A stretch of DNA of 45,897 nt from a virus, in the IMG/VR virus record IMGVR_UViG_3300044718_000026, positions 1-45,897 of that record. The stretch is one strand, 5' to 3'. This document shows positions 1 through 45,897 of the stretch, piece by piece. Position 1 is the first letter of the stretch. Every line of letters starts with the position of its first letter. Made by a program: the position numbers and the translations under genes. The notes under the pieces are model-generated. The model was not told the origin of the DNA. It saw nothing but the letters and a program-made list of their open reading frames with translations, and made no database searches.

Positions 1-127
1 GCGACTTTGTCGACGTCGACCCTCGCAACGGGGGAACTGAGAGCGCAGAAGCTCTCTGGCAGGCCGGCCAGTTCCCCAACGCCTACGGCCTAGCGTTCAC
101 CCCGAGTGGCGGCACGCACCACCTGAT
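1..127. repeat. Left copy of 127-bp terminal redundancy
   Basis: Bases 1-127 are identical to 45771-45897. The copy lies inside the prim-pol coding sequence and the reading frame is kept across the junction. An overlap of 127 is what a de Bruijn assembly with k=127 leaves on a closed circle, so it need not be a physical terminal repeat. The unique genome length is 45,770 bases. Confidence 0.97.
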
Positions 128-1736
128 ACAGCCGCTCGGCCAGGGCAAGGGCGAGCTGGTCGCAGGTGTCGACCTGCAGGGGGGTCGGCCAGACGGCAGC
201 GGCCGTGGGTTCGTCTTCCTGCCGCCCACCGTGCGCGCCTCGAAGGTCGACGGGGTCGCTCGGCCATACCGCTGGTCATCCGAGCCCGAGCTTGTGCGGC
301 TGTCGCAGTGGCGCGGTGAGACGTCAGGCGAGCACCTGGCGTCCATTGCGGCCGCGTGGAAAGTCAACACGCGAGACAGCCACGAGCACACCGCGGTGCC
401 CTGGCAGGCGCCAGGCGACGCGCTGCTCGCCGACCGGCACACGGTGCAGTCGGCCGACCGGACGATTACCAACATGGCTGCATCCGTCACGGAAGCAGCG
501 CGGCGTGGTTGGGGTGCGCAATTCCGCAGTGCGCTAAACCGCGCGGCCTATGCCATCGGTGCCTACGTGGGCTCGGGCTACATCGCCGAGTGGCAGGTGA
601 TCGACGTGCTATCGGCCTCGATCAGACTCGCCGGCCACGAGCCCGACGAAGACGATTTGCGTTGGATGACGCAAGGGGTCGAGGACGGAGCTCGCTCGCC
701 TATCGTGGTGGTGGCGCCGAGCCGCCCTTTAGCCCGCACCGCCGGGACTGGCGGTGACTTCGGCAGGCAGCTGATCGATGCGGCCGACCTCGACGAGCTG
801 CCCGACCCCGAGCCGCTGATAGCCGGCTGGCTATTCCAGAACACCACGGCGCGGCTGGTCGGCCAGCCAGGCAGCTACAAGTCGTTCGTCTCGCTCGACA
901 TGGCGCTGTGCGTCGCCCTCGGGCGCGCCTGGCACGGAAGGCCGGTGAAGCAGACTCCGGTGCTGTACGTGGTCGGTGAGGGCCTGGCCGGCTATAAGCG
1001 GCGCGTGGCCGCGTGGTGCGAGGTCAACGAAGTTGCCCGTGAGGATCTGCGCGGAAAACTGCTGCTTACCCGAGGGTCGGTGCAGATCGGCGGTGAGGAC
1101 TGGCCGGCGCTAACCGAGTGGGTCCTAGAGAACAAATCCGGCCTGCTGGTCATCGACACCCAAGCGCGCGCCACGGTCGGCTTCGAGGAGAACAGCTCCA
1201 CAGAGCAAGGCCAGGTGATCGAGCACTGCAACGAACTGCGCGAGGTCACGGGCGGTGTGCTGCTGCTCGTGCACCACACAGGCCATGCCAACGGCGAAGC
1301 TGCCGAGCGCGGCCGCGGTAGCTCGGCCTGGCGGGCAGCCGTCGACACAGAGCTGCTGTTGACGAAGACTGGCGACTACTGCGGGGCCCTGCGTTGTGAC
1401 CGCCAGAAGGATGCTGAGAGCGGCATGACGGTCGCCGTGCAGATGGTCAAGGCTGCCGACTCACTCGCCGTGCAGATCGGCGATGAGGCCCCCCTATCGC
1501 CCCGGTCGCAGTGGCTGTCCGATCAGGTGGCCGCCGGGGTGCGGTTCGACTCTGCTGCATCGCTTACCGGCGCCGTGCGCCTGGCCGGTCACAAGATCGG
1601 CAACGGCGACAAGGGGCCTGTGTTCGAGGAGTACCACCGGCTCGTCGCGAAGATCACTGCGGAGTCCTATGACCCGAACACTGCCGGCGTTGCGGCAGGC
1701 GAAAATCCGTTCACAAATCAAGATCATTTGATCTAG
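1..1736 (+). CDS. Primase-polymerase / RepA-type ATPase (C-terminal part; gene starts at 45545)
   Basis: This is the larger part of a 653-aa protein whose first 75 codons lie at 45545-45770. The N-terminal domain is an archaeo-eukaryotic primase-polymerase (prim-pol) with DVDP (D80 and D82, metal-binding DxD), a TPSGGTHHL motif near residues 109-117, and GVDLQGG and GRGFVFLPP strands. A RecA-like ATPase domain follows, with Walker A GQPGSYKS (residues 363-370), Walker B LLVID ending near residue 461, and a later LLVHHTGH segment. The architecture matches replication proteins of actinobacterial plasmids and phages that prime and unwind DNA at an origin. The iteron-like repeats begin inside its last codons and continue downstream, so it probably acts there. 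It is preceded in an ATGA overlap by a small Cys-rich gene. Confidence 0.93.
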   Translation, partial: DFVDVDPRNGGTESAEALWQAGQFPNAYGLAFTPSGGTHHLIQPLGQGKGELVAGVDLQGGRPDGSGRGFVFLPPTVRASKVDGVARPYRWSSEPELVRLSQWRGETSGEHLASIAAAWKVNTRDSHEHTAVPWQAPGDALLADRHTVQSADRTITNMAASVTEAARRGWGAQFRSALNRAAYAIGAYVGSGYIAEWQVIDVLSASIRLAGHEPDEDDLRWMTQGVEDGARSPIVVVAPSRPLARTAGTGGDFGRQLIDAADLDELPDPEPLIAGWLFQNTTARLVGQPGSYKSFVSLDMALCVALGRAWHGRPVKQTPVLYVVGEGLAGYKRRVAAWCEVNEVAREDLRGKLLLTRGSVQIGGEDWPALTEWVLENKSGLLVIDTQARATVGFEENSSTEQGQVIEHCNELREVTGGVLLLVHHTGHANGEAAERGRGSSAWRAAVDTELLLTKTGDYCGALRCDRQKDAESGMTVAVQMVKAADSLAVQIGDEAPLSPRSQWLSDQVAAGVRFDSAASLTGAVRLAGHKIGNGDKGPVFEEYHRLVAKITAESYDPNTAGVAAGENPFTNQDHLI

Positions 1737-2180
1737 GAAAACGATCAAGCGCATAGGGCCTGACCTGCAGGAGTCCGGGCTGTCCGGCAGAACCAAGATC
1801 ATCGGACAGTCCGGGACCTGCCGGACAGCTGCGGACAGCTACACGATCGGTTGACACTAAATCCCGAGGGCAAAATCTTATTTTCGCAGGTAGAAAATTT
1901 ACAGACAAATTTTTCCACCTGTCCGGCAGCACTCGGACAAGATCGGTCCGTAGCTTAGATTTGGCCGTGTCTGCTAGCGTCTCCCGCAGCCCCAGCGCAG
2001 GGGGACGCGCCCGGCAGACTGCACGGGACAACGATCATCAGCTACCCGGCACTGCGAACGTCACAAGATCAAAACTAAAAATTGTGCCCTCGGGTAACAA
2101 GATCAAGAACCGCCCTTGCGGCGAGACGTCTAGACGGCATGATGACCCTGCCGATAGACCTGCATCACAAGATCATCGAA
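1715..2180. other. Candidate replication origin with iterons
   Basis: CAAGATCA occurs directly repeated at 1719, 1794, 2064, 2098 and 2168, with a one-base variant at 1938. The first copy forms a small palindrome (AGATCA-TT-TGATCT, 1721-1734). A second family, TGTCCGGCAG and its inverse CCGGACAG, lies at 1781, 1802 (variant), 1821, 1831 (variant) and 1920. Between them 1871-1918 is strikingly AT-rich for this genome and could be the unwinding element. The block has no convincing gene from 1737 to 2138 and sits directly downstream of the prim-pol/ATPase gene. Origin function is inferred from this layout. Confidence 0.7.
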
Positions 2181-2264
2181 TTTGCCCTGGCGTTCGTCGC
2201 TGTGCTGGCGCTGGCGCGCTTCTCTGGCCGCGGGGGCCCGCCAGGACCCAAGCACCGCCGCTAG
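2139..2264 (+). CDS. Small membrane protein
   Basis: The 41-aa product has a short N-terminal stretch, one hydrophobic segment (residues about 12-27, rich in Ala, Leu, Val and Phe) and a basic, Pro/Gly-rich tail. It begins with two adjacent ATGs and lacks a clear Shine-Dalgarno sequence. The last CAAGATCA iteron lies inside it at 2168. I do not recognise a family. A single-pass inner-membrane protein is the most that can be said. Confidence 0.5.
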   Translation: MMTLPIDLHHKIIEFALAFVAVLALARFSGRGGPPGPKHRR

Positions 2265-2273
2265 CCTGGCTGC

Positions 2274-2510
2274 GTGGACTACAGCGCGCTTCTCGCCGTG
2301 ATTCAGACCAACAGAACCATGGGCCTGCTCGTTCCGATCGGTACCTGTTTGCTGGCTGTGCTGTGGGTCTGTCTGCTGTTTGCTTGGGATGACCCCAACC
2401 GCACACGAGCGGACCGCGACGCAGACATAGTTCGGGGACTATTCGATGCGCGATACACACAACGTGGCCAGCAGCCACGGCAACGCCCTGGCGGCACTCA
2501 CCGTGGGTGA
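2274..2510 (+). CDS. Single-pass membrane protein
   Basis: The 78-aa product starts at a GTG nine bases after the previous gene. One strong transmembrane helix spans about residues 17-37 (GLLVPIGTCLLAVLWVCLLF), followed by an acidic/basic tail. It overlaps the next gene by 65 bases in another frame, so its C-terminus is under double coding constraint. No family is recognised. Confidence 0.55.
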   Translation: MDYSALLAVIQTNRTMGLLVPIGTCLLAVLWVCLLFAWDDPNRTRADRDADIVRGLFDARYTQRGQQPRQRPGGTHRG

Positions 2511-2625
2511 TCTACTCGGGCAGCACGGCCACCTAGAGGACTTCGAGCCCGAGCCGCTGTGCGCAGGCCGGCTGGCTGACCTGCTGCCGGTGCAGCGGTG
2601 CTATCGGTTTGTAGATCAACCCTAG
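2446..2625 (+). CDS. Small hypothetical protein
   Basis: The 59-aa soluble protein has an acidic middle (HLEDFEPEPLCAGRLADLLP). The ATG has a GGGGA ribosome site about 8 bases upstream. It lies largely inside and beyond the end of the preceding membrane-protein gene. The function is not recognised. Confidence 0.5.
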   Translation: MRDTHNVASSHGNALAALTVGDLLGQHGHLEDFEPEPLCAGRLADLLPVQRCYRFVDQP

Positions 2626-2661
2626 CCACGCCGAGAGTTACGCGGCTGTACTACTGGCTGC

Positions 2662-2667
2662 TAATCT
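2662..2667 (+). promoter_or_regulatory. -10 element of probable leaderless promoter
   Basis: TAATCT fits the actinobacterial TANNNT -10 box and ends six bases before the ATG at 2674. There is no Shine-Dalgarno sequence in front of that ATG, so transcription probably begins at the start codon. Confidence 0.5.
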
Positions 2668-2673
2668 GTGCCA

Positions 2674-2874
2674 ATGGGAGATCTAGTAACCACACGCGAG
2701 GCTGCGGCGCTGCTGTGCGTGTCCTGGCAGCGCGTGCGGCAGCTAGCCGACTCGGGCGAGTTGACGAAGTTCAAGAACCCCAAGACACGGCAGATTCGCT
2801 TTAGCCAACAGCAGGTACTTGCTCTGCGCGCAGCGCGCGACAAGTGGCGTGCAGAGCAAGGAGCGACCGCATGA
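2674..2874 (+). CDS. Helix-turn-helix DNA-binding protein (excisionase/MerR-like)
   Basis: The 66-aa protein is built almost entirely of a winged helix-turn-helix: TTREAAALLCVSWQRVRQLA followed by a SGELTKFKNPKTRQIRFS wing. This is the layout of the MerR/excisionase (HTH_17) family, which covers phage Xis proteins and small regulators. No integrase gene was found in the genome, so a regulator or origin/partition factor is as likely as an excisionase. The ATG at 2674 is chosen because TAATCT is ideally placed for a leaderless transcript; a GTG six bases earlier is the alternative. Confidence 0.75.
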   Translation: MGDLVTTREAAALLCVSWQRVRQLADSGELTKFKNPKTRQIRFSQQQVLALRAARDKWRAEQGATA

Positions 2875-3086
2875 CGGTGAACAATCCGGCATGGCTGAGT
2901 GTGCCTAAACAGCAATGGACGGACGTAGAGTCTGCCGGCGTGGCTGTCTGGTGCACAGGTGCTGGCGGCACGGTGAGCATTATCGGCAATGAGTGCGTGC
3001 TGAGTAGCAGATCCGCATGGCGCGTTCGGGCTGTAACAGTGGCCAACTCGGAAACGATAACGGATCATGGAACTCAACAGCAGTAA
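2871..3086 (+). CDS. Small hypothetical protein
   Basis: The 71-aa protein overlaps the preceding helix-turn-helix gene by ATGA, so the two are probably translationally coupled. It looks soluble, with two cysteines (VWCTG and NECVL) and predicted beta strands. No motif points to a function. Confidence 0.6.
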   Translation: MTVNNPAWLSVPKQQWTDVESAGVAVWCTGAGGTVSIIGNECVLSSRSAWRVRAVTVANSETITDHGTQQQ

Positions 3087-3447
3087 TCCCGCCGAAATTG
3101 CGCGCGATGACGCGCTACTCGATGAACTCGGCAAGGGCGCTGAGGTTAACCGTGTGCAACCCGCGGTGTGCCGCGCGCTGGCCGCCGAGCGTGACCGTGT
3201 GAGGGCAGATGAAATGTCAGAACCTGACCCGTACGACTTCTTTACCGCACAGCCCGTTCCCGTAGCGCAGCCTGAGCGTGTAAGCGCCGAGGCCTTCGGG
3301 CTAGTTGCGTTTGTCGCAGGCCTTGCGAGCTTCCTTGTCGGCCTGGCGCTGCTGTATTTTACTAGTAGCGTGTGGGTGCTGCTGCTACTCGGTGGCGGGC
3401 CCGTAGCTGCACTGCTGGCGGTGCATTTGATCCGAAAGGCTAGGTAA
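3067..3447 (+). CDS. Two-helix membrane protein
   Basis: The 126-aa protein has a hydrophilic, charged N-terminal half (coiled-coil-like ALAAERDRVRADE) and two C-terminal transmembrane helices (about residues 77-99 and 101-121) ending in a basic IRKAR tail. It overlaps the previous gene by 20 bases and its stop overlaps the next ATG (TAATG). No family is recognised; it is probably an inner-membrane protein with a cytoplasmic N-terminus. Confidence 0.65.
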   Translation: MELNSSNPAEIARDDALLDELGKGAEVNRVQPAVCRALAAERDRVRADEMSEPDPYDFFTAQPVPVAQPERVSAEAFGLVAFVAGLASFLVGLALLYFTSSVWVLLLLGGGPVAALLAVHLIRKAR

Positions 3448-3620
3448 TGGTGCGCAGGCTTCAAATCAACCCCGAGCCGTTACGATTAGTGCCGGCTGGC
3501 GAACGGTGGATGAGTGGACTAAACAAGATAACGCGCGAAACAAATCGCCGCGCGTGGGTGGCATTAGGTGGCGACCCCGCAGTGTGGGATGAGGAGCACC
3601 CTGTGAGGCCGAGCACGTAG
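3447..3620 (+). CDS. Small basic protein
   Basis: The 57-aa product starts at the ATG inside TAATGG at the previous stop. It is rich in Arg and Trp (MVRRLQINPEPL at the start, NRRAWVALGGDPAVWDEEHP later). It is the last gene before a hairpin terminator and closes the rightward early operon. The function is unknown. Confidence 0.55.
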   Translation: MVRRLQINPEPLRLVPAGERWMSGLNKITRETNRRAWVALGGDPAVWDEEHPVRPST

Positions 3621-3636
3621 ACCAATCCCAGTAAAT

Positions 3637-3670
3637 GACGCTCTGGCAACCACACGGCTGCCAGAGCGTC
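3637..3670 (+). terminator. Hairpin terminator
   Basis: A perfect 12-bp stem (GACGCTCTGGCA/TGCCAGAGCGTC) encloses a 10-base loop and is followed by TGTCTGT. It lies 16 bases after a stop codon and 10 before the next gene, and separates the replication operon from the 3681 gene. Confidence 0.75.
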
Positions 3671-3680
3671 TGTCTGTGCG

Positions 3681-4352
3681 ATGACTACTCTTAGCAACCC
3701 TATGGCCGTGCTGAGTCCACCTCAGGCGATACAGGCAGCCGTCTACGCGCTCACCGGCCCGACCAACCACGATGACTCGCCTGTGCCGCTCGACTCGATC
3801 CTGTGCCAGCTCGAAGACGCTGCCGAGCCCTCGGGAGGATCGGGCGGCGCTGCGTCCAACGCTCACCGCGCGCCGGCAGCCCTCGAAGTGCTGGCGCTGT
3901 TGGGAGACATCGACCGGGTTGTGCACACCGGGCTTCGGATGTTCGGCCACGCGGGCAAGTTCCCTGCCAGGCAGGCCAGCGTTCGGCAGTGGGCTCGGCT
4001 GGTAAGTCGCTGGCAGCCTGTGGTGCCCGCGTACTTCGATCAGGCCCTGCGCAATGTGGTGCTGTGGACAGAGCGAGCCTGCAACATCCTCACGCCCGAT
4101 CCGCAGATTATCGAGACTCGGGCACAGCCCTGCCCGAAATGCGGCGAATCTACGGCGCTGGTTTGGCACGACGAGCTTGCCGAGCTCGTGCAGCGCCCGA
4201 GTCTCTACCTCGACAAGAGCTCTATGGTCGTGCACTGCCGGCGCTGTGCGGCTACGTGGGGGTCAACCACTTGGGGGCTGTTGCGTCGGATGCTTGACTC
4301 ACAGCAAACGCACAGCACGGGTGCGCGAGCATCGGTGCACGACCGTGTGTAG
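3681..4352 (+). CDS. Zinc-ribbon protein (DUF7341-like), terminase-proximal
   Basis: The 223-aa protein has an alpha-helical N-terminal half (ALEVLALLGDIDRVVHTGLR) and two cysteine pairs: PCPKCGES near residue 150 and HCRRCAATW near 192. The pairs probably bind one zinc. Proteins with this helical-plus-zinc-ribbon layout occur just before HNH and terminase genes in actinophages; the family assignment is from memory of that pattern. It has its own unit, between a hairpin before (3637-3670) and one after (4437-4484). No good Shine-Dalgarno precedes the ATG. Confidence 0.7.
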   Translation: MTTLSNPMAVLSPPQAIQAAVYALTGPTNHDDSPVPLDSILCQLEDAAEPSGGSGGAASNAHRAPAALEVLALLGDIDRVVHTGLRMFGHAGKFPARQASVRQWARLVSRWQPVVPAYFDQALRNVVLWTERACNILTPDPQIIETRAQPCPKCGESTALVWHDELAELVQRPSLYLDKSSMVVHCRRCAATWGSTTWGLLRRMLDSQQTHSTGARASVHDRV

Positions 4353-4436
4353 TGTCGTCCTTGCGCAGGTCAGGTGTGCCCCGGTGCGGTTGCTCTTGTC
4401 AGGACCAGTCGCTACCTGCCGCAGCCAGACCCGCAC

Positions 4437-4484
4437 AGCAGCCCGACTCTCTTACCCTCCCCAAGGCCCCGGAGTCGGGCTGCT
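4437..4484 (+). terminator. Hairpin terminator
   Basis: A 13-bp perfect stem (AGCAGCCCGACTC/GAGTCGGGCTGCT) with a 22-base loop is followed by GCTTGACT. It lies in the 150-base gap after the zinc-ribbon gene. The rest of that gap (4353-4436) shows nothing else. Confidence 0.7.
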
Positions 4485-4491
4485 GCTTGAC

Positions 4492-4497
4492 TAGGGT
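4492..4497 (+). promoter_or_regulatory. -10 element of probable leaderless promoter for the HNH gene
   Basis: TAGGGT (TANNNT) ends six bases before the GTG at 4504, the same spacing as at 2662. There is no ribosome site before the GTG and a terminator lies directly upstream, so the HNH gene is likely its own leaderless transcript. Confidence 0.45.
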
Positions 4498-4503
4498 GAT
4501 TCT

Positions 4504-4869
4504 GTGCGACGCAAATCTATGGCCGTCTGCACCACCCCCGGATGCGGAACAATCACCCCCGGTGGACGCTGCCTAGAATGCACCCGGACTGCTACCCGGA
4601 AGCGCACCACAGGTGGTGCTGTCTACGATGCACAATGGGAGCGCACTAGGAAGGCCTATCTGAGGGCCAACCCTATATGCCAGTGCCCTATATGCACACC
4701 ACTACCTAGTGTGCTAAGGCCATGGGCTACTGAGGTACATCACATAGATGGCTTAGGTCCGAAAGGGCCACGCGGTCATGACTGGACTAACCTCATGAGC
4801 GTCACGCATGCACACCACAGCAAATTGACAGCACGACTACAGCCGGGTGGCTGGAATATAAGATCTTGA
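4504..4869 (+). CDS. HNH endonuclease
   Basis: The 121-aa protein carries paired zinc cysteines in the N-terminus (CTTPGCG, CLEC), a second pair (CQCPIC), and the HNH core VHHIDG followed by NLMSVTHAHHSKLTA. In HK97-like phages an HNH nuclease beside the terminase stimulates cos cleavage, and the location next to terS/terL fits that role. The start is GTG at 4504 on leaderless grounds; an internal ATG (residue 6) is possible. Confidence 0.9.
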   Translation: MRRKSMAVCTTPGCGTITPGGRCLECTRTATRKRTTGGAVYDAQWERTRKAYLRANPICQCPICTPLPSVLRPWATEVHHIDGLGPKGPRGHDWTNLMSVTHAHHSKLTARLQPGGWNIRS

Positions 4870-5052
4870 AACATTTTTACGTTTCCCCTTGACATTTCAC
4901 GTCGGGTGGGGGGTGACCCCTTCCCGTGAGGGGGCCCGAGCGTGGGCAAGGGGGCTGTGGGGTCGGCCAGGTCAAAAATTCGCGGAAAAATGAATGGCGG
5001 CTGCGCAATGCAGCTAATTATTCGCGCAATGCGAAAGAATGGCGGTTAGAGA
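4870..5052. other. Non-coding region with paired stem-loops; candidate cos/packaging region
   Basis: The 183-base gap between HNH and terS has no gene. Its left part has an AT-rich inverted repeat (GAAAC/GTTTC, 4868-4885) and a G-rich run (about 4904-4960). Its right part has two small hairpins sharing the loop GCAAT (5001-5013 and 5021-5035, 20 bases apart), flanked by direct repeats GAATGGCGG at 4992-5000 and 5037-5045. The position suggests a cohesive-end or terminase-binding site, or translational control of terS. Confidence 0.5.
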
Positions 5053-5514
5053 ATGCCTAGAGGTGGTCATGCGTCGTCGGGCCCTGCGCCCGACCCCAAT
5101 TCGCTGCGCAGCTCGGACGGCTGGTCGGTGCTGCCGGGTGAGGGCTACCGCGGTGCGCTGCCCGAGTGGCCGCTACACAGCTTCCACCCGCGCGAGCTCA
5201 CAATCTGGGCGGATCTGTGGCGCAAACCACAGGCCGTGATGTGGGCAGCCCTCGGGATGACCTACGAGGTGGCGCTGTTCGTCCGCAACCTGGCGGCCGC
5301 CGAGGCACCCGGCTCGACTGCAGCCGATCAGGTGGTAGTCCTGCGCTACTTCGACAGCCTCGGGCTTACTGTGGCCGGCCTGGCACGGCATCGCTGGCGA
5401 ATCGGGGCGGCAGCCGACGAGTACCGGCCAGAGAAGCGCACAGCGGCCGCCGAGCAGGCGCCGCGGAAGTCGGCGCGCAACCGTCTGACTGTCGTGCAGG
5501 TTCCTAGTGAGTAG
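5053..5514 (+). CDS. terS: Terminase small subunit
   Basis: The 153-aa protein has the features of actinophage small terminases: a Pro-rich N-terminus, ELTIWADLWRKPQAVMW, a central helical LRYFDSLGLTVAGLARHRWR segment, and a basic Lys/Arg-rich tail. It recognises the packaging site and recruits the large subunit. It lies between HNH and terL. The ATG at 5053 follows the paired hairpins; GGTTAG is the only weak ribosome site. Confidence 0.75.
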   Translation: MPRGGHASSGPAPDPNSLRSSDGWSVLPGEGYRGALPEWPLHSFHPRELTIWADLWRKPQAVMWAALGMTYEVALFVRNLAAAEAPGSTAADQVVVLRYFDSLGLTVAGLARHRWRIGAAADEYRPEKRTAAAEQAPRKSARNRLTVVQVPSE

Positions 5515-5734
5515 GACGAACACACCTGGCGGTCTCCCAGCAGATGAGACGCGCGTGCTGCTGGTCAAGCCGGGAGACGTGCTGCTGATCGGTAACGTCG
5601 GGCTCGACGCCGATCCCGAGTGGGTGCGGAAGTGCGCGCAGCACATGCAGCAGAATTTCGGCATCCGGGTTGTGATCTTCGCCGAGGGCATCGATATTGC
5701 CATGGTTCCCGGCTGTGGCCACGGCGACCGATGA
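5507..5734 (+). CDS. Small terminase-adjacent protein
   Basis: The 75-aa protein starts at GTG overlapping the terS stop and runs 38 bases into terL. The core TRVLLVKPGDVLLIGNVG then EWVRKCAQHMQQNFGIRVVIF looks like an alpha/beta fold. Small proteins of this kind between terminase genes recur in actinophages, but no function is known to me. Confidence 0.65.
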   Translation: MSRTNTPGGLPADETRVLLVKPGDVLLIGNVGLDADPEWVRKCAQHMQQNFGIRVVIFAEGIDIAMVPGCGHGDR

Positions 5735-7358
5735 ATTTCGTGTCGACTTCCCTACGCTGTGGGTTGCGCCCGATTGGATAGAGTCGCACTGTCCGCAACC
5801 CGACCGGATCGACAAAGGCAAGCCGCTAGAGCTGTATAACTGGCAGCTGTGGTGCACGGTCAACCACTACCGCGTGAAGCCGACCGCCACGGTAGGTCAG
5901 CTAGCTACCGCGTTTTACTACCGCCGGTCGCAGGTGATCGCACCGCAGAAGACTGGCAAGGGCCCGTGGTCGGCAACCATCATTGCCAACGAAGCCGGCG
6001 GGCCGGCGATATTCGCCGGATGGGCTAAGGGTGGCGAGCTTTACGCGTGCCGTGAGTGGGGCTGTTACTGCGGCTGGACATATGAATACGAGCCTGGCGA
6101 GCCGATGGGCAGGCCCTGGCCGACTCCGCTTATTCAGTTACTTGCGACCAGCCAGGACCAGACCGATAACGTCTACCGACCACTGCAGTCAATGATAAAG
6201 AACGGACCGTTACGCGATGTCTGGCGCGTCGGGGAGGAATTTATTCGGCTGCCCAACGACGGCCGGATCGACGTCGTCACGAGCTCGGCGCGCTCACGAC
6301 TCGGCAACCCGATCACGTTTGCGTTGCAGGATGAATCCGGGGTGTACCTCCCGAGTAACGGCATGCGCGACGTCGCCGAGACGCAGCGCCGCGGTCTGGC
6401 CGGCATGGGCGGCCGCTCCATGGAGACCACCAACCCGCCGGACCCTTCGGCCGAGTCGGTAGCGCAGCGCACCTTCGAGAGCCAACGCCCGGATATTTTC
6501 AAGTTCTGGCGGCCGCCACCCGGCGGGCTGTCGTTCGCTAACAAAGTCGAACGCAGGCGCATCCTGCGCCACGTCTACGCCGGCAGCACGCACGTCGACC
6601 TCGACGCAATCGAGGCTGAGGCTGCCGAGTTGATCGAAAAGGACCCTGCGCAGGCAGAGCGGTTTTTCGGCAACCGCATGGTGGCGGGGCACAGCTCGTG
6701 GCTCGACGGCGACAAGTGGGCACTACGCGGGCTAGCTCTGCCGGCGACCGTGCTGCTCGGACGCCGGCAGCGCGTCGCACTGGCCTTCGACGGGTCGGAC
6801 GTTGATGACTGGTCAGGCTTCCGCGCCGAGACAATGACCGGCTACCAGTTCACGCCGACCTACGGGCCCGACAAGCTGCCAGCGGTGTGGAATCCTGCCG
6901 ACCACAACGGCCAGGTGCCGCGCCTCGAAGTCCGGGCAGCCCTAGACGAAATCATGTCGTCGCTGCAGGTGGTGCGGCTGTACTTCGATCCGCCTTACTG
7001 GGAAACCGAGGGCGACGAGTGGATCGACAAGTACGGCGACAAAAAGGTCATCCCGTGGTACACCCGCCGGCTAGTTCAGATGCACGCGGCGTGCGAGCGG
7101 CTGCGTACCGACGTGCTCAAACAGCACTCGGGGTTTACACACGACGGCTGCCGGGTCACTGAGGCGCACATCCGCAACACTCGCACATCGCTGCGGCCGA
7201 GCGCCGACCCGAAGCAGCCCAAGTACGTCCTTGTGAAAGCATCACCCGCACAGAAGATCGACATGACGATTTCGTCAGTGCTCGTGCACGAAGCAGTCGG
7301 CGACTGCATCGCTGCCGGCCTGGCTGCCGATAAACGTAGTTACGTATTCACTGCATGA
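5697..7358 (+). CDS. terL: Terminase large subunit
   Basis: The 553-aa packaging motor has an N-terminal ATPase with a Walker A-like QKTGKG (about residues 84-89), Walker B/catalytic FALQDESGVY (about 206-215) and a C-terminal RNase H-like nuclease beginning VALAFDGSDVDDW (about 362-374). It cuts concatemers and translocates DNA through the portal. The TTG start at 5697 is kept because GAGGG lies 8 bases upstream; the GTG at 5715 is the alternative. It is followed by the portal gene 10 bases later. Confidence 0.93.
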   Translation: MPWFPAVATATDEFRVDFPTLWVAPDWIESHCPQPDRIDKGKPLELYNWQLWCTVNHYRVKPTATVGQLATAFYYRRSQVIAPQKTGKGPWSATIIANEAGGPAIFAGWAKGGELYACREWGCYCGWTYEYEPGEPMGRPWPTPLIQLLATSQDQTDNVYRPLQSMIKNGPLRDVWRVGEEFIRLPNDGRIDVVTSSARSRLGNPITFALQDESGVYLPSNGMRDVAETQRRGLAGMGGRSMETTNPPDPSAESVAQRTFESQRPDIFKFWRPPPGGLSFANKVERRRILRHVYAGSTHVDLDAIEAEAAELIEKDPAQAERFFGNRMVAGHSSWLDGDKWALRGLALPATVLLGRRQRVALAFDGSDVDDWSGFRAETMTGYQFTPTYGPDKLPAVWNPADHNGQVPRLEVRAALDEIMSSLQVVRLYFDPPYWETEGDEWIDKYGDKKVIPWYTRRLVQMHAACERLRTDVLKQHSGFTHDGCRVTEAHIRNTRTSLRPSADPKQPKYVLVKASPAQKIDMTISSVLVHEAVGDCIAAGLAADKRSYVFTA

Positions 7359-7368
7359 TAGGGAGAAC

Positions 7369-8910
7369 ATGGCCACAATCGAGCAGGCGCAGGCGCTCGT
7401 CGGGCTGCTCGAAAACGAGCTGAATAGGAGGCGAGGTGAAATCCAACGGTACGACCGTTACTATCAAGGTAACCACGGATTGTTTTACGCGTCTAAGGAA
7501 TTTGTTAAGTATCACGGCGACAGGTATCGAGATTTCAGTGACAATTGGGTTCAGGTCGTTGCAGACTCGCCGGTCGAACGCCTCACGGTCAACGGTTTCA
7601 AAGTCTACGATTCTCCCGAGGCAGATAAGGATCTCTGGCGAGTCTGGCAGGAGAATGGCCTAGACGCCGATTCGCAGCTCGGCTTCCTGGCCGCAGTACT
7701 CGGGGCCCGCTGCTTCGCGCTGGTTTGGGGCAACCCTGACGACGAGCAGACGCCGGTAGTCACCTTCGAGGACCCACAGCAGTGCGTGGTGGTCTACGAG
7801 CCCGGTAGCCGGCGCAAACGTCGCGCGGCACTGAAGCGGTGGCAGGACGGTTTCAAGGAGTACGGGACGCTGTACCTCCCCGACGAAGTGTGGAAGTTTG
7901 AGCGGCAGTTACAGGTGATCGAGAAGCAGGCGCAGATGGCCAGTGTTGACGAAGAGCTGGCCTCATGGAAACCGCGCGAGAGCGAAACCGAGCCCAACCC
8001 GCAGCCCAACCCTATGGGTGTGGTGCCGATGGTGGAGCTGCCGAATAAGCCGCTACTGGTCGGCGACCCAATCAGCGACGTGGCCGGCGTGGTCGCACTA
8101 CAGAATGCGATCAACCTGTTGTGGGCACAGTTGTTTACTGCGGCCGACTATGCGAGCTTCCCGCAGCGCGTCGTCCTCGGCGCAGAGCGCCCAACCATGC
8201 CAATACTTGACGCCACGGGGCAAATAGTTGGCGAGCGGCCTATGGATATGTCGAAGTTCGCCGTCGATCGGGTGCTGTGGATTACCGGCGCTGATGCGAA
8301 AATCGCCGAGTGGCAGGCAGCGAACCTGGCGGCCTATGCGGACATGATCGAGGTGGCGGTCGGCCACCTGGCCGCACAGACGCGCACCCCGCAGCACTAT
8401 TTGATCGGCAAGATGTCCAATCTGTCCGGCGATGCGCTACTCGCCGCCGAGACTGGCCTAGTTAAGCGTGTTGACGAAAAAATGCTGTGGTTCGGGCAGG
8501 GATTGCGCGAAATGTTTAGCCTCATTGCGCTGGCGCAGGGTAACGACGGCAAGGCGAAGTCGGCGCGGGCCGGATCGGTGCTGTGGGCTGACGCCGAGTC
8601 CCGATCGTATGCACAGCTGGCCGATTCGCTGGTCAAGCTGCAGGCAATCGGCTTCCCGTTCGAGTATCTGGCGCTGCGCTACGGCCTAACGCCTACCGAG
8701 GTGGCCGACGTTATCGCGATGAAAGAGAAGGAAGCGAAAGCTGACCCGATGGGCCTGCTTGTCGACCAACTTAGCGCGGCCGGCGCGCCGATCGCACCGC
8801 CTAAGCCGACCCATCTCAACGTCCCCGTGCCTGGCGTCCCGACGCCGGCAATGCCTGCACTGCCTAAAGCGCCGGCAGCAGCACCCGCGAAGCCCACCGC
8901 GGCGCCGTGA
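7369..8910 (+). CDS. Portal protein (SPP1 gp6-like)
   Basis: The 513-aa protein forms the dodecameric head vertex ring for DNA entry and exit. Typical portal features include RYDRYYQGNHGL near the N-terminus, FSDNWVQVVADSPVERL, and the late helical segment before a Pro/Ala-rich tail. GGGAGA provides the ribosome site. The GTG of the next gene overlaps the stop. Confidence 0.92.
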   Translation: MATIEQAQALVGLLENELNRRRGEIQRYDRYYQGNHGLFYASKEFVKYHGDRYRDFSDNWVQVVADSPVERLTVNGFKVYDSPEADKDLWRVWQENGLDADSQLGFLAAVLGARCFALVWGNPDDEQTPVVTFEDPQQCVVVYEPGSRRKRRAALKRWQDGFKEYGTLYLPDEVWKFERQLQVIEKQAQMASVDEELASWKPRESETEPNPQPNPMGVVPMVELPNKPLLVGDPISDVAGVVALQNAINLLWAQLFTAADYASFPQRVVLGAERPTMPILDATGQIVGERPMDMSKFAVDRVLWITGADAKIAEWQAANLAAYADMIEVAVGHLAAQTRTPQHYLIGKMSNLSGDALLAAETGLVKRVDEKMLWFGQGLREMFSLIALAQGNDGKAKSARAGSVLWADAESRSYAQLADSLVKLQAIGFPFEYLALRYGLTPTEVADVIAMKEKEAKADPMGLLVDQLSAAGAPIAPPKPTHLNVPVPGVPTPAMPALPKAPAAAPAKPTAAP

Positions 8911-9788
8911 ACGCGGACACCAACCAACGACGTACAGCGGCGCTGTCAGCAGCGACCGGCCAGACGGCCATATCTGCGTGGCATCGGGTTGATCCGGCGG
9001 CTGTGGTGGCTACGTGGGGCCCGCAGCTGCCCGCTCTGGTCGCCGCGGTCACTACGGCACAGATAGCGGCCGCGGGGCTGGCTGTGGCCACGGTGGCGGC
9101 CGGTAATCTCGTGGTGGCGGCAGCGTTCGGCGGGCTGGCCAGCGATGGCCGGTCGCTGGCGCGGCTGCTGTTTTCGCCGGCTATCGGCGTGCTGGTCGCC
9201 CTGGCTAGCGGAGTCAAGCCAGCCAGGGCGATGGCTGGCGGCGCGGCCGCCCTCGACATGATCGCTCGCACGCAAGTTGCCGATGCCAACCGTGTTGCTA
9301 TGGGAGTGGCGGTGGCTGCGGACCCCGAGCTCGCCGGCTACGAGCGCGTTGTGCACCTTCCGGCGTGCGGCCGCTGCCTAGTCCTGGCCGGTCGGCTCTA
9401 CCGCTGGTCTGACGGCTTTCAGCGGCACCCGCGCTGCGACTGCACGATGACGCCGGTCACGCGCGAGCAGCACCGCAGCAGCCGGCTCGACAACCACCCG
9501 CGTGCGCTGTTCGACCGGATGACGCCGGCACAGCAGGACAGCAAGCTCGGCATCGCTAACGCACAGGCCATCCGCGACGGCGCGGACATCAGCCAGGTGG
9601 TCAACGCACAAGCGGGAATGGCCACAGCCGGCGGGCTGAAAGTGACCACCTCGGGCGCAACGCGTCGAGGTACGGCCGGCAAGCGCCTCGGGGGAGCCTC
9701 CCGGCTTATGCCCGAGGCAATCTACGAGCTGGCCAGCGACCGGGCGGAAGCAGTCGCAATGCTGCGCTCGCACGGATACATCCTCTAG
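8907..9788 (+). CDS. MuF-like minor capsid / head morphogenesis protein
   Basis: The 293-aa protein starts at GTG overlapping the portal stop. The C-terminal half carries the CGRCLVLAGRLYRW and RHPRCDCTMTP motifs typical of MuF-family head proteins of actinophages (Cys/His-rich, possibly zinc-binding). The N-terminal half is Ala-rich and hydrophobic. Such proteins associate with the portal and are packaged in the procapsid. Confidence 0.85.
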   Translation: MNADTNQRRTAALSAATGQTAISAWHRVDPAAVVATWGPQLPALVAAVTTAQIAAAGLAVATVAAGNLVVAAAFGGLASDGRSLARLLFSPAIGVLVALASGVKPARAMAGGAAALDMIARTQVADANRVAMGVAVAADPELAGYERVVHLPACGRCLVLAGRLYRWSDGFQRHPRCDCTMTPVTREQHRSSRLDNHPRALFDRMTPAQQDSKLGIANAQAIRDGADISQVVNAQAGMATAGGLKVTTSGATRRGTAGKRLGGASRLMPEAIYELASDRAEAVAMLRSHGYIL

Positions 9789-9832
9789 TCGCGCGCACGG
9801 CGCGGCACCTAACCCGCAATGGGAGCAAACGC

Positions 9833-10483
9833 ATGACGGCACCGACCCCGAAGCCTGACGACGTCGACCCAACGAACGGGCCCGCAACGGAACCGCCCGA
9901 GGTCGACACAGACCCGCCAGGCGATGACGGCGACGCACCACCCGCCGACTTGGGCGACGCCGGCAAGAAGGCCCTCGACGCTATGAAAGCTAAGTGGAAG
10001 GCCGCCGAGGCAGCCCGCAAGAAGGCAGAATCGGACCTGGCAGCGGCCAACCTGGCCAACAGCAAGGACGACGCAGCACGAGCAACCGAGCAGGCGCGCC
10101 AGGAGGCCACTACTGCGGCAACGCAGAAGGCGAACGCGCGTATAGTCCGGTCGGAAGTCAAGGCAGCGGCTACAGGTAAGCTGGCAGATCCGAAGGATGC
10201 AATAACGTTCCTAGATCTCGCGCAATTCGAGGTGGACGACGACGGAGAGATCGACAGCGACGCGGTAGCGCAAGCTATCGATGGTCTGCTGAAAGCTAAG
10301 CCCTACCTCGCAGCCGCAACGGGTAACAGGTTCAAGGGCACTGGTGACAATGGAGCCGCAGGGCGCACCGCCGGCGGCAAAAAGCAAGTCACCGAAGCCG
10401 AGCTAAAAACCATGTCACCCGATCAGATAGTCGCCGCTCAAGCCGATGGCCGACTAGTAAATCTGATGACCGGCAAGAATTGA
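9833..10483 (+). CDS. Capsid scaffolding protein
   Basis: The 216-aa protein has an acidic, Pro-rich N-terminus (residues 1-45), a long Lys/Ala/Glu coiled coil (about 46-105) and a basic C-terminal tail, the usual scaffold composition. It lies directly before the major capsid gene. It guides procapsid assembly and is then lost. Confidence 0.85.
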   Translation: MTAPTPKPDDVDPTNGPATEPPEVDTDPPGDDGDAPPADLGDAGKKALDAMKAKWKAAEAARKKAESDLAAANLANSKDDAARATEQARQEATTAATQKANARIVRSEVKAAATGKLADPKDAITFLDLAQFEVDDDGEIDSDAVAQAIDGLLKAKPYLAAATGNRFKGTGDNGAAGRTAGGKKQVTEAELKTMSPDQIVAAQADGRLVNLMTGKN

Positions 10484-10491
10484 GGTAGGGC

Positions 10492-11361
10492 ATGTCTATT
10501 GTCAACTTTAGGCCAGAGATCTGGTCTGCACAGCTTCTCGTCGCGCTGCGAAAGACTCTGGTCTATGGCGGCCCGAACGTCGTTAACCGCGACTACGAGG
10601 GCGAGATTAAGAACGCTGGCGACACGGTGCGCATTACGTCGATCTCACGCCCGACGATTAACACTTACACCCCGAACGTAACCGCTGTTGTCCCGGAAGA
10701 GCTGACTGACGCGCAGCGGTCAATGATTATCGATCAGCAGAAGTACTGGGCATTTCAGGTTGACGACGTCGATCAGGCGCAGGCGCTGGGCAACGTGATC
10801 CCGCAGGCCATGTCCGAGGGTGGCTACGCGCTGGCTGACACCATTGACCAGTTCCTAGCGGGGTTCTACACAGGCGCGCAGCCGGCTAACGTGGTGGGCA
10901 CGACCGGCGCACCCATCGCGGTCACTGCGGCCGCGCCGAACACCGCTTACGACAACGTGCTAGTGCCGCTGCGCACGCGCCTCGGGCGAGCTAACGTCAC
11001 GATGGGCGGTCGCTACTGCATCGTGTCGCCTGAAATCATGGGTCGGCTTCTGATCGACAGTCGCTTTATCAAGGTGAACGAGTCCGGCACTCCCGAAGCC
11101 CTGCGAAACGGTATCGTCGGCCGCGCTGCGGGTTTCGACATTTACGAGTCAAACAACGTTCCCAACCCCACGGGCAACGTGCACGTTGTGCAGGCCGGTG
11201 TGAATCGCGCGCTGTCCTACGCCGAGCAGTTGACGAAGACGGAGGCCTACCGTCCCGAGGCGAAGTTTGCCGACGCCGTTAAGGGCCTGGCCGTGTACGG
11301 CGCAAAGCTCATTCGCCCTGATTCGATCTGCGTTGCCTATGTCGATGCCCTTTCGGCGTGA
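10492..11361 (+). CDS. Major capsid protein
   Basis: The 289-aa protein starts IVNFRPEIWSAQLLVALRK and has the NRDYEGEIKNAGDTVRI and QKYWAFQVDDVDQAQ segments of HK97-fold coat proteins of the P22/actinophage type. GAGGTAGGGC gives a ribosome site. The position after the scaffold gene supports the call. Confidence 0.93.
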   Translation: MSIVNFRPEIWSAQLLVALRKTLVYGGPNVVNRDYEGEIKNAGDTVRITSISRPTINTYTPNVTAVVPEELTDAQRSMIIDQQKYWAFQVDDVDQAQALGNVIPQAMSEGGYALADTIDQFLAGFYTGAQPANVVGTTGAPIAVTAAAPNTAYDNVLVPLRTRLGRANVTMGGRYCIVSPEIMGRLLIDSRFIKVNESGTPEALRNGIVGRAAGFDIYESNNVPNPTGNVHVVQAGVNRALSYAEQLTKTEAYRPEAKFADAVKGLAVYGAKLIRPDSICVAYVDALSA

Positions 11362-11375
11362 TTGGAGTCTGAACC

Positions 11376-11741
11376 ATGGCAGCAATCGTAGTAACACCGC
11401 TGGTCGGTAATGGCAGGGTCGCTGCGCCGACCCCGGCAGTTCTGACGGCTGACAACACGTACCAATCAGTGCCGATCGCGCGCATTCCGTCCGACACTGT
11501 CGTGCTGCAGGTGGTCGTTGCGACCGCAGCAACCACGGTCACGCTCAAGGCCGGCCAGGCGCCGCAGGCCATTGCGGCAGGCCTCGGCGATCTCGTCTTT
11601 ACGTCGCTGGCGACCGGTACGCACTTCATCGGCCCGCTTGAGTCGGGACGGTTCCAGCAGAACGACGGCAGCTTGTCGATCAAGGCCGCGACCGCGGCAA
11701 ACGTGTCGGTAGCTGCGCTGCAGTTGCCGAGGTCGGTCTAG
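11376..11741 (+). CDS. Putative capsid decoration protein (paralogue 1)
   Basis: The 121-aa protein is mostly beta strands with Ala/Thr/Val repeats and ends VSVAALQLP. A second gene at 12901-13224 ends VTVAVLQLP and has the same strand pattern, so the two are probably paralogues. The place just after the capsid gene suggests a head-surface protein. That role is inferred. Confidence 0.6.
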   Translation: MAAIVVTPLVGNGRVAAPTPAVLTADNTYQSVPIARIPSDTVVLQVVVATAATTVTLKAGQAPQAIAAGLGDLVFTSLATGTHFIGPLESGRFQQNDGSLSIKAATAANVSVAALQLPRSV

Positions 11742-11953
11742 TGCCGGCACGCGCGGCCGCATCGCACGCCGTCGAGCCCGACCCTGTGGTGCAGCCCGCC
11801 GAGCCCACCTCGATCTTCATCCGGGAGGGTGGCGGGGTCGTGATCGAGCAGGATCTACCGCTGCCCGAGAACATTGCCGATCGGCTGCGCACGGGCGCGC
11901 TCACGCGCGTTCATGCCAACGGCGATATGTGGCAGGAGGGCGATACGGAGTGA
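11741..11953 (+). CDS. Small head-region protein
   Basis: The 70-aa protein starts at GTG inside TAGTG. Its core (TSIFIREGGGVVIEQDLPLPENIADRLRTGALTRV) resembles short beta-rich proteins seen between capsid and connector genes in actinophages. The next gene's GTG overlaps its stop. No function is known. Confidence 0.6.
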   Translation: MPARAAASHAVEPDPVVQPAEPTSIFIREGGGVVIEQDLPLPENIADRLRTGALTRVHANGDMWQEGDTE

Positions 11954-12549
11954 CGACGCTGGCAGCTCTGGCAACACCGCTCGATCTGGCGAAACGGGGT
12001 ATCACGCTGTCGCCAGGGGAAGCCGACCTGGCAGTTACCTACCTCGATATCGCTACCGCAGCAGTGCGCCAGGCTGCCGGCGTTCCGATCTCGCAGGCCG
12101 TGTCAGTAGTCGAGCTGGAAGGCAGCTGCGATCAGTGGCTGCGGCCACCCGGCGTGCCCGTGACGGCCGTTTCGGCGGTGTCGGTAGACGGGGTGACGGT
12201 TACCGATTGGGTGCTGCGCTCGGGGCAGCTGTGGCGCGCTCGTGGGTGGTCGGATTGGTTCACCCCGAGCTCCGTGATTGTTTCCTACACGCACGGCCTG
12301 CCGAACGTGCCGGCCGACATAGTCGATCTCGTCTGTCGGCTGGCCACAGCCGCGCTCGTGGCCTTCCGGGGGTCGCCTGACGGCGCCGGCCTGGCGTCCT
12401 CGGGCAACGTTCGCCAGGAGACGCTGGCCGACTACTCCGTGACCTATTCGGCGTCCGGCCAGATCACCGAAATGATCTTGCCTGACTCGATTCGCAATCA
12501 GCTCGCTGCGCGGTTCGGCAATAGCGTGGCCGTGGTGGGCAGCCGGTGA
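11950..12549 (+). CDS. Head-to-tail adaptor (gp6-like connector)
   Basis: The 199-aa protein starts at GTG overlapping the previous stop. An N-terminal helical region (LDLAKRGITLSPGEADLAVTYLDIATAAVR) is followed by strands and VIVSYTHGLPNVPADIVDLV. This matches the HK97 gp6/SPP1 gp15 connector family of actinophages, which binds below the portal. Confidence 0.8.
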   Translation: MTTLAALATPLDLAKRGITLSPGEADLAVTYLDIATAAVRQAAGVPISQAVSVVELEGSCDQWLRPPGVPVTAVSAVSVDGVTVTDWVLRSGQLWRARGWSDWFTPSSVIVSYTHGLPNVPADIVDLVCRLATAALVAFRGSPDGAGLASSGNVRQETLADYSVTYSASGQITEMILPDSIRNQLAARFGNSVAVVGSR

Positions 12550-12890
12550 GCGTCGCCAGCATGCGCGGCCGTGTCAGCCGGCTGCTGAACAACACCGCAC
12601 AGCACTACCGCTACGTGCCGGTAGACGACGGTGCCGGCGGCCAGGTCGACACGCTTACCCTCATGGCGACCATGGCGTGCCGGCGCCGGCAGCCGATCGT
12701 CGCCGTCGAGGGCGAGCTTGGGCAGGGCGACGTGACGAACGTGACCGACGTGGTCTACCTGCACCCCGGCGAAGACGTCCAGCGCAACGACGAGCTGCAC
12801 ATCGACGGCGAGATTTTCGACGTGCACGCGGTTTATCCCCCGAGTGGGTCAATCTATCTGCGTGTCGACTGCCGTTCGCGGCAACGATAA
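12546..12890 (+). CDS. Head closure / head-tail joining protein
   Basis: The 114-aa beta-rich protein (GTG start overlapping the previous stop) has the DVVYLHPGEDVQRNDELHIDGEIFDV pattern of SPP1 gp16-like stopper proteins. It seals the head after packaging. It lies in the conserved connector order. Confidence 0.8.
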   Translation: MSVASMRGRVSRLLNNTAQHYRYVPVDDGAGGQVDTLTLMATMACRRRQPIVAVEGELGQGDVTNVTDVVYLHPGEDVQRNDELHIDGEIFDVHAVYPPSGSIYLRVDCRSRQR

Positions 12891-12900
12891 GGAGCACACG

Positions 12901-13224
12901 ATGACTGTTCTTGCCGTGCAGGAAATTCCGATCGACGGAGTCGCGCCGTCGTTCATCGCAGCCGCATCGGGAGGCGATAAGGCGCCAGTCGGACCGCGTC
13001 GACTTCTGCTAGTGCGTAACGGCAGCGGATCTTCGATCAACGTGACCGCCACCACGCCAGGCACAACGCGCAGCCTTGCTATCGAAGATCCGGTTATCGC
13101 CGTGGCTGCTGGCGGTGCGGGAGTCCTGCCGCTCGACGCGGTTTATCGGGGCACTGATGGCAATGCTGACATCGCGTATTCGGCGGTGACCACGGTAACC
13201 GTTGCGGTGCTACAGCTGCCGTGA
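12901..13224 (+). CDS. Putative decoration-like protein (paralogue 2)
   Basis: The 107-aa beta-rich protein resembles the 11376-11741 product in size, strand rhythm and the C-terminal VTVAVLQLP. An AAGGAG site precedes its ATG. It probably decorates the virion, perhaps at the neck since it lies among connector genes. It overlaps the end of an opposite-strand gene by 15 bases. Confidence 0.6.
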   Translation: MTVLAVQEIPIDGVAPSFIAAASGGDKAPVGPRRLLLVRNGSGSSINVTATTPGTTRSLAIEDPVIAVAAGGAGVLPLDAVYRGTDGNADIAYSAVTTVTVAVLQLP

Positions 13225-13431
13225 TCGGCCGCGACAGCGCGTGACGCAATCCACGGTGAAAATTGCCGCGGTGAGCAGCACCCACTCGACCGCACGGAAG
13301 CAGACGCCGAGGCCGGCGACCAGCACCTCGATCAGTGCCGAGCCGAGAGTCGAGCTGGAACGCCGTTTGCTGCGGTAGACGGTCTGCGACAAACGGACCG
13401 GCCCGAGGCCACCACCCACGCTGATTCTCAT
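13210..13431 (-). CDS. Opposite-strand membrane protein inside the head-tail module
   Basis: The 73-aa protein begins MRISVGGGLGPVRLSQ, then a basic stretch (YRSKRRSSS), then hydrophobic residues about 31-63 enough for one or two membrane helices. The forward strand here has no credible gene in any frame from 13225 to 13478. Short proteins starting with a G-rich 'SVGGGLGP' stretch before a membrane helix are familiar from actinophages and actinobacteria. Being antisense to the structural operon, it is a moron candidate that could be expressed outside late lysis. The ribosome site is weak (GAG). Confidence 0.65.
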   Translation of the reverse strand: MRISVGGGLGPVRLSQTVYRSKRRSSSTLGSALIEVLVAGLGVCFRAVEWVLLTAAIFTVDCVTRCRGRSRQL

Positions 13432-13478
13432 AACTCGATCATCGGCTGCGTGCCAGTGATCGTTACGGAGGGGTTGCT

Positions 13479-13832
13479 ATGTCTGGCGTGACTATGGCAC
13501 TCACGGGCGACAAGGAACTAACCGCGGCAATGCTCAAGCTCGGCGCGTCTGCCGAGCTGGTCGTGCACGATGCGGCCGAGCGGTGGGGCGACAACGTCGC
13601 GCAGGGGGCACAGGATCGGGCGCCTGTGTTGACCGGCAAGCTGCGCGAGAAGATCAGCAAGTCGGCCACAGGGGGCGACGTCGAGGTGACTGCGGACGTC
13701 AAGTACGCCACGTATGTTGAGCTCGGCACCGGCCACGGGCCCGCGCAGCCCTACCTCTACCCGGCGTTCGCCGAGCACCGCGACCCGACTCCCGAGGTTC
13801 GGGAGGCGCTTGCCGAGTTCATCGACCTGTGA
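13479..13832 (+). CDS. HK97 gp10-like tail-completion/neck protein
   Basis: The 117-aa protein carries the family signature DRAPVLTGKLREKI and VKYATYVELGTG...AQPYLYPAF. Family members sit at the head-tail junction. TTACGGAGG gives a strong ribosome site 7-8 bases before the ATG. An internal ATG (MALTGDKE) is an alternative start. Confidence 0.88.
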   Translation: MSGVTMALTGDKELTAAMLKLGASAELVVHDAAERWGDNVAQGAQDRAPVLTGKLREKISKSATGGDVEVTADVKYATYVELGTGHGPAQPYLYPAFAEHRDPTPEVREALAEFIDL

Positions 13833-14251
13833 GCACCACAGCGCAGCCGGCGCTACAGCGCGCTATCTACTCCCGGCTCGTGGCCGACAGCGAGCTCTCA
13901 GGGCTTGTGCTGGGCATCTATGACGAAGTGCCACGCACGGTCGCAGCGCCGTTCACCTATCTGGTCATTGACGACGTGCACGAGATCGCCAGCGAGGCGC
14001 ACGACCGATCCGGCCTCGATGCGAGCGTGACGCTGTCTGCGTGGTCGACCTACCGCGGCTACGTCAAGGTCGCCGAGGTGGCCGTGCGGGTCAACGCCGT
14101 GCTGCATCGGCCGGACCCCGCGCTCGCCGTCGAGGGCTTCCGCAACGTATCGATTGCGAACGAAACGCATCAGTTTATGCGCGACCCCGATCCCGACCTG
14201 CGCCGCTGCGTGATGCGTTACCGTGTTTGGCTCGAAACAATACCCGAGTGA
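13829..14251 (+). CDS. Tail terminator / DUF3168-like protein
   Basis: The 140-aa protein (ATGTG region, GTG start overlapping the previous stop) has QRAIYSRLVADSELSGLV and PFTYLVIDDVHE followed by a C-terminal RCVMRYRVWLE strand. This is the pattern of DUF3168/tail-completion proteins that cap the tail tube. Its position before the major tail gene agrees. Confidence 0.82.
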   Translation: MSTTAQPALQRAIYSRLVADSELSGLVLGIYDEVPRTVAAPFTYLVIDDVHEIASEAHDRSGLDASVTLSAWSTYRGYVKVAEVAVRVNAVLHRPDPALAVEGFRNVSIANETHQFMRDPDPDLRRCVMRYRVWLETIPE

Positions 14252-14263
14252 AAGGCAGCAATC

Positions 14264-14680
14264 ATGGCAGGATTGGACGCATTCGGCACGCAGTTGGAGC
14301 GCGCTAACGACGTCGGCACGTATGCCGCCATCGCGAATATCACGAATTTCAAGGGCCCGAACATGAAGCGAAACACGGACGACGTCACGGCGCACGATTC
14401 GCCTAACCGTTATTCCGAGTTTATCGGGCTGCTGGTAGATCCCGGCGAGATTGCGTGTGATCTGAACTACGATCCGGCCGACCACGATTCGCTAGTGTCC
14501 GACTTCGAGGATACCGAGCCGCGCGGCTACAAACTCACCTACCCGCTGTCGTCAAGTGAGTGGGCATTCTCTGCGCTGCTAACAGGCTTCGAGGCGCAGG
14601 CGCCAGTCGACGGTAAGCTCGCCGCCACAGCCACGTTCAAAGTGTCTGGCAAGCCGACGATTACAACGCCGGCCCCGTGA
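14264..14680 (+). CDS. Major tail protein
   Basis: The 138-aa beta-rich tube protein has FGTQLERANDVGTYAAIANI at the N-terminus and NRYSEFIGLLVDPGEIACDL in the middle, as in lambda gpV/TP901-like tail tubes. GAAAGGCAG precedes the ATG. It is followed by the frameshifted chaperone genes, as is standard. Confidence 0.88.
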   Translation: MAGLDAFGTQLERANDVGTYAAIANITNFKGPNMKRNTDDVTAHDSPNRYSEFIGLLVDPGEIACDLNYDPADHDSLVSDFEDTEPRGYKLTYPLSSSEWAFSALLTGFEAQAPVDGKLAATATFKVSGKPTITTPAP

Positions 14681-15066
14681 TGGCGTACCTTAATCGCGAG
14701 GCAATACTTGCCGTTGACGACACGGTCTATGAGGATGTCAACGTGCCCGAGTGGGGCGGCATGGTGCGTTTGCGCGGCCTGACTGGCGCCGAGCGTGACC
14801 GCATGGAAGCATCGATTGCGAGCAACCCCAAGAAGCCCAATCTTGTGAATTTCCGGGCGAAAATGATTGCTGCGTCAGTCTGCGATGAGTCCGGCGGGCC
14901 CGTGTTCGGCACCGCCGACATATCAGCCCTCGGGAACAAATCAGCAGTCGCGCTAGAACGCGTGTTCAATACGGCCATCCGACTGTCCGGCATGACTGAT
15001 GAAGACGTAAAGCAGTTGACCGAGGATTTAGACAACGCCCCGAGCGACAGTTTTACTTCCGACTAG
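14680..15066 (+). CDS. Tail assembly chaperone, short form (lambda gpG-like)
   Basis: The 128-aa protein starts at the ATG in TGATG at the previous stop. A beta-rich N-terminus (VPEWGGMVRLRGLTGAERDR) precedes a helical C-terminus. Near its end the reading can slip by -1 to give a longer protein. The T-run at 15051-15054 is the most plausible slip point, but no classical X XXY YYZ heptamer is evident in the window 15003-15064. Confidence 0.88.
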   Translation: MAYLNREAILAVDDTVYEDVNVPEWGGMVRLRGLTGAERDRMEASIASNPKKPNLVNFRAKMIAASVCDESGGPVFGTADISALGNKSAVALERVFNTAIRLSGMTDEDVKQLTEDLDNAPSDSFTSD

Positions 15067-15362
15067 CGGGGCATCTCGGCAGGACGCTTAGTGAATTACT
15101 GGCGACAATCTCGTCGCACGAGCTCGCAGAATGGATGGCTTATGAACGCATCGCCGGACCGATCGGGGGCAAGCGCGGCGACGTGTCTGCCGCCATTGTT
15201 GCGGCGACCCTGGCCAACATCCACAGCGATGGCGGCCGCGCGTTTGAGATTGACGACTTCATGCCCGAGTGGTCTAAGTCTGTGAAGGAAGTAATGGCGC
15301 CCGAGGACATCTGGTCACAGGTTGTGGCCGCTCACGCGACCCTCACGGCAGGATCTAAGTAA
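15051..15362 (+). CDS. Tail assembly chaperone -1 frameshift extension (lambda gpT-like)
   Basis: In the -1 frame the sequence is open from 15003 to 15362 and encodes FYFRLAGHLGRTLSELLATI, SSHELAEWMAYERIAGPIGG and more, the typical second half of siphovirus tail chaperones. It has no good start of its own in the conserved first part, so it is expressed as a fusion with the 14680 gene. The start given here is the inferred slip point, not a start codon. The stop is directly before the tape measure GTG. Confidence 0.8.
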   Translation, partial: FYFRLAGHLGRTLSELLATISSHELAEWMAYERIAGPIGGKRGDVSAAIVAATLANIHSDGGRAFEIDDFMPEWSKSVKEVMAPEDIWSQVVAAHATLTAGSK

Positions 15363-17354
15363 GTGACGGTACTGGGCAGCCTGGCGGTAAAGCTCGGCAT
15401 TGACCCGACGCAGTTTCGTGACGGCCTAGCGAAAGCGCGCGCCGAGCTCGCCATTTTCAAGGTGAGCACAGACGACAGCTCTAAGTCGACCAGCAAGTTT
15501 TCGACGGCGCTGGACAAGCTCGGCACTAAGGTGCTCGACGGCGCAAAGAGCCTGCTCAAGGGCGCTGCGGCTGCCGGTGGGTTCGCCAGTGCGGCGCTTA
15601 CGGCCGTACCTGCGTTAATCAAGGCAGGCGAGTCGGTCTACTCGTTTGGGCAGGCAGCGGTAGGTGCTGCGCCGATGCTGCTCGGCATCGCGGCCGCTGG
15701 TCTGTTTATCAAGGCCACGTTTACTCGCATCATGCCTGACATTCTCAAGTCGTTCAATCCGTTCATGCAGGCCCTGACGGATGCGGGTAATAGGGCAGGA
15801 CTGCTGGCCTCGGCGGGCATCGAACCGCTAACGCAGAAGTTTGCGGCGCTCAACATGCCGGCTATCTCGTCGGGCATGAACACGATAGCCACGGCAACCA
15901 ACGGCGTGGTTAAGGGAACGCTGGCATGGGCTAACTCGACTGCCGGCGTGATGGCAATCCGCAATATCGTGCAGTCTGCCGGCGATGCGTTTGCGTTCGT
16001 TGCGCCGCATATCGAGCGCGTCGTGATCTCACTGGGCAACATGCTTGGGCGAATCACGGCAGTGTCGACGGCTGCCGGCGCCTCGGGGCTTAGCGGCATT
16101 CTCGATAAGGTCGCTGCCTACTTCGATAAGGTTAATGCTGCCACAGTTCTTAAGGGCATCGATGATCTAAAGACGAAGCTCGCTGCAATTATCCAATTTT
16201 TCAAGGACGTGGCGCATTGGGTTAGCAATGCGATCGAGTTTTTCAAGACGTTCAAGGCTGAGATTTCGGCAGTGTCGACCGTGCTGTCGATCTTGGCTAT
16301 CGTGTTCGGCGGGCCCGTTGCCGCGGTAGTCGCTGCGGTCGGCCTAATTATAAAGTATTGGGATCAACTCAAGGCCGCGTATCAGGCACTTGTCGGCTAC
16401 TTTACGACGAACCCAATCGGTATTGCGTTCCTAGATAATCTGCGTAGCGCGTCCGAGGCTGTTATCGGCCCGCTACAAAAAGCGTGGTCGATGATCTGGA
16501 CTGCTATCGGTCCGGTGCTAACGCAGATCTGGGATAAGATACAGAACCAGTTTATTCCGGCCATGGGTCAGTTCATTGCAGCCATTGCGCCGATAGTCGG
16601 TTTTATGATCGGTGTCCTCGGACCTGTGGTTGCCGCTACCTTTACCGGCATACTTAACGTGATCTCTGGCGTCATCAGCATCATTACCGGCATTATTCAG
16701 GTATTCACTGCGCTGCTGACGGGTAACTGGCAGGGCGCATGGGATGGCGTTGCCAATATCTGCAGCGGCGTCGGCCAGATCATTACCGGGATTATCGGCG
16801 GTGTGTTCGGCGGCCTAGCCGGTATCGTGGGTGGCGGAATTAACGCCGTGATTGGCATCGTGGCGAACCTTCCCGGCATGATTCTCGCCGCGCTAGGTGG
16901 CCTCGGGTCGCTGCTGTATAACGCAGGCGTCGCGCTTATTCAGGGTCTCATTAACGGCATCTACGCGATGCTCGGCTCGATCGGCTCGGCGGCCAGCAGC
17001 GTGGCGAGCACGATCCGCAGCTATCTGCCGTTCAGCCCCGCTAAGAAGGGCCCGCTATCCGGCAGCGGTGCACCCAACATGGCCGGTACGAAGATCGCCA
17101 ACATGCTGGCCTCAGGGATGCTTACGGGCATGCCGGCGGTTGCTGCAGCCGCGGGGCAGCTGGCCGGCGCCGTCGACTTCCCCGGCTCGTCCGGTGGCGT
17201 CGGGACACCCCGAGGGGCGAGTGCGGCGAGTGGGTCCGGCAGGGCCAATCCCGAGCTGCGCATCACCTCGGACGGCAAGATCGGTGCGCTGCTACTCGGG
17301 GTGCTGCAGCAGTCCGCACGCGGCAAGGGCCTCACGGTGGTGAGCGCGCGATGA
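15363..17354 (+). CDS. Tape measure protein
   Basis: The 663-aa protein is Ala/Gly/Ile-rich with an N-terminal LAVKLGIDPTQFRDGLAKAR and long hydrophobic helical stretches (about residues 300-540). Near the end is SYLPFSPAKKGPLSG, a common tape-measure motif. At about 0.15 nm per residue it implies a tail near 100 nm. GTG start immediately after the chaperone stop. Confidence 0.93.
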   Translation: MTVLGSLAVKLGIDPTQFRDGLAKARAELAIFKVSTDDSSKSTSKFSTALDKLGTKVLDGAKSLLKGAAAAGGFASAALTAVPALIKAGESVYSFGQAAVGAAPMLLGIAAAGLFIKATFTRIMPDILKSFNPFMQALTDAGNRAGLLASAGIEPLTQKFAALNMPAISSGMNTIATATNGVVKGTLAWANSTAGVMAIRNIVQSAGDAFAFVAPHIERVVISLGNMLGRITAVSTAAGASGLSGILDKVAAYFDKVNAATVLKGIDDLKTKLAAIIQFFKDVAHWVSNAIEFFKTFKAEISAVSTVLSILAIVFGGPVAAVVAAVGLIIKYWDQLKAAYQALVGYFTTNPIGIAFLDNLRSASEAVIGPLQKAWSMIWTAIGPVLTQIWDKIQNQFIPAMGQFIAAIAPIVGFMIGVLGPVVAATFTGILNVISGVISIITGIIQVFTALLTGNWQGAWDGVANICSGVGQIITGIIGGVFGGLAGIVGGGINAVIGIVANLPGMILAALGGLGSLLYNAGVALIQGLINGIYAMLGSIGSAASSVASTIRSYLPFSPAKKGPLSGSGAPNMAGTKIANMLASGMLTGMPAVAAAAGQLAGAVDFPGSSGGVGTPRGASAASGSGRANPELRITSDGKIGALLLGVLQQSARGKGLTVVSAR

Positions 17355-20059
17355 TCGACCTGCTGCCGCTCGACTTGTCGATCGAGTTTTATCTACTGTC
17401 GGCCTGGCGAGATCTCGTCGGCTACCGCTACGAGCGCGACCCGATCGAGATAACCAGCGGGCGCACCGATGAGATATCCGATCCCGTCCCGTGCGAGTGC
17501 ACGATGACGCTTGACGACAGAGACGGCAGTCTGTCGCCAGATAACCCGGTCGGTGCCTACTACGGCTCGATCGGTCGCAATAACCCGATGCGCCTAACTA
17601 ACAACGTCGCTCGGGACACGTTCGGCCGGATTGTGGCGAACGGTTGGGGGTCGTCCACCACGGGCGATGCGTGGTCGATTTTCAGCACGGCGAGCAAGTA
17701 TGCGGTGACCGGCTCGGCAGGCACGCACTCGTGCAGTCACGGCGACCTACTGACGTCCTACCTTCCGGGCGTGGTGTTTGCTAACGTTGACTTGTCGTTC
17801 ACGGTTTCGCTGCCGATCTCGAACATCACGGGTGACATCGTTTGGCCTGGCGGCATTGTGCTGCGTGGCCAGGATCTAAACAACTACATATTTGCCGCGG
17901 TATTTATCGGCACCGACGAGTCGATCACGATAACGTTTTTCGACTACGTTGCAGGCGTTTATACGTCGATCGGCAGTAGCGTGGTTATTCCTGCTGTTTT
18001 CACGGGGCAAACGCTGGCTATGCGCGCGCAGGTCGAAGACGAAACCGTGCGCATGAAGGTCTGGCCGGCCGCCAGCGCAGAGCCGTACGCGTGGCAGGCA
18101 AGCGGGCAGACGCTGAACTTCCGCAACGCCGGGTGGGTGGGCATCCAATCGTCCGTGGCCGCGGGCAACACGAACACCGCGCCGATCGTGTTTAGCTATG
18201 ACAACCTCACTGTCCGGCTGCCACTGTTCGCAGGCGAAGTAGCGGAGTGGCCGCAGTCCTGGGATCTGTCCGGCGAAGACATCACAACGGCAATCGTGGC
18301 GTCCGGCATCCGTCGCCGGCTGGCGCAGGGCAAGTCTCCGCAGACGTCCACGCTCAAGCGCGGCAACACGACCACAGCGCCGCTGCCGGTGGCCTACTGG
18401 CCGTGCGAGGACGGCAAGGATGCAACCACGCTGGCTAGCGGGCTCGGCGGGCCCCCGATGACGCTAGCGGGCATTACGGAGCTGTCCAGCTATACCGGCT
18501 TCGACGCGTCGGCCGCCTTGCCAGTGACGAAGGCCGGATACTGGGCTGGCGAAATTCCGGGGTATACCGCGACCGGCTTTATTCAGGTCCGGTGGGTAAT
18601 GAATATCCCGAGCTCCGAGCCGGTCGACTTGGGCATCCTCACTCAGCTACACACGACCGGCACCTCGGGCTTCTGGGAAGTGAAGTATCGAGTAGGTGGC
18701 GGGTTAAGCCTCGAAGTGTGGTCTGGCGGCACGCAGATACTCGATAGCGGGGCGATCACGTTTGACCTGATCGACACCGACAGCATGATATCTCTTGAGC
18801 TCACGCAGAACGGCGCTAACGTCGACTGGAAGCTCGCGCGCCTCGAAGTTGGCCAGGTGTCCGGCAACGTCGCTAGCGGTACGCTCACCGGCCGCACACT
18901 CGGCATTGCAGCCCGAGTAATCGTCACGCCGTATCAGGAGGTCGACGGCGTCGCCCTCGGGCATGTGTCGGTCAAAAAGGCGATTACGTCGCTGTTCGAT
19001 CTGTCGAACGAGCTCAACGCGTGGAAGGGCGAGCTGGCCGCGGCACGGCTGGCGCGCCTGTGCGCACAGGAGGGCATTGACTTCTCGCTGGCGGGCAGCG
19101 CGGCAGGCACCGCAGCCATGGGCAGTCAGCTACCGATTGCGCTGCTCGATCTGCTAAACGAGTGTGCGGCTGCAGACCTCGGCACGCTGTGCGAGCCACG
19201 CGGCGTGGTCGGATTCGGCTACCGCACGGGCTCGTCTCTCTACAATCAGGCCGCAGTGTTCACGCTGGACTACTCGGGCGCGCAGGTGAGCGATCCGTTC
19301 AAGCCGGTCATAGATGACCAATTCACCCGCAACGACATCACGCTAAGCCGCACGAACGGTGGGTCGGTCCGGGCGACGCTCGACGTCGGCGATATGTCCA
19401 CGCTGCCGCCCGATCAGGGCGGTGTTGGCCGTGCCGACGACAGCCCGACTATCAACGTCGCCAGTGATGACCTGCTCGCCGGTCCTGCCTACTGGCTGTT
19501 GCACCTCGGCACCGTCAAAGAGACGCGCTACCCGAGCGTCGGCGTTGACATGCGAAACCGCCATGTGTCCAGCGACGCCGCGCTCGTGCGCGCGGTGCGC
19601 GACCTCGGGGTAGATAACCGTTTCATGATCGTTAACCCGAAGGCCGGCCAGACTCCTGATGCGATCACGCAGCTTGCCCGTGGGTACTCACTGCGCCTCG
19701 GCGTGCTCGACTACTTCCTAACGATCAACTCGGCGCCCGAGTCTCCGTATCACGTCGCTGTGGTTGGTGACCCGGCAGCCATTATTGATAGCGACTTCTC
19801 GACACTGTCGATCGGGTACAGCTCGACTGCAGCATCACTCTCCGTCGCTGTGGCCGGCGAAGGTCTGTGGACGACGAGCGCAGGCGACTTCCCGTTCGAC
19901 ATTAAGATCGTTGGTGAAGTGATCCGGGTAACGAACATCACCGGCACGTCGTCTCCACAGACATTTACGGTCACGCGCTCGATCAATGGCGTTGTGAAAT
20001 CACTACCGGCAGGAGCACCCGTGCACGTTGCCAATCCCGTCTATGTGGGTGTGTCGTGA
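17351..20059 (+). CDS. Minor tail protein / tail tip (Dit/Tal-like with LamG-like domain)
   Basis: The 902-aa protein overlaps the tape measure by ATGA. The N-terminus carries the EITSGRTDEISDPVPCECTM motif seen in actinophage tail-tip proteins. The central part (about residues 345-530, beginning ALPVAYWPCEDGKDATTL) looks like a concanavalin/laminin-G fold. The C-terminal part resembles tail hub sequence. It probably combines distal tail, hub and carbohydrate-binding roles. Confidence 0.85.
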   Translation: MIDLLPLDLSIEFYLLSAWRDLVGYRYERDPIEITSGRTDEISDPVPCECTMTLDDRDGSLSPDNPVGAYYGSIGRNNPMRLTNNVARDTFGRIVANGWGSSTTGDAWSIFSTASKYAVTGSAGTHSCSHGDLLTSYLPGVVFANVDLSFTVSLPISNITGDIVWPGGIVLRGQDLNNYIFAAVFIGTDESITITFFDYVAGVYTSIGSSVVIPAVFTGQTLAMRAQVEDETVRMKVWPAASAEPYAWQASGQTLNFRNAGWVGIQSSVAAGNTNTAPIVFSYDNLTVRLPLFAGEVAEWPQSWDLSGEDITTAIVASGIRRRLAQGKSPQTSTLKRGNTTTAPLPVAYWPCEDGKDATTLASGLGGPPMTLAGITELSSYTGFDASAALPVTKAGYWAGEIPGYTATGFIQVRWVMNIPSSEPVDLGILTQLHTTGTSGFWEVKYRVGGGLSLEVWSGGTQILDSGAITFDLIDTDSMISLELTQNGANVDWKLARLEVGQVSGNVASGTLTGRTLGIAARVIVTPYQEVDGVALGHVSVKKAITSLFDLSNELNAWKGELAAARLARLCAQEGIDFSLAGSAAGTAAMGSQLPIALLDLLNECAAADLGTLCEPRGVVGFGYRTGSSLYNQAAVFTLDYSGAQVSDPFKPVIDDQFTRNDITLSRTNGGSVRATLDVGDMSTLPPDQGGVGRADDSPTINVASDDLLAGPAYWLLHLGTVKETRYPSVGVDMRNRHVSSDAALVRAVRDLGVDNRFMIVNPKAGQTPDAITQLARGYSLRLGVLDYFLTINSAPESPYHVAVVGDPAAIIDSDFSTLSIGYSSTAASLSVAVAGEGLWTTSAGDFPFDIKIVGEVIRVTNITGTSSPQTFTVTRSINGVVKSLPAGAPVHVANPVYVGVS

Positions 20060-20559
20060 GTCTGACTAACACGTATCCCGCCGGCAGCCGTGTGACGACG
20101 AGTCAGAATCAGGCTATACCGATCGGCGTTCGTTACGAGCAGCATACTTCGCAGACGGGTATCGTCACGGCTACGGACACAAAAGCGAAGTTTGACACCC
20201 CGATCGAGTCTAACTCTGACGTGGTCGCCTCGGGAACGGGTAACACGGATTTTCTGCTTAACCGCGTCGGTCGCTGGCGCGTCGACCTGGCAACGCGTTT
20301 CCTTAGCAACGCAGGTGGCGGCGAGCGGCACATCTTTGCGCAGCTCGGCTCAACGTTCGATGTGACCAAACGCATCACGTCGCAGACTAATACGAACGTG
20401 GGCACGGTCGGTGTGACCGTATCTTGCAGCACAACATTTCGGATCGCTGCTGCTACAACCCTTATCGTCGGATTGTTTCAGAACTCTGGCGGCACGATGG
20501 CTACCGACGTCACGTTCGGCGGCACTAACCACATATCATTAACCTGGGAGGGCCCGTGA
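20056..20559 (+). CDS. Minor tail protein with C1q/TNF-like jelly roll
   Basis: The 167-aa protein (GTG overlapping the previous stop) has the strand pattern of phage C1q/TNF-like heads: LLNRVGRWRVDLATRF, GGERHIFAQLGS, and a final HISLTWEG. Such domains trimerise at tail tips and bind receptors. Fold assignment is by pattern only. Confidence 0.65.
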   Translation: MSLTNTYPAGSRVTTSQNQAIPIGVRYEQHTSQTGIVTATDTKAKFDTPIESNSDVVASGTGNTDFLLNRVGRWRVDLATRFLSNAGGGERHIFAQLGSTFDVTKRITSQTNTNVGTVGVTVSCSTTFRIAAATTLIVGLFQNSGGTMATDVTFGGTNHISLTWEGP

Positions 20560-20720
20560 TCGACTCTGCGGTTCTGTGGGTATTGGCTGCACTCGGCTTG
20601 TTTTTCCTGGCGCTGTCCGGGCTGCTGGCCGGCGAGGGTGTGCGCGTTTCGCGCATCCTGGCCGCAGTGTGCTTCGCAGTCGACGTGATCCTCGCGATTC
20701 TGGCAACGACCGGGCGATGA
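20556..20720 (+). CDS. Small membrane protein in the tail operon
   Basis: The 54-aa product starts at GTG overlapping the previous stop (GTGA). Two membrane helices (residues about 4-22 and 29-50) flank a short GEGVRVSR loop. Its stop overlaps the next ATG. The role is unknown; a holin-like or anchoring role is possible. Confidence 0.65.
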   Translation: MIDSAVLWVLAALGLFFLALSGLLAGEGVRVSRILAAVCFAVDVILAILATTGR

Positions 20721-21091
20721 TAACGATTATTCAGGGTGTCACGGAAGACATCCTGGCGAAGCAGCTAACCGACAACTTCGGCGCGCCGCTCGATCCGACC
20801 GGGTGGACTATCCATGCGGCCGCCTGCCAGTACAGCGAGGATGGCCCTGTGGTGGCCACCTGGCGCAACACGCCTGGCGAGGGCGAAGGCCAGGCCGACG
20901 TTATCGACGCGACGGACGCCTCGGGCACTAAGTGGGTGGCGCTGCGCATCACGCCGGCACTGACGCTGGGCTGGACATGGTCACGCGGCATACTGCAGTG
21001 CCGCATCACCGACCCGGACGACGAAGCCAACTCGGCGCGCATTATCGATGATCTTGTCCTGATTGATCCGAATTGCGTACCCGAGGAGTAG
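20717..21091 (+). CDS. Minor tail / baseplate-like protein
   Basis: The 124-aa beta-rich protein starts at ATG inside the previous stop (ATGA). It has TIIQGVTEDILAKQLTDNFG at the N-terminus and TWSRGILQCRITDPDDE later, like N-terminal domains of phage tail accessory proteins. Function inferred from location. Confidence 0.65.
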   Translation: MITIIQGVTEDILAKQLTDNFGAPLDPTGWTIHAAACQYSEDGPVVATWRNTPGEGEGQADVIDATDASGTKWVALRITPALTLGWTWSRGILQCRITDPDDEANSARIIDDLVLIDPNCVPEE

Positions 21092-21094
21092 CAA

Positions 21095-21538
21095 ATGGCA
21101 AATGGCGTGTTCAATATCTCGAAAGGCCGGCTAGCGCAGTACGGTGGCCTGCCGCTCACCAACGATGCGATTATCGCCGTTCCGATCGAGGCCACGGGGC
21201 TCGTCGGTGACTCGACAATGATCGATTATGCGGATCTGGCTACGCTGCTAGCTGGCGCCAGTAACGAGCAGACCACGATCGGCCGAAAGACGATGACGAC
21301 GGTAACTGTCACGGTCGACAACTCGGGCGATAAGGTCGACATTGACTGTGACGACTTCACATGGTCCGGTGCGACCGGCAACGCACTCGGCAAAGTAATC
21401 ATGTGTTACGACAACGACACGACCGGCGGCACGGACAGCAGTATTGTACCGATCTCGTATCACGACTTCGTCGCAACGCCTGACGGCAACGATCTCGTGG
21501 TGACTATCGCCTCGGGTGGATTCGCGAGCGCAGGTTAA
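21095..21538 (+). CDS. Minor tail protein
   Basis: The 147-aa protein begins with FNISKGRLAQYGGLP and EATGLVGDSTMIDYADLATLL, a pattern recurrent in actinophage tail regions next to fibre genes. The C-terminal half is beta-rich. GAGGAG is the ribosome site. The exact role is not known. Confidence 0.7.
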   Translation: MANGVFNISKGRLAQYGGLPLTNDAIIAVPIEATGLVGDSTMIDYADLATLLAGASNEQTTIGRKTMTTVTVTVDNSGDKVDIDCDDFTWSGATGNALGKVIMCYDNDTTGGTDSSIVPISYHDFVATPDGNDLVVTIASGGFASAG

Positions 21539-21546
21539 GCTAGCCC

Positions 21547-23601
21547 GTGGCAATCTCGTTTGACCTCACCAACTCGCCGCCCGTAGCGTTTGCCGCGGGT
21601 ACGGGTTCGGTCACGTCTTCGGCGTTCACGCCTGCCGATAAGACACTCGTCGTTATCATGCTTAACGCCGGGTGGTCAAACGGGGGAACGGTCACTGCTG
21701 CTGTAACTGACAGCGGTGGGCACACATGGTCACGTCCGGTCACTGCAGCCGGCGTCACGACCGATGGCGGCGTGTCGGCTGTTGCGTTCTGTTATTTCGC
21801 CACGTCGCCCGGATCGATAACCGTCACGGTGACCTATACGGGATTCGGCGCGAGTGGTGGCGGAAAACATGCGGACATCCTGTGCACGCTCGGCGCTAAG
21901 CCCGTGCAGACGGGTGCTGCGGTAGCCACAGCTCTAAAGACTACCGGCACGGTTGGCACACTTTCGATAACGACAACTAAAGCCGGGTCGCTCGTTATCG
22001 GCGCGAGCAGCGAGGTAACCAACAGTACGATCACTTGGACGGCTAACGCAGCCTGCCAATCGGACCACAACTATCAGGACACCACGGACAGTGTCCGGCT
22101 CGTGGCTTGGACGGCGAAAGCGGTCACGGGCACCCCTGGCGCAACCACGGTGGGCGGCACTTACAGCGCGTCGTGCGAGTCCAATCACGCAGCGTTCGAG
22201 ATCTTGCCGGCCGTCCCGATCAACGTTGCGCTAGGCAAGGCCAGCGAAACCGACACAGCGCGGGCCCTGGCGCGAAAGAAGCGCGGCACACTCGGGAAGG
22301 CCAGCGAGGCCGATACCGCACGCGCGCTGGCACGTAAAAAATCAGTCCCGCTCGGCAAGGCGCACGAGACGGACACCGCACGCGCGCTGGCTGCCAGCCA
22401 CCGCGGAACACTCGGCAAAGCGTCCGAGGTCGACGTCGCACGCGCGCTGGCACGTAAAAAATCAGTCCCGCTCGGCAAGTCCAGCACGACGAACTCGGCG
22501 CGCACGCTGGCGGCGAGCAAGCACGTCGCCCTCGGGAAAGCCAGCGAGACGGACACTGCCCGCGGGCTGGCCGCCAGGAAACGCGGCACTCTCGGCAAGG
22601 CCAGCGAGAGCGATACGTCCCGAGGGTTGACGGCCAGCCATCACGCGCTACTCGGCAGAGCAGGCGCGTCCGACTCTGCCAGGACGCTGGCCGGCAGTAA
22701 ACACGTCGCGCTAGGTAAGGCCAGCACGCCGCAAACGGCAAGGGCGCTCTACCCGCCGCTGCAACGTGCTGGCGAGACGGACTCTGCCAGGGCGCTGGCC
22801 GCCTCGAAGATCGGTCACCTCGGCCAGGCGCGTGAGACGGACATTGCACGAGATCTGGCGCCAGCGCAGGCCCTGCAGCTCACCATCGATCAGGCCAGCG
22901 AGACGGACACTGCCCGCGGGCTGGCCGCCAGCCACCACGGCGCGCTAGGCCAGGCTGCTGGCGCCACGTCGGCCCGAGGCTTGACGCCGAGCAAGCGGGC
23001 AGCACTGGGAACCGCCGGCGAATCCGACACCGCACACGGGCTCTCAGCCGCACATCGCGGCACGCTGGCGGCCGCGCACGAGACGGACACGGCCAGCGCG
23101 CTAACTCGGCGCAGCGGCCTGACCCTCGGGATAGCGACGTCGACCAGCTCGGCGCGCGAGCTACGTCCGTTCAAGATCGTTTCGCTCGAGCGCGCCAGCG
23201 AAACCGACACGGCGCGGCCGCTGCACGGTGGATACAAAGTTTCCCTGCCGGCGGCCGCCGAGCTCGATACCGCCCGAGGGCTGGCGCACAGCCGTGGTGT
23301 GCACGTCGGCACTGCTATAGAGAGCGACGCAGCCCGCCGGCTGATACTTAGCAAACGGGTGAACCTGGCTGTGGCCGTCGAGGTCGACACCGCGGCCGCG
23401 CTGGTCGGCCGGATCGACCGGGTCAACTTCCCGCTGCACGTCGGCGAAGTGGCTATCGCCGGCTATCCGCGTGGCGACGTCGTCGAGCGCCGGCCTGACC
23501 CGACACTCATCACGGTCGCTCGCCTCGGGGCGACCGCGGTGTCTACCCGTTCGCCGTCCGGCGTGGCGGTGCTTGGGCCCTCGATCACAGCGGAGACGTG
23601 A
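21547..23601 (+). CDS. Tail fibre-like protein with about 20 degenerate 20-residue repeats
   Basis: The 684-aa protein has an N-terminal beta domain (residues about 1-220, Thr/Ala/Gly-rich). A repeat region (about 226-625) follows with the unit LGKASETDTARALARKK plus three residues. Conserved positions are A.E.D.AR.L and LG.A. A short C-terminal domain ends it. The N-terminal region resembles phage and bacterial surface proteins of unknown role. The repeats probably make an elongated stalk. GTG start 6 bases after the previous stop. Confidence 0.8.
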   Translation: MAISFDLTNSPPVAFAAGTGSVTSSAFTPADKTLVVIMLNAGWSNGGTVTAAVTDSGGHTWSRPVTAAGVTTDGGVSAVAFCYFATSPGSITVTVTYTGFGASGGGKHADILCTLGAKPVQTGAAVATALKTTGTVGTLSITTTKAGSLVIGASSEVTNSTITWTANAACQSDHNYQDTTDSVRLVAWTAKAVTGTPGATTVGGTYSASCESNHAAFEILPAVPINVALGKASETDTARALARKKRGTLGKASEADTARALARKKSVPLGKAHETDTARALAASHRGTLGKASEVDVARALARKKSVPLGKSSTTNSARTLAASKHVALGKASETDTARGLAARKRGTLGKASESDTSRGLTASHHALLGRAGASDSARTLAGSKHVALGKASTPQTARALYPPLQRAGETDSARALAASKIGHLGQARETDIARDLAPAQALQLTIDQASETDTARGLAASHHGALGQAAGATSARGLTPSKRAALGTAGESDTAHGLSAAHRGTLAAAHETDTASALTRRSGLTLGIATSTSSARELRPFKIVSLERASETDTARPLHGGYKVSLPAAAELDTARGLAHSRGVHVGTAIESDAARRLILSKRVNLAVAVEVDTAAALVGRIDRVNFPLHVGEVAIAGYPRGDVVERRPDPTLITVARLGATAVSTRSPSGVAVLGPSITAET
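22222..23421 (+). repeat. 60-bp coding repeats (about 20 copies)
   Basis: The unit is about 60 bases and most copies have diverged. One block is nearly unchanged: 22317-22359 and 22437-22479 are identical over 43 bases at 120-base spacing (two units), which points to recent duplication or gene conversion. Confidence 0.9.
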
Positions 23602-24035
23602 TGCCAGCACCGGCTACCCGCAGATCGCGCCTCGGGCATGCGGTGTTTGAGGTCTACCTTCTGCTCGCATGCGCACTGATCGGGGTTTCCGGCCTGATTA
23701 CTCCGCACGCCCGAGCTCGATCGGTAGTCGCCGCGTTCCCCGATGGCACGCAAACCGTGTGGTATGTGGGTATCGCCCTCGGCGCCGCGCTGGCGATCTA
23801 CGGGATAGCCCGCGGGGAGATCGAAGGGCTGCTGAAAGAGCGCGCCGCGCTAATCGTTATGTCCGGCCTCAGCGCGTCCTATGCGGTGGCCAGCGTGGCG
23901 TACGGAGGCTGGCCGGCACTGTCCGGCGCATTCCTGTTGATCTCGTTTGCTGTCGCGTGTGCGGTCCGGTCGTGTCAGCTCACCGCGGATTTGACGGCCG
24001 TTCGCACGGAACTGCGCAGGCTGGCAGATCAGTGA
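23601..24035 (+). CDS. Multi-pass membrane protein
   Basis: The 144-aa protein (ATG in TGATG) has four likely membrane helices (about residues 14-35, 52-68, 80-97, 103-121) and a short C-terminal coiled tail (TADLTAVRTELRRLADQ). It lies between tail fibre and lysis genes. It might serve in lysis or as a membrane anchor; no family is recognised. Confidence 0.75.
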   Translation: MPAPATRRSRLGHAVFEVYLLLACALIGVSGLITPHARARSVVAAFPDGTQTVWYVGIALGAALAIYGIARGEIEGLLKERAALIVMSGLSASYAVASVAYGGWPALSGAFLLISFAVACAVRSCQLTADLTAVRTELRRLADQ

Positions 24036-24364
24036 GCTGGCTAGCAATCCTGGCCAACCTGCTAGCAGCCCTCGGCGGTGCCGGCGGGCTCGGCGCTGTG
24101 GTCATCTCAGGAGGGCAGCGGCGAAAACTGGCGGCTGAGGCCAGCAAGTCGGGCGCCGACGCAGCCAAAGTGTTGGCTGATGCGGCAGTCGGGATGCTCG
24201 AACCGTCGCGCGAGCAGATCAGGTATTTCAATCGTGAGCTATCCGTCGCGCTGGCCGCACTCGCCTCGACGCGCGACGAGCTATCCGCTGCGCGCGCGGA
24301 GATAAATAACCTGCGCGGCCAGGTTTCCGAGCTCGACCGCAGGCTGCGGTCGGCCCTCGGATAG
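24032..24364 (+). CDS. Membrane-anchored coiled-coil protein
   Basis: The 110-aa protein (GTG overlapping the previous stop) has one N-terminal membrane segment (LAILANLLAALGGAGGLGAV) and a long coiled coil (about residues 70-105). This is the layout of spanin- or holin-associated small proteins in actinophage lysis regions. Function inferred. Confidence 0.7.
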   Translation: MSWLAILANLLAALGGAGGLGAVVISGGQRRKLAAEASKSGADAAKVLADAAVGMLEPSREQIRYFNRELSVALAALASTRDELSAARAEINNLRGQVSELDRRLRSALG

Positions 24365-24378
24365 GAAGGGGACGGTCG

Positions 24379-24756
24379 ATGTCATTTGTCGACTATCTAC
24401 AGTCGCTCAATATCCGTGCGATTAACGAGCGGCTGACTGCACTAATTGCCCAAGTCAACAGAATGGATACCCGTATGTCACAGCTCCGTGATTACGTCGA
24501 TGCGGTCAACGCCGAAACGACCAGCATCGGTGACGACGTCAAGAAGGTTGCCGACCAGCTCGCCTCGGCGATCAACTCGGGTGACCCTCAGGCGCTGGCC
24601 GACATGGGCAACGCCGTGAGTGCGCTCAAGACTGCCGGCGACGCGCTGCATGCGCTGGCTACCGGCTCGGGCACTGACCCGGTGCCGCCACCCGTGGAAG
24701 GCCCAACCCCGCCGGCTGACAGCACCCCGGCAGCCGACAGTCACCCGACGTCCTAA
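24379..24756 (+). CDS. Coiled-coil protein with Pro-rich tail
   Basis: The 125-aa protein is helical over residues about 10-95 (NERLTALIAQVNRMDTRMSQ onward) and ends in a Pro/Thr/Ser-rich tail. AGGAAGGGGA is the ribosome site. It lies just before the endolysin gene. No catalytic motif is seen. Confidence 0.7.
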   Translation: MSFVDYLQSLNIRAINERLTALIAQVNRMDTRMSQLRDYVDAVNAETTSIGDDVKKVADQLASAINSGDPQALADMGNAVSALKTAGDALHALATGSGTDPVPPPVEGPTPPADSTPAADSHPTS

Positions 24757-24829
24757 CCGTCTGACCCGAGGGCGGCGCCAGTTCCCGAACACCGCGGGGC
24801 TGGCGCCGCTCCCATTAGGAGGCATGCCC

Positions 24830-25576
24830 ATGGTGGTGAAATCAGAGTCGCGCGAGGGCATAGCAGTACGGATGATTGCCATCCATACCAACGAAGGCGA
24901 CCACCCGATCAACAGTCCCGATCACACCGCCGAGAATCTGGCGGGCTACCTCGATCGAAGCAATGCGGCCGGAGATTTCAAGAGCTACCACACAATCTGC
25001 GATGACGACTCGACACTTATCTACGTCGATCCGTCGCAGGCCGCATGGGCTATGCCCGATGGCGGAAACCTGCCGGCACTGCAGCTCTGCTTCACCGGGT
25101 GGGCGGCCTGGCAGCGGGCCGACTGGCTAGCGCATACGGCCATGCTGCAGCGCGGCGCAATTGTCGTGCGTGATTGGGCGCTGAAGTACAACATTCCGAT
25201 TCGGCACCTCACGCCGGCACAGGTGTACTCAGGATGGTATGGGTTGGTTGGGCACGTCGACTGGACTACCAGCGCACCTAATCGGGGAACTCACACGGAC
25301 CCCGGCAGCAATTTTCCGTGGGATGTTTTTATCCTGCTAATCGAAGGAGTGGATTTGCAGCCCGACGAGAGAGACGCACTGTACGACGTGCGCGCGCAGC
25401 TCACAGGTTCTCGATCGAGCCGGCCACCGTTGTACGACGGCTGGCCTGCACACGCCGACACCAGCAGCAAGCCTAAGACGCTGCTCGACTACGTGCGCGC
25501 GCTGCACGCCGAGCAGCAGGTGCAGGCAGCCACGCTGGCCGAAATCGTCGGCCGCTTGCCGGTGGCGAAACCGTGA
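24830..25576 (+). CDS. Endolysin, N-acetylmuramoyl-L-alanine amidase (lysin A)
   Basis: The 248-aa protein has an amidase_2/PGRP fold with H19 in IAIHTNEG and later GHVDWT and THTDPGSNFPWDVF, which supply the zinc ligands and catalytic residues. The C-terminal part (about 190-245) has a QLTGSR and LLDYVRALHAEQQ segment. It cuts the peptide stem from peptidoglycan. The ATG at 24830 is chosen because AGGAGG ends six bases before it; the ATG at 24824 would be only one base from it. No lysin B gene is present. Confidence 0.92.
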   Translation: MVVKSESREGIAVRMIAIHTNEGDHPINSPDHTAENLAGYLDRSNAAGDFKSYHTICDDDSTLIYVDPSQAAWAMPDGGNLPALQLCFTGWAAWQRADWLAHTAMLQRGAIVVRDWALKYNIPIRHLTPAQVYSGWYGLVGHVDWTTSAPNRGTHTDPGSNFPWDVFILLIEGVDLQPDERDALYDVRAQLTGSRSSRPPLYDGWPAHADTSSKPKTLLDYVRALHAEQQVQAATLAEIVGRLPVAKP

Positions 25577-25848
25577 GCGGCGCACTTAAGGCTGTGGTCG
25601 CTGCGCTGGCGGCCGCGCTGGTCATCATTCAGGCGCTGCTTACCCGCGGGGGGCCCATCCTCCCGAGTGATTGGCAGACGATTGTCGACGCGCTGCTCGG
25701 CCCGATCCTGGTCTACTTCGTGCCGAACATTCCGACCACGCCTAAGCCGGCAGTTCCCGCAGTAGCGCCGCAGGCAGAGAAGACAATCCTGCTGCCGACC
25801 ACCTCGGCGAGCATGGCGCACGAAGTGACCAGCGAGCCCACCGTATAG
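25573..25848 (+). CDS. Holin
   Basis: The 91-aa protein starts at GTG overlapping the lysin stop. One or two N-terminal hydrophobic segments surround ALLTRGGPILPSDWQTIVDA, a pattern common in actinophage holins, and the tail is Pro/Ala-rich. It would permeabilise the membrane for lysis. Confidence 0.8.
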   Translation: MSGALKAVVAALAAALVIIQALLTRGGPILPSDWQTIVDALLGPILVYFVPNIPTTPKPAVPAVAPQAEKTILLPTTSASMAHEVTSEPTV

Positions 25849-25858
25849 GAGCCTGGCT

Positions 25859-26032
25859 GTGTCCGTTCATGACGCTGCCCTCGGGATTGTCTTGCCGCTG
25901 CTGGTCGCAGTGCCGGCGATCTTGATCTGCTCGGCGACTTACGGATACATCCCGACGTGGCTTTCCGTGCTGATGATCGTTATTGCGCATGTCGGCACGG
26001 CAGGTTTTCGCAAGGCAACCCCTCGGCCGTAG
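25859..26032 (+). CDS. Small membrane protein, possible second holin
   Basis: The 57-aa protein starts at GTG behind AGGAG. Two membrane helices (residues about 8-25 and 31-48) are followed by a short basic tail. Position right after the holin suggests a holin partner or anti-holin. Confidence 0.7.
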   Translation: MSVHDAALGIVLPLLVAVPAILICSATYGYIPTWLSVLMIVIAHVGTAGFRKATPRP

Positions 26033-26057
26033 CCGGGGCCCAAGGAAGGGAACCACG

Positions 26058-26636
26058 ATGGCGCAGCACAGAATGAGTAAGGCATCCAAACGCAAGGGTG
26101 TGCTTGTCGGTCTGGCTGGACTGTCGGTCGCTGCATTGACCGGCGGGGTTGCGGCCGCAAGCACCCCGGCTCCACTGCCGGTCGACTGCCCCTCAGCAGT
26201 GCAGTCGATCCTCGACGCGCAGATCACGGTCGGCCGGTCGACTAACGAGCTGCACCGGGCACAGAACGCTGATCGGGATGCCCGCACCGCGCACAACGTC
26301 GCGGTGACGAAGGCGCAGGCCATCTACACAGACGGCCAGCCGTACCCCGACAAGCAGGCCGATGCAGACGCGCTGGCTGCCCGCAATGCGGCGATCAGCA
26401 AGGCCGATGCTGACTACGAGGCTGGCGGCACTGCGGCCGCGGTGACACGCGCACAGCGCGAGCACGACCGGACCGGCGGCGTCCTGGTTAAGCTGCGCCT
26501 AGACCTCGGGAGGATCTGCACCGCGCCGCCGGCCAGCTCGACAGCACCGGCACCGCCGGCAGTGCAGCCCGACGTGCCAGTCGACACCGCGCCGCCACCC
26601 GAGGTGGTGGACGCGCACTTGCCAGTGACGCACTAG
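26058..26636 (+). CDS. Secreted coiled-coil protein with signal peptide
   Basis: The 192-aa protein begins with a basic n-region (KASKRKG) and hydrophobic core (VLVGLAGLSVAALTGGVAAAS), a good Sec signal with cleavage after AAA/S. An Ala-rich helical middle (about 50-150) and a Pro-rich tail follow. AAGGAAGGG supports the ATG at 26058. It is the last gene before the major terminator, and may act in the cell wall during lysis. No enzyme motif is seen. Confidence 0.75.
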   Translation: MAQHRMSKASKRKGVLVGLAGLSVAALTGGVAAASTPAPLPVDCPSAVQSILDAQITVGRSTNELHRAQNADRDARTAHNVAVTKAQAIYTDGQPYPDKQADADALAARNAAISKADADYEAGGTAAAVTRAQREHDRTGGVLVKLRLDLGRICTAPPASSTAPAPPAVQPDVPVDTAPPPEVVDAHLPVTH

Positions 26637-26660
26637 CTATTCCGTGGTGGGAGTAGGAAA

Positions 26661-26695
26661 GAGGGGGCCCGTTCACCAGCGGGCCCCCTCTTTTT
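26661..26695. terminator. Strong bidirectional terminator
   Basis: A perfect 11-bp stem (GAGGGGGCCCG/CGGGCCCCCTC) with an 8-base loop is followed by TTTTT. It closes the late rightward operon. It also overlaps the 3' end of the leftward gene at 26673. Confidence 0.92.
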
Positions 26696-26895
26696 GTCGT
26701 GACCATGCGTCGGCGAGCTGCCGTAGGTACTGCGCATAGCTGTGCTCCCAGCTCAGGCGCTCGGCCGGCGTGGCGCAGGCGTTGAGCCCGGTGGCCCATA
26801 TCGAGGCGCAGATCGCCTCACAGGCGCGGGTCGGCGCACACGAGCTCGCCGAGGATCGAGGCTGCCGGCGGCGCGGGTCGGTACGTGGCGGGCAT
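26673..26895 (-). CDS. Small leftward gene apparently needing a +1 frameshift at an internal TGA
   Basis: The ATG at 26895 has GGAG four bases upstream and reads MPATYRPAPPAASILGELVC and five more residues, then TGA at 26820-26818. In the +1 frame the sequence continues without a start codon as EAICASIWATGLNACATPAE and 30 more residues to a TGA at 26675. The joined product would be about 74 aa with regularly spaced Cys. CTG-TGA-G is a plausible slip site, as in RF2- or antizyme-type +1 shifts. A real indel or an assembly error would look the same. Confidence 0.5.
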
Positions 26896-26956
26896 GCGGC
26901 TCCAAGCGCAGAAGGACGCTGGTCGCCCTAACGGCCTAAGATGTGCGAGCACGATA

Positions 26957-26962
26957 AGACTA
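26957..26962 (-). promoter_or_regulatory. Leftward -10 element
   Basis: On the minus strand GTAGTCTTATCGTG (26963-26950) matches 13 of 14 bases of GTAGTCTTACCGTG at 42270-42257, where it lies upstream of another leftward operon. TAGTCT fits a TANNNT -10 box. It is placed to transcribe the 26895 gene. The rest of 26896-27103 shows nothing clear. Confidence 0.45.
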
Positions 26963-27103
26963 CGCAGCGCGACGCGCCAGAACTTCTCGTAGTCGATCGC
27001 CCCTCGGGAATGTCTAGAACGCACCGTGCTCTACCGCGTACCGTGATTGCAGGTGCACGCGCATCGGCGTGAGGTTTGTCCCGCTACCGAGTGGAGCTGT
27101 GCC

Positions 27104-27295
27104 ATGACTGATCGTAATCAAATGACGTTGCCGGCAACGTGCAACCTGCACGGGATCGCAGGATTCACGAACCTGCGCGTCCGGCTACGCCCCCGAGGGC
27201 TTGAGATCGACCCGCACGTCACGGGGGCCTGCGTGCTCACGCTGTCGCTGGTCGACGCAGCAGTGCTGCACTCGCGCCTGGCTGAGTGGCTGTAG
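27104..27295 (+). CDS. Small forward-strand protein
   Basis: The 63-aa protein reads MTDRNQMTLPATCNLHGIAG, then strand-rich sequence and a helical end (VDAAVLHSRLAEWL). GTGGAG lies eight bases before the ATG. It is isolated between leftward genes and followed by its own hairpin terminator, a typical moron-like unit. No family is recognised. Confidence 0.65.
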   Translation: MTDRNQMTLPATCNLHGIAGFTNLRVRLRPRGLEIDPHVTGACVLTLSLVDAAVLHSRLAEWL

Positions 27296-27302
27296 CGTCA
27301 CA

Positions 27303-27361
27303 AAAGAGCGACCCCGCCGGATCTCCCGCTAGCAGAGATATGGTCGACGGGGTCGCTCTTT
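27303..27361. terminator. Bidirectional hairpin terminator
   Basis: A 14-bp perfect stem (AAAGAGCGACCCCG/CGGGGTCGCTCTTT) encloses a 31-base loop. It serves the 27104 gene from one side and the long leftward operon ending at 27371 from the other. Confidence 0.85.
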
Positions 27362-27370
27362 GCTGTGTCT

Positions 27371-27664
27371 TTACTTAGGCGCCCAATTCTTTCGTCCGTG
27401 CCACCTCGGCGGGGTCCGATCCTGCGGCAGCCCTGACTTATCCCAGCCCGATCCGCGGCTAACGCACTGTGGACTGTAGAGCTTGCCACCACGAAACGCT
27501 GTGCCCTGCTTCTTGCAACCGCACGCACAGCGTTTAGTCCCCTCGGCAATGTCCTTAGCCTTGTCGCGCACCTTATCGGCCAGCGATCGACCCTCGGGCT
27601 TCTGCTTCGCACGGGCCCTGGCCTCCCGCTCGTGCTTCGTGCGTGTCCAGCTATCGGCGCCCAT
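27371..27664 (-). CDS. Basic Cys-rich protein
   Basis: The 97-aa protein is highly basic (ARARAKQKPEGRSLADKVRD) with CACGCKK and a later Cys, a possible zinc knuckle, near the end. The ATG at 27664 is chosen because AGGAGGTGA sits six bases upstream, the best ribosome site in the region. It is the last gene of the leftward operon. Confidence 0.7.
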   Translation of the reverse strand: MGADSWTRTKHEREARARAKQKPEGRSLADKVRDKAKDIAEGTKRCACGCKKQGTAFRGGKLYSPQCVSRGSGWDKSGLPQDRTPPRWHGRKNWAPK

Positions 27665-27824
27665 TGCCGTCACCTCCTGGCGGCAGTCCGTGCTTCGCGG
27701 CGCACCCCGGGCAGAGCGGGTTGTGCTCGCCGGCACCGCGCCAGTTCCCAATACCGCACGACGTCGTGAACGGCCCGCGGCCGCCAGACAAGAACGCCTG
27801 CCAACGCGTCACTACGTGCTGCAT
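27651..27824 (-). CDS. Small zinc-ribbon-like protein
   Basis: The 57-aa protein has NPLCPGCAAKHGLPPG, probably a zinc-binding turn. GGGAGGGGAAG precedes the ATG in a TGATG overlap with the upstream gene. It overlaps the next gene by 14 bases. Function unknown. Confidence 0.65.
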   Translation of the reverse strand: MQHVVTRWQAFLSGGRGPFTTSCGIGNWRGAGEHNPLCPGCAAKHGLPPGGDGNGRR

Positions 27825-27994
27825 CACTTCCCCTCCCACTTCTTAGGCGCCGGCTGTTGCATCGCCTTGGGCCTGCCCGACCACAGACCGACGTAGCGCC
27901 ACGGGTACTGCTGGCGCAGGCCGATCTCGATAGCGACTTCGTCGCGGTCGCTGGCGAGCGTCCCGAATATCGCGTCTAGTCCGAAGGCGCTCAC
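27824..27994 (-). CDS. Small hypothetical protein
   Basis: The 56-aa protein starts at GTG overlapping the upstream stop (GTGA). It has GLDAIFGTLASDRDEVAIEI and QQYPWRYVGLWSGRP, then a Lys/Pro-rich tail. No motif gives a function. Confidence 0.6.
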   Translation of the reverse strand: MSAFGLDAIFGTLASDRDEVAIEIGLRQQYPWRYVGLWSGRPKAMQQPAPKKWEGK

Positions 27995-28503
27995 TTGTGC
28001 AGCGTCCCCTCGAAAGTGCCCGAGATCCGAGTCCCGCCACCGCTGCGGCCGCCGAGCATGGTGCAGAGCGCCAGCACCACGATCAGAACGACGACACCCT
28101 CGATCTGGCCGGCGTGCGCGTCGACAGCGTGAGCGGTAGCCGTCACGACACGGTCGACCAGATACCAGACGCCGGCTATCGCGCCGAGGCCTGCGCCGAT
28201 GGCCAGGTCAAACAGCTGTGCCCGCATCACCCACGGCTCGCGCCACCACGCCAGTTCAGCCGCAGGCGCGTTAACGGGAACGGCGTGCACGGTTGTCGGG
28301 CCCCGAGTGGCACGCGGCCGCACAGGCTCTCTCAGGCCGACTTCCGCATCGCTGCCCGCCGGCAGCGCCAGCCACGGTGCCCCGTACTCCTCGGGCACGA
28401 CGAGCTGGCCGGCGTCGCGCCGGCACGCGGCCGCCACCGCAGCCACGCCGGCCAGCCGCATGTACTCGTTAATCGCAGCTAGGTTTTCCGCCTCGGTACT
28501 CAT
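27991..28503 (-). CDS. Membrane protein
   Basis: The 170-aa protein has a soluble helical N-terminus, then two membrane helices (about residues 99-120 and 135-155), then a Gly/Ser-rich tail. The ATG at 28503 lies in TGATG at the upstream stop. It is near other membrane genes of a transfer-like operon. No family is recognised. Confidence 0.7.
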   Translation of the reverse strand: MSTEAENLAAINEYMRLAGVAAVAAACRRDAGQLVVPEEYGAPWLALPAGSDAEVGLREPVRPRATRGPTTVHAVPVNAPAAELAWWREPWVMRAQLFDLAIGAGLGAIAGVWYLVDRVVTATAHAVDAHAGQIEGVVVLIVVLALCTMLGGRSGGGTRISGTFEGTLHK

Positions 28504-28706
28504 CACAGCACCACTCCAAACACTACGAACCCCGCGACAATGAGCACGACTGCTGCCGTGCCCACAACTTTGAGCAGCGGACCGGCCAGTCTTAGGCCGG
28601 CTTTCGTCCTGTGAAGCCAGATCCTACCCTTCTCATATCCGACCCCGACCGGGATTCCGATCGCGACGCCGAGGACGATAAAGAGCCAGTTGACGGCTGT
28701 AGCCAT
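28503..28706 (-). CDS. Two-helix membrane protein
   Basis: The 67-aa protein has two membrane helices (about residues 5-22 and 42-66). The ATG at 28706 is 12 codons inside the longest reading frame and has a modest AGGTAGG site. The first 115 bases also code, in another frame, for the end of the GIY-YIG-like gene, which is unusual. Confidence 0.65.
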   Translation of the reverse strand: MATAVNWLFIVLGVAIGIPVGVGYEKGRIWLHRTKAGLRLAGPLLKVVGTAAVVLIVAGFVVFGVVL

Positions 28707-29203
28707 TTCGCACCTACCTTCGCGGCATCGCGTCCGTACCATGAGACAGTGCGTGCCTCGGTATCGATGTGGAAGCCGGCCCGCGCTTTATCCTTGCCGT
28801 GTGCTGCCTCGACTAGTGCAGCAACACCGCCCGAGGCGTTGATCTGCGTCATCAGCCGCTTCATCTCCCACGGTGGGATACGGCCGGGGTTGGCTTTATT
28901 GAGGTTGATATTCGCTACGGGCGCCAGTTTGAGCACTCGGCCGGCTTCTCGGACGTCTAGCCACTGGTCGGTGACACGGCCTTTCCGGTAGCCCACTTTG
29001 AACTCAGTAACCAGCGCATACCAGATCTTTCCGGGCTCGCCGTTGGGCGATCCGAATTGGTGCTGCCTGCGCCGATTCTCTGGCTTCTGCCGGGTCTGCC
29101 CGACGTACAGGCAGATAATCTTGATCGTGCCGCGCAGCAAGGCCCTCGGGTCGTAACCCCAGAACTCGTACAGATAGCCTGGCCGGCGTCTGCGCCTAAT
29201 CAC
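28592..29203 (-). CDS. GIY-YIG-like endonuclease
   Basis: The 203-aa protein has GYLYEF at the start, then LYVGQTRQKPENRRRQHQFG, which resembles the GIY-YIG signature (Y-x-Y, YVGQT, R..QH). A basic region follows. The GTG at 29203 has AGGAG six bases upstream. The last 38 residues overlap the next gene and are Ser-rich. Homing or DNA-repair nucleases of this fold are common in phages. The active-site Glu is not certain. Confidence 0.55.
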   Translation of the reverse strand: MIRRRRRPGYLYEFWGYDPRALLRGTIKIICLYVGQTRQKPENRRRQHQFGSPNGEPGKIWYALVTEFKVGYRKGRVTDQWLDVREAGRVLKLAPVANINLNKANPGRIPPWEMKRLMTQINASGGVAALVEAAHGKDKARAGFHIDTEARTVSWYGRDAAKVGAKWLQPSTGSLSSSASRSESRSGSDMRRVGSGFTGRKPA

Positions 29204-29369
29204 GGTAGCTCCTAGTTGATTGCTTCTGCTCTGGCGACCGCCGGTCAAGCGATCTGCATATGCCGCACCCGACGTGGGTGCTGTGCGGCCGCCATCGCGA
29301 CGTTTCGGGCGGCAGGTATGCACCGCACGCTGCGACGTTTCCGGGAGGCCTGGCCAGGTGGACTGTCAC
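29196..29369 (-). CDS. Tiny Cys-rich (zinc-binding?) protein
   Basis: The 57-aa protein reads TVHLARPPGNVAACGAYLPP, and later CGICRS. The GTG overlaps the upstream stop (GTGA). It resembles the 29366 product in layout (a VHLA/IHRAY start, CGA, then CG.C), so the pair may be old duplicates. Confidence 0.65.
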   Translation of the reverse strand: MTVHLARPPGNVAACGAYLPPETSRWRPHSTHVGCGICRSLDRRSPEQKQSTRSYRD

Positions 29370-29545
29370 AGTCGCTGCGCTCGTCCCCGCTGTGGCGCGG
29401 TGTGCGAGTGGCTGACCTTGCTATTGCACTGGCCACAGTCCGGCGTCTGCGATTTGCGCCAGCGACCCTGAATCAACGGAGCTCCGCATAGCGCCTTGCT
29501 CTGTGGGTTTCCGTCTTTGTCCGGGTATGCACGGTGGATGGTCAC
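29366..29545 (-). CDS. Tiny Cys-rich (zinc-binding?) protein
   Basis: The 59-aa protein starts at GTG behind AAGGAGAGG and contains KALCGAPLI and PDCGQCNSK. These three cysteines plus His could hold a zinc. It overlaps both neighbours. No function is known. Confidence 0.7.
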   Translation of the reverse strand: MTIHRAYPDKDGNPQSKALCGAPLIQGRWRKSQTPDCGQCNSKVSHSHTAPQRGRAQRL

Positions 29546-29706
29546 GGGTAAACCTCTCCTTGTATGGCACCGACACCGGCAAACGGTGCGGCGCAGAATC
29601 GACACGCTAGGGCCTCACCGACGAACGTATCCGCCGGCATGGTGCACTTCTCGACTACTTCCGTGCCGTCTGGTGCTCGCCAGACGCGCTCTATTTCGCA
29701 GTTCAT
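29542..29706 (-). CDS. Tiny Cys-rich protein
   Basis: The 54-aa protein (MNCEIERVWRAPDG) has CEIE, EKCTM and LACRFCAAP, a probable zinc knuckle. Its ATG overlaps the upstream gene's end and its stop overlaps the next GTG. Confidence 0.65.
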   Translation of the reverse strand: MNCEIERVWRAPDGTEVVEKCTMPADTFVGEALACRFCAAPFAGVGAIQGEVYP

Positions 29707-29867
29707 GCCGCTTTAGCCAGCCCTTCGTGCTCGTCGCGGCACTCGGCGCACGCCGGGTAATCGTCGCCCTCGATCTCTATCTCGCACACGGCAGCGTTGT
29801 AGCAATGAAACCGCCGGCTGCCGAGGTGAACGAAACCGTAGGCCTGACACAGCCCCTCGGGAATCAT
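29703..29867 (-). CDS. Tiny Cys-rich protein
   Basis: The 54-aa protein (MIPEGLCQAYGFVHLGSRRF) has a C..HCY..AVC and PACAECRDEH pattern, likely a zinc site. AGGAGAC supports the ATG at 29867, in TGATG overlap with the upstream gene. Confidence 0.7.
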   Translation of the reverse strand: MIPEGLCQAYGFVHLGSRRFHCYNAAVCEIEIEGDDYPACAECRDEHEGLAKAA

Positions 29868-30046
29868 CAGCTTGTCTCCTTCCACTTACCCCCACTGAGG
29901 ATCTGCGCCGCTCGACGTGACTCCTCAGGCGTGCGTAGTGGCGTCCCCGAGGGCACCAGACCACGGCCGCACGGGATGCACCGCACACTGCCGTTGTCCT
30001 GCCGCCACCCGGTGCTGTTCGTGCAGTTCGGGCATGTAGTCCACAT
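29867..30046 (-). CDS. Tiny zinc-ribbon protein
   Basis: The 59-aa protein reads MWTTCPNCTNSTGWRQDNG, then RCIPCGRG, a clean two-CxxC zinc ribbon. The ATG overlaps the FtsK-like gene's stop. It is the first of five Cys-rich genes downstream of the translocase. Confidence 0.75.
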   Translation of the reverse strand: MWTTCPNCTNSTGWRQDNGSVRCIPCGRGLVPSGTPLRTPEESRRAAQILSGGKWKETS

Positions 30047-31623
30047 CAGTGCGTTGCTCCGTTCAGGACTAGATCGCTCTGCGGCACGAAATCATCGCCG
30101 CACTTCTGGCAGACATGCACGAGCTCGGCCATAAGGGCTTGCTCTGTCTCGTCGGCTTCGAGGTCATCGTCGCCGAGGTCAAGCACGATTGGCGCACCCT
30201 TCGTATGCTTTGCCGCATCGCGATACTTCTGCGACCACTTACCGATATCGTCGGCAACGCCGTCGCGCTCGTCGTCATCGAGATAGGCCGCCCGATACTT
30301 AAGCGGGCCCTTGTCAGTCGACGTGTAGCCAATACCGGCGTTGGCGTCGCCTGGCGGGATAAGGTGTGCCGGGTACATTTTCGGATCGCCGAGGATCGTG
30401 CGCACCATGTCGTCACTGCCGACCCGCAGGCAGGTGATATAGGCGAACAGATCGCGGATAAGGCCGATGGCCTCCTTCTGCGTGAGCTGGCTGCAGGCAA
30501 TCACAGTGAAGCCGGCAGCGCGGCACTGCGACAGATAAACTAGGAATGCCTTAAGCGCGGGCACCTTCTTGCCGTTGATCGTGACCTTATTCTCGGCGCC
30601 GGCCATCATGGCGATTACCGTCACGAGCTCGTCGATAATCATCACGTCAAGCGGCCACTGCTCGTGCCCCGGTTCCCACTTACGCTTACCGGCAGCCTTA
30701 AGGGATGCCTGCTGCGCACCCATAGCGGCTAGCGCCTGCTCTAGGAATTCACACCACAGCGTTGCGTTGCTCTCGTACCGGTAGGCTTTATCGGCCAGGT
30801 TGAAAAACTCCTGGCCGCCCTTCGGGTCGTAAACCCGGGTGCGGAACGGTAGACGCTGCTTGCATAGCGACCATAGAATCATCCAACATTCGGACGACTT
30901 ACCAGAACCCAAGCCGCCGGCAATCAGTGTTGCCAGTCGTACATCCTTTCGCACTGGCAGTCCGTCAGAATCCTTACCGACCACGCAAACGCCAGTTGGG
31001 GGGTAGGGGGGCGGCGGCAGTTGGGAGGGCAGGATGACATCGGCGAAGGGGTCAACAAAGATGACGCGAAGCTGCGTCAGGTAAGGCCGCAGGGGGTGCG
31101 GCGACACGATCAGGTCTAGTGCCTTCCAGCGGGAACGCAGGACGCCGGCCTGATCGCCCTTGAAAGCCTCCGTGCCAGCGCCGATGTTGCTGCCATCCAC
31201 GGTGAGCACTAGCCCGCACGGCGTGCGCCTAATCCTGTTGCGACCCCACCGCTTGAGCTTGGGCACTTTGCGGCCGCCCGGTCGGTGCCCCCCGCTGTGT
31301 AGCGCATCCTCGATTGTCACGGTCTCGAACAGCTTTGCGCGGTGCATAGTCGGTGCCCAGGTGAGCCGAATAGCGGTGCGCCGGTAGCTAGACTTGACGG
31401 CCCTGACTAGACTTGACGTGCGAGTTAGCACGTCAGGGCCTACGGCAACGAGTAGCAGCCCGACGAGCACCGCGTATTCGAGCCACCCGGCACTTCCTAT
31501 TGCCGCCCAAGCGATCAGACCGACAATTGCCGCGCTTAGCGGGAAACGCACCGCGGTCTCCGCAAGGACCCAAGGCGCCGCGTGGATCGGTCGCCAGATT
31601 TGCGCTATCGCCTTGCTGGTCAT
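30046..31623 (-). CDS. FtsK/SpoIIIE-family DNA translocase (conjugation TraB-like)
   Basis: The 525-aa protein has two N-terminal membrane helices (about residues 27-44 and 50-66), then a motor domain with Walker A AGGLGSGKSSE (K242) and Walker B DVMIIDEL (D331, E332), and a C-terminal CQKC pair. The family pumps double-stranded DNA. In actinobacterial plasmids and integrative elements single proteins of this type carry out transfer. Its upstream partner is a DUF2637-like membrane protein, as in those elements. Role in a phage is not established: plasmid-like spread, partition, or host-chromosome handling are possible. Confidence 0.88.
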   Translation of the reverse strand: MTSKAIAQIWRPIHAAPWVLAETAVRFPLSAAIVGLIAWAAIGSAGWLEYAVLVGLLLVAVGPDVLTRTSSLVRAVKSSYRRTAIRLTWAPTMHRAKLFETVTIEDALHSGGHRPGGRKVPKLKRWGRNRIRRTPCGLVLTVDGSNIGAGTEAFKGDQAGVLRSRWKALDLIVSPHPLRPYLTQLRVIFVDPFADVILPSQLPPPPYPPTGVCVVGKDSDGLPVRKDVRLATLIAGGLGSGKSSECWMILWSLCKQRLPFRTRVYDPKGGQEFFNLADKAYRYESNATLWCEFLEQALAAMGAQQASLKAAGKRKWEPGHEQWPLDVMIIDELVTVIAMMAGAENKVTINGKKVPALKAFLVYLSQCRAAGFTVIACSQLTQKEAIGLIRDLFAYITCLRVGSDDMVRTILGDPKMYPAHLIPPGDANAGIGYTSTDKGPLKYRAAYLDDDERDGVADDIGKWSQKYRDAAKHTKGAPIVLDLGDDDLEADETEQALMAELVHVCQKCGDDFVPQSDLVLNGATH

Positions 31624-32390
31624 GCCGACACCTCGGATCGGCCGCTCTCGGCACGGACGGACTCGATCAGGGATCGCGCGGCACCAGTCCCGATGCCGAG
31701 GCGCGCGGCAATCGCAGCGCGACCCATGCCGGCGTTAACCAGCGGCCGCACGTCGTCAACGCTGGCCGGCTTCGTCCGTGGTCCCGACCCTGACGCTTCA
31801 ACTTTGTGGGGGGCGGTCGTTGATTTCCGGCTAGGCCGCGCTGGCGGCCAGCTCGGCAGGCCCTTGGCAGCACTGCTGCTCTGCTGGCTGGCTGCCGCCG
31901 GCACAGTGGGAAAATTTGACGGTGCCGGTGCTGCAGGGGGGAGTGCTGGCGCTGTGTCTGGCTGTGGCGTTGGTTCTGCTCGTCGGGTCGACGTTTCGCT
32001 AGCCAGCTCTCGCACATCGCGTGCACGCAGATGAACAGCAGCAACAGCCACACCGGGCGGCAGTGCTCCCACCGCCACAGCCAGCGCGGCCGCGCCAGGT
32101 GACGCCGAGCCGATCAGCCAGCCGTGGTAACTGGCCTGGCTAATCACACTGGCCGCACCGATGCCGTACAGGTTGGCTCGCGCCAGCCGTGCGACGTGGT
32201 CGCTCGTGCCTGGCAGCAGCCAGGTGGTGAGCGCGGTAATCACGTAGCCGTCGACACAGAACGGCAGCGCCACGGCCAGCGTGCCGAAACCAGCAAGCAC
32301 CCCGAGTGCCAGCCAGGTGGAGAACGACAGCACGAAGCTCGCCAGGATGGCGAGCAGGCAGGCCGCCAGGCTGATCTGTCGCATATTCAT
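31620..32390 (-). CDS. DUF2637-like membrane protein with C-terminal helix-turn-helix
   Basis: The 256-aa protein has four likely membrane helices in the first 130 residues (MNMRQISLAACLLAILASF start, and ALPPGVAVAAVHLRARDVRE at the end of the block). A Pro/Ser/Ala-rich linker follows, then VRPLVNAGMGRAAIAARLGI, a helix-turn-helix. DUF2637 proteins accompany FtsK-like transfer genes in actinobacterial mobile elements (spread proteins). The ATG at 32390 is chosen for GGAGG nine bases upstream. Overlap with ftsK is ATGA. Confidence 0.78.
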   Translation of the reverse strand: MNMRQISLAACLLAILASFVLSFSTWLALGVLAGFGTLAVALPFCVDGYVITALTTWLLPGTSDHVARLARANLYGIGAASVISQASYHGWLIGSASPGAAALAVAVGALPPGVAVAAVHLRARDVRELASETSTRRAEPTPQPDTAPALPPAAPAPSNFPTVPAAASQQSSSAAKGLPSWPPARPSRKSTTAPHKVEASGSGPRTKPASVDDVRPLVNAGMGRAAIAARLGIGTGAARSLIESVRAESGRSEVSA

Positions 32391-32406
32391 GATCGAAAAC
32401 CTCCGT

Positions 32407-32589
32407 TCACTCATCGGCCTTGCTCCGCTCGGCCAGCCATGCACGGCGCCGCAGTTGCTCTTGCCGGCGCTCGGTCGGCACCGGTACGGGCGGCACCCAC
32501 GCCTGCCACCGCGCGTTGCGGCCGCTGCCGTCTCTGCGCACGGTCATAACGGCCGCCGGACCCATCGGCACGAGCTGCAGTCGCACCAC
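32407..32589 (-). CDS. Small basic protein
   Basis: The 60-aa protein starts at one of two adjacent GTGs and overlaps the upstream gene. It has PMGPAAVMTVRRDGSGRNAR followed by a Trp/Pro stretch and a helical Arg/Gln/Glu tail (RRQEQLRRRAWLAERSK). Probably binds nucleic acid or a partner; unknown. Confidence 0.55.
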   Translation of the reverse strand: MVRLQLVPMGPAAVMTVRRDGSGRNARWQAWVPPVPVPTERRQEQLRRRAWLAERSKADE

Positions 32590-32696
32590 TTCGCGTGCCG
32601 TTCGTGGGTGAGCTCTCGGCGCCTGGCCGCCATGCCGCGTAGCCCGTGCGGGCCCCGGTGCTCGGCGCGCCAGCCACGTAGCCCGTGGTCACTCAC
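32544..32696 (-). CDS. Tiny Cys-rich protein
   Basis: The 50-aa protein starts at GTG overlapping the upstream stop (GTGA). It is Arg-rich with WCDCSSCRW near the C-terminus, a likely metal site. Real coding is supported mainly by the overlap pattern of the operon. Confidence 0.5.
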   Translation of the reverse strand: MSDHGLRGWRAEHRGPHGLRGMAARRRELTHERHAKWCDCSSCRWVRRPL

Positions 32697-32953
32697 GGCT
32701 GACCCCGCCAGTTGCCCATGGGCTTGCCCTGGCACTGCCAGTCATCGGGCACCGCGGCGCCCTGGCCCTCCCAGTACTTCGCTGTTTTCAGGCACCACTC
32801 CCGGTCGGTCATGCCCGGTGTCTTCGGCGGGTCGCCTGGCGCAGGGTCATCGGCCTGGTAGCTCGGGTAGGGGAGCGGCGCGGGGTCGCCTGGCTGCATC
32901 GCTGCGTACCCGAGGGTTGCGGCCGCGACGACGCCGGCCAGCAGGCCCTTCAC
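32693..32953 (-). CDS. Secreted or membrane-anchored small protein
   Basis: The 86-aa protein starts at GTG overlapping the upstream stop, with a short basic start and hydrophobic segment (GLLAGVVAAATLGYAAM), then a Pro/Asp-rich part and a Cys pair (EWCLKTA, WQCQGK). This looks like an exported disulphide protein. A TTG nine bases upstream is the alternative start. Confidence 0.65.
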   Translation of the reverse strand: MKGLLAGVVAAATLGYAAMQPGDPAPLPYPSYQADDPAPGDPPKTPGMTDREWCLKTAKYWEGQGAAVPDDWQCQGKPMGNWRGQP

Positions 32954-33141
32954 GACGGCCAACCCTGCGGCCGGTCACGCTTGAGCCAACGGGTCTGCGA
33001 ATCCCACAGCGACCAGCGCGCGTCACGGAGTGCCTGTGCGCCGTTGCGCAGGCCCTTGCGCTCCCAGGCGTGCGCCTGATGGGTCAAATTGTTCAGGTCT
33101 TCGCCGTGCGTGCCGGTAAATCTGTCCGGTGGGCTAGTCAT
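32950..33141 (-). CDS. Small Trp/Arg-rich protein
   Basis: The 63-aa protein (MTSPPDRFTGTHGEDLNNLT) has a helical RDARWSLWDSQTRWLKRDRP region. ATGA overlap with the upstream gene. No function is recognised. Confidence 0.6.
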   Translation of the reverse strand: MTSPPDRFTGTHGEDLNNLTHQAHAWERKGLRNGAQALRDARWSLWDSQTRWLKRDRPQGWPS

Positions 33142-33302
33142 GACTTGACTCCTTTCCACCGTTTTTCGTTGGCCACCCGCTCGGCCGTGGTGCGCGTGTT
33201 CCGCCCGAAGGTGGAACGTCGCCCGGTGTTCGTGGCGACCTGCTGCCATTCCGGCGTGCGCTCCCACTCGGGCTGCGTGGCGGTCTGCTGCTCGTCGCTC
33301 AC
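33138..33302 (-). CDS. Small hydrophilic protein
   Basis: The 54-aa protein starts at GTG overlapping the upstream stop (GTGA) and reads SDEQQTATQPEWERTPEWQQ, then an Arg/Thr-rich tail. A related W-x-x-x-PEW phrase (KNPEWNTLL) occurs in the next gene upstream. Confidence 0.6.
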   Translation of the reverse strand: MSDEQQTATQPEWERTPEWQQVATNTGRRSTFGRNTRTTAERVANEKRWKGVKS

Positions 33303-33487
33303 GGCGTCCACCTCCCGAGGGATCGGTCGAACCGCTGCCCGGTGTCGAGATGATCCCAACGACGATTGCGCCAGCCCTGCGCGTGCTTTCGCATGTGTGG
33401 GTCACGCTCGGATTCCTGCGCATATCGCGTGCAGGTGTCCAGCAGCGTGTTCCACTCAGGATTTTTAGTCCACTGCGGTTTATTCAC
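33299..33487 (-). CDS. Small hypothetical protein
   Basis: The 62-aa protein starts at GTG overlapping the regulator gene's stop. It reads NKPQWTKNPEWNTLLDTCTR and then a basic, His/Arg/Trp-rich region. No function is known. Confidence 0.6.
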   Translation of the reverse strand: MNKPQWTKNPEWNTLLDTCTRYAQESERDPHMRKHAQGWRNRRWDHLDTGQRFDRSLGRWTP

Positions 33488-33834
33488 TCCGCAGCACCGC
33501 CCTGCAAACGCTCGTGGAGCTCGGCGGCAGGCCGCTCGGCAATGCCCTCGGCAAGGAATACGGCTGCCCAACGGGCACCCGTGCGCTGAACAATCCCGGT
33601 AGCGTCGTAAATCTCGCGCCAGGTCATGCCGCGCTGGCGCAGTGCCCAGACAATCGCGCCGCCACGCTGCGCGTTGGCATGTGACACTCGGTGATGCTCG
33701 TCGTATCGAGCGGAAACAATTTTGCCGGCCTCGGCAAGCAATTGCGGAGTCACGGCGACCTCGGGGGAGTGTTGTCCGGGCAGAAGTTCAGCAAGGACGG
33801 CGACCACTTGCTCTGTCAGTTGCTCAGGTGTCAT
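33484..33834 (-). CDS. Helix-turn-helix regulator heading the leftward operon
   Basis: The 116-aa protein has an N-terminal helix-rich part (MTPEQLTEQVVAVLAELLPG), then ALRQRGMTWREIYDATGIVQ and RTGARWA, a sigma-like/resolvase-like helix-turn-helix. A perfect palindrome and a -10 box lie directly upstream of its ATG, so it may control itself and the whole operon down to 27371. No ribosome site is present, which fits a leaderless message. Confidence 0.72.
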   Translation of the reverse strand: MTPEQLTEQVVAVLAELLPGQHSPEVAVTPQLLAEAGKIVSARYDEHHRVSHANAQRGGAIVWALRQRGMTWREIYDATGIVQRTGARWAAVFLAEGIAERPAAELHERLQGGAAE

Positions 33835-33841
33835 AGCGGCG

Positions 33842-33868
33842 AGCTTAGCACTGCGCTTAGCGCAGTGC
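33842..33868 (-). promoter_or_regulatory. Promoter with overlapping palindromic operator
   Basis: GCACTGCGC-TTA-GCGCAGTGC (33848-33868) is a perfect inverted repeat with 9-bp arms. On the minus strand TAAGCT (33847-33842) abuts it as the -10 box and ends seven bases before the ATG at 33834. A protein bound to the palindrome would block the polymerase. Confidence 0.65.
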
Positions 33869-33886
33869 GCAACCCCTAGACAGCAC

Positions 33887-33919
33887 GAAACCCGCCAGCT
33901 CAGGGGACTGGCGGGTTTC
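33887..33919 (-). terminator. Hairpin terminator after the CDF gene
   Basis: A 12-bp perfect stem (GAAACCCGCCAG/CTGGCGGGTTTC) with a 9-base loop lies 32 bases after the CDF stop. Its core of 25 bases matches the hairpin at 34622-34650 at 22 positions. Confidence 0.75.
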
Positions 33920-33951
33920 GGCAGTGTCAGGCAAGGACACCGGCACCGAAG

Positions 33952-34581
33952 TTACCCGGCGATCAGCAGCTTTGCATTACTGCGCCCGAGCTCTACGGCC
34001 ATGCCGGTGAGCAGCACTGCGATCAGGACTGCGGCCGCACCCGTCCACACCGCCGAGCCGGTGGCTAGCTGCAGCGCCGTGCCGACTATCGCCAGCGACA
34101 GGCCGGCGACGTCGAGTCCGTCCTCGATCGCCTGTGTCTTCATGGCGTTGTTGCTGGTCGTGCGCAGGTGCGCCAGCCAGGACTGGCCGTCGCGGCTCGG
34201 CGCCAGGGTGCGCAGCACCTGCACGAGCGAGGTGGACTCCAGTAGCGCGCTAGCCGCCAGGACGGCCAGGCTGGCCCACAGCAGGCCGGCGGCCACCTCA
34301 GGGTCGATGATCGACTGCAGGCCTTCCCACGCTGCGAAACCGCCACCCATCAGCGCCATGTTGACCGCGGCAATCAGGCCCCAGAAGTGCGGGCCCTTCG
34401 CCCAACTCTTGCCGTGCCACTCCCCGACGAGAAGCAGCGGGCCGGTCAGACTGTCGACCAGTGAGTGTGAGGCTTCTGCCAGCATTGCGGCACTGCCGCT
34501 GAACACACCGACTACGGTTTTCATACCGATTACAACGACGTTCACAGCGAGGGAATAGACCAGCGTCGACTTCGTGCTCAT
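33952..34581 (-). CDS. Cation diffusion facilitator (CDF)-family transporter
   Basis: The 209-aa integral membrane protein has about six helices. The second helix contains the family motif SGSAAMLAEASHSLVDSLTG (usual form LLADxxHSxxD, here E for the first D). The fifth has KTQAIEDGLDVAGL, where actinobacterial CDF proteins have a similar acidic pair. CDF proteins export Zn, Fe, Mn or related ions with H+ antiport. It lacks the usual C-terminal cytoplasmic domain of about 80 aa and ends right after the last helix. Its own promoter-like repeats and flanking hairpins mark a separate unit. Substrate cannot be told. Confidence 0.78.
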   Translation of the reverse strand: MSTKSTLVYSLAVNVVVIGMKTVVGVFSGSAAMLAEASHSLVDSLTGPLLLVGEWHGKSWAKGPHFWGLIAAVNMALMGGGFAAWEGLQSIIDPEVAAGLLWASLAVLAASALLESTSLVQVLRTLAPSRDGQSWLAHLRTTSNNAMKTQAIEDGLDVAGLSLAIVGTALQLATGSAVWTGAAAVLIAVLLTGMAVELGRSNAKLLIAG

Positions 34582-34593
34582 ACTTGTCTATCG

Positions 34594-34610
34594 CTAGCAC
34601 TGGCTAGTCG
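34594..34610 (-). promoter_or_regulatory. Promoter region with two GTRCTAR-type heptamers
   Basis: On the minus strand CGACTAG (34610-34604) and GTGCTAG (34600-34594) are spaced 10 bp apart, and TAGCGATAGACA follows as the -10 area, with the ATG at 34581. This is a looser form of the three-heptamer arrays at 37360, 42278 and 44530. No ribosome site precedes the ATG. Confidence 0.55.
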
Positions 34611-34621
34611 TTACAGCAGGA

Positions 34622-34650
34622 AGCCCGCCAGCTCTAGGAACTGGCGGGCT
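34622..34650 (-). terminator. Hairpin terminator upstream of the CDF unit
   Basis: A 10-bp stem (AGCCCGCCAG/CTGGCGGGCT) with a 9-base loop lies 12 bases beyond the stop of the leftward gene at 34663. It ends the upstream operon and isolates the CDF gene. Confidence 0.75.
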
Positions 34651-34662
34651 ATCCGGTGAGAG

Positions 34663-34758
34663 TTAGAGAGCGGCGAGCACGATCACAAGCAGGCCCAGTA
34701 GGACTGCCAGCCATGCCTTTGCCCAGCGGATCTGATCGCGACACTCGACGTTGCTCAT
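34663..34758 (-). CDS. 31-aa membrane peptide
   Basis: The product MSNVECRDQIRWAKAWLAVL continues into a hydrophobic stretch ending VLAAL, one membrane helix. It lies between the 34789 gene and a terminator. The ribosome site is weak, so the call is moderate. Confidence 0.5.
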   Translation of the reverse strand: MSNVECRDQIRWAKAWLAVLLGLLVIVLAAL

Positions 34759-34788
34759 ACCCGTATGTCGCTCGGGACACCCGAGGCG

Positions 34789-35355
34789 TTACAGCTCACC
34801 TGCCTTGCGTAGTGACACTACGGCCGTTTCACAGCGTGACGCCACGCCGCGACACTTCTTTGCCTGCTTGCGTGTGACGTGGTGTCCGTCGCGGTCGGCC
34901 ATTGAGCGCAGCCAAGCGGCAGCCAGCATTAGCGCGTCATCGGACAGCCGGTAGGCTTCCATTCGGTCGGCCAGGGATTGCGACACATCAGGCCAGGACG
35001 ACACCCACGGCGCAGCCGCATCTTTATGCTGCTCGAATCCCGGCACGTCGACCTGCTCACGCGGCCACGGTGGCACGGCGCTAACTGGCGGGGGGTTGCT
35101 CTCCTTCGCGAAGTCGGGCACATCGATCCTTAGAGTCCCCTCGGGTATCCGCAGCGGCACTTCGTCAGGTTCTGATTCATCGCCGGTAAGCCGGCGCACG
35201 CGCAATTCGAGATCGTCGGCCGCGGTTCGGTAGTGTTCAGATAGCACCACCTCGACACCAGCGACGCCGCGAATCTTAGCCTCTCTCATCAGACTATCGG
35301 CAGTCGAACGGTAGAACTCGATCTGTGCCCACAGGTAGGATAGGTTGTTTTTCAC
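34789..35355 (-). CDS. Hypothetical protein
   Basis: The 188-aa soluble protein has a helical N-terminus (AQIEFYRSTADSLMREAKIR), a Pro-rich middle (about residues 68-115) and a C-terminal helical, Lys/Arg-rich part with two Cys. It starts just inside the resolvase gene's end (ATG at 35355). No family is recognised; neighbours suggest DNA metabolism. Confidence 0.65.
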   Translation of the reverse strand: MKNNLSYLWAQIEFYRSTADSLMREAKIRGVAGVEVVLSEHYRTAADDLELRVRRLTGDESEPDEVPLRIPEGTLRIDVPDFAKESNPPPVSAVPPWPREQVDVPGFEQHKDAAAPWVSSWPDVSQSLADRMEAYRLSDDALMLAAAWLRSMADRDGHHVTRKQAKKCRGVASRCETAVVSLRKAGEL

Positions 35356-35840
35356 GCTGCTTCCTCACTACACATAGCGGAGAACTGCACGAGCTGCGTA
35401 ATGATGTTGTGCAGTTCAGTACGGACGGGATAACTTTTACCGATCATTGCGTGACCGTAGGGATCGCACCCGGTCGTGATGGCGCTGTAGATGTTTCCCG
35501 GCAACCATGCCCACCACTCGCCAGGGTTGGCAATCCGGGCGCGCTTCTCGATCAGCAGCGGCACGACTTCGCCGGAAGCCTCGCACTGCGTCATTGTTTG
35601 AGCCATCACGTCGGCGAGCGCCTTGCCGGCTAGCCCTCGGGGGTACGAGTCGACCACATCCTTTACTTGGATGCAGACACCCGGCACGCCCTTAATGTCC
35701 CCGAGGTCGGGGTCGGATCGGTCGGTGCGATGCCAGCCGGTCACTACGCGCCGCTCTGCGGTCGCAATGCCGGCATCGCGGAAGTACTGCGCTACGTCGC
35801 GCTCGGCCCGTAGCCCTTTGTCCCGATTAGCGTTCGGCAT
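35352..35840 (-). CDS. Hjc-like Holliday junction resolvase / PD-(D/E)XK nuclease
   Basis: The 162-aa protein has KGLRAERDVAQYFRDAGI, then DPDLGDIKGVPGVCIQVKDV. The E, D...GDI and Q-V-K residues give the PD-(D/E)XK catalytic pattern of Hjc-type resolvases and related phage nucleases. It probably resolves branched replication or recombination intermediates before packaging. A CEASGEVVPLLIEKR strand-helix follows, as in the family. Confidence 0.75.
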   Translation of the reverse strand: MPNANRDKGLRAERDVAQYFRDAGIATAERRVVTGWHRTDRSDPDLGDIKGVPGVCIQVKDVVDSYPRGLAGKALADVMAQTMTQCEASGEVVPLLIEKRARIANPGEWWAWLPGNIYSAITTGCDPYGHAMIGKSYPVRTELHNIITQLVQFSAMCSEEAA

Positions 35841-36045
35841 AGTTGGGCAATCTTTCTTGACGTAGCTCGGCGAGTAGCTGATCGAAAGGGTCTATGTAAA
35901 TCCTGCGATCTTCGAGGTCTTCGATTACGCGCTCTAGTTCCTCGACGGATTGCTGCCATTCTTTGCACTCTTCGTCATAGCAGGTCTCGTGCACAACGGG
36001 TGCACCCTTAGTGTCGCTGGCGCATTTGACGCACTCTTTAGCCAT
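35827..36045 (-). CDS. Small Cys-rich acidic protein
   Basis: The 72-aa protein begins MAKECVKCASDTKGAPVVHE and has a further Cys pair (CYDEECKEW), a likely zinc site, then an acidic helix. GGAAGG is the ribosome site. Overlaps the resolvase gene by 14 bases. Confidence 0.7.
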   Translation of the reverse strand: MAKECVKCASDTKGAPVVHETCYDEECKEWQQSVEELERVIEDLEDRRIYIDPFDQLLAELRQERLPNYAER

Positions 36046-36068
36046 CGCCGTTGCCTTCCCCTGTGGAA

Positions 36069-36102
36069 GGCAGGACGCCGGACCGTAGCCAGGCGTCCTG
36101 CC
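36069..36102 (-). terminator. Hairpin between two leftward genes
   Basis: An 11-bp perfect stem (GGCAGGACGCC/GGCGTCCTGCC) with a 12-base loop lies 12 bases after the stop at 36115. There is no clear T-run, so it may be a partial terminator or a message stabiliser. Confidence 0.6.
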
Positions 36103-36114
36103 GAGCTCGTGCCG

Positions 36115-37146
36115 CTACTGCTGCGGCCAGGGCGGCTGCTGCTGTGCCGGCGGGCCGGCCTGCTGTGGTTGCTGCCACTGCGGCTGCTGTGGCGGTGCCG
36201 GCGACTGAACGGGCGCAGGGCCTTGCTGCGCTACGAACGGGCTATCGCTGGCCGGCGGGCCGGCCTGCTGGTACTGCTGCGGAGGCGCCTGCTGTACCGG
36301 TGGCTGGCCCTGCCACTGCGGCTGCTGTACCGGCTGGCCGGCCTGTGGGGCTGGCTGGCCCTGCCACTGCGGCTGCTGTGCGTACTGCTGCGGAGGGGCC
36401 TGCTGCACGATGGGCTGCTGGCCCTGCCACTGAGGCTGGCCCTGCGGCTGTGCCGGCGGTCCGGGCGGTGGCCCTTGCTGCTGTGGGGCTGGCTGGCCTT
36501 GCCACTGCGGCTGCTGGCCGTTCTGTGCCGGCGGGCCGGCCTGCGCGTAGGCAGGCTGCTGCATCGGTGGTGCCTGCTGGTACTGCTGCTGCTGTGCTGG
36601 CTGGCCCTGCCATTGCGGCTGTTGGGTCTGCTGCACCGGGGGTTGCTGTACGGGCTGCTGGCCAGGGTCAGGGCCCGACACCATGGCGTCGCCAGGGGGC
36701 GGCATCGGGACGAAATGACAAATATAGATTCGTCGATCCTTGCCGCCCTTCTTTTTACTAGGCTCGGTTCCGACGAGTGCAAAGTAGATCTGGCAACCCG
36801 TCCCGAAGCCACCGCCGGCCTTCGCTACCGCACGCTTGAACTCGCCGAACATAGAGCCGGGTGCGCTGCCGTTCTTTTTGATATGGATGACGCGCACACC
36901 GTCATCGAAGTCTCCGTTATCGCGCTCGTCAGTCTGGACAGTTGCAAGAATCTGCATCTTCTCGTTACCGTCATCCCAGAACAGCGGGGTTCCCTTGTCG
37001 AAGTCACGCTGCTGCGTCTCTACTGCATCCTGCAGCATGGTGCCGCCGCGCCAGCGTGGCTGCTGTGGGCTTGACATCCACGGTGAGGGGTCGTTTCCCC
37101 AGTTCATGCCCGAGGCGCCGCCGAGCATTCCGTCTTGATTTGGCAT
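36115..37146 (-). CDS. Probable ssDNA-binding protein with long P/Q-rich tail
   Basis: The 343-aa protein has a folded N-terminal domain (about residues 30-150: TPLFWDDGNEKMQILATVQT, GDFDDGVRVIHIKKNG, GTGCQIYFALVGTEPSKKKG) that looks like an OB fold found in actinophage replication regions. Residues about 160-343 are low-complexity with recurring QPQWQGQPA units. An SSB-like role is inferred from fold pattern and neighbours (nuclease, helicase, resolvase). GGAAGG precedes the ATG. Confidence 0.65.
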   Translation of the reverse strand: MPNQDGMLGGASGMNWGNDPSPWMSSPQQPRWRGGTMLQDAVETQQRDFDKGTPLFWDDGNEKMQILATVQTDERDNGDFDDGVRVIHIKKNGSAPGSMFGEFKRAVAKAGGGFGTGCQIYFALVGTEPSKKKGGKDRRIYICHFVPMPPPGDAMVSGPDPGQQPVQQPPVQQTQQPQWQGQPAQQQQYQQAPPMQQPAYAQAGPPAQNGQQPQWQGQPAPQQQGPPPGPPAQPQGQPQWQGQQPIVQQAPPQQYAQQPQWQGQPAPQAGQPVQQPQWQGQPPVQQAPPQQYQQAGPPASDSPFVAQQGPAPVQSPAPPQQPQWQQPQQAGPPAQQQPPWPQQ

Positions 37147-37350
37147 TAGTCGTACCTTCCTGCTAGGTCATCGTGATAGTGACAGCGCGTCTCCCCGCTC
37201 CGCTGCCTTGCCCGCTCCCTGACTTCATTACCGGGCTGCCCTCCGCGGGAGGTACGCACTATCCGCCCTTACCGCATCACTACGATTTAGTTGTGGTTTC
37301 GATCAGCCGATTTCGATACCGCCGGCCATAAGATCACCTCCCTTCGTTGC
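37147..37350 (-). promoter_or_regulatory. About 200-base 5' leader with short reading frames
   Basis: From the promoter at 37358 to the ATG at 37146 the leader contains an 8-codon frame (37329-37303), an ATG-CGG-TAA minimal frame, and a 21-codon frame ending near the SSB-like gene, plus a CCTCCCGCGGAGG stem. No longer gene is seen. This is unusual in a genome of otherwise overlapping genes. Confidence 0.55.
37303..37329 (-). CDS. 8-aa leader peptide frame
   Basis: AAGGGAGGTGATC, an almost perfect anti-16S match, sits just before ATG encoding MAGGIEIG and a TGA. The ribosome site is stronger than almost any in the genome, yet serves only an 8-aa frame. It may be a leader peptide or may sequester ribosomes. 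That it is translated is inferred. Confidence 0.45.
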   Translation of the reverse strand: MAGGIEIG

Positions 37351-37357
37351 ACCCACA

Positions 37358-37386
37358 GCCTAGCACAGACTAGTACTCGCTAGTAC
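37358..37386 (-). promoter_or_regulatory. Leftward promoter with three 10-bp-spaced heptamers
   Basis: On the minus strand GTACTAG (37386-37380), GTACTAG (37376-37370) and GTGCTAG (37366-37360) follow at exact 10-bp steps, and TAGGCT (37363-37358) forms the -10 box. The same order is found at 42278-42306. It drives the SSB-like gene and those downstream of it. Confidence 0.75.
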
Positions 37387-39420
37387 TCAGCCAGGCTGCC
37401 CACCGTGCCCAGACTGCAGCGCCGCGGCCTGTGCGTTCGCTGCAGCTAGGACGTTTCCCGACCACGAGCCGTCGCCGTAGGCCTTAGTCCAGCGGCGCCA
37501 AATCGCCGTCAGTGTTTCCATGTCCAGCGCGGCCGCGATTTCGGCCAGTACCTCGGGCTCGGTCAAATCGTCAACGTCATCAGCCCTCGGGACCGTGGGC
37601 AGGACGGCCACGCCGGGTGGCTGTGCCGGCGCAGGGCCTGTAAATCCGGCCTCGGCCATGCTCTGCGGGTGCCGGCCCGATGCAGGCTGCTGGCCGGCGA
37701 CTGGCGGCTCAACAGCTGTGCCGTTCGGATCGTGCGCCACGATCCACTCAGCCAGCCACTTGCGGTGATGGTTCAGGTCCGTGGTGTTGCCGAGGGCACG
37801 AGCCCAACCCTGTAGCCGTGGCTTGTCGTTCTTGCGAATGTCGAGAATTTCGGCGATGCGCGTCTCGGCGTTGATACCCGAGTCGCCAGGCGTCGCTACT
37901 GGCGAGTAGGAATCCTCGGCGGCCTGCGCGTACTGCGGGCTCGGCGCAACGACGCCGTGCGGCGTGGTCGATCCGACTCGGCCGTGTGCTTCGTCGAGCA
38001 CTGCGTTAGCAATGTCGGCAACGGCCTGCGGGGTTGGCTTGCCGTTGGCCACGGGCGCTTTGCGTGTGCAGCGGTCCGGGTGGTCGCTATCCGCGCGCGG
38101 CCGGCCATCGACAACGTCGGGCACACCACAGCCAGGGCAGGTACGACGGCCAGCGACCGGCGCGGCCGCAGCAATGCCCCCCTCGGGGCCCCCCTCGACA
38201 GCCGCAGCCATAGCATCGGGCACATGCCAGTGACCCTTGCCGACCCACGGGTGACTTAGGAACTTCGCCTTATTCCACTCGCGCATTTCCATGGCCAGCC
38301 GAACCGATGCCCAGCCGCGTTCAATGTCGAAGCGGTGCGCCCTGACCTCGAATGTCTCCCGATCGATGTGGATCACTGCCGCGATGTCCTTGCGAACTGC
38401 CGGCATCGGTTCGTACTGCCGCGTTTCGTAGTTCATCATTAGCTCGGCGTTGGCATACATCCCGAGTTGCGTGCAGATCGGCTGCTCGTGCTCAGTCGGG
38501 TCGATCTCGGATTTTTTGTCACCGATCACGAGCTCGCCCGTGGCGATGATCTCGTAGATATTATCGAGCCGACCAGCAACGCCGTACTTCATGCACATGA
38601 CAACGCGCTCGATCAGACTCGGGATAGGACGCAGCCCGCATCGCGCCAGCTCGGCCAGGTAGTTGGCAATGATCGGCTGAAAATACGGATGCATGCCGGC
38701 AGGATCTTCGCCAGCGTCGACCCGCTGCAAAATCGAGTGGATAGCGTCGCCGAGGTTTGCACCCTCGGCAGTGCCGGCAACCACTTCGGCCTGCGCGACA
38801 ACGTCTTTGATCGTTTCCTTGTCGTCCTTAGCCACAGCAGCCAGGCGCAGCACGAGATCGGGACGCTGCGCCAGGCCCCAGGCGACCTGCCCCGTGCGCC
38901 AGACGCCGAGCCCGTAGCCGCTTACCAGCGACGCACCTAGCGTGCTCGGGCTGGTCTGCTCTTTGTACTTCCCGCCGGCATCGGGCAGGATGTACCGCCC
39001 GTACCGACCCTGCGGCACGTCGGGCTTTCCGCCCGTGGTGTCGATATCGTCGTCTAGCAAGTGGTCCTGTGTCGTTGCGGTCATCGTGGTATCCCCTTCG
39101 TGCAGCCGCGCTCTCTTAGCGCGCAGAATGTCGACTAACTGATAGCAGTCTATTTCAACGGCGCCGAGTCGGATAGCCTCGCGTCGTTTCCGGTCGGTCA
39201 AATCGTAATGGTCACCTGCTCTGTCTAGGCCATCCTTCTTTCCTGGCGTATTGCCAGGCTGGAACCACGCACGGCGCATGCCGAGTTTGGCAGCAAACGC
39301 GTGCAGCTCTGTGGGATCGAGAGAGTCGCTAATCAGGTGCGACCAGCGCGACGAGTAGGTCCGGCCGCTGCCGGGGTCGGTCACGTCGGCCGGCATGCGC
39401 ATGCTGTCTACGAAGATCAT
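37387..39420 (-). CDS. DUF4031-RecB/Cas4-like nuclease fusion
   Basis: The 677-aa reading frame has two parts. Residues about 1-105 (MIFVDSMRMP..., WSHLISDS...TELHAFAAKLGMRR, HYDLTDRKRREAIRLGAVEI) match the DUF4031 pattern. From residue 113 (MTATTQDH) it continues as an exonuclease with GDAIHSILQR, GRLDNIYEI and VIGDKKSEI (PD-(D/E)XK motifs), then a Cys cluster (RTCPGC) and a helical tail. No stop separates the parts. An AAGGGG site lies before the internal ATG at 39084, so the nuclease may also be made alone. It probably works in recombination or host-DNA degradation. Confidence 0.82.
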   Translation of the reverse strand: MIFVDSMRMPADVTDPGSGRTYSSRWSHLISDSLDPTELHAFAAKLGMRRAWFQPGNTPGKKDGLDRAGDHYDLTDRKRREAIRLGAVEIDCYQLVDILRAKRARLHEGDTTMTATTQDHLLDDDIDTTGGKPDVPQGRYGRYILPDAGGKYKEQTSPSTLGASLVSGYGLGVWRTGQVAWGLAQRPDLVLRLAAVAKDDKETIKDVVAQAEVVAGTAEGANLGDAIHSILQRVDAGEDPAGMHPYFQPIIANYLAELARCGLRPIPSLIERVVMCMKYGVAGRLDNIYEIIATGELVIGDKKSEIDPTEHEQPICTQLGMYANAELMMNYETRQYEPMPAVRKDIAAVIHIDRETFEVRAHRFDIERGWASVRLAMEMREWNKAKFLSHPWVGKGHWHVPDAMAAAVEGGPEGGIAAAAPVAGRRTCPGCGVPDVVDGRPRADSDHPDRCTRKAPVANGKPTPQAVADIANAVLDEAHGRVGSTTPHGVVAPSPQYAQAAEDSYSPVATPGDSGINAETRIAEILDIRKNDKPRLQGWARALGNTTDLNHHRKWLAEWIVAHDPNGTAVEPPVAGQQPASGRHPQSMAEAGFTGPAPAQPPGVAVLPTVPRADDVDDLTEPEVLAEIAAALDMETLTAIWRRWTKAYGDGSWSGNVLAAANAQAAALQSGHGGQPG

Positions 39421-39494
39421 CGGCCTAGCCACCATGCTGCACCGACAGCCGAGGCAAGAATGACACTGGCGTCGAAGATCAGATTGATAATCAT
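39417..39494 (-). CDS. 25-aa membrane peptide (tandem copy 2)
   Basis: The peptide MIINLIFDASVILASAVGAA ends WWLGR. Its ATG overlaps the previous stop and its stop overlaps the DUF4031 ATG. It shares the last coding bases and following start with the 39491 gene (18-base repeat). Single membrane helix. Confidence 0.55.
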   Translation of the reverse strand: MIINLIFDASVILASAVGAAWWLGR

Positions 39495-39565
39495 CGGCCT
39501 AGCCACCGCACGAGCAAGTACAGCGTGGCGATCGTGACCACAAACCACGCGATAAACACCACCAT
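39491..39565 (-). CDS. 24-aa membrane peptide (tandem copy 1)
   Basis: The peptide MVVFIAWFVVTIATLYLLVR ends WLGR. It is one membrane helix. The start overlaps the helicase stop (TGATG) and the stop overlaps the next ATG. Both tiny genes end in the same GGTGGCTAGGCCGATGAT sequence. Confidence 0.55.
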   Translation of the reverse strand: MVVFIAWFVVTIATLYLLVRWLGR

Positions 39566-41196
39566 CACTGCCCCCCCACCCTGGCCAGCAGGCCGTTGGC
39601 GATAGCCACGCTGATTGCGTCGGACAGCGCGGCCTTAGTCAGACCCTCGGGATCGACCCCGAGGCGCCGCGCCTGATCGAGTTGCTGCGGGCTCGGCTCG
39701 GCAGAGCGTGTGCGCCAGGCCGACTTCTTATTCGCGACGCTCGGGTCTTCGTCTAGTGCCAGGTCGCTGCCGTGTTCTAGGGCTTCGTCCGACGAGAGCC
39801 CGGTCGCAACCCACTTCCCGCCACCGTGGCACGTACAGCTCTGCCGCCAGGCACCCATGCGGCCGACCGCATACTCGCCCTGATGCAGCGCGATGAAATA
39901 GGTGTGATCGCGGGTCTGCACGAAGGGCACCTGGCGCGCCGTGCGTAGCCACCGTGCGTCGGTGCCGGCGAATAGGTCGACGTCGTGAACGCCGTTGATC
40001 TTCTTTGCCATGCGCTCGATCGGCACGCGCTCGAAATCGTCGGGCTCGTCTAGATCTTCGTCTTCGAGCTCGCCAGGCTCGCGCTTCTCTGGCGTCACCC
40101 CGAGGTCGACGTGCGCGGCGAGCGTCTGGTCATCGGTGCAGCCGACGAAGTCGAGGACTAGACCCTCAGTCTTGCCAGGCCACGGGCGCAGGATGCGGCC
40201 TACCTGTTGGATGAACATCAGCGGCGAGCGCGTCGGGCGCACCATGAGTGCCACGGAGCACCGCGGGCAATCCCAACCCTCGGCCAGCGCCGTGCACGTC
40301 CCGAGGACATGCGTACTACCGGCGTCGAACGCTGCGAAGTGCCAGCGCCGCGCGGCCGCGGATGTGCCGGCGAAAATCTCGGCCACGGGCACGCCTGACT
40401 CGGTCAGGCCGTCAAGGAAGTAACGCGCACTCGCTTGCGTCGGGGCGAACAGCACGGCCGGCATGCCCTCGGCAAATTTGTGGTAGCCCTTCACCACGGG
40501 TTCGAGCAGATCATCGACCATAATCAACTCTTCTAGATCGCGCTCGTTATAGTCGCCGTAGTTCTCGCTGTTGGGATTGGTCACGGTGCGAACTTCCGAC
40601 AGATCGAGCTGGCCGCCGAGCTGCACGGCGTGCGGAGGCACTAGATATCCGTTGCGCACAGCCCACTTCACCGACCGCTTGAAAACCACGCGCTCCCAGA
40701 TGTCCCCGAGGCCTGCCGCGTCGTTGCGCATCCACGTAGCCGTGAAGCCGGCCAGGTAGCCGCGGCCGCCAGGCACCGCGTCAACATGCTGGTAGTAGGC
40801 GTGATAGGTCGGCGAAACGGAGACGTGCGCCTCATCGACAATCGTCAGGTTGGGCGGAACGATCTGTCGCATACGCTCGGGGTTGCGCAGCGTGTGAATA
40901 CTGGCCACGATCACGGGAGCGGCGACTTCGTTTTTGTTCGCCTTAACGATGCCGATGCTGTGCTCAGGAATGCCGGCTGCGACGAGCTTTTTGTAGGCCT
41001 GCCCGACGAGCGTATCCCGATGAACGAGCACAACCACGCGGTTGCCGAGCCGGTAGACCTCGGCCGCCATGTCGGCGAAGATCACCGTCTTGCCCGTGCC
41101 GGTCGGCAGCAGCGCGCCGACCCTGCGCTCGCCGTTGCGGAAGGCCTGCTGAAACGCCGTCTTGCAAAGCTGCTGGTAGGGCCTCAGTTTGGGCAT
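39565..41196 (-). CDS. DEAD/DEAH-type superfamily 2 helicase
   Basis: The 543-aa protein begins MPKLRPYQQ, then motif I LLPTGTGKT (K36), motif II VDEAH (D121-H124), motif III FTAT, and motif VI QQVGRILRPWPGKT. This is the SF2 helicase layout. The C-terminal third holds a CTCHGGG pair and ends in helices. It unwinds DNA for replication or recombination with its nuclease neighbours. The start overlaps the stop of the small gene upstream. Confidence 0.92.
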   Translation of the reverse strand: MPKLRPYQQLCKTAFQQAFRNGERRVGALLPTGTGKTVIFADMAAEVYRLGNRVVVLVHRDTLVGQAYKKLVAAGIPEHSIGIVKANKNEVAAPVIVASIHTLRNPERMRQIVPPNLTIVDEAHVSVSPTYHAYYQHVDAVPGGRGYLAGFTATWMRNDAAGLGDIWERVVFKRSVKWAVRNGYLVPPHAVQLGGQLDLSEVRTVTNPNSENYGDYNERDLEELIMVDDLLEPVVKGYHKFAEGMPAVLFAPTQASARYFLDGLTESGVPVAEIFAGTSAAARRWHFAAFDAGSTHVLGTCTALAEGWDCPRCSVALMVRPTRSPLMFIQQVGRILRPWPGKTEGLVLDFVGCTDDQTLAAHVDLGVTPEKREPGELEDEDLDEPDDFERVPIERMAKKINGVHDVDLFAGTDARWLRTARQVPFVQTRDHTYFIALHQGEYAVGRMGAWRQSCTCHGGGKWVATGLSSDEALEHGSDLALDEDPSVANKKSAWRTRSAEPSPQQLDQARRLGVDPEGLTKAALSDAISVAIANGLLARVGGQ

Positions 41197-41330
41197 CACG
41201 CCGACCACGTCCAGCCGGCCAGCAGAATGGCGGCAATGCCGCAGAAGGCCAGGACGCTGGACATGGCGATCTTGCCGATGGCGCCGAGCTCGCCCAGCGC
41301 GCCGAGCAGCAGGTCTACGATAATTACCAT
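41196..41330 (-). CDS. Small membrane protein
   Basis: The 44-aa protein (MVIIVDLLLGALGELGAIGK) has one or two hydrophobic segments, the second near residues 22-41. The ATG lies in ATGGTAA at the upstream stop. Function unknown. Confidence 0.55.
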   Translation of the reverse strand: MVIIVDLLLGALGELGAIGKIAMSSVLAFCGIAAILLAGWTWSA

Positions 41331-41542
41331 CGCGGCCCGCACTCCTCGCAATAATTTTCATTCGGCGACGAGAGCGGGCAATCGCTATTCGGTAAATTCG
41401 CGCGTGCGTCGAGGCGAACAGCCTGTGCGACCAGAGCGCAGTGCCGACACACGCGCTCGCCGTTGACCTCGGCGGTTGCAATCTCGCCGCACCGGCCATC
41501 AGGAAACACGCGCTCGCAGAGCTGGCCGTCTATCTCGTTCAT
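41324..41542 (-). CDS. Cys/His zinc-binding small protein
   Basis: The 72-aa protein has CERVF...GRCGEIATAEV, ERVCRHCALVAQ and NYCEECGPRW, six cysteines in pairs for one or two zincs. ATGA overlap with the upstream gene. Confidence 0.7.
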   Translation of the reverse strand: MNEIDGQLCERVFPDGRCGEIATAEVNGERVCRHCALVAQAVRLDARANLPNSDCPLSSPNENYCEECGPRW

Positions 41543-41757
41543 TTCACTACCTCGACTACCTGACTAATCACGCGGACGGATTCACGAGCCCAGCACGGCA
41601 GATGATCCTCGGGATCGGTGTACCCGGTCACACACTCGGCCACTGCGTCTAGATCACGCGGGTCGATATCGTCTTCGCTGTACCACTCGGCCACAATCCC
41701 TGCCGCAACGTAAGCGTCCGGGTCGATCTCCCACTCGTAAATAGCGCGGACGCGCAT
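41539..41757 (-). CDS. Small acidic protein
   Basis: The 72-aa protein (MRVRAIYEWEIDPDAYVAAG) is acidic (SEDDIDPRDLDAV) with a strand-helix-strand rhythm. Its ATG sits in TGATG at the upstream stop. Possibly a protein-binding anti-host or DNA-mimic protein; that is speculative. Confidence 0.65.
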   Translation of the reverse strand: MRVRAIYEWEIDPDAYVAAGIVAEWYSEDDIDPRDLDAVAECVTGYTDPEDHLPCWARESVRVISQVVEVVK

Positions 41758-42224
41758 CACAGCACCTCATACACAACAGATGTCAAGTTTTCCACGGTTA
41801 CCGGATGTCCCGTTTCCATGGCGTGGTTGATCGCGAGCGTGTGCGTGTCTTCGCCCCGGTGACTCCAGTCGCACTCGATGTCAAAACAAAGCGCGCTCGC
41901 CGGGTAGTTCGTCACATTCTTTGTCACGACGCGGTCCGTGCCAGCGTTAGCTTCGACAATCTCGCCACCGCGTAGCCGGGGCAACTCGTGGTCGGCCGTA
42001 GCCAAACTCGCGTACAACGCCGCGGCGACCGTGCGCGCCTGCTCGCCCTGACCATCACTCTGGCCCATGCGCGAATAAGCCAGTGAGAGTGCCTGGCGTG
42101 CAATGTCCTCAGTGACCTCGATACGCGGTTCGGCAGATCGACGGGCCGGCTGGCTGTCGAGGGTGACTAGCGAAGTGCAGTCCGGGCAGATTTGTGAATC
42201 ATCGTGGTTCGGGCAACGTGCCAT
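41757..42224 (-). CDS. Zinc-ribbon protein, first gene of the leftward operon
   Basis: The 155-aa protein reads MARCPNHDDSQICPDCTSLV, a metal-binding N-terminus, then helical and strand-rich regions and CFDIECDWSHRGED, a second C/H cluster. The ATG at 42224 is picked for GGGAG seven bases upstream. It is the first gene transcribed leftward from the divergent promoter. Confidence 0.7.
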   Translation of the reverse strand: MARCPNHDDSQICPDCTSLVTLDSQPARRSAEPRIEVTEDIARQALSLAYSRMGQSDGQGEQARTVAAALYASLATADHELPRLRGGEIVEANAGTDRVVTKNVTNYPASALCFDIECDWSHRGEDTHTLAINHAMETGHPVTVENLTSVVYEVL

Positions 42225-42256
42225 GGTGGGAGCTCCCAACACTCGGGGTACAACGA

Positions 42257-42270
42257 CACGGTAAGACTAC
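42257..42270 (-). promoter_or_regulatory. Leftward promoter of the divergent region
   Basis: GTAGTCTTACCGTG on the minus strand contains TAGTCT (42269-42264) as a TANNNT -10 box. The three-heptamer array lies just upstream, so both promoters may share one regulator. A near copy is at 26950-26963. Confidence 0.5.
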
Positions 42271-42277
42271 CACAGAG

Positions 42278-42306
42278 TGCTAGCGAGTACTAACGGGTGC
42301 TAGGCT
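42278..42306 (+). promoter_or_regulatory. Rightward promoter with three 10-bp-spaced heptamers
   Basis: GTGCTAG (42278), GTACTAA (42288) and GTGCTAG (42298) are at exact 10-bp steps; TAGGCT (42301-42306) is the -10 box. It transcribes the DNA polymerase gene, with about 45 bases of leader. Confidence 0.75.
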
Positions 42307-42358
42307 GTCGTGCACGTGGCTGGCCAGAAGGGTCAGACTGCCGAGGTACGGAGGATCT

Positions 42359-44344
42359 GTGAGAGTCATCGATTCGGACGAAGGTCCGATATACGTAGTT
42401 TCGACCCTGGACGACGCTAACGCCCTATGGACGTGGGGGGCACCGTACCGGGCACGCGGCGACTGGCTCGGCTGGGATGGCGAGACGAACGCTCGCGACC
42501 CGTGGGATCACGACTTCGCTCTGCGCACCGCACAGATGTCGGACGGAAAGATCGGGTGGGTGGTGCAAGCCGAGCTGCCCGGAATGATCGACGTCGTCCG
42601 GGAGGTGACCCAAGCGCACCCGAGGTGGGTTGCTCACTTCGCCGAAAATGACATGCGGTTCGCCGAGCGCGGCGCGCCTGGCAGCGTTCGGCTCGGGCAG
42701 GATGCACCGCACTTCGGCGACACGCAGCCCGTACTTGCGTGGTTCGATCCACGGACGGTGACCAGCCAGAAGGATGGCATCGACCCGCGGATATGGATGC
42801 CGAAGGCACTCAAGCCCGTGGCTAACCGCATCCTCGGTGTGCAATCCCTCACGACTGCCGACCGGGCTCTCGCCGAGAAGTTCAAATCACTGGCGCCACC
42901 CAAGCACCGCACGGCGAAGGCCTCGAAGACGTGGGGCTTCGCGAACATCGACATACACGACGAAGACTATTTGCGCTATGCCGGCCTCGACTCGATGATC
43001 GAGCTGCGGCTATTTCACAAGATGGTTGCCGAGCTGGTCAAACGCGGGCAGTGGGAGGCCTGCCAATGGGATATGCGCCTGCAGTGGCACATCGACCTGA
43101 TGACCTTTCGAGGGATGCCGGTCGATCCGCAGTGGGCACGCCGTCTCAATACGCACTTCCGCGCCGTGATCGAGCGCAACGCTGCTCTGCTCGCCGTGCA
43201 CGGCGTGGCCCCCTCGGGTATGGGCCCGAGCGTCGGCCAGGCGTTCGGGCAGCTCGGGGTGCGCAGCACTCGGGAGACGAAGTCGGGTGGCGACTCGTGG
43301 GATCGTGTGATGATCGACTCGATTATCGAGCTTGAACACCTGGCCATCACGGAAGGGCACCGGGAGGCTGTACGACTGGCGAAATGGATCACGCAGAACC
43401 GCCAGGCCGGCAAGTTTGACACCACCTACGTGCAGCCCATGCTTGACGTCGAGAGCCGCGACGGCCGTATCCATTGCAGCATGCGTGCGATCGGTGCGGA
43501 CACCTCGCGTAACTCTGCCGAGCGGCCGCCAGTCCAGCAGATGCCCAAGCGCAGTAGCCGGCTTATCCGGGCTGCGTTCGTCGCCGTGCCAGGTTGGGTG
43601 ATCTGCAGTGCCGACCTAAAGCAAGGCGAACCGCGCGTGATGGCGGCGCTGTCGGGCGACGAGCAGCTTGCCGCCGATATTGAGGGGGGCGACATTAACT
43701 CGGCGCTTGCCGCGGCTACCTACGGCGCAAAGTTCGTACACGCCGAGGGCAAAGATCCGAAGTTCCCGAGCTATGACCTACGCCAGCGCGGCAAAGCCGG
43801 CTTCCTGGCTAACTGCTACGGGGGCGGCCTTAAGAAGCTGGCCAGCTCGGCACTGCTCAAGGTGGCCATCGCCGAGGCACAGAAGATTCGCGACAATTGG
43901 GCCCGCCGGTATCCCAAGCTGACGGCGTTTGCCAACCGCATGAACTCACAGCGCGCCGTGATGCTCGAATCCGGGTGGATAGCGCCGCTGTGGGATCGAT
44001 ACTACGTCGACGCTAGCGGTATTCACTGCGGTGTTAAGCCGTCGCGCCTCGGGCTCAATAAGGCCGTGCAAGGCAATCAGGCCGTGCTGTTGCGGATCGC
44101 AGTTCACCGGCTCATTGATTGGGGCTGGTCGTGGGCACTGCTCATGCTAGTGCACGACGAGATAGTGATGCACGTTCCCGAGTCGATGCAAGAGCAGGCA
44201 GTCGCTGCACTCGAAGCAGCAATGACAATGGATTTCAAGGGCTTTCCTATTCGATGCGATGCGACTGTCGAAGGCCGCTCGTGGATGCCGCAGACCGACT
44301 TCGAGGCCGACGAAGCAGCCAAACTACTAGATCAGGTGGCCTAG
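42359..44344 (+). CDS. DNA polymerase I family (family A)
   Basis: The 661-aa protein has an N-terminal 3'-5' exonuclease-like part (GWDGETN, D40 and E42), then the polymerase: motif A SADLKQGEPR (D419, E424), motif B RQRGKAGFLANCYGG (R475, K479) and motif C VHDE (D600, E601). Motif A has KQGE where most family A enzymes have SQIE, as in some phage enzymes. No 5' nuclease domain is present. GGAGG four bases before the GTG supports the start. It would replicate the phage DNA together with the prim-pol. Confidence 0.93.
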   Translation: MRVIDSDEGPIYVVSTLDDANALWTWGAPYRARGDWLGWDGETNARDPWDHDFALRTAQMSDGKIGWVVQAELPGMIDVVREVTQAHPRWVAHFAENDMRFAERGAPGSVRLGQDAPHFGDTQPVLAWFDPRTVTSQKDGIDPRIWMPKALKPVANRILGVQSLTTADRALAEKFKSLAPPKHRTAKASKTWGFANIDIHDEDYLRYAGLDSMIELRLFHKMVAELVKRGQWEACQWDMRLQWHIDLMTFRGMPVDPQWARRLNTHFRAVIERNAALLAVHGVAPSGMGPSVGQAFGQLGVRSTRETKSGGDSWDRVMIDSIIELEHLAITEGHREAVRLAKWITQNRQAGKFDTTYVQPMLDVESRDGRIHCSMRAIGADTSRNSAERPPVQQMPKRSSRLIRAAFVAVPGWVICSADLKQGEPRVMAALSGDEQLAADIEGGDINSALAAATYGAKFVHAEGKDPKFPSYDLRQRGKAGFLANCYGGGLKKLASSALLKVAIAEAQKIRDNWARRYPKLTAFANRMNSQRAVMLESGWIAPLWDRYYVDASGIHCGVKPSRLGLNKAVQGNQAVLLRIAVHRLIDWGWSWALLMLVHDEIVMHVPESMQEQAVAALEAAMTMDFKGFPIRCDATVEGRSWMPQTDFEADEAAKLLDQVA

Positions 44345-44345
44345 A

Positions 44346-44546
44346 ATGGATCGGGATATCGAAACGATTGTCGACATATTCGCCGCGTGGGATGCCGAGC
44401 CGTGGGTGCCCCAGAAACGACGAAGCGCCCTGGTATCCGACCAGAGCGCCACGCGTCGTTGTAATGCCACCACAAGTGGTCCTGACACTGCCTCGCACGT
44501 TGCGAGCACGGATCAAGATTACCAGATGAGTACTAACGACGGCTAG
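44346..44546 (+). CDS. Doubtful small protein spanning a hairpin
   Basis: The 66-aa frame follows the polymerase stop by one base, with an AGGTGG site. MDRDIETIVDIFAAWDAEPW looks protein-like, but the rest is Ser/Thr-rich and covers a terminator hairpin and the next promoter array. The N-terminus may be real and the remainder fortuitous. Confidence 0.35.
   Translation: MDRDIETIVDIFAAWDAEPWVPQKRRSALVSDQSATRRCNATTSGPDTASHVASTDQDYQMSTNDG
44417..44459 (+). terminator. Hairpin terminator after the polymerase gene
   Basis: An interrupted stem pairs ACGACG with CGTCGT and GCGC-C-CTGGT with ACCAG-A-GCGC, loop ATCCG, followed by TGTAAT. It ends the polymerase transcript before the next promoter. Confidence 0.6.
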
Positions 44547-44559
44547 CGTGCGCTAGCCT
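44530..44559 (+). promoter_or_regulatory. Rightward promoter with three 10-bp-spaced heptamers
   Basis: GTACTAA (44530), CGGCTAG (44540) and GCGCTAG (44550) are at exact 10-bp steps; TAGCCT (44554-44559) is the -10 box. The centre copy is degenerate. It starts the transcript that runs through the small genes into prim-pol. Confidence 0.7.
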
Positions 44560-44562
44560 GCA

Positions 44563-44598
44563 GGGTAGGTGGCCGACGACGCGGACGGCCACCTACCC
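44563..44598 (+). promoter_or_regulatory. 5'-end hairpin in the leader
   Basis: A perfect 13-bp stem (GGGTAGGTGGCCG/CGGCCACCTACCC) with a 10-base loop starts at or next to the predicted transcript start and ends 20 bases before the next ATG. No T-run follows. It could stabilise the message or act as an attenuator. Confidence 0.7.
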
Positions 44599-44618
44599 AC
44601 TATCGAGAGGACGTAGCC

Positions 44619-44942
44619 ATGCCGTGCCACCCTAGCGACGGCGAGCTCGTGCCCGCTGCCCTCATGCCGCACGCGGTGCTGTGGCCGCTGATCCGCAACG
44701 CTGCCAGCGTCGCTCTGTGGACGGATGACCCGGTGTCGATCCTCGGGCACATAGGGGGCATCACGCAGTACTGCCGCGGGGAGTGCGATCGAGACCACAG
44801 CGGCAGCGTGGTCTTGATACCCGACGTGGTGCTGCTCGAACTGCAGGCGAACGGGCACGACGTGCCGGAAACACAGAAGATCAACGGGAGAGAAGGCCGC
44901 GCAGCGTATTTGTTTGCTGTGGGTGCCGCACCGCCAGCTTAG
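44619..44942 (+). CDS. Hypothetical protein
   Basis: The 107-aa protein (MPCHPSDGELVPAALMPHAV) has a short C..H start and CRGECDRDH in the middle, then strands. GAGAGGA lies nine bases before the ATG. It is followed by a hairpin. No family is recognised. Confidence 0.65.
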   Translation: MPCHPSDGELVPAALMPHAVLWPLIRNAASVALWTDDPVSILGHIGGITQYCRGECDRDHSGSVVLIPDVVLLELQANGHDVPETQKINGREGRAAYLFAVGAAPPA

Positions 44943-44954
44943 CTACAGACAGCA

Positions 44955-44980
44955 ATGCCGCCGGTAGCAGCCGGCGGCAT
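44955..44980 (+). terminator. Hairpin between small genes
   Basis: A 10-bp stem (ATGCCGCCGG/CCGGCGGCAT) with a 6-base loop lies 12 bases after the stop at 44942 and before the next gene. It lacks a T-run, so termination may be partial. Confidence 0.65.
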
Positions 44981-45003
44981 CACTACTTCGCAAGGGGTCC
45001 ACG

Positions 45004-45387
45004 ATGACCAGCACCGAACATAACACAACGCCCGATGACTCGACAGCGGGTAAGTTTGAGCGGTTCCACGCAGAGTCGCCCGAGGTCTACCGAACGCTAG
45101 TCGCCCTGGCGCGGCAGTGGGTGGTGAGAACGGGCCGTGCGCGTATCGGGATCGCCACGCTCTACGAGCGGGCACGCTGGGAACTAGCAATTAGCACCAG
45201 TGATCCCGATTTCAAGCTGAACAATACTTACCGTGCGTATTACGCGCGGCTGATTATGTTGCAAGAGCGTAACCTCGAACATCTGTTCGAGGTTCGCTCG
45301 AGCGAAGCTGACGAGTGGCTGGACGACGCACGCGCGACGTACGCACAGCGTGTTGACGGCGCACTGTCGAAGCTGCGTGCGTTGTGA
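45004..45387 (+). CDS. Conserved phage protein of unknown function
   Basis: The 127-aa protein reads FERFHAESPEVYRTLVALAR, then GIATLYERARWELAISTSDP and FKLNNTYRAYYARLIMLQER, a pattern shared by many phage and prophage proteins of unknown role. AAGGGG precedes the ATG. A nucleic-acid-related function is suggested only by the neighbouring prim-pol. Confidence 0.75.
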   Translation: MTSTEHNTTPDDSTAGKFERFHAESPEVYRTLVALARQWVVRTGRARIGIATLYERARWELAISTSDPDFKLNNTYRAYYARLIMLQERNLEHLFEVRSSEADEWLDDARATYAQRVDGALSKLRAL

Positions 45388-45548
45388 GCATCCCCCGGAA
45401 GCCCAAGGGCGCCCTGAAACGTTGCGGTGCGAAGGTCGGCACCTGCTGCCCGTGCCGTCAAGAACACAACACATGGCGACGTGGCGACCCGTTCGCCGAG
45501 CTGCACACAGCCGAGGCTTGGGTGCCGCGCACCCGTGACAAGTCATGA
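45384..45548 (+). CDS. Small Cys-rich basic protein
   Basis: The 54-aa protein starts at GTG overlapping the previous stop and has RCGAKVGTCCPCRQEHNTW, a likely metal site, in a basic context. Its stop overlaps the prim-pol ATG (ATGA), so the two are probably coupled in translation. Confidence 0.65.
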   Translation: MSIPRKPKGALKRCGAKVGTCCPCRQEHNTWRRGDPFAELHTAEAWVPRTRDKS

Positions 45549-45897
45549 GTGCAATCCCGATGCCACTGACCGACCCCGAGGTAGCCCGAGCTCTCGACGT
45601 CGCGCGTGCCATGGCGCTGGCCGGCGTGCCTATCTTCGTGGCGCCACCGCGGCCAGGCAGCAAGGCTGGCTACGCGCTGCCCGACCAGTGGGAGAGCACC
45701 GCGGCCGATCCTTCGGCCGTCGACTCCTGGCGGCCAGGTTGGGCCCTGTGCGCCATCGGAGGGCACGTCTGCGACTTTGTCGACGTCGACCCTCGCAACG
45801 GGGGAACTGAGAGCGCAGAAGCTCTCTGGCAGGCCGGCCAGTTCCCCAACGCCTACGGCCTAGCGTTCACCCCGAGTGGCGGCACGCACCACCTGAT
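45545..45897 (+). CDS. Primase-polymerase / RepA-type ATPase (N-terminal part; continues at 1)
   Basis: The ATG at 45545 begins a 653-aa reading frame that crosses the junction into 1-1736 in frame. This part holds the first strands of the prim-pol fold (VARAMALAGVPIFVAPPRPG, then WALCAIGGHVCDFVDVDPRN). The last 127 bases repeat the left end. Confidence 0.93.
   Translation, partial: MSAIPMPLTDPEVARALDVARAMALAGVPIFVAPPRPGSKAGYALPDQWESTAADPSAVDSWRPGWALCAIGGHVCDFVDVDPRNGGTESAEALWQAGQFPNAYGLAFTPSGGTHHL
45771..45897. repeat. Right copy of 127-bp terminal redundancy
   Basis: Identical to 1-127. The frame of prim-pol is preserved from here to the left end, which shows the genome is circular or circularly permuted as assembled. 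Confidence 0.97.

Follow-up and report, generated by a model that had tools for sequence, protein, structure and literature searches.

Results

Genome and Gene Content

The window, meaning the whole stretch of DNA analyzed, is a 45,897-base virus record whose ends carry an exact 127-bp terminal repeat (1–127 and 45771–45897). Joined through this repeat, the record forms a 45,770-bp circle, on which prim-pol reads as a single uninterrupted ORF of some 650 codons spanning the joint. The G+C content is 64%, and 11.6% of the genome is noncoding by our home-made gene set. The terminase shares 57% identity with the terminases of Streptomyces phages Kromp and phiSASD1, and the polymerase, helicase, and exonuclease share only 26–34% with actinophage proteins; on these identities, the phage is a lone lineage with an actinobacteria-type gene set. 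Tyrosine integrase (PF00589) and resolvase/serine-recombinase (PF00239) domains gave no match in the phage genome in a search that found PF00589 in 14 of 14 control genomes and PF00239 in 10 of 14.

Elsewhere in the window, an FtsK/SpoIIIE-like protein (weak match) adjoins a DUF2637 membrane protein at 30046–32390 (minus strand), a pair reminiscent of actinomycete conjugative plasmids. A 280-nt part of the ORF at 45004–45387 (plus strand), whose product is a protein of unknown function (phrog_13625), is 70% identical in DNA sequence to mycobacteriophages TM4 and Sparky; this is the sole DNA-level match for 40.0–45.9 kb in the phage collection.

Heptamer Arrays at Gene Starts

The initial annotation placed three copies of a GTRCTAR-like heptamer, at exact 10-bp steps, ahead of the genes for DNA polymerase and the SSB-like protein and ahead of the prim-pol operon. 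Direct reading bears out both the copies and their positions at 42277 (plus strand), 37386 (minus strand), and 44530 (plus strand), with the polymerase array starting one base earlier than the 42278 first given. This array (42277–42306, plus strand), which precedes DNA polymerase A, matches GTRCTAR ×3 at 21 of 21 positions and reads GTGCTAG-CGA-GTACTAA-CGG-GTGCTAG-GCT, its heptamers occupying 42277–42283, 42287–42293, and 42297–42303. The array before the SSB-like gene (37357–37386, minus strand; likewise 21/21) reads GTACTAG-CGA-GTACTAG-TCT-GTGCTAG-GCT, with copies at 37386–37380, 37376–37370, and 37366–37360 and the −10 hexamer TAGGCT at 37362–37357. It begins 1 base past the stop codon of the exonuclease gene, and the SSB-like gene itself (36115–37146, minus strand) is annotated as SSB in Rhodococcus phages. 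Before the operon running into prim-pol, the array at 44530–44559 (plus strand; 18/21) reads GTACTAA-CGA-CGGCTAG-CGT-GCGCTAG-CCT, with copies beginning at 44530, 44540, and 44550 and the −10 TAGCCT at 44554–44559.

A fourth triple array, new here and absent from the initial list, lies over the start of a gene for a 66-aa HTH_17 protein (2648–2674, plus strand; 18/21). It reads GTACTAC-TGG-CTGCTAA-TCT-GTGCCAA and overlaps the ATG: six bases separate its −10 TAATCT (2662–2667) from the ATG at 2674. The gene has no Shine–Dalgarno sequence and is predicted to be leaderless. The region before the CDF gene, earlier grouped with the arrays, does hold two in-phase copies (34594–34610, minus strand; 12/14), reading CGACTAG-CCA-GTGCTAG-CGA; it is a weak site whose −10 would be TAGCGA, not TAGSCT. 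All five sites stand at gene starts in the same orientation as the downstream gene, and the five best sites all lie outside the coding sequences of our gene set, except where the 2648 array runs over the ATG of its gene.

Phasing Rather than the Heptamer Carries the Signal

Single GTRCTAR heptamers are not enriched (14 observed vs. 11.8 expected), so the signal is the 10-bp phasing. Triples matching at least 18 of 21 positions number six, all of them registers of the four arrays, whereas dinucleotide shuffles yield 0.05 on average and never more than 1; none occurs in the genome at steps of 7–9 or 11–15 bp. The arrays are thus not a product of chance. The earlier view of a shared promoter or operator class with its sites on one face of the DNA is supported. 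Equally dense copies in coding sequence were looked for and not seen, and shuffles fail to make them.

With a leave-one-out weight matrix applied to both strands, every held-out triple array fell within the top five positions, and only further arrays, in register or shifted, scored higher. The CDF site ranked 12th, and its full membership of the class is not supported. An unbiased repeat search ranked 37.36/42.28 kb first among inverted pairs (34 nt, 85%). Allowing up to one mismatch, GTRCTARNCT occurs at ten sites genome-wide, vs. 8.5 in whole-genome shuffles. Seven of the ten are intergenic (shuffles average 1.5, at most 5), comprising the arrays themselves (five sites) and two additional boxes. 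There is good support for the arrays being regulatory sites.

The Promoter-Proximal Copy Is Fused to a −10-Like Box

When the sites are aligned on the hexamer, the three arrays before the polymerase, SSB, and prim-pol units fill turns a–b–c, with copy c as an extended −10. The HTH_17-gene array fills turns b–c–d and extends over the start, and the CDF site fills b–c only, with an imperfect hexamer. The reported fusion of the last copy to a TAGSCT −10-like box is seen in all three triple arrays of the initial list. The triplet following copy c, the −10-proximal copy, is NCT in four of five sites, whereas other copies are mostly followed by CGN, which fits copy c being also a −10 box rather than a plain repeat.

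The sigma-A extended −10 pattern TGN-TANNNT is present as TGC-TAGGCT at 42297 (hexamer 42301–42306) and 37366 and as TGC-TAATCT at 2658; the 44550 copy deviates from it (CGC-TAGCCT). No TTGACA/TATAAT promoter pairs occur in 33.8–45.9 kb. For a mycobacterium, the literature records TANNNT promoters that lack a conserved −35, leaderless starts, and a TGN extension that raises promoter strength (PMC3898074). Conserved sequence ends at the array borders, apart from a preceding GA in three arrays, so the arrays are not copies of a larger mobile element. A resemblance of TAGSCT to an iron box was dismissed, since the palindrome arms that would flank such a box are lacking.

Additional Boxes and Hairpins

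A candidate extended −10, GTGGTAGTCT (42264–42273, minus strand; a consensus match only), abuts the polymerase array and would belong to a divergent leftward promoter of the helicase/exonuclease operon. With this leftward box, the polymerase array becomes a candidate shared divergent control region for the polymerase and the helicase–exonuclease operon.

Another candidate extended −10, GTGCTAAGCT (33842–33851, minus strand; also a consensus match only), lies 7 nt before the ATG of the HTH_23 gene (33484–33834). Intrinsic-terminator-like hairpins, 86% identical to each other, occur upstream of this HTH_23 promoter (33880–33915, minus strand) and directly upstream of the CDF site (34613–34648, minus strand). 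Each 36-nt hairpin precedes a small promoter-like site and a gene without a Shine–Dalgarno sequence (HTH_23, CDF), forming a repeated terminator–promoter cassette; near-identical hairpins before the two promoters are consistent with separately started units. The CDF gene (33952–34581, minus strand) encodes a 209-aa cation-efflux protein with matches in only three of 50,697 phage records, all uncultured large-phage.

A 13-bp perfect inverted repeat, GGGTAGGTGGCCG, with a loop of 10 (44563–44598, plus strand) coincides with or adjoins the site where the prim-pol operon transcript is predicted to begin and is a candidate 5′-end hairpin or palindromic operator; the fold of 44566–44640 has a z of −2.3. 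Just after the SSB array, a tiny ORF, MAGGIEIG (37330–37304, minus strand), with a strong Shine–Dalgarno sequence (GGGAGGTGATCTT-ATG) stands about 157 nt before the SSB-like gene and is a possible leader peptide.

A 66-aa HTH_17 Protein as Candidate Regulator

Two helix-turn-helix proteins had been put forward for binding tests. The HTH_23 protein at 33484 is not supported as regulator, its gene carrying a single GTGCTAAGCT box and no in-phase copies. The 66-aa protein (2674–2874, plus strand), a BldC/excisionase-type winged helix and the only HTH_17 protein in the genome, is the stronger candidate because an array of this class lies across the start codon of its gene. It is probably the regulator of the arrays, a regulator–site link drawn from this one autogenous array.

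Family assignment follows from a score of 28.1 bits against HTH_17 (PF12728; cutoff 27) over residues 4–54; the recognition helix reads SWQRVRQLA. Against TIGR01764 excise the protein scores 23 bits, below the cutoff of 28.8, and it matches PHROG families named excisionase and MerR-like regulator. BldC itself matches Pfam HTH_17, the same family; the phage protein is not among the matches of the BldC subfamily model NF033787 (BldC control, 107.9 bits), and BLASTP gave no alignment between the two. An excision-partner role seems unlikely because no integrase was found. Searches of phage and plasmid collections with the 66-aa protein gave no matches, phmmer against the PDB returned nothing useful, and a single-sequence AlphaFold2 model is unreliable (pLDDT 62.7). 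Rfam gave no match either.

Distribution of the Arrays Beyond This Phage

IMG/VR searches with the polymerase, exonuclease, prim-pol, and HTH sequences gave a sole close relative, contig L021 (8.2 kb), with 91% DNA identity to the part of the phage bearing the HTH_17 gene; comparative footprinting is thus limited to one array. The 2648–2674 operator is unchanged in L021, inside a 57-nt substitution-free block (2622–2678), and the adjoining hundreds of bases show 3 to 20 changes. The unchanged block is suggestive rather than strong evidence. No relatives with several arrays, in which regulator and site might covary, were found. Two other contigs, L022 and L023, have virion genes in common with the phage and lack both the HTH gene and the arrays.

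GTRCTAR triples are absent from 11 annotated actinophages (BaileyBlu, phiSASD1, Dubu, Dogfish, Shady, TM4, NBR1, Gustav, NS-I, NHagos, and phi674, with BaileyBlu, TM4, and NHagos covered in part only); Dogfish alone has another kind of triple at 10-bp steps, a GGTCGGG repeat. With its −10, the triple is practically absent from about 85,000 prokaryote genomes: the exact triple plus NCT has two matches there, which come from unrelated phyla and are each a perfect tandem repeat. Within the collections covered, then, the array motif is private to the phage lineage; the binding principle is a known one.

Exact triples do occur in 15 other IMG/VR contigs, mostly as tandem arrays in lower-GC viruses. 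They have no regular HTH_17 neighbor, and in the one adjacent case (L016) the array lies 3′ of the HTH_17 gene on the opposite strand. On these grounds we regarded the contigs as unrelated. Separately, GTACTARNNN arrays with 10-bp steps and 3 to >10 copies were noted in unrelated, lower-GC viral and bacterial contigs (L006, L010, L012, L013, L014, L017, and L032), possibly as operators or iterons of other small DNA-binding proteins.

Discussion

We give about an even chance to the reading that the arrays are operator–promoter units of one regulon, in which the HTH_17 protein most likely represses the replication operons and its own gene. The promoter-proximal copy would act as an extended −10 (TGN-TARNCT) needing little or no −35, and the copies one and two turns upstream would complete, with it, a one-faced direct-repeat operator. 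On these repeats the HTH_17 protein, for which no integrase partner was found, most likely assembles head to tail. Because an array covers the −35 to −10 region, the bound form would most likely block RNA polymerase, turning down the polymerase, SSB, and prim-pol operons once enough HTH_17 protein is present. At its own leaderless gene, the protein would repress through the array shifted one turn downstream over the start. We infer repression rather than activation because the array overlaps the −10; the shifted register at the HTH_17 gene and the missing −35 lend activation some weight.

The arrays might instead be regulatory sites of another factor, either a host regulator or a different phage protein (HTH_23 33484, for example). 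The genome encodes several uncharacterized phage genes, and the HTH_17 link is one site. We nevertheless hold this to be somewhat unlikely: The HTH_23 gene has no in-phase array, and the near absence of the exact motif plus −10 from prokaryote genomes argues against a common host regulon.

Rather unlikely, too, is an activator that, bound to the upstream copies, replaces the −35 contact, recruits RNA polymerase to the extended −10, and switches the replication operons on. Lambda CII works along such lines: One phage protein binds 10-bp-spaced direct repeats in several promoters and recruits RNA polymerase through them. In the phage, no −35 is recognizable and the first copy sits where one would be; the three a–b–c arrays and the regulator-gene array one turn downstream look as if activation and autorepression used different registers. 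Against activation, the last copy is the −10 itself, so that a fully occupied array should shut polymerase out; RDF-type regulators, Apl among them, repress where their sites overlap promoters; and mycobacterial promoters often lack a −35 anyway. The CII layout differs, in that TTGC half-sites (TTGC-N6-TTGC) flank the −35, an arrangement not found here. In the phage the repeat is GTRCTAR, its three copies extend into the −10, and the candidate regulator is of the HTH_17 family.

That no regulator is involved, the copies being overlapping or staggered −10-like elements (TGNTANNNT) from which host polymerase starts at several turns, is improbable. Copy b of the 37386 and 44530 arrays (TAGTCT and TAGCGT) could double as a −10 box, but most a and b copies lack the final T (CGA, CGG), and staggered starts require neither strict 10-bp phase nor the GTRC half. 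Replication iterons, stoperators, or an excisionase (att) site fit very poorly: Direct repeats do lie close to replication genes and the protein family includes excisionases, but the five co-oriented sites are dispersed at gene starts rather than in one cluster, the layout differs from the single-copy asymmetric stoperator, and no integrase was found.

The proposed repression by the HTH_17 protein has parallels among known systems. Pukovnik Xis, RdfS, and BldC fall into the group-17 HTH / HTH_17 grouping (PMC11963761), and both BldC and the RDFs (Xis, Apl) occupy direct repeats spaced by roughly one helical turn, assembling cooperatively in head-to-tail order (PMC11963761, PMC5859096, PMC7498355). 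Apl of phage 186 has seven operators at 10–11-bp spacing between pR and pL and represses both overlapped promoters (PMC7498355). Apl, P2 Cox, and lambda and Pukovnik Xis are small winged-HTH proteins whose direct-repeat operators, one turn (10–11 bp) apart, overlap promoters and regulate them (PMC7498355). The phage candidate is likewise a small winged-HTH protein, and the arrays, with their exact 10-bp step, would be its direct-repeat operators. Unlike those systems, it belongs to a phage in which no integrase was found, its putative operators extend over at least four transcription units rather than one switch region, and an operator copy, a heptamer and not a hexamer, is fused to the −10. 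RDF-type proteins are often loose in specificity, and the tight phage heptamers count against an RDF-like HTH_17 regulator.

Streptomyces BldC, which shares the HTH_17 domain with the phage protein, binds direct repeats head to tail in pleiotropic transcription control (PMC5859096). It recognizes AATTXXXXC at 9 bp in whiI, unlike the phage heptamers at 10 bp, and the phage protein lies outside its subfamily and does not align with it. Corndog gp14, from a Cluster O mycobacteriophage, is likewise small and Xis-like, and its phage is not clearly a temperate one (PMC4351075); in the portions of that report consulted, no associated helical-turn array is described, and the repeats of Cluster O, palindromes of 17 bases, mostly lie at a distance from promoters. 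Overall, the arrays look like a known kind of binding site in unusual, genome-wide use. By this analogy, and given its HTH_17 membership, its place outside the BldC subfamily, and the lack of a detectable tyrosine or serine integrase, the protein most plausibly works like Apl without the recombination half.

As a tentative extension, a phage without a detectable integrase may use an excisionase-type winged-helix protein as master switch of all replication operons and of itself, through head-to-tail filaments on three-turn operators that merge with extended −10 boxes and whose array register (a–b–c or b–c–d) sets the outcome. If so, the excisionase/BldC architecture would serve as a phage-wide early-gene regulator with no recombination role, and the four arrays with one 66-aa protein would form a clean natural system for the action of helical-turn direct repeats and filament assembly on a −10 box. 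It would also suggest a search rule for regulons of uncharacterized actinophages: an in-phase array upstream of a small HTH_17 gene, and then its copies elsewhere in the genome.
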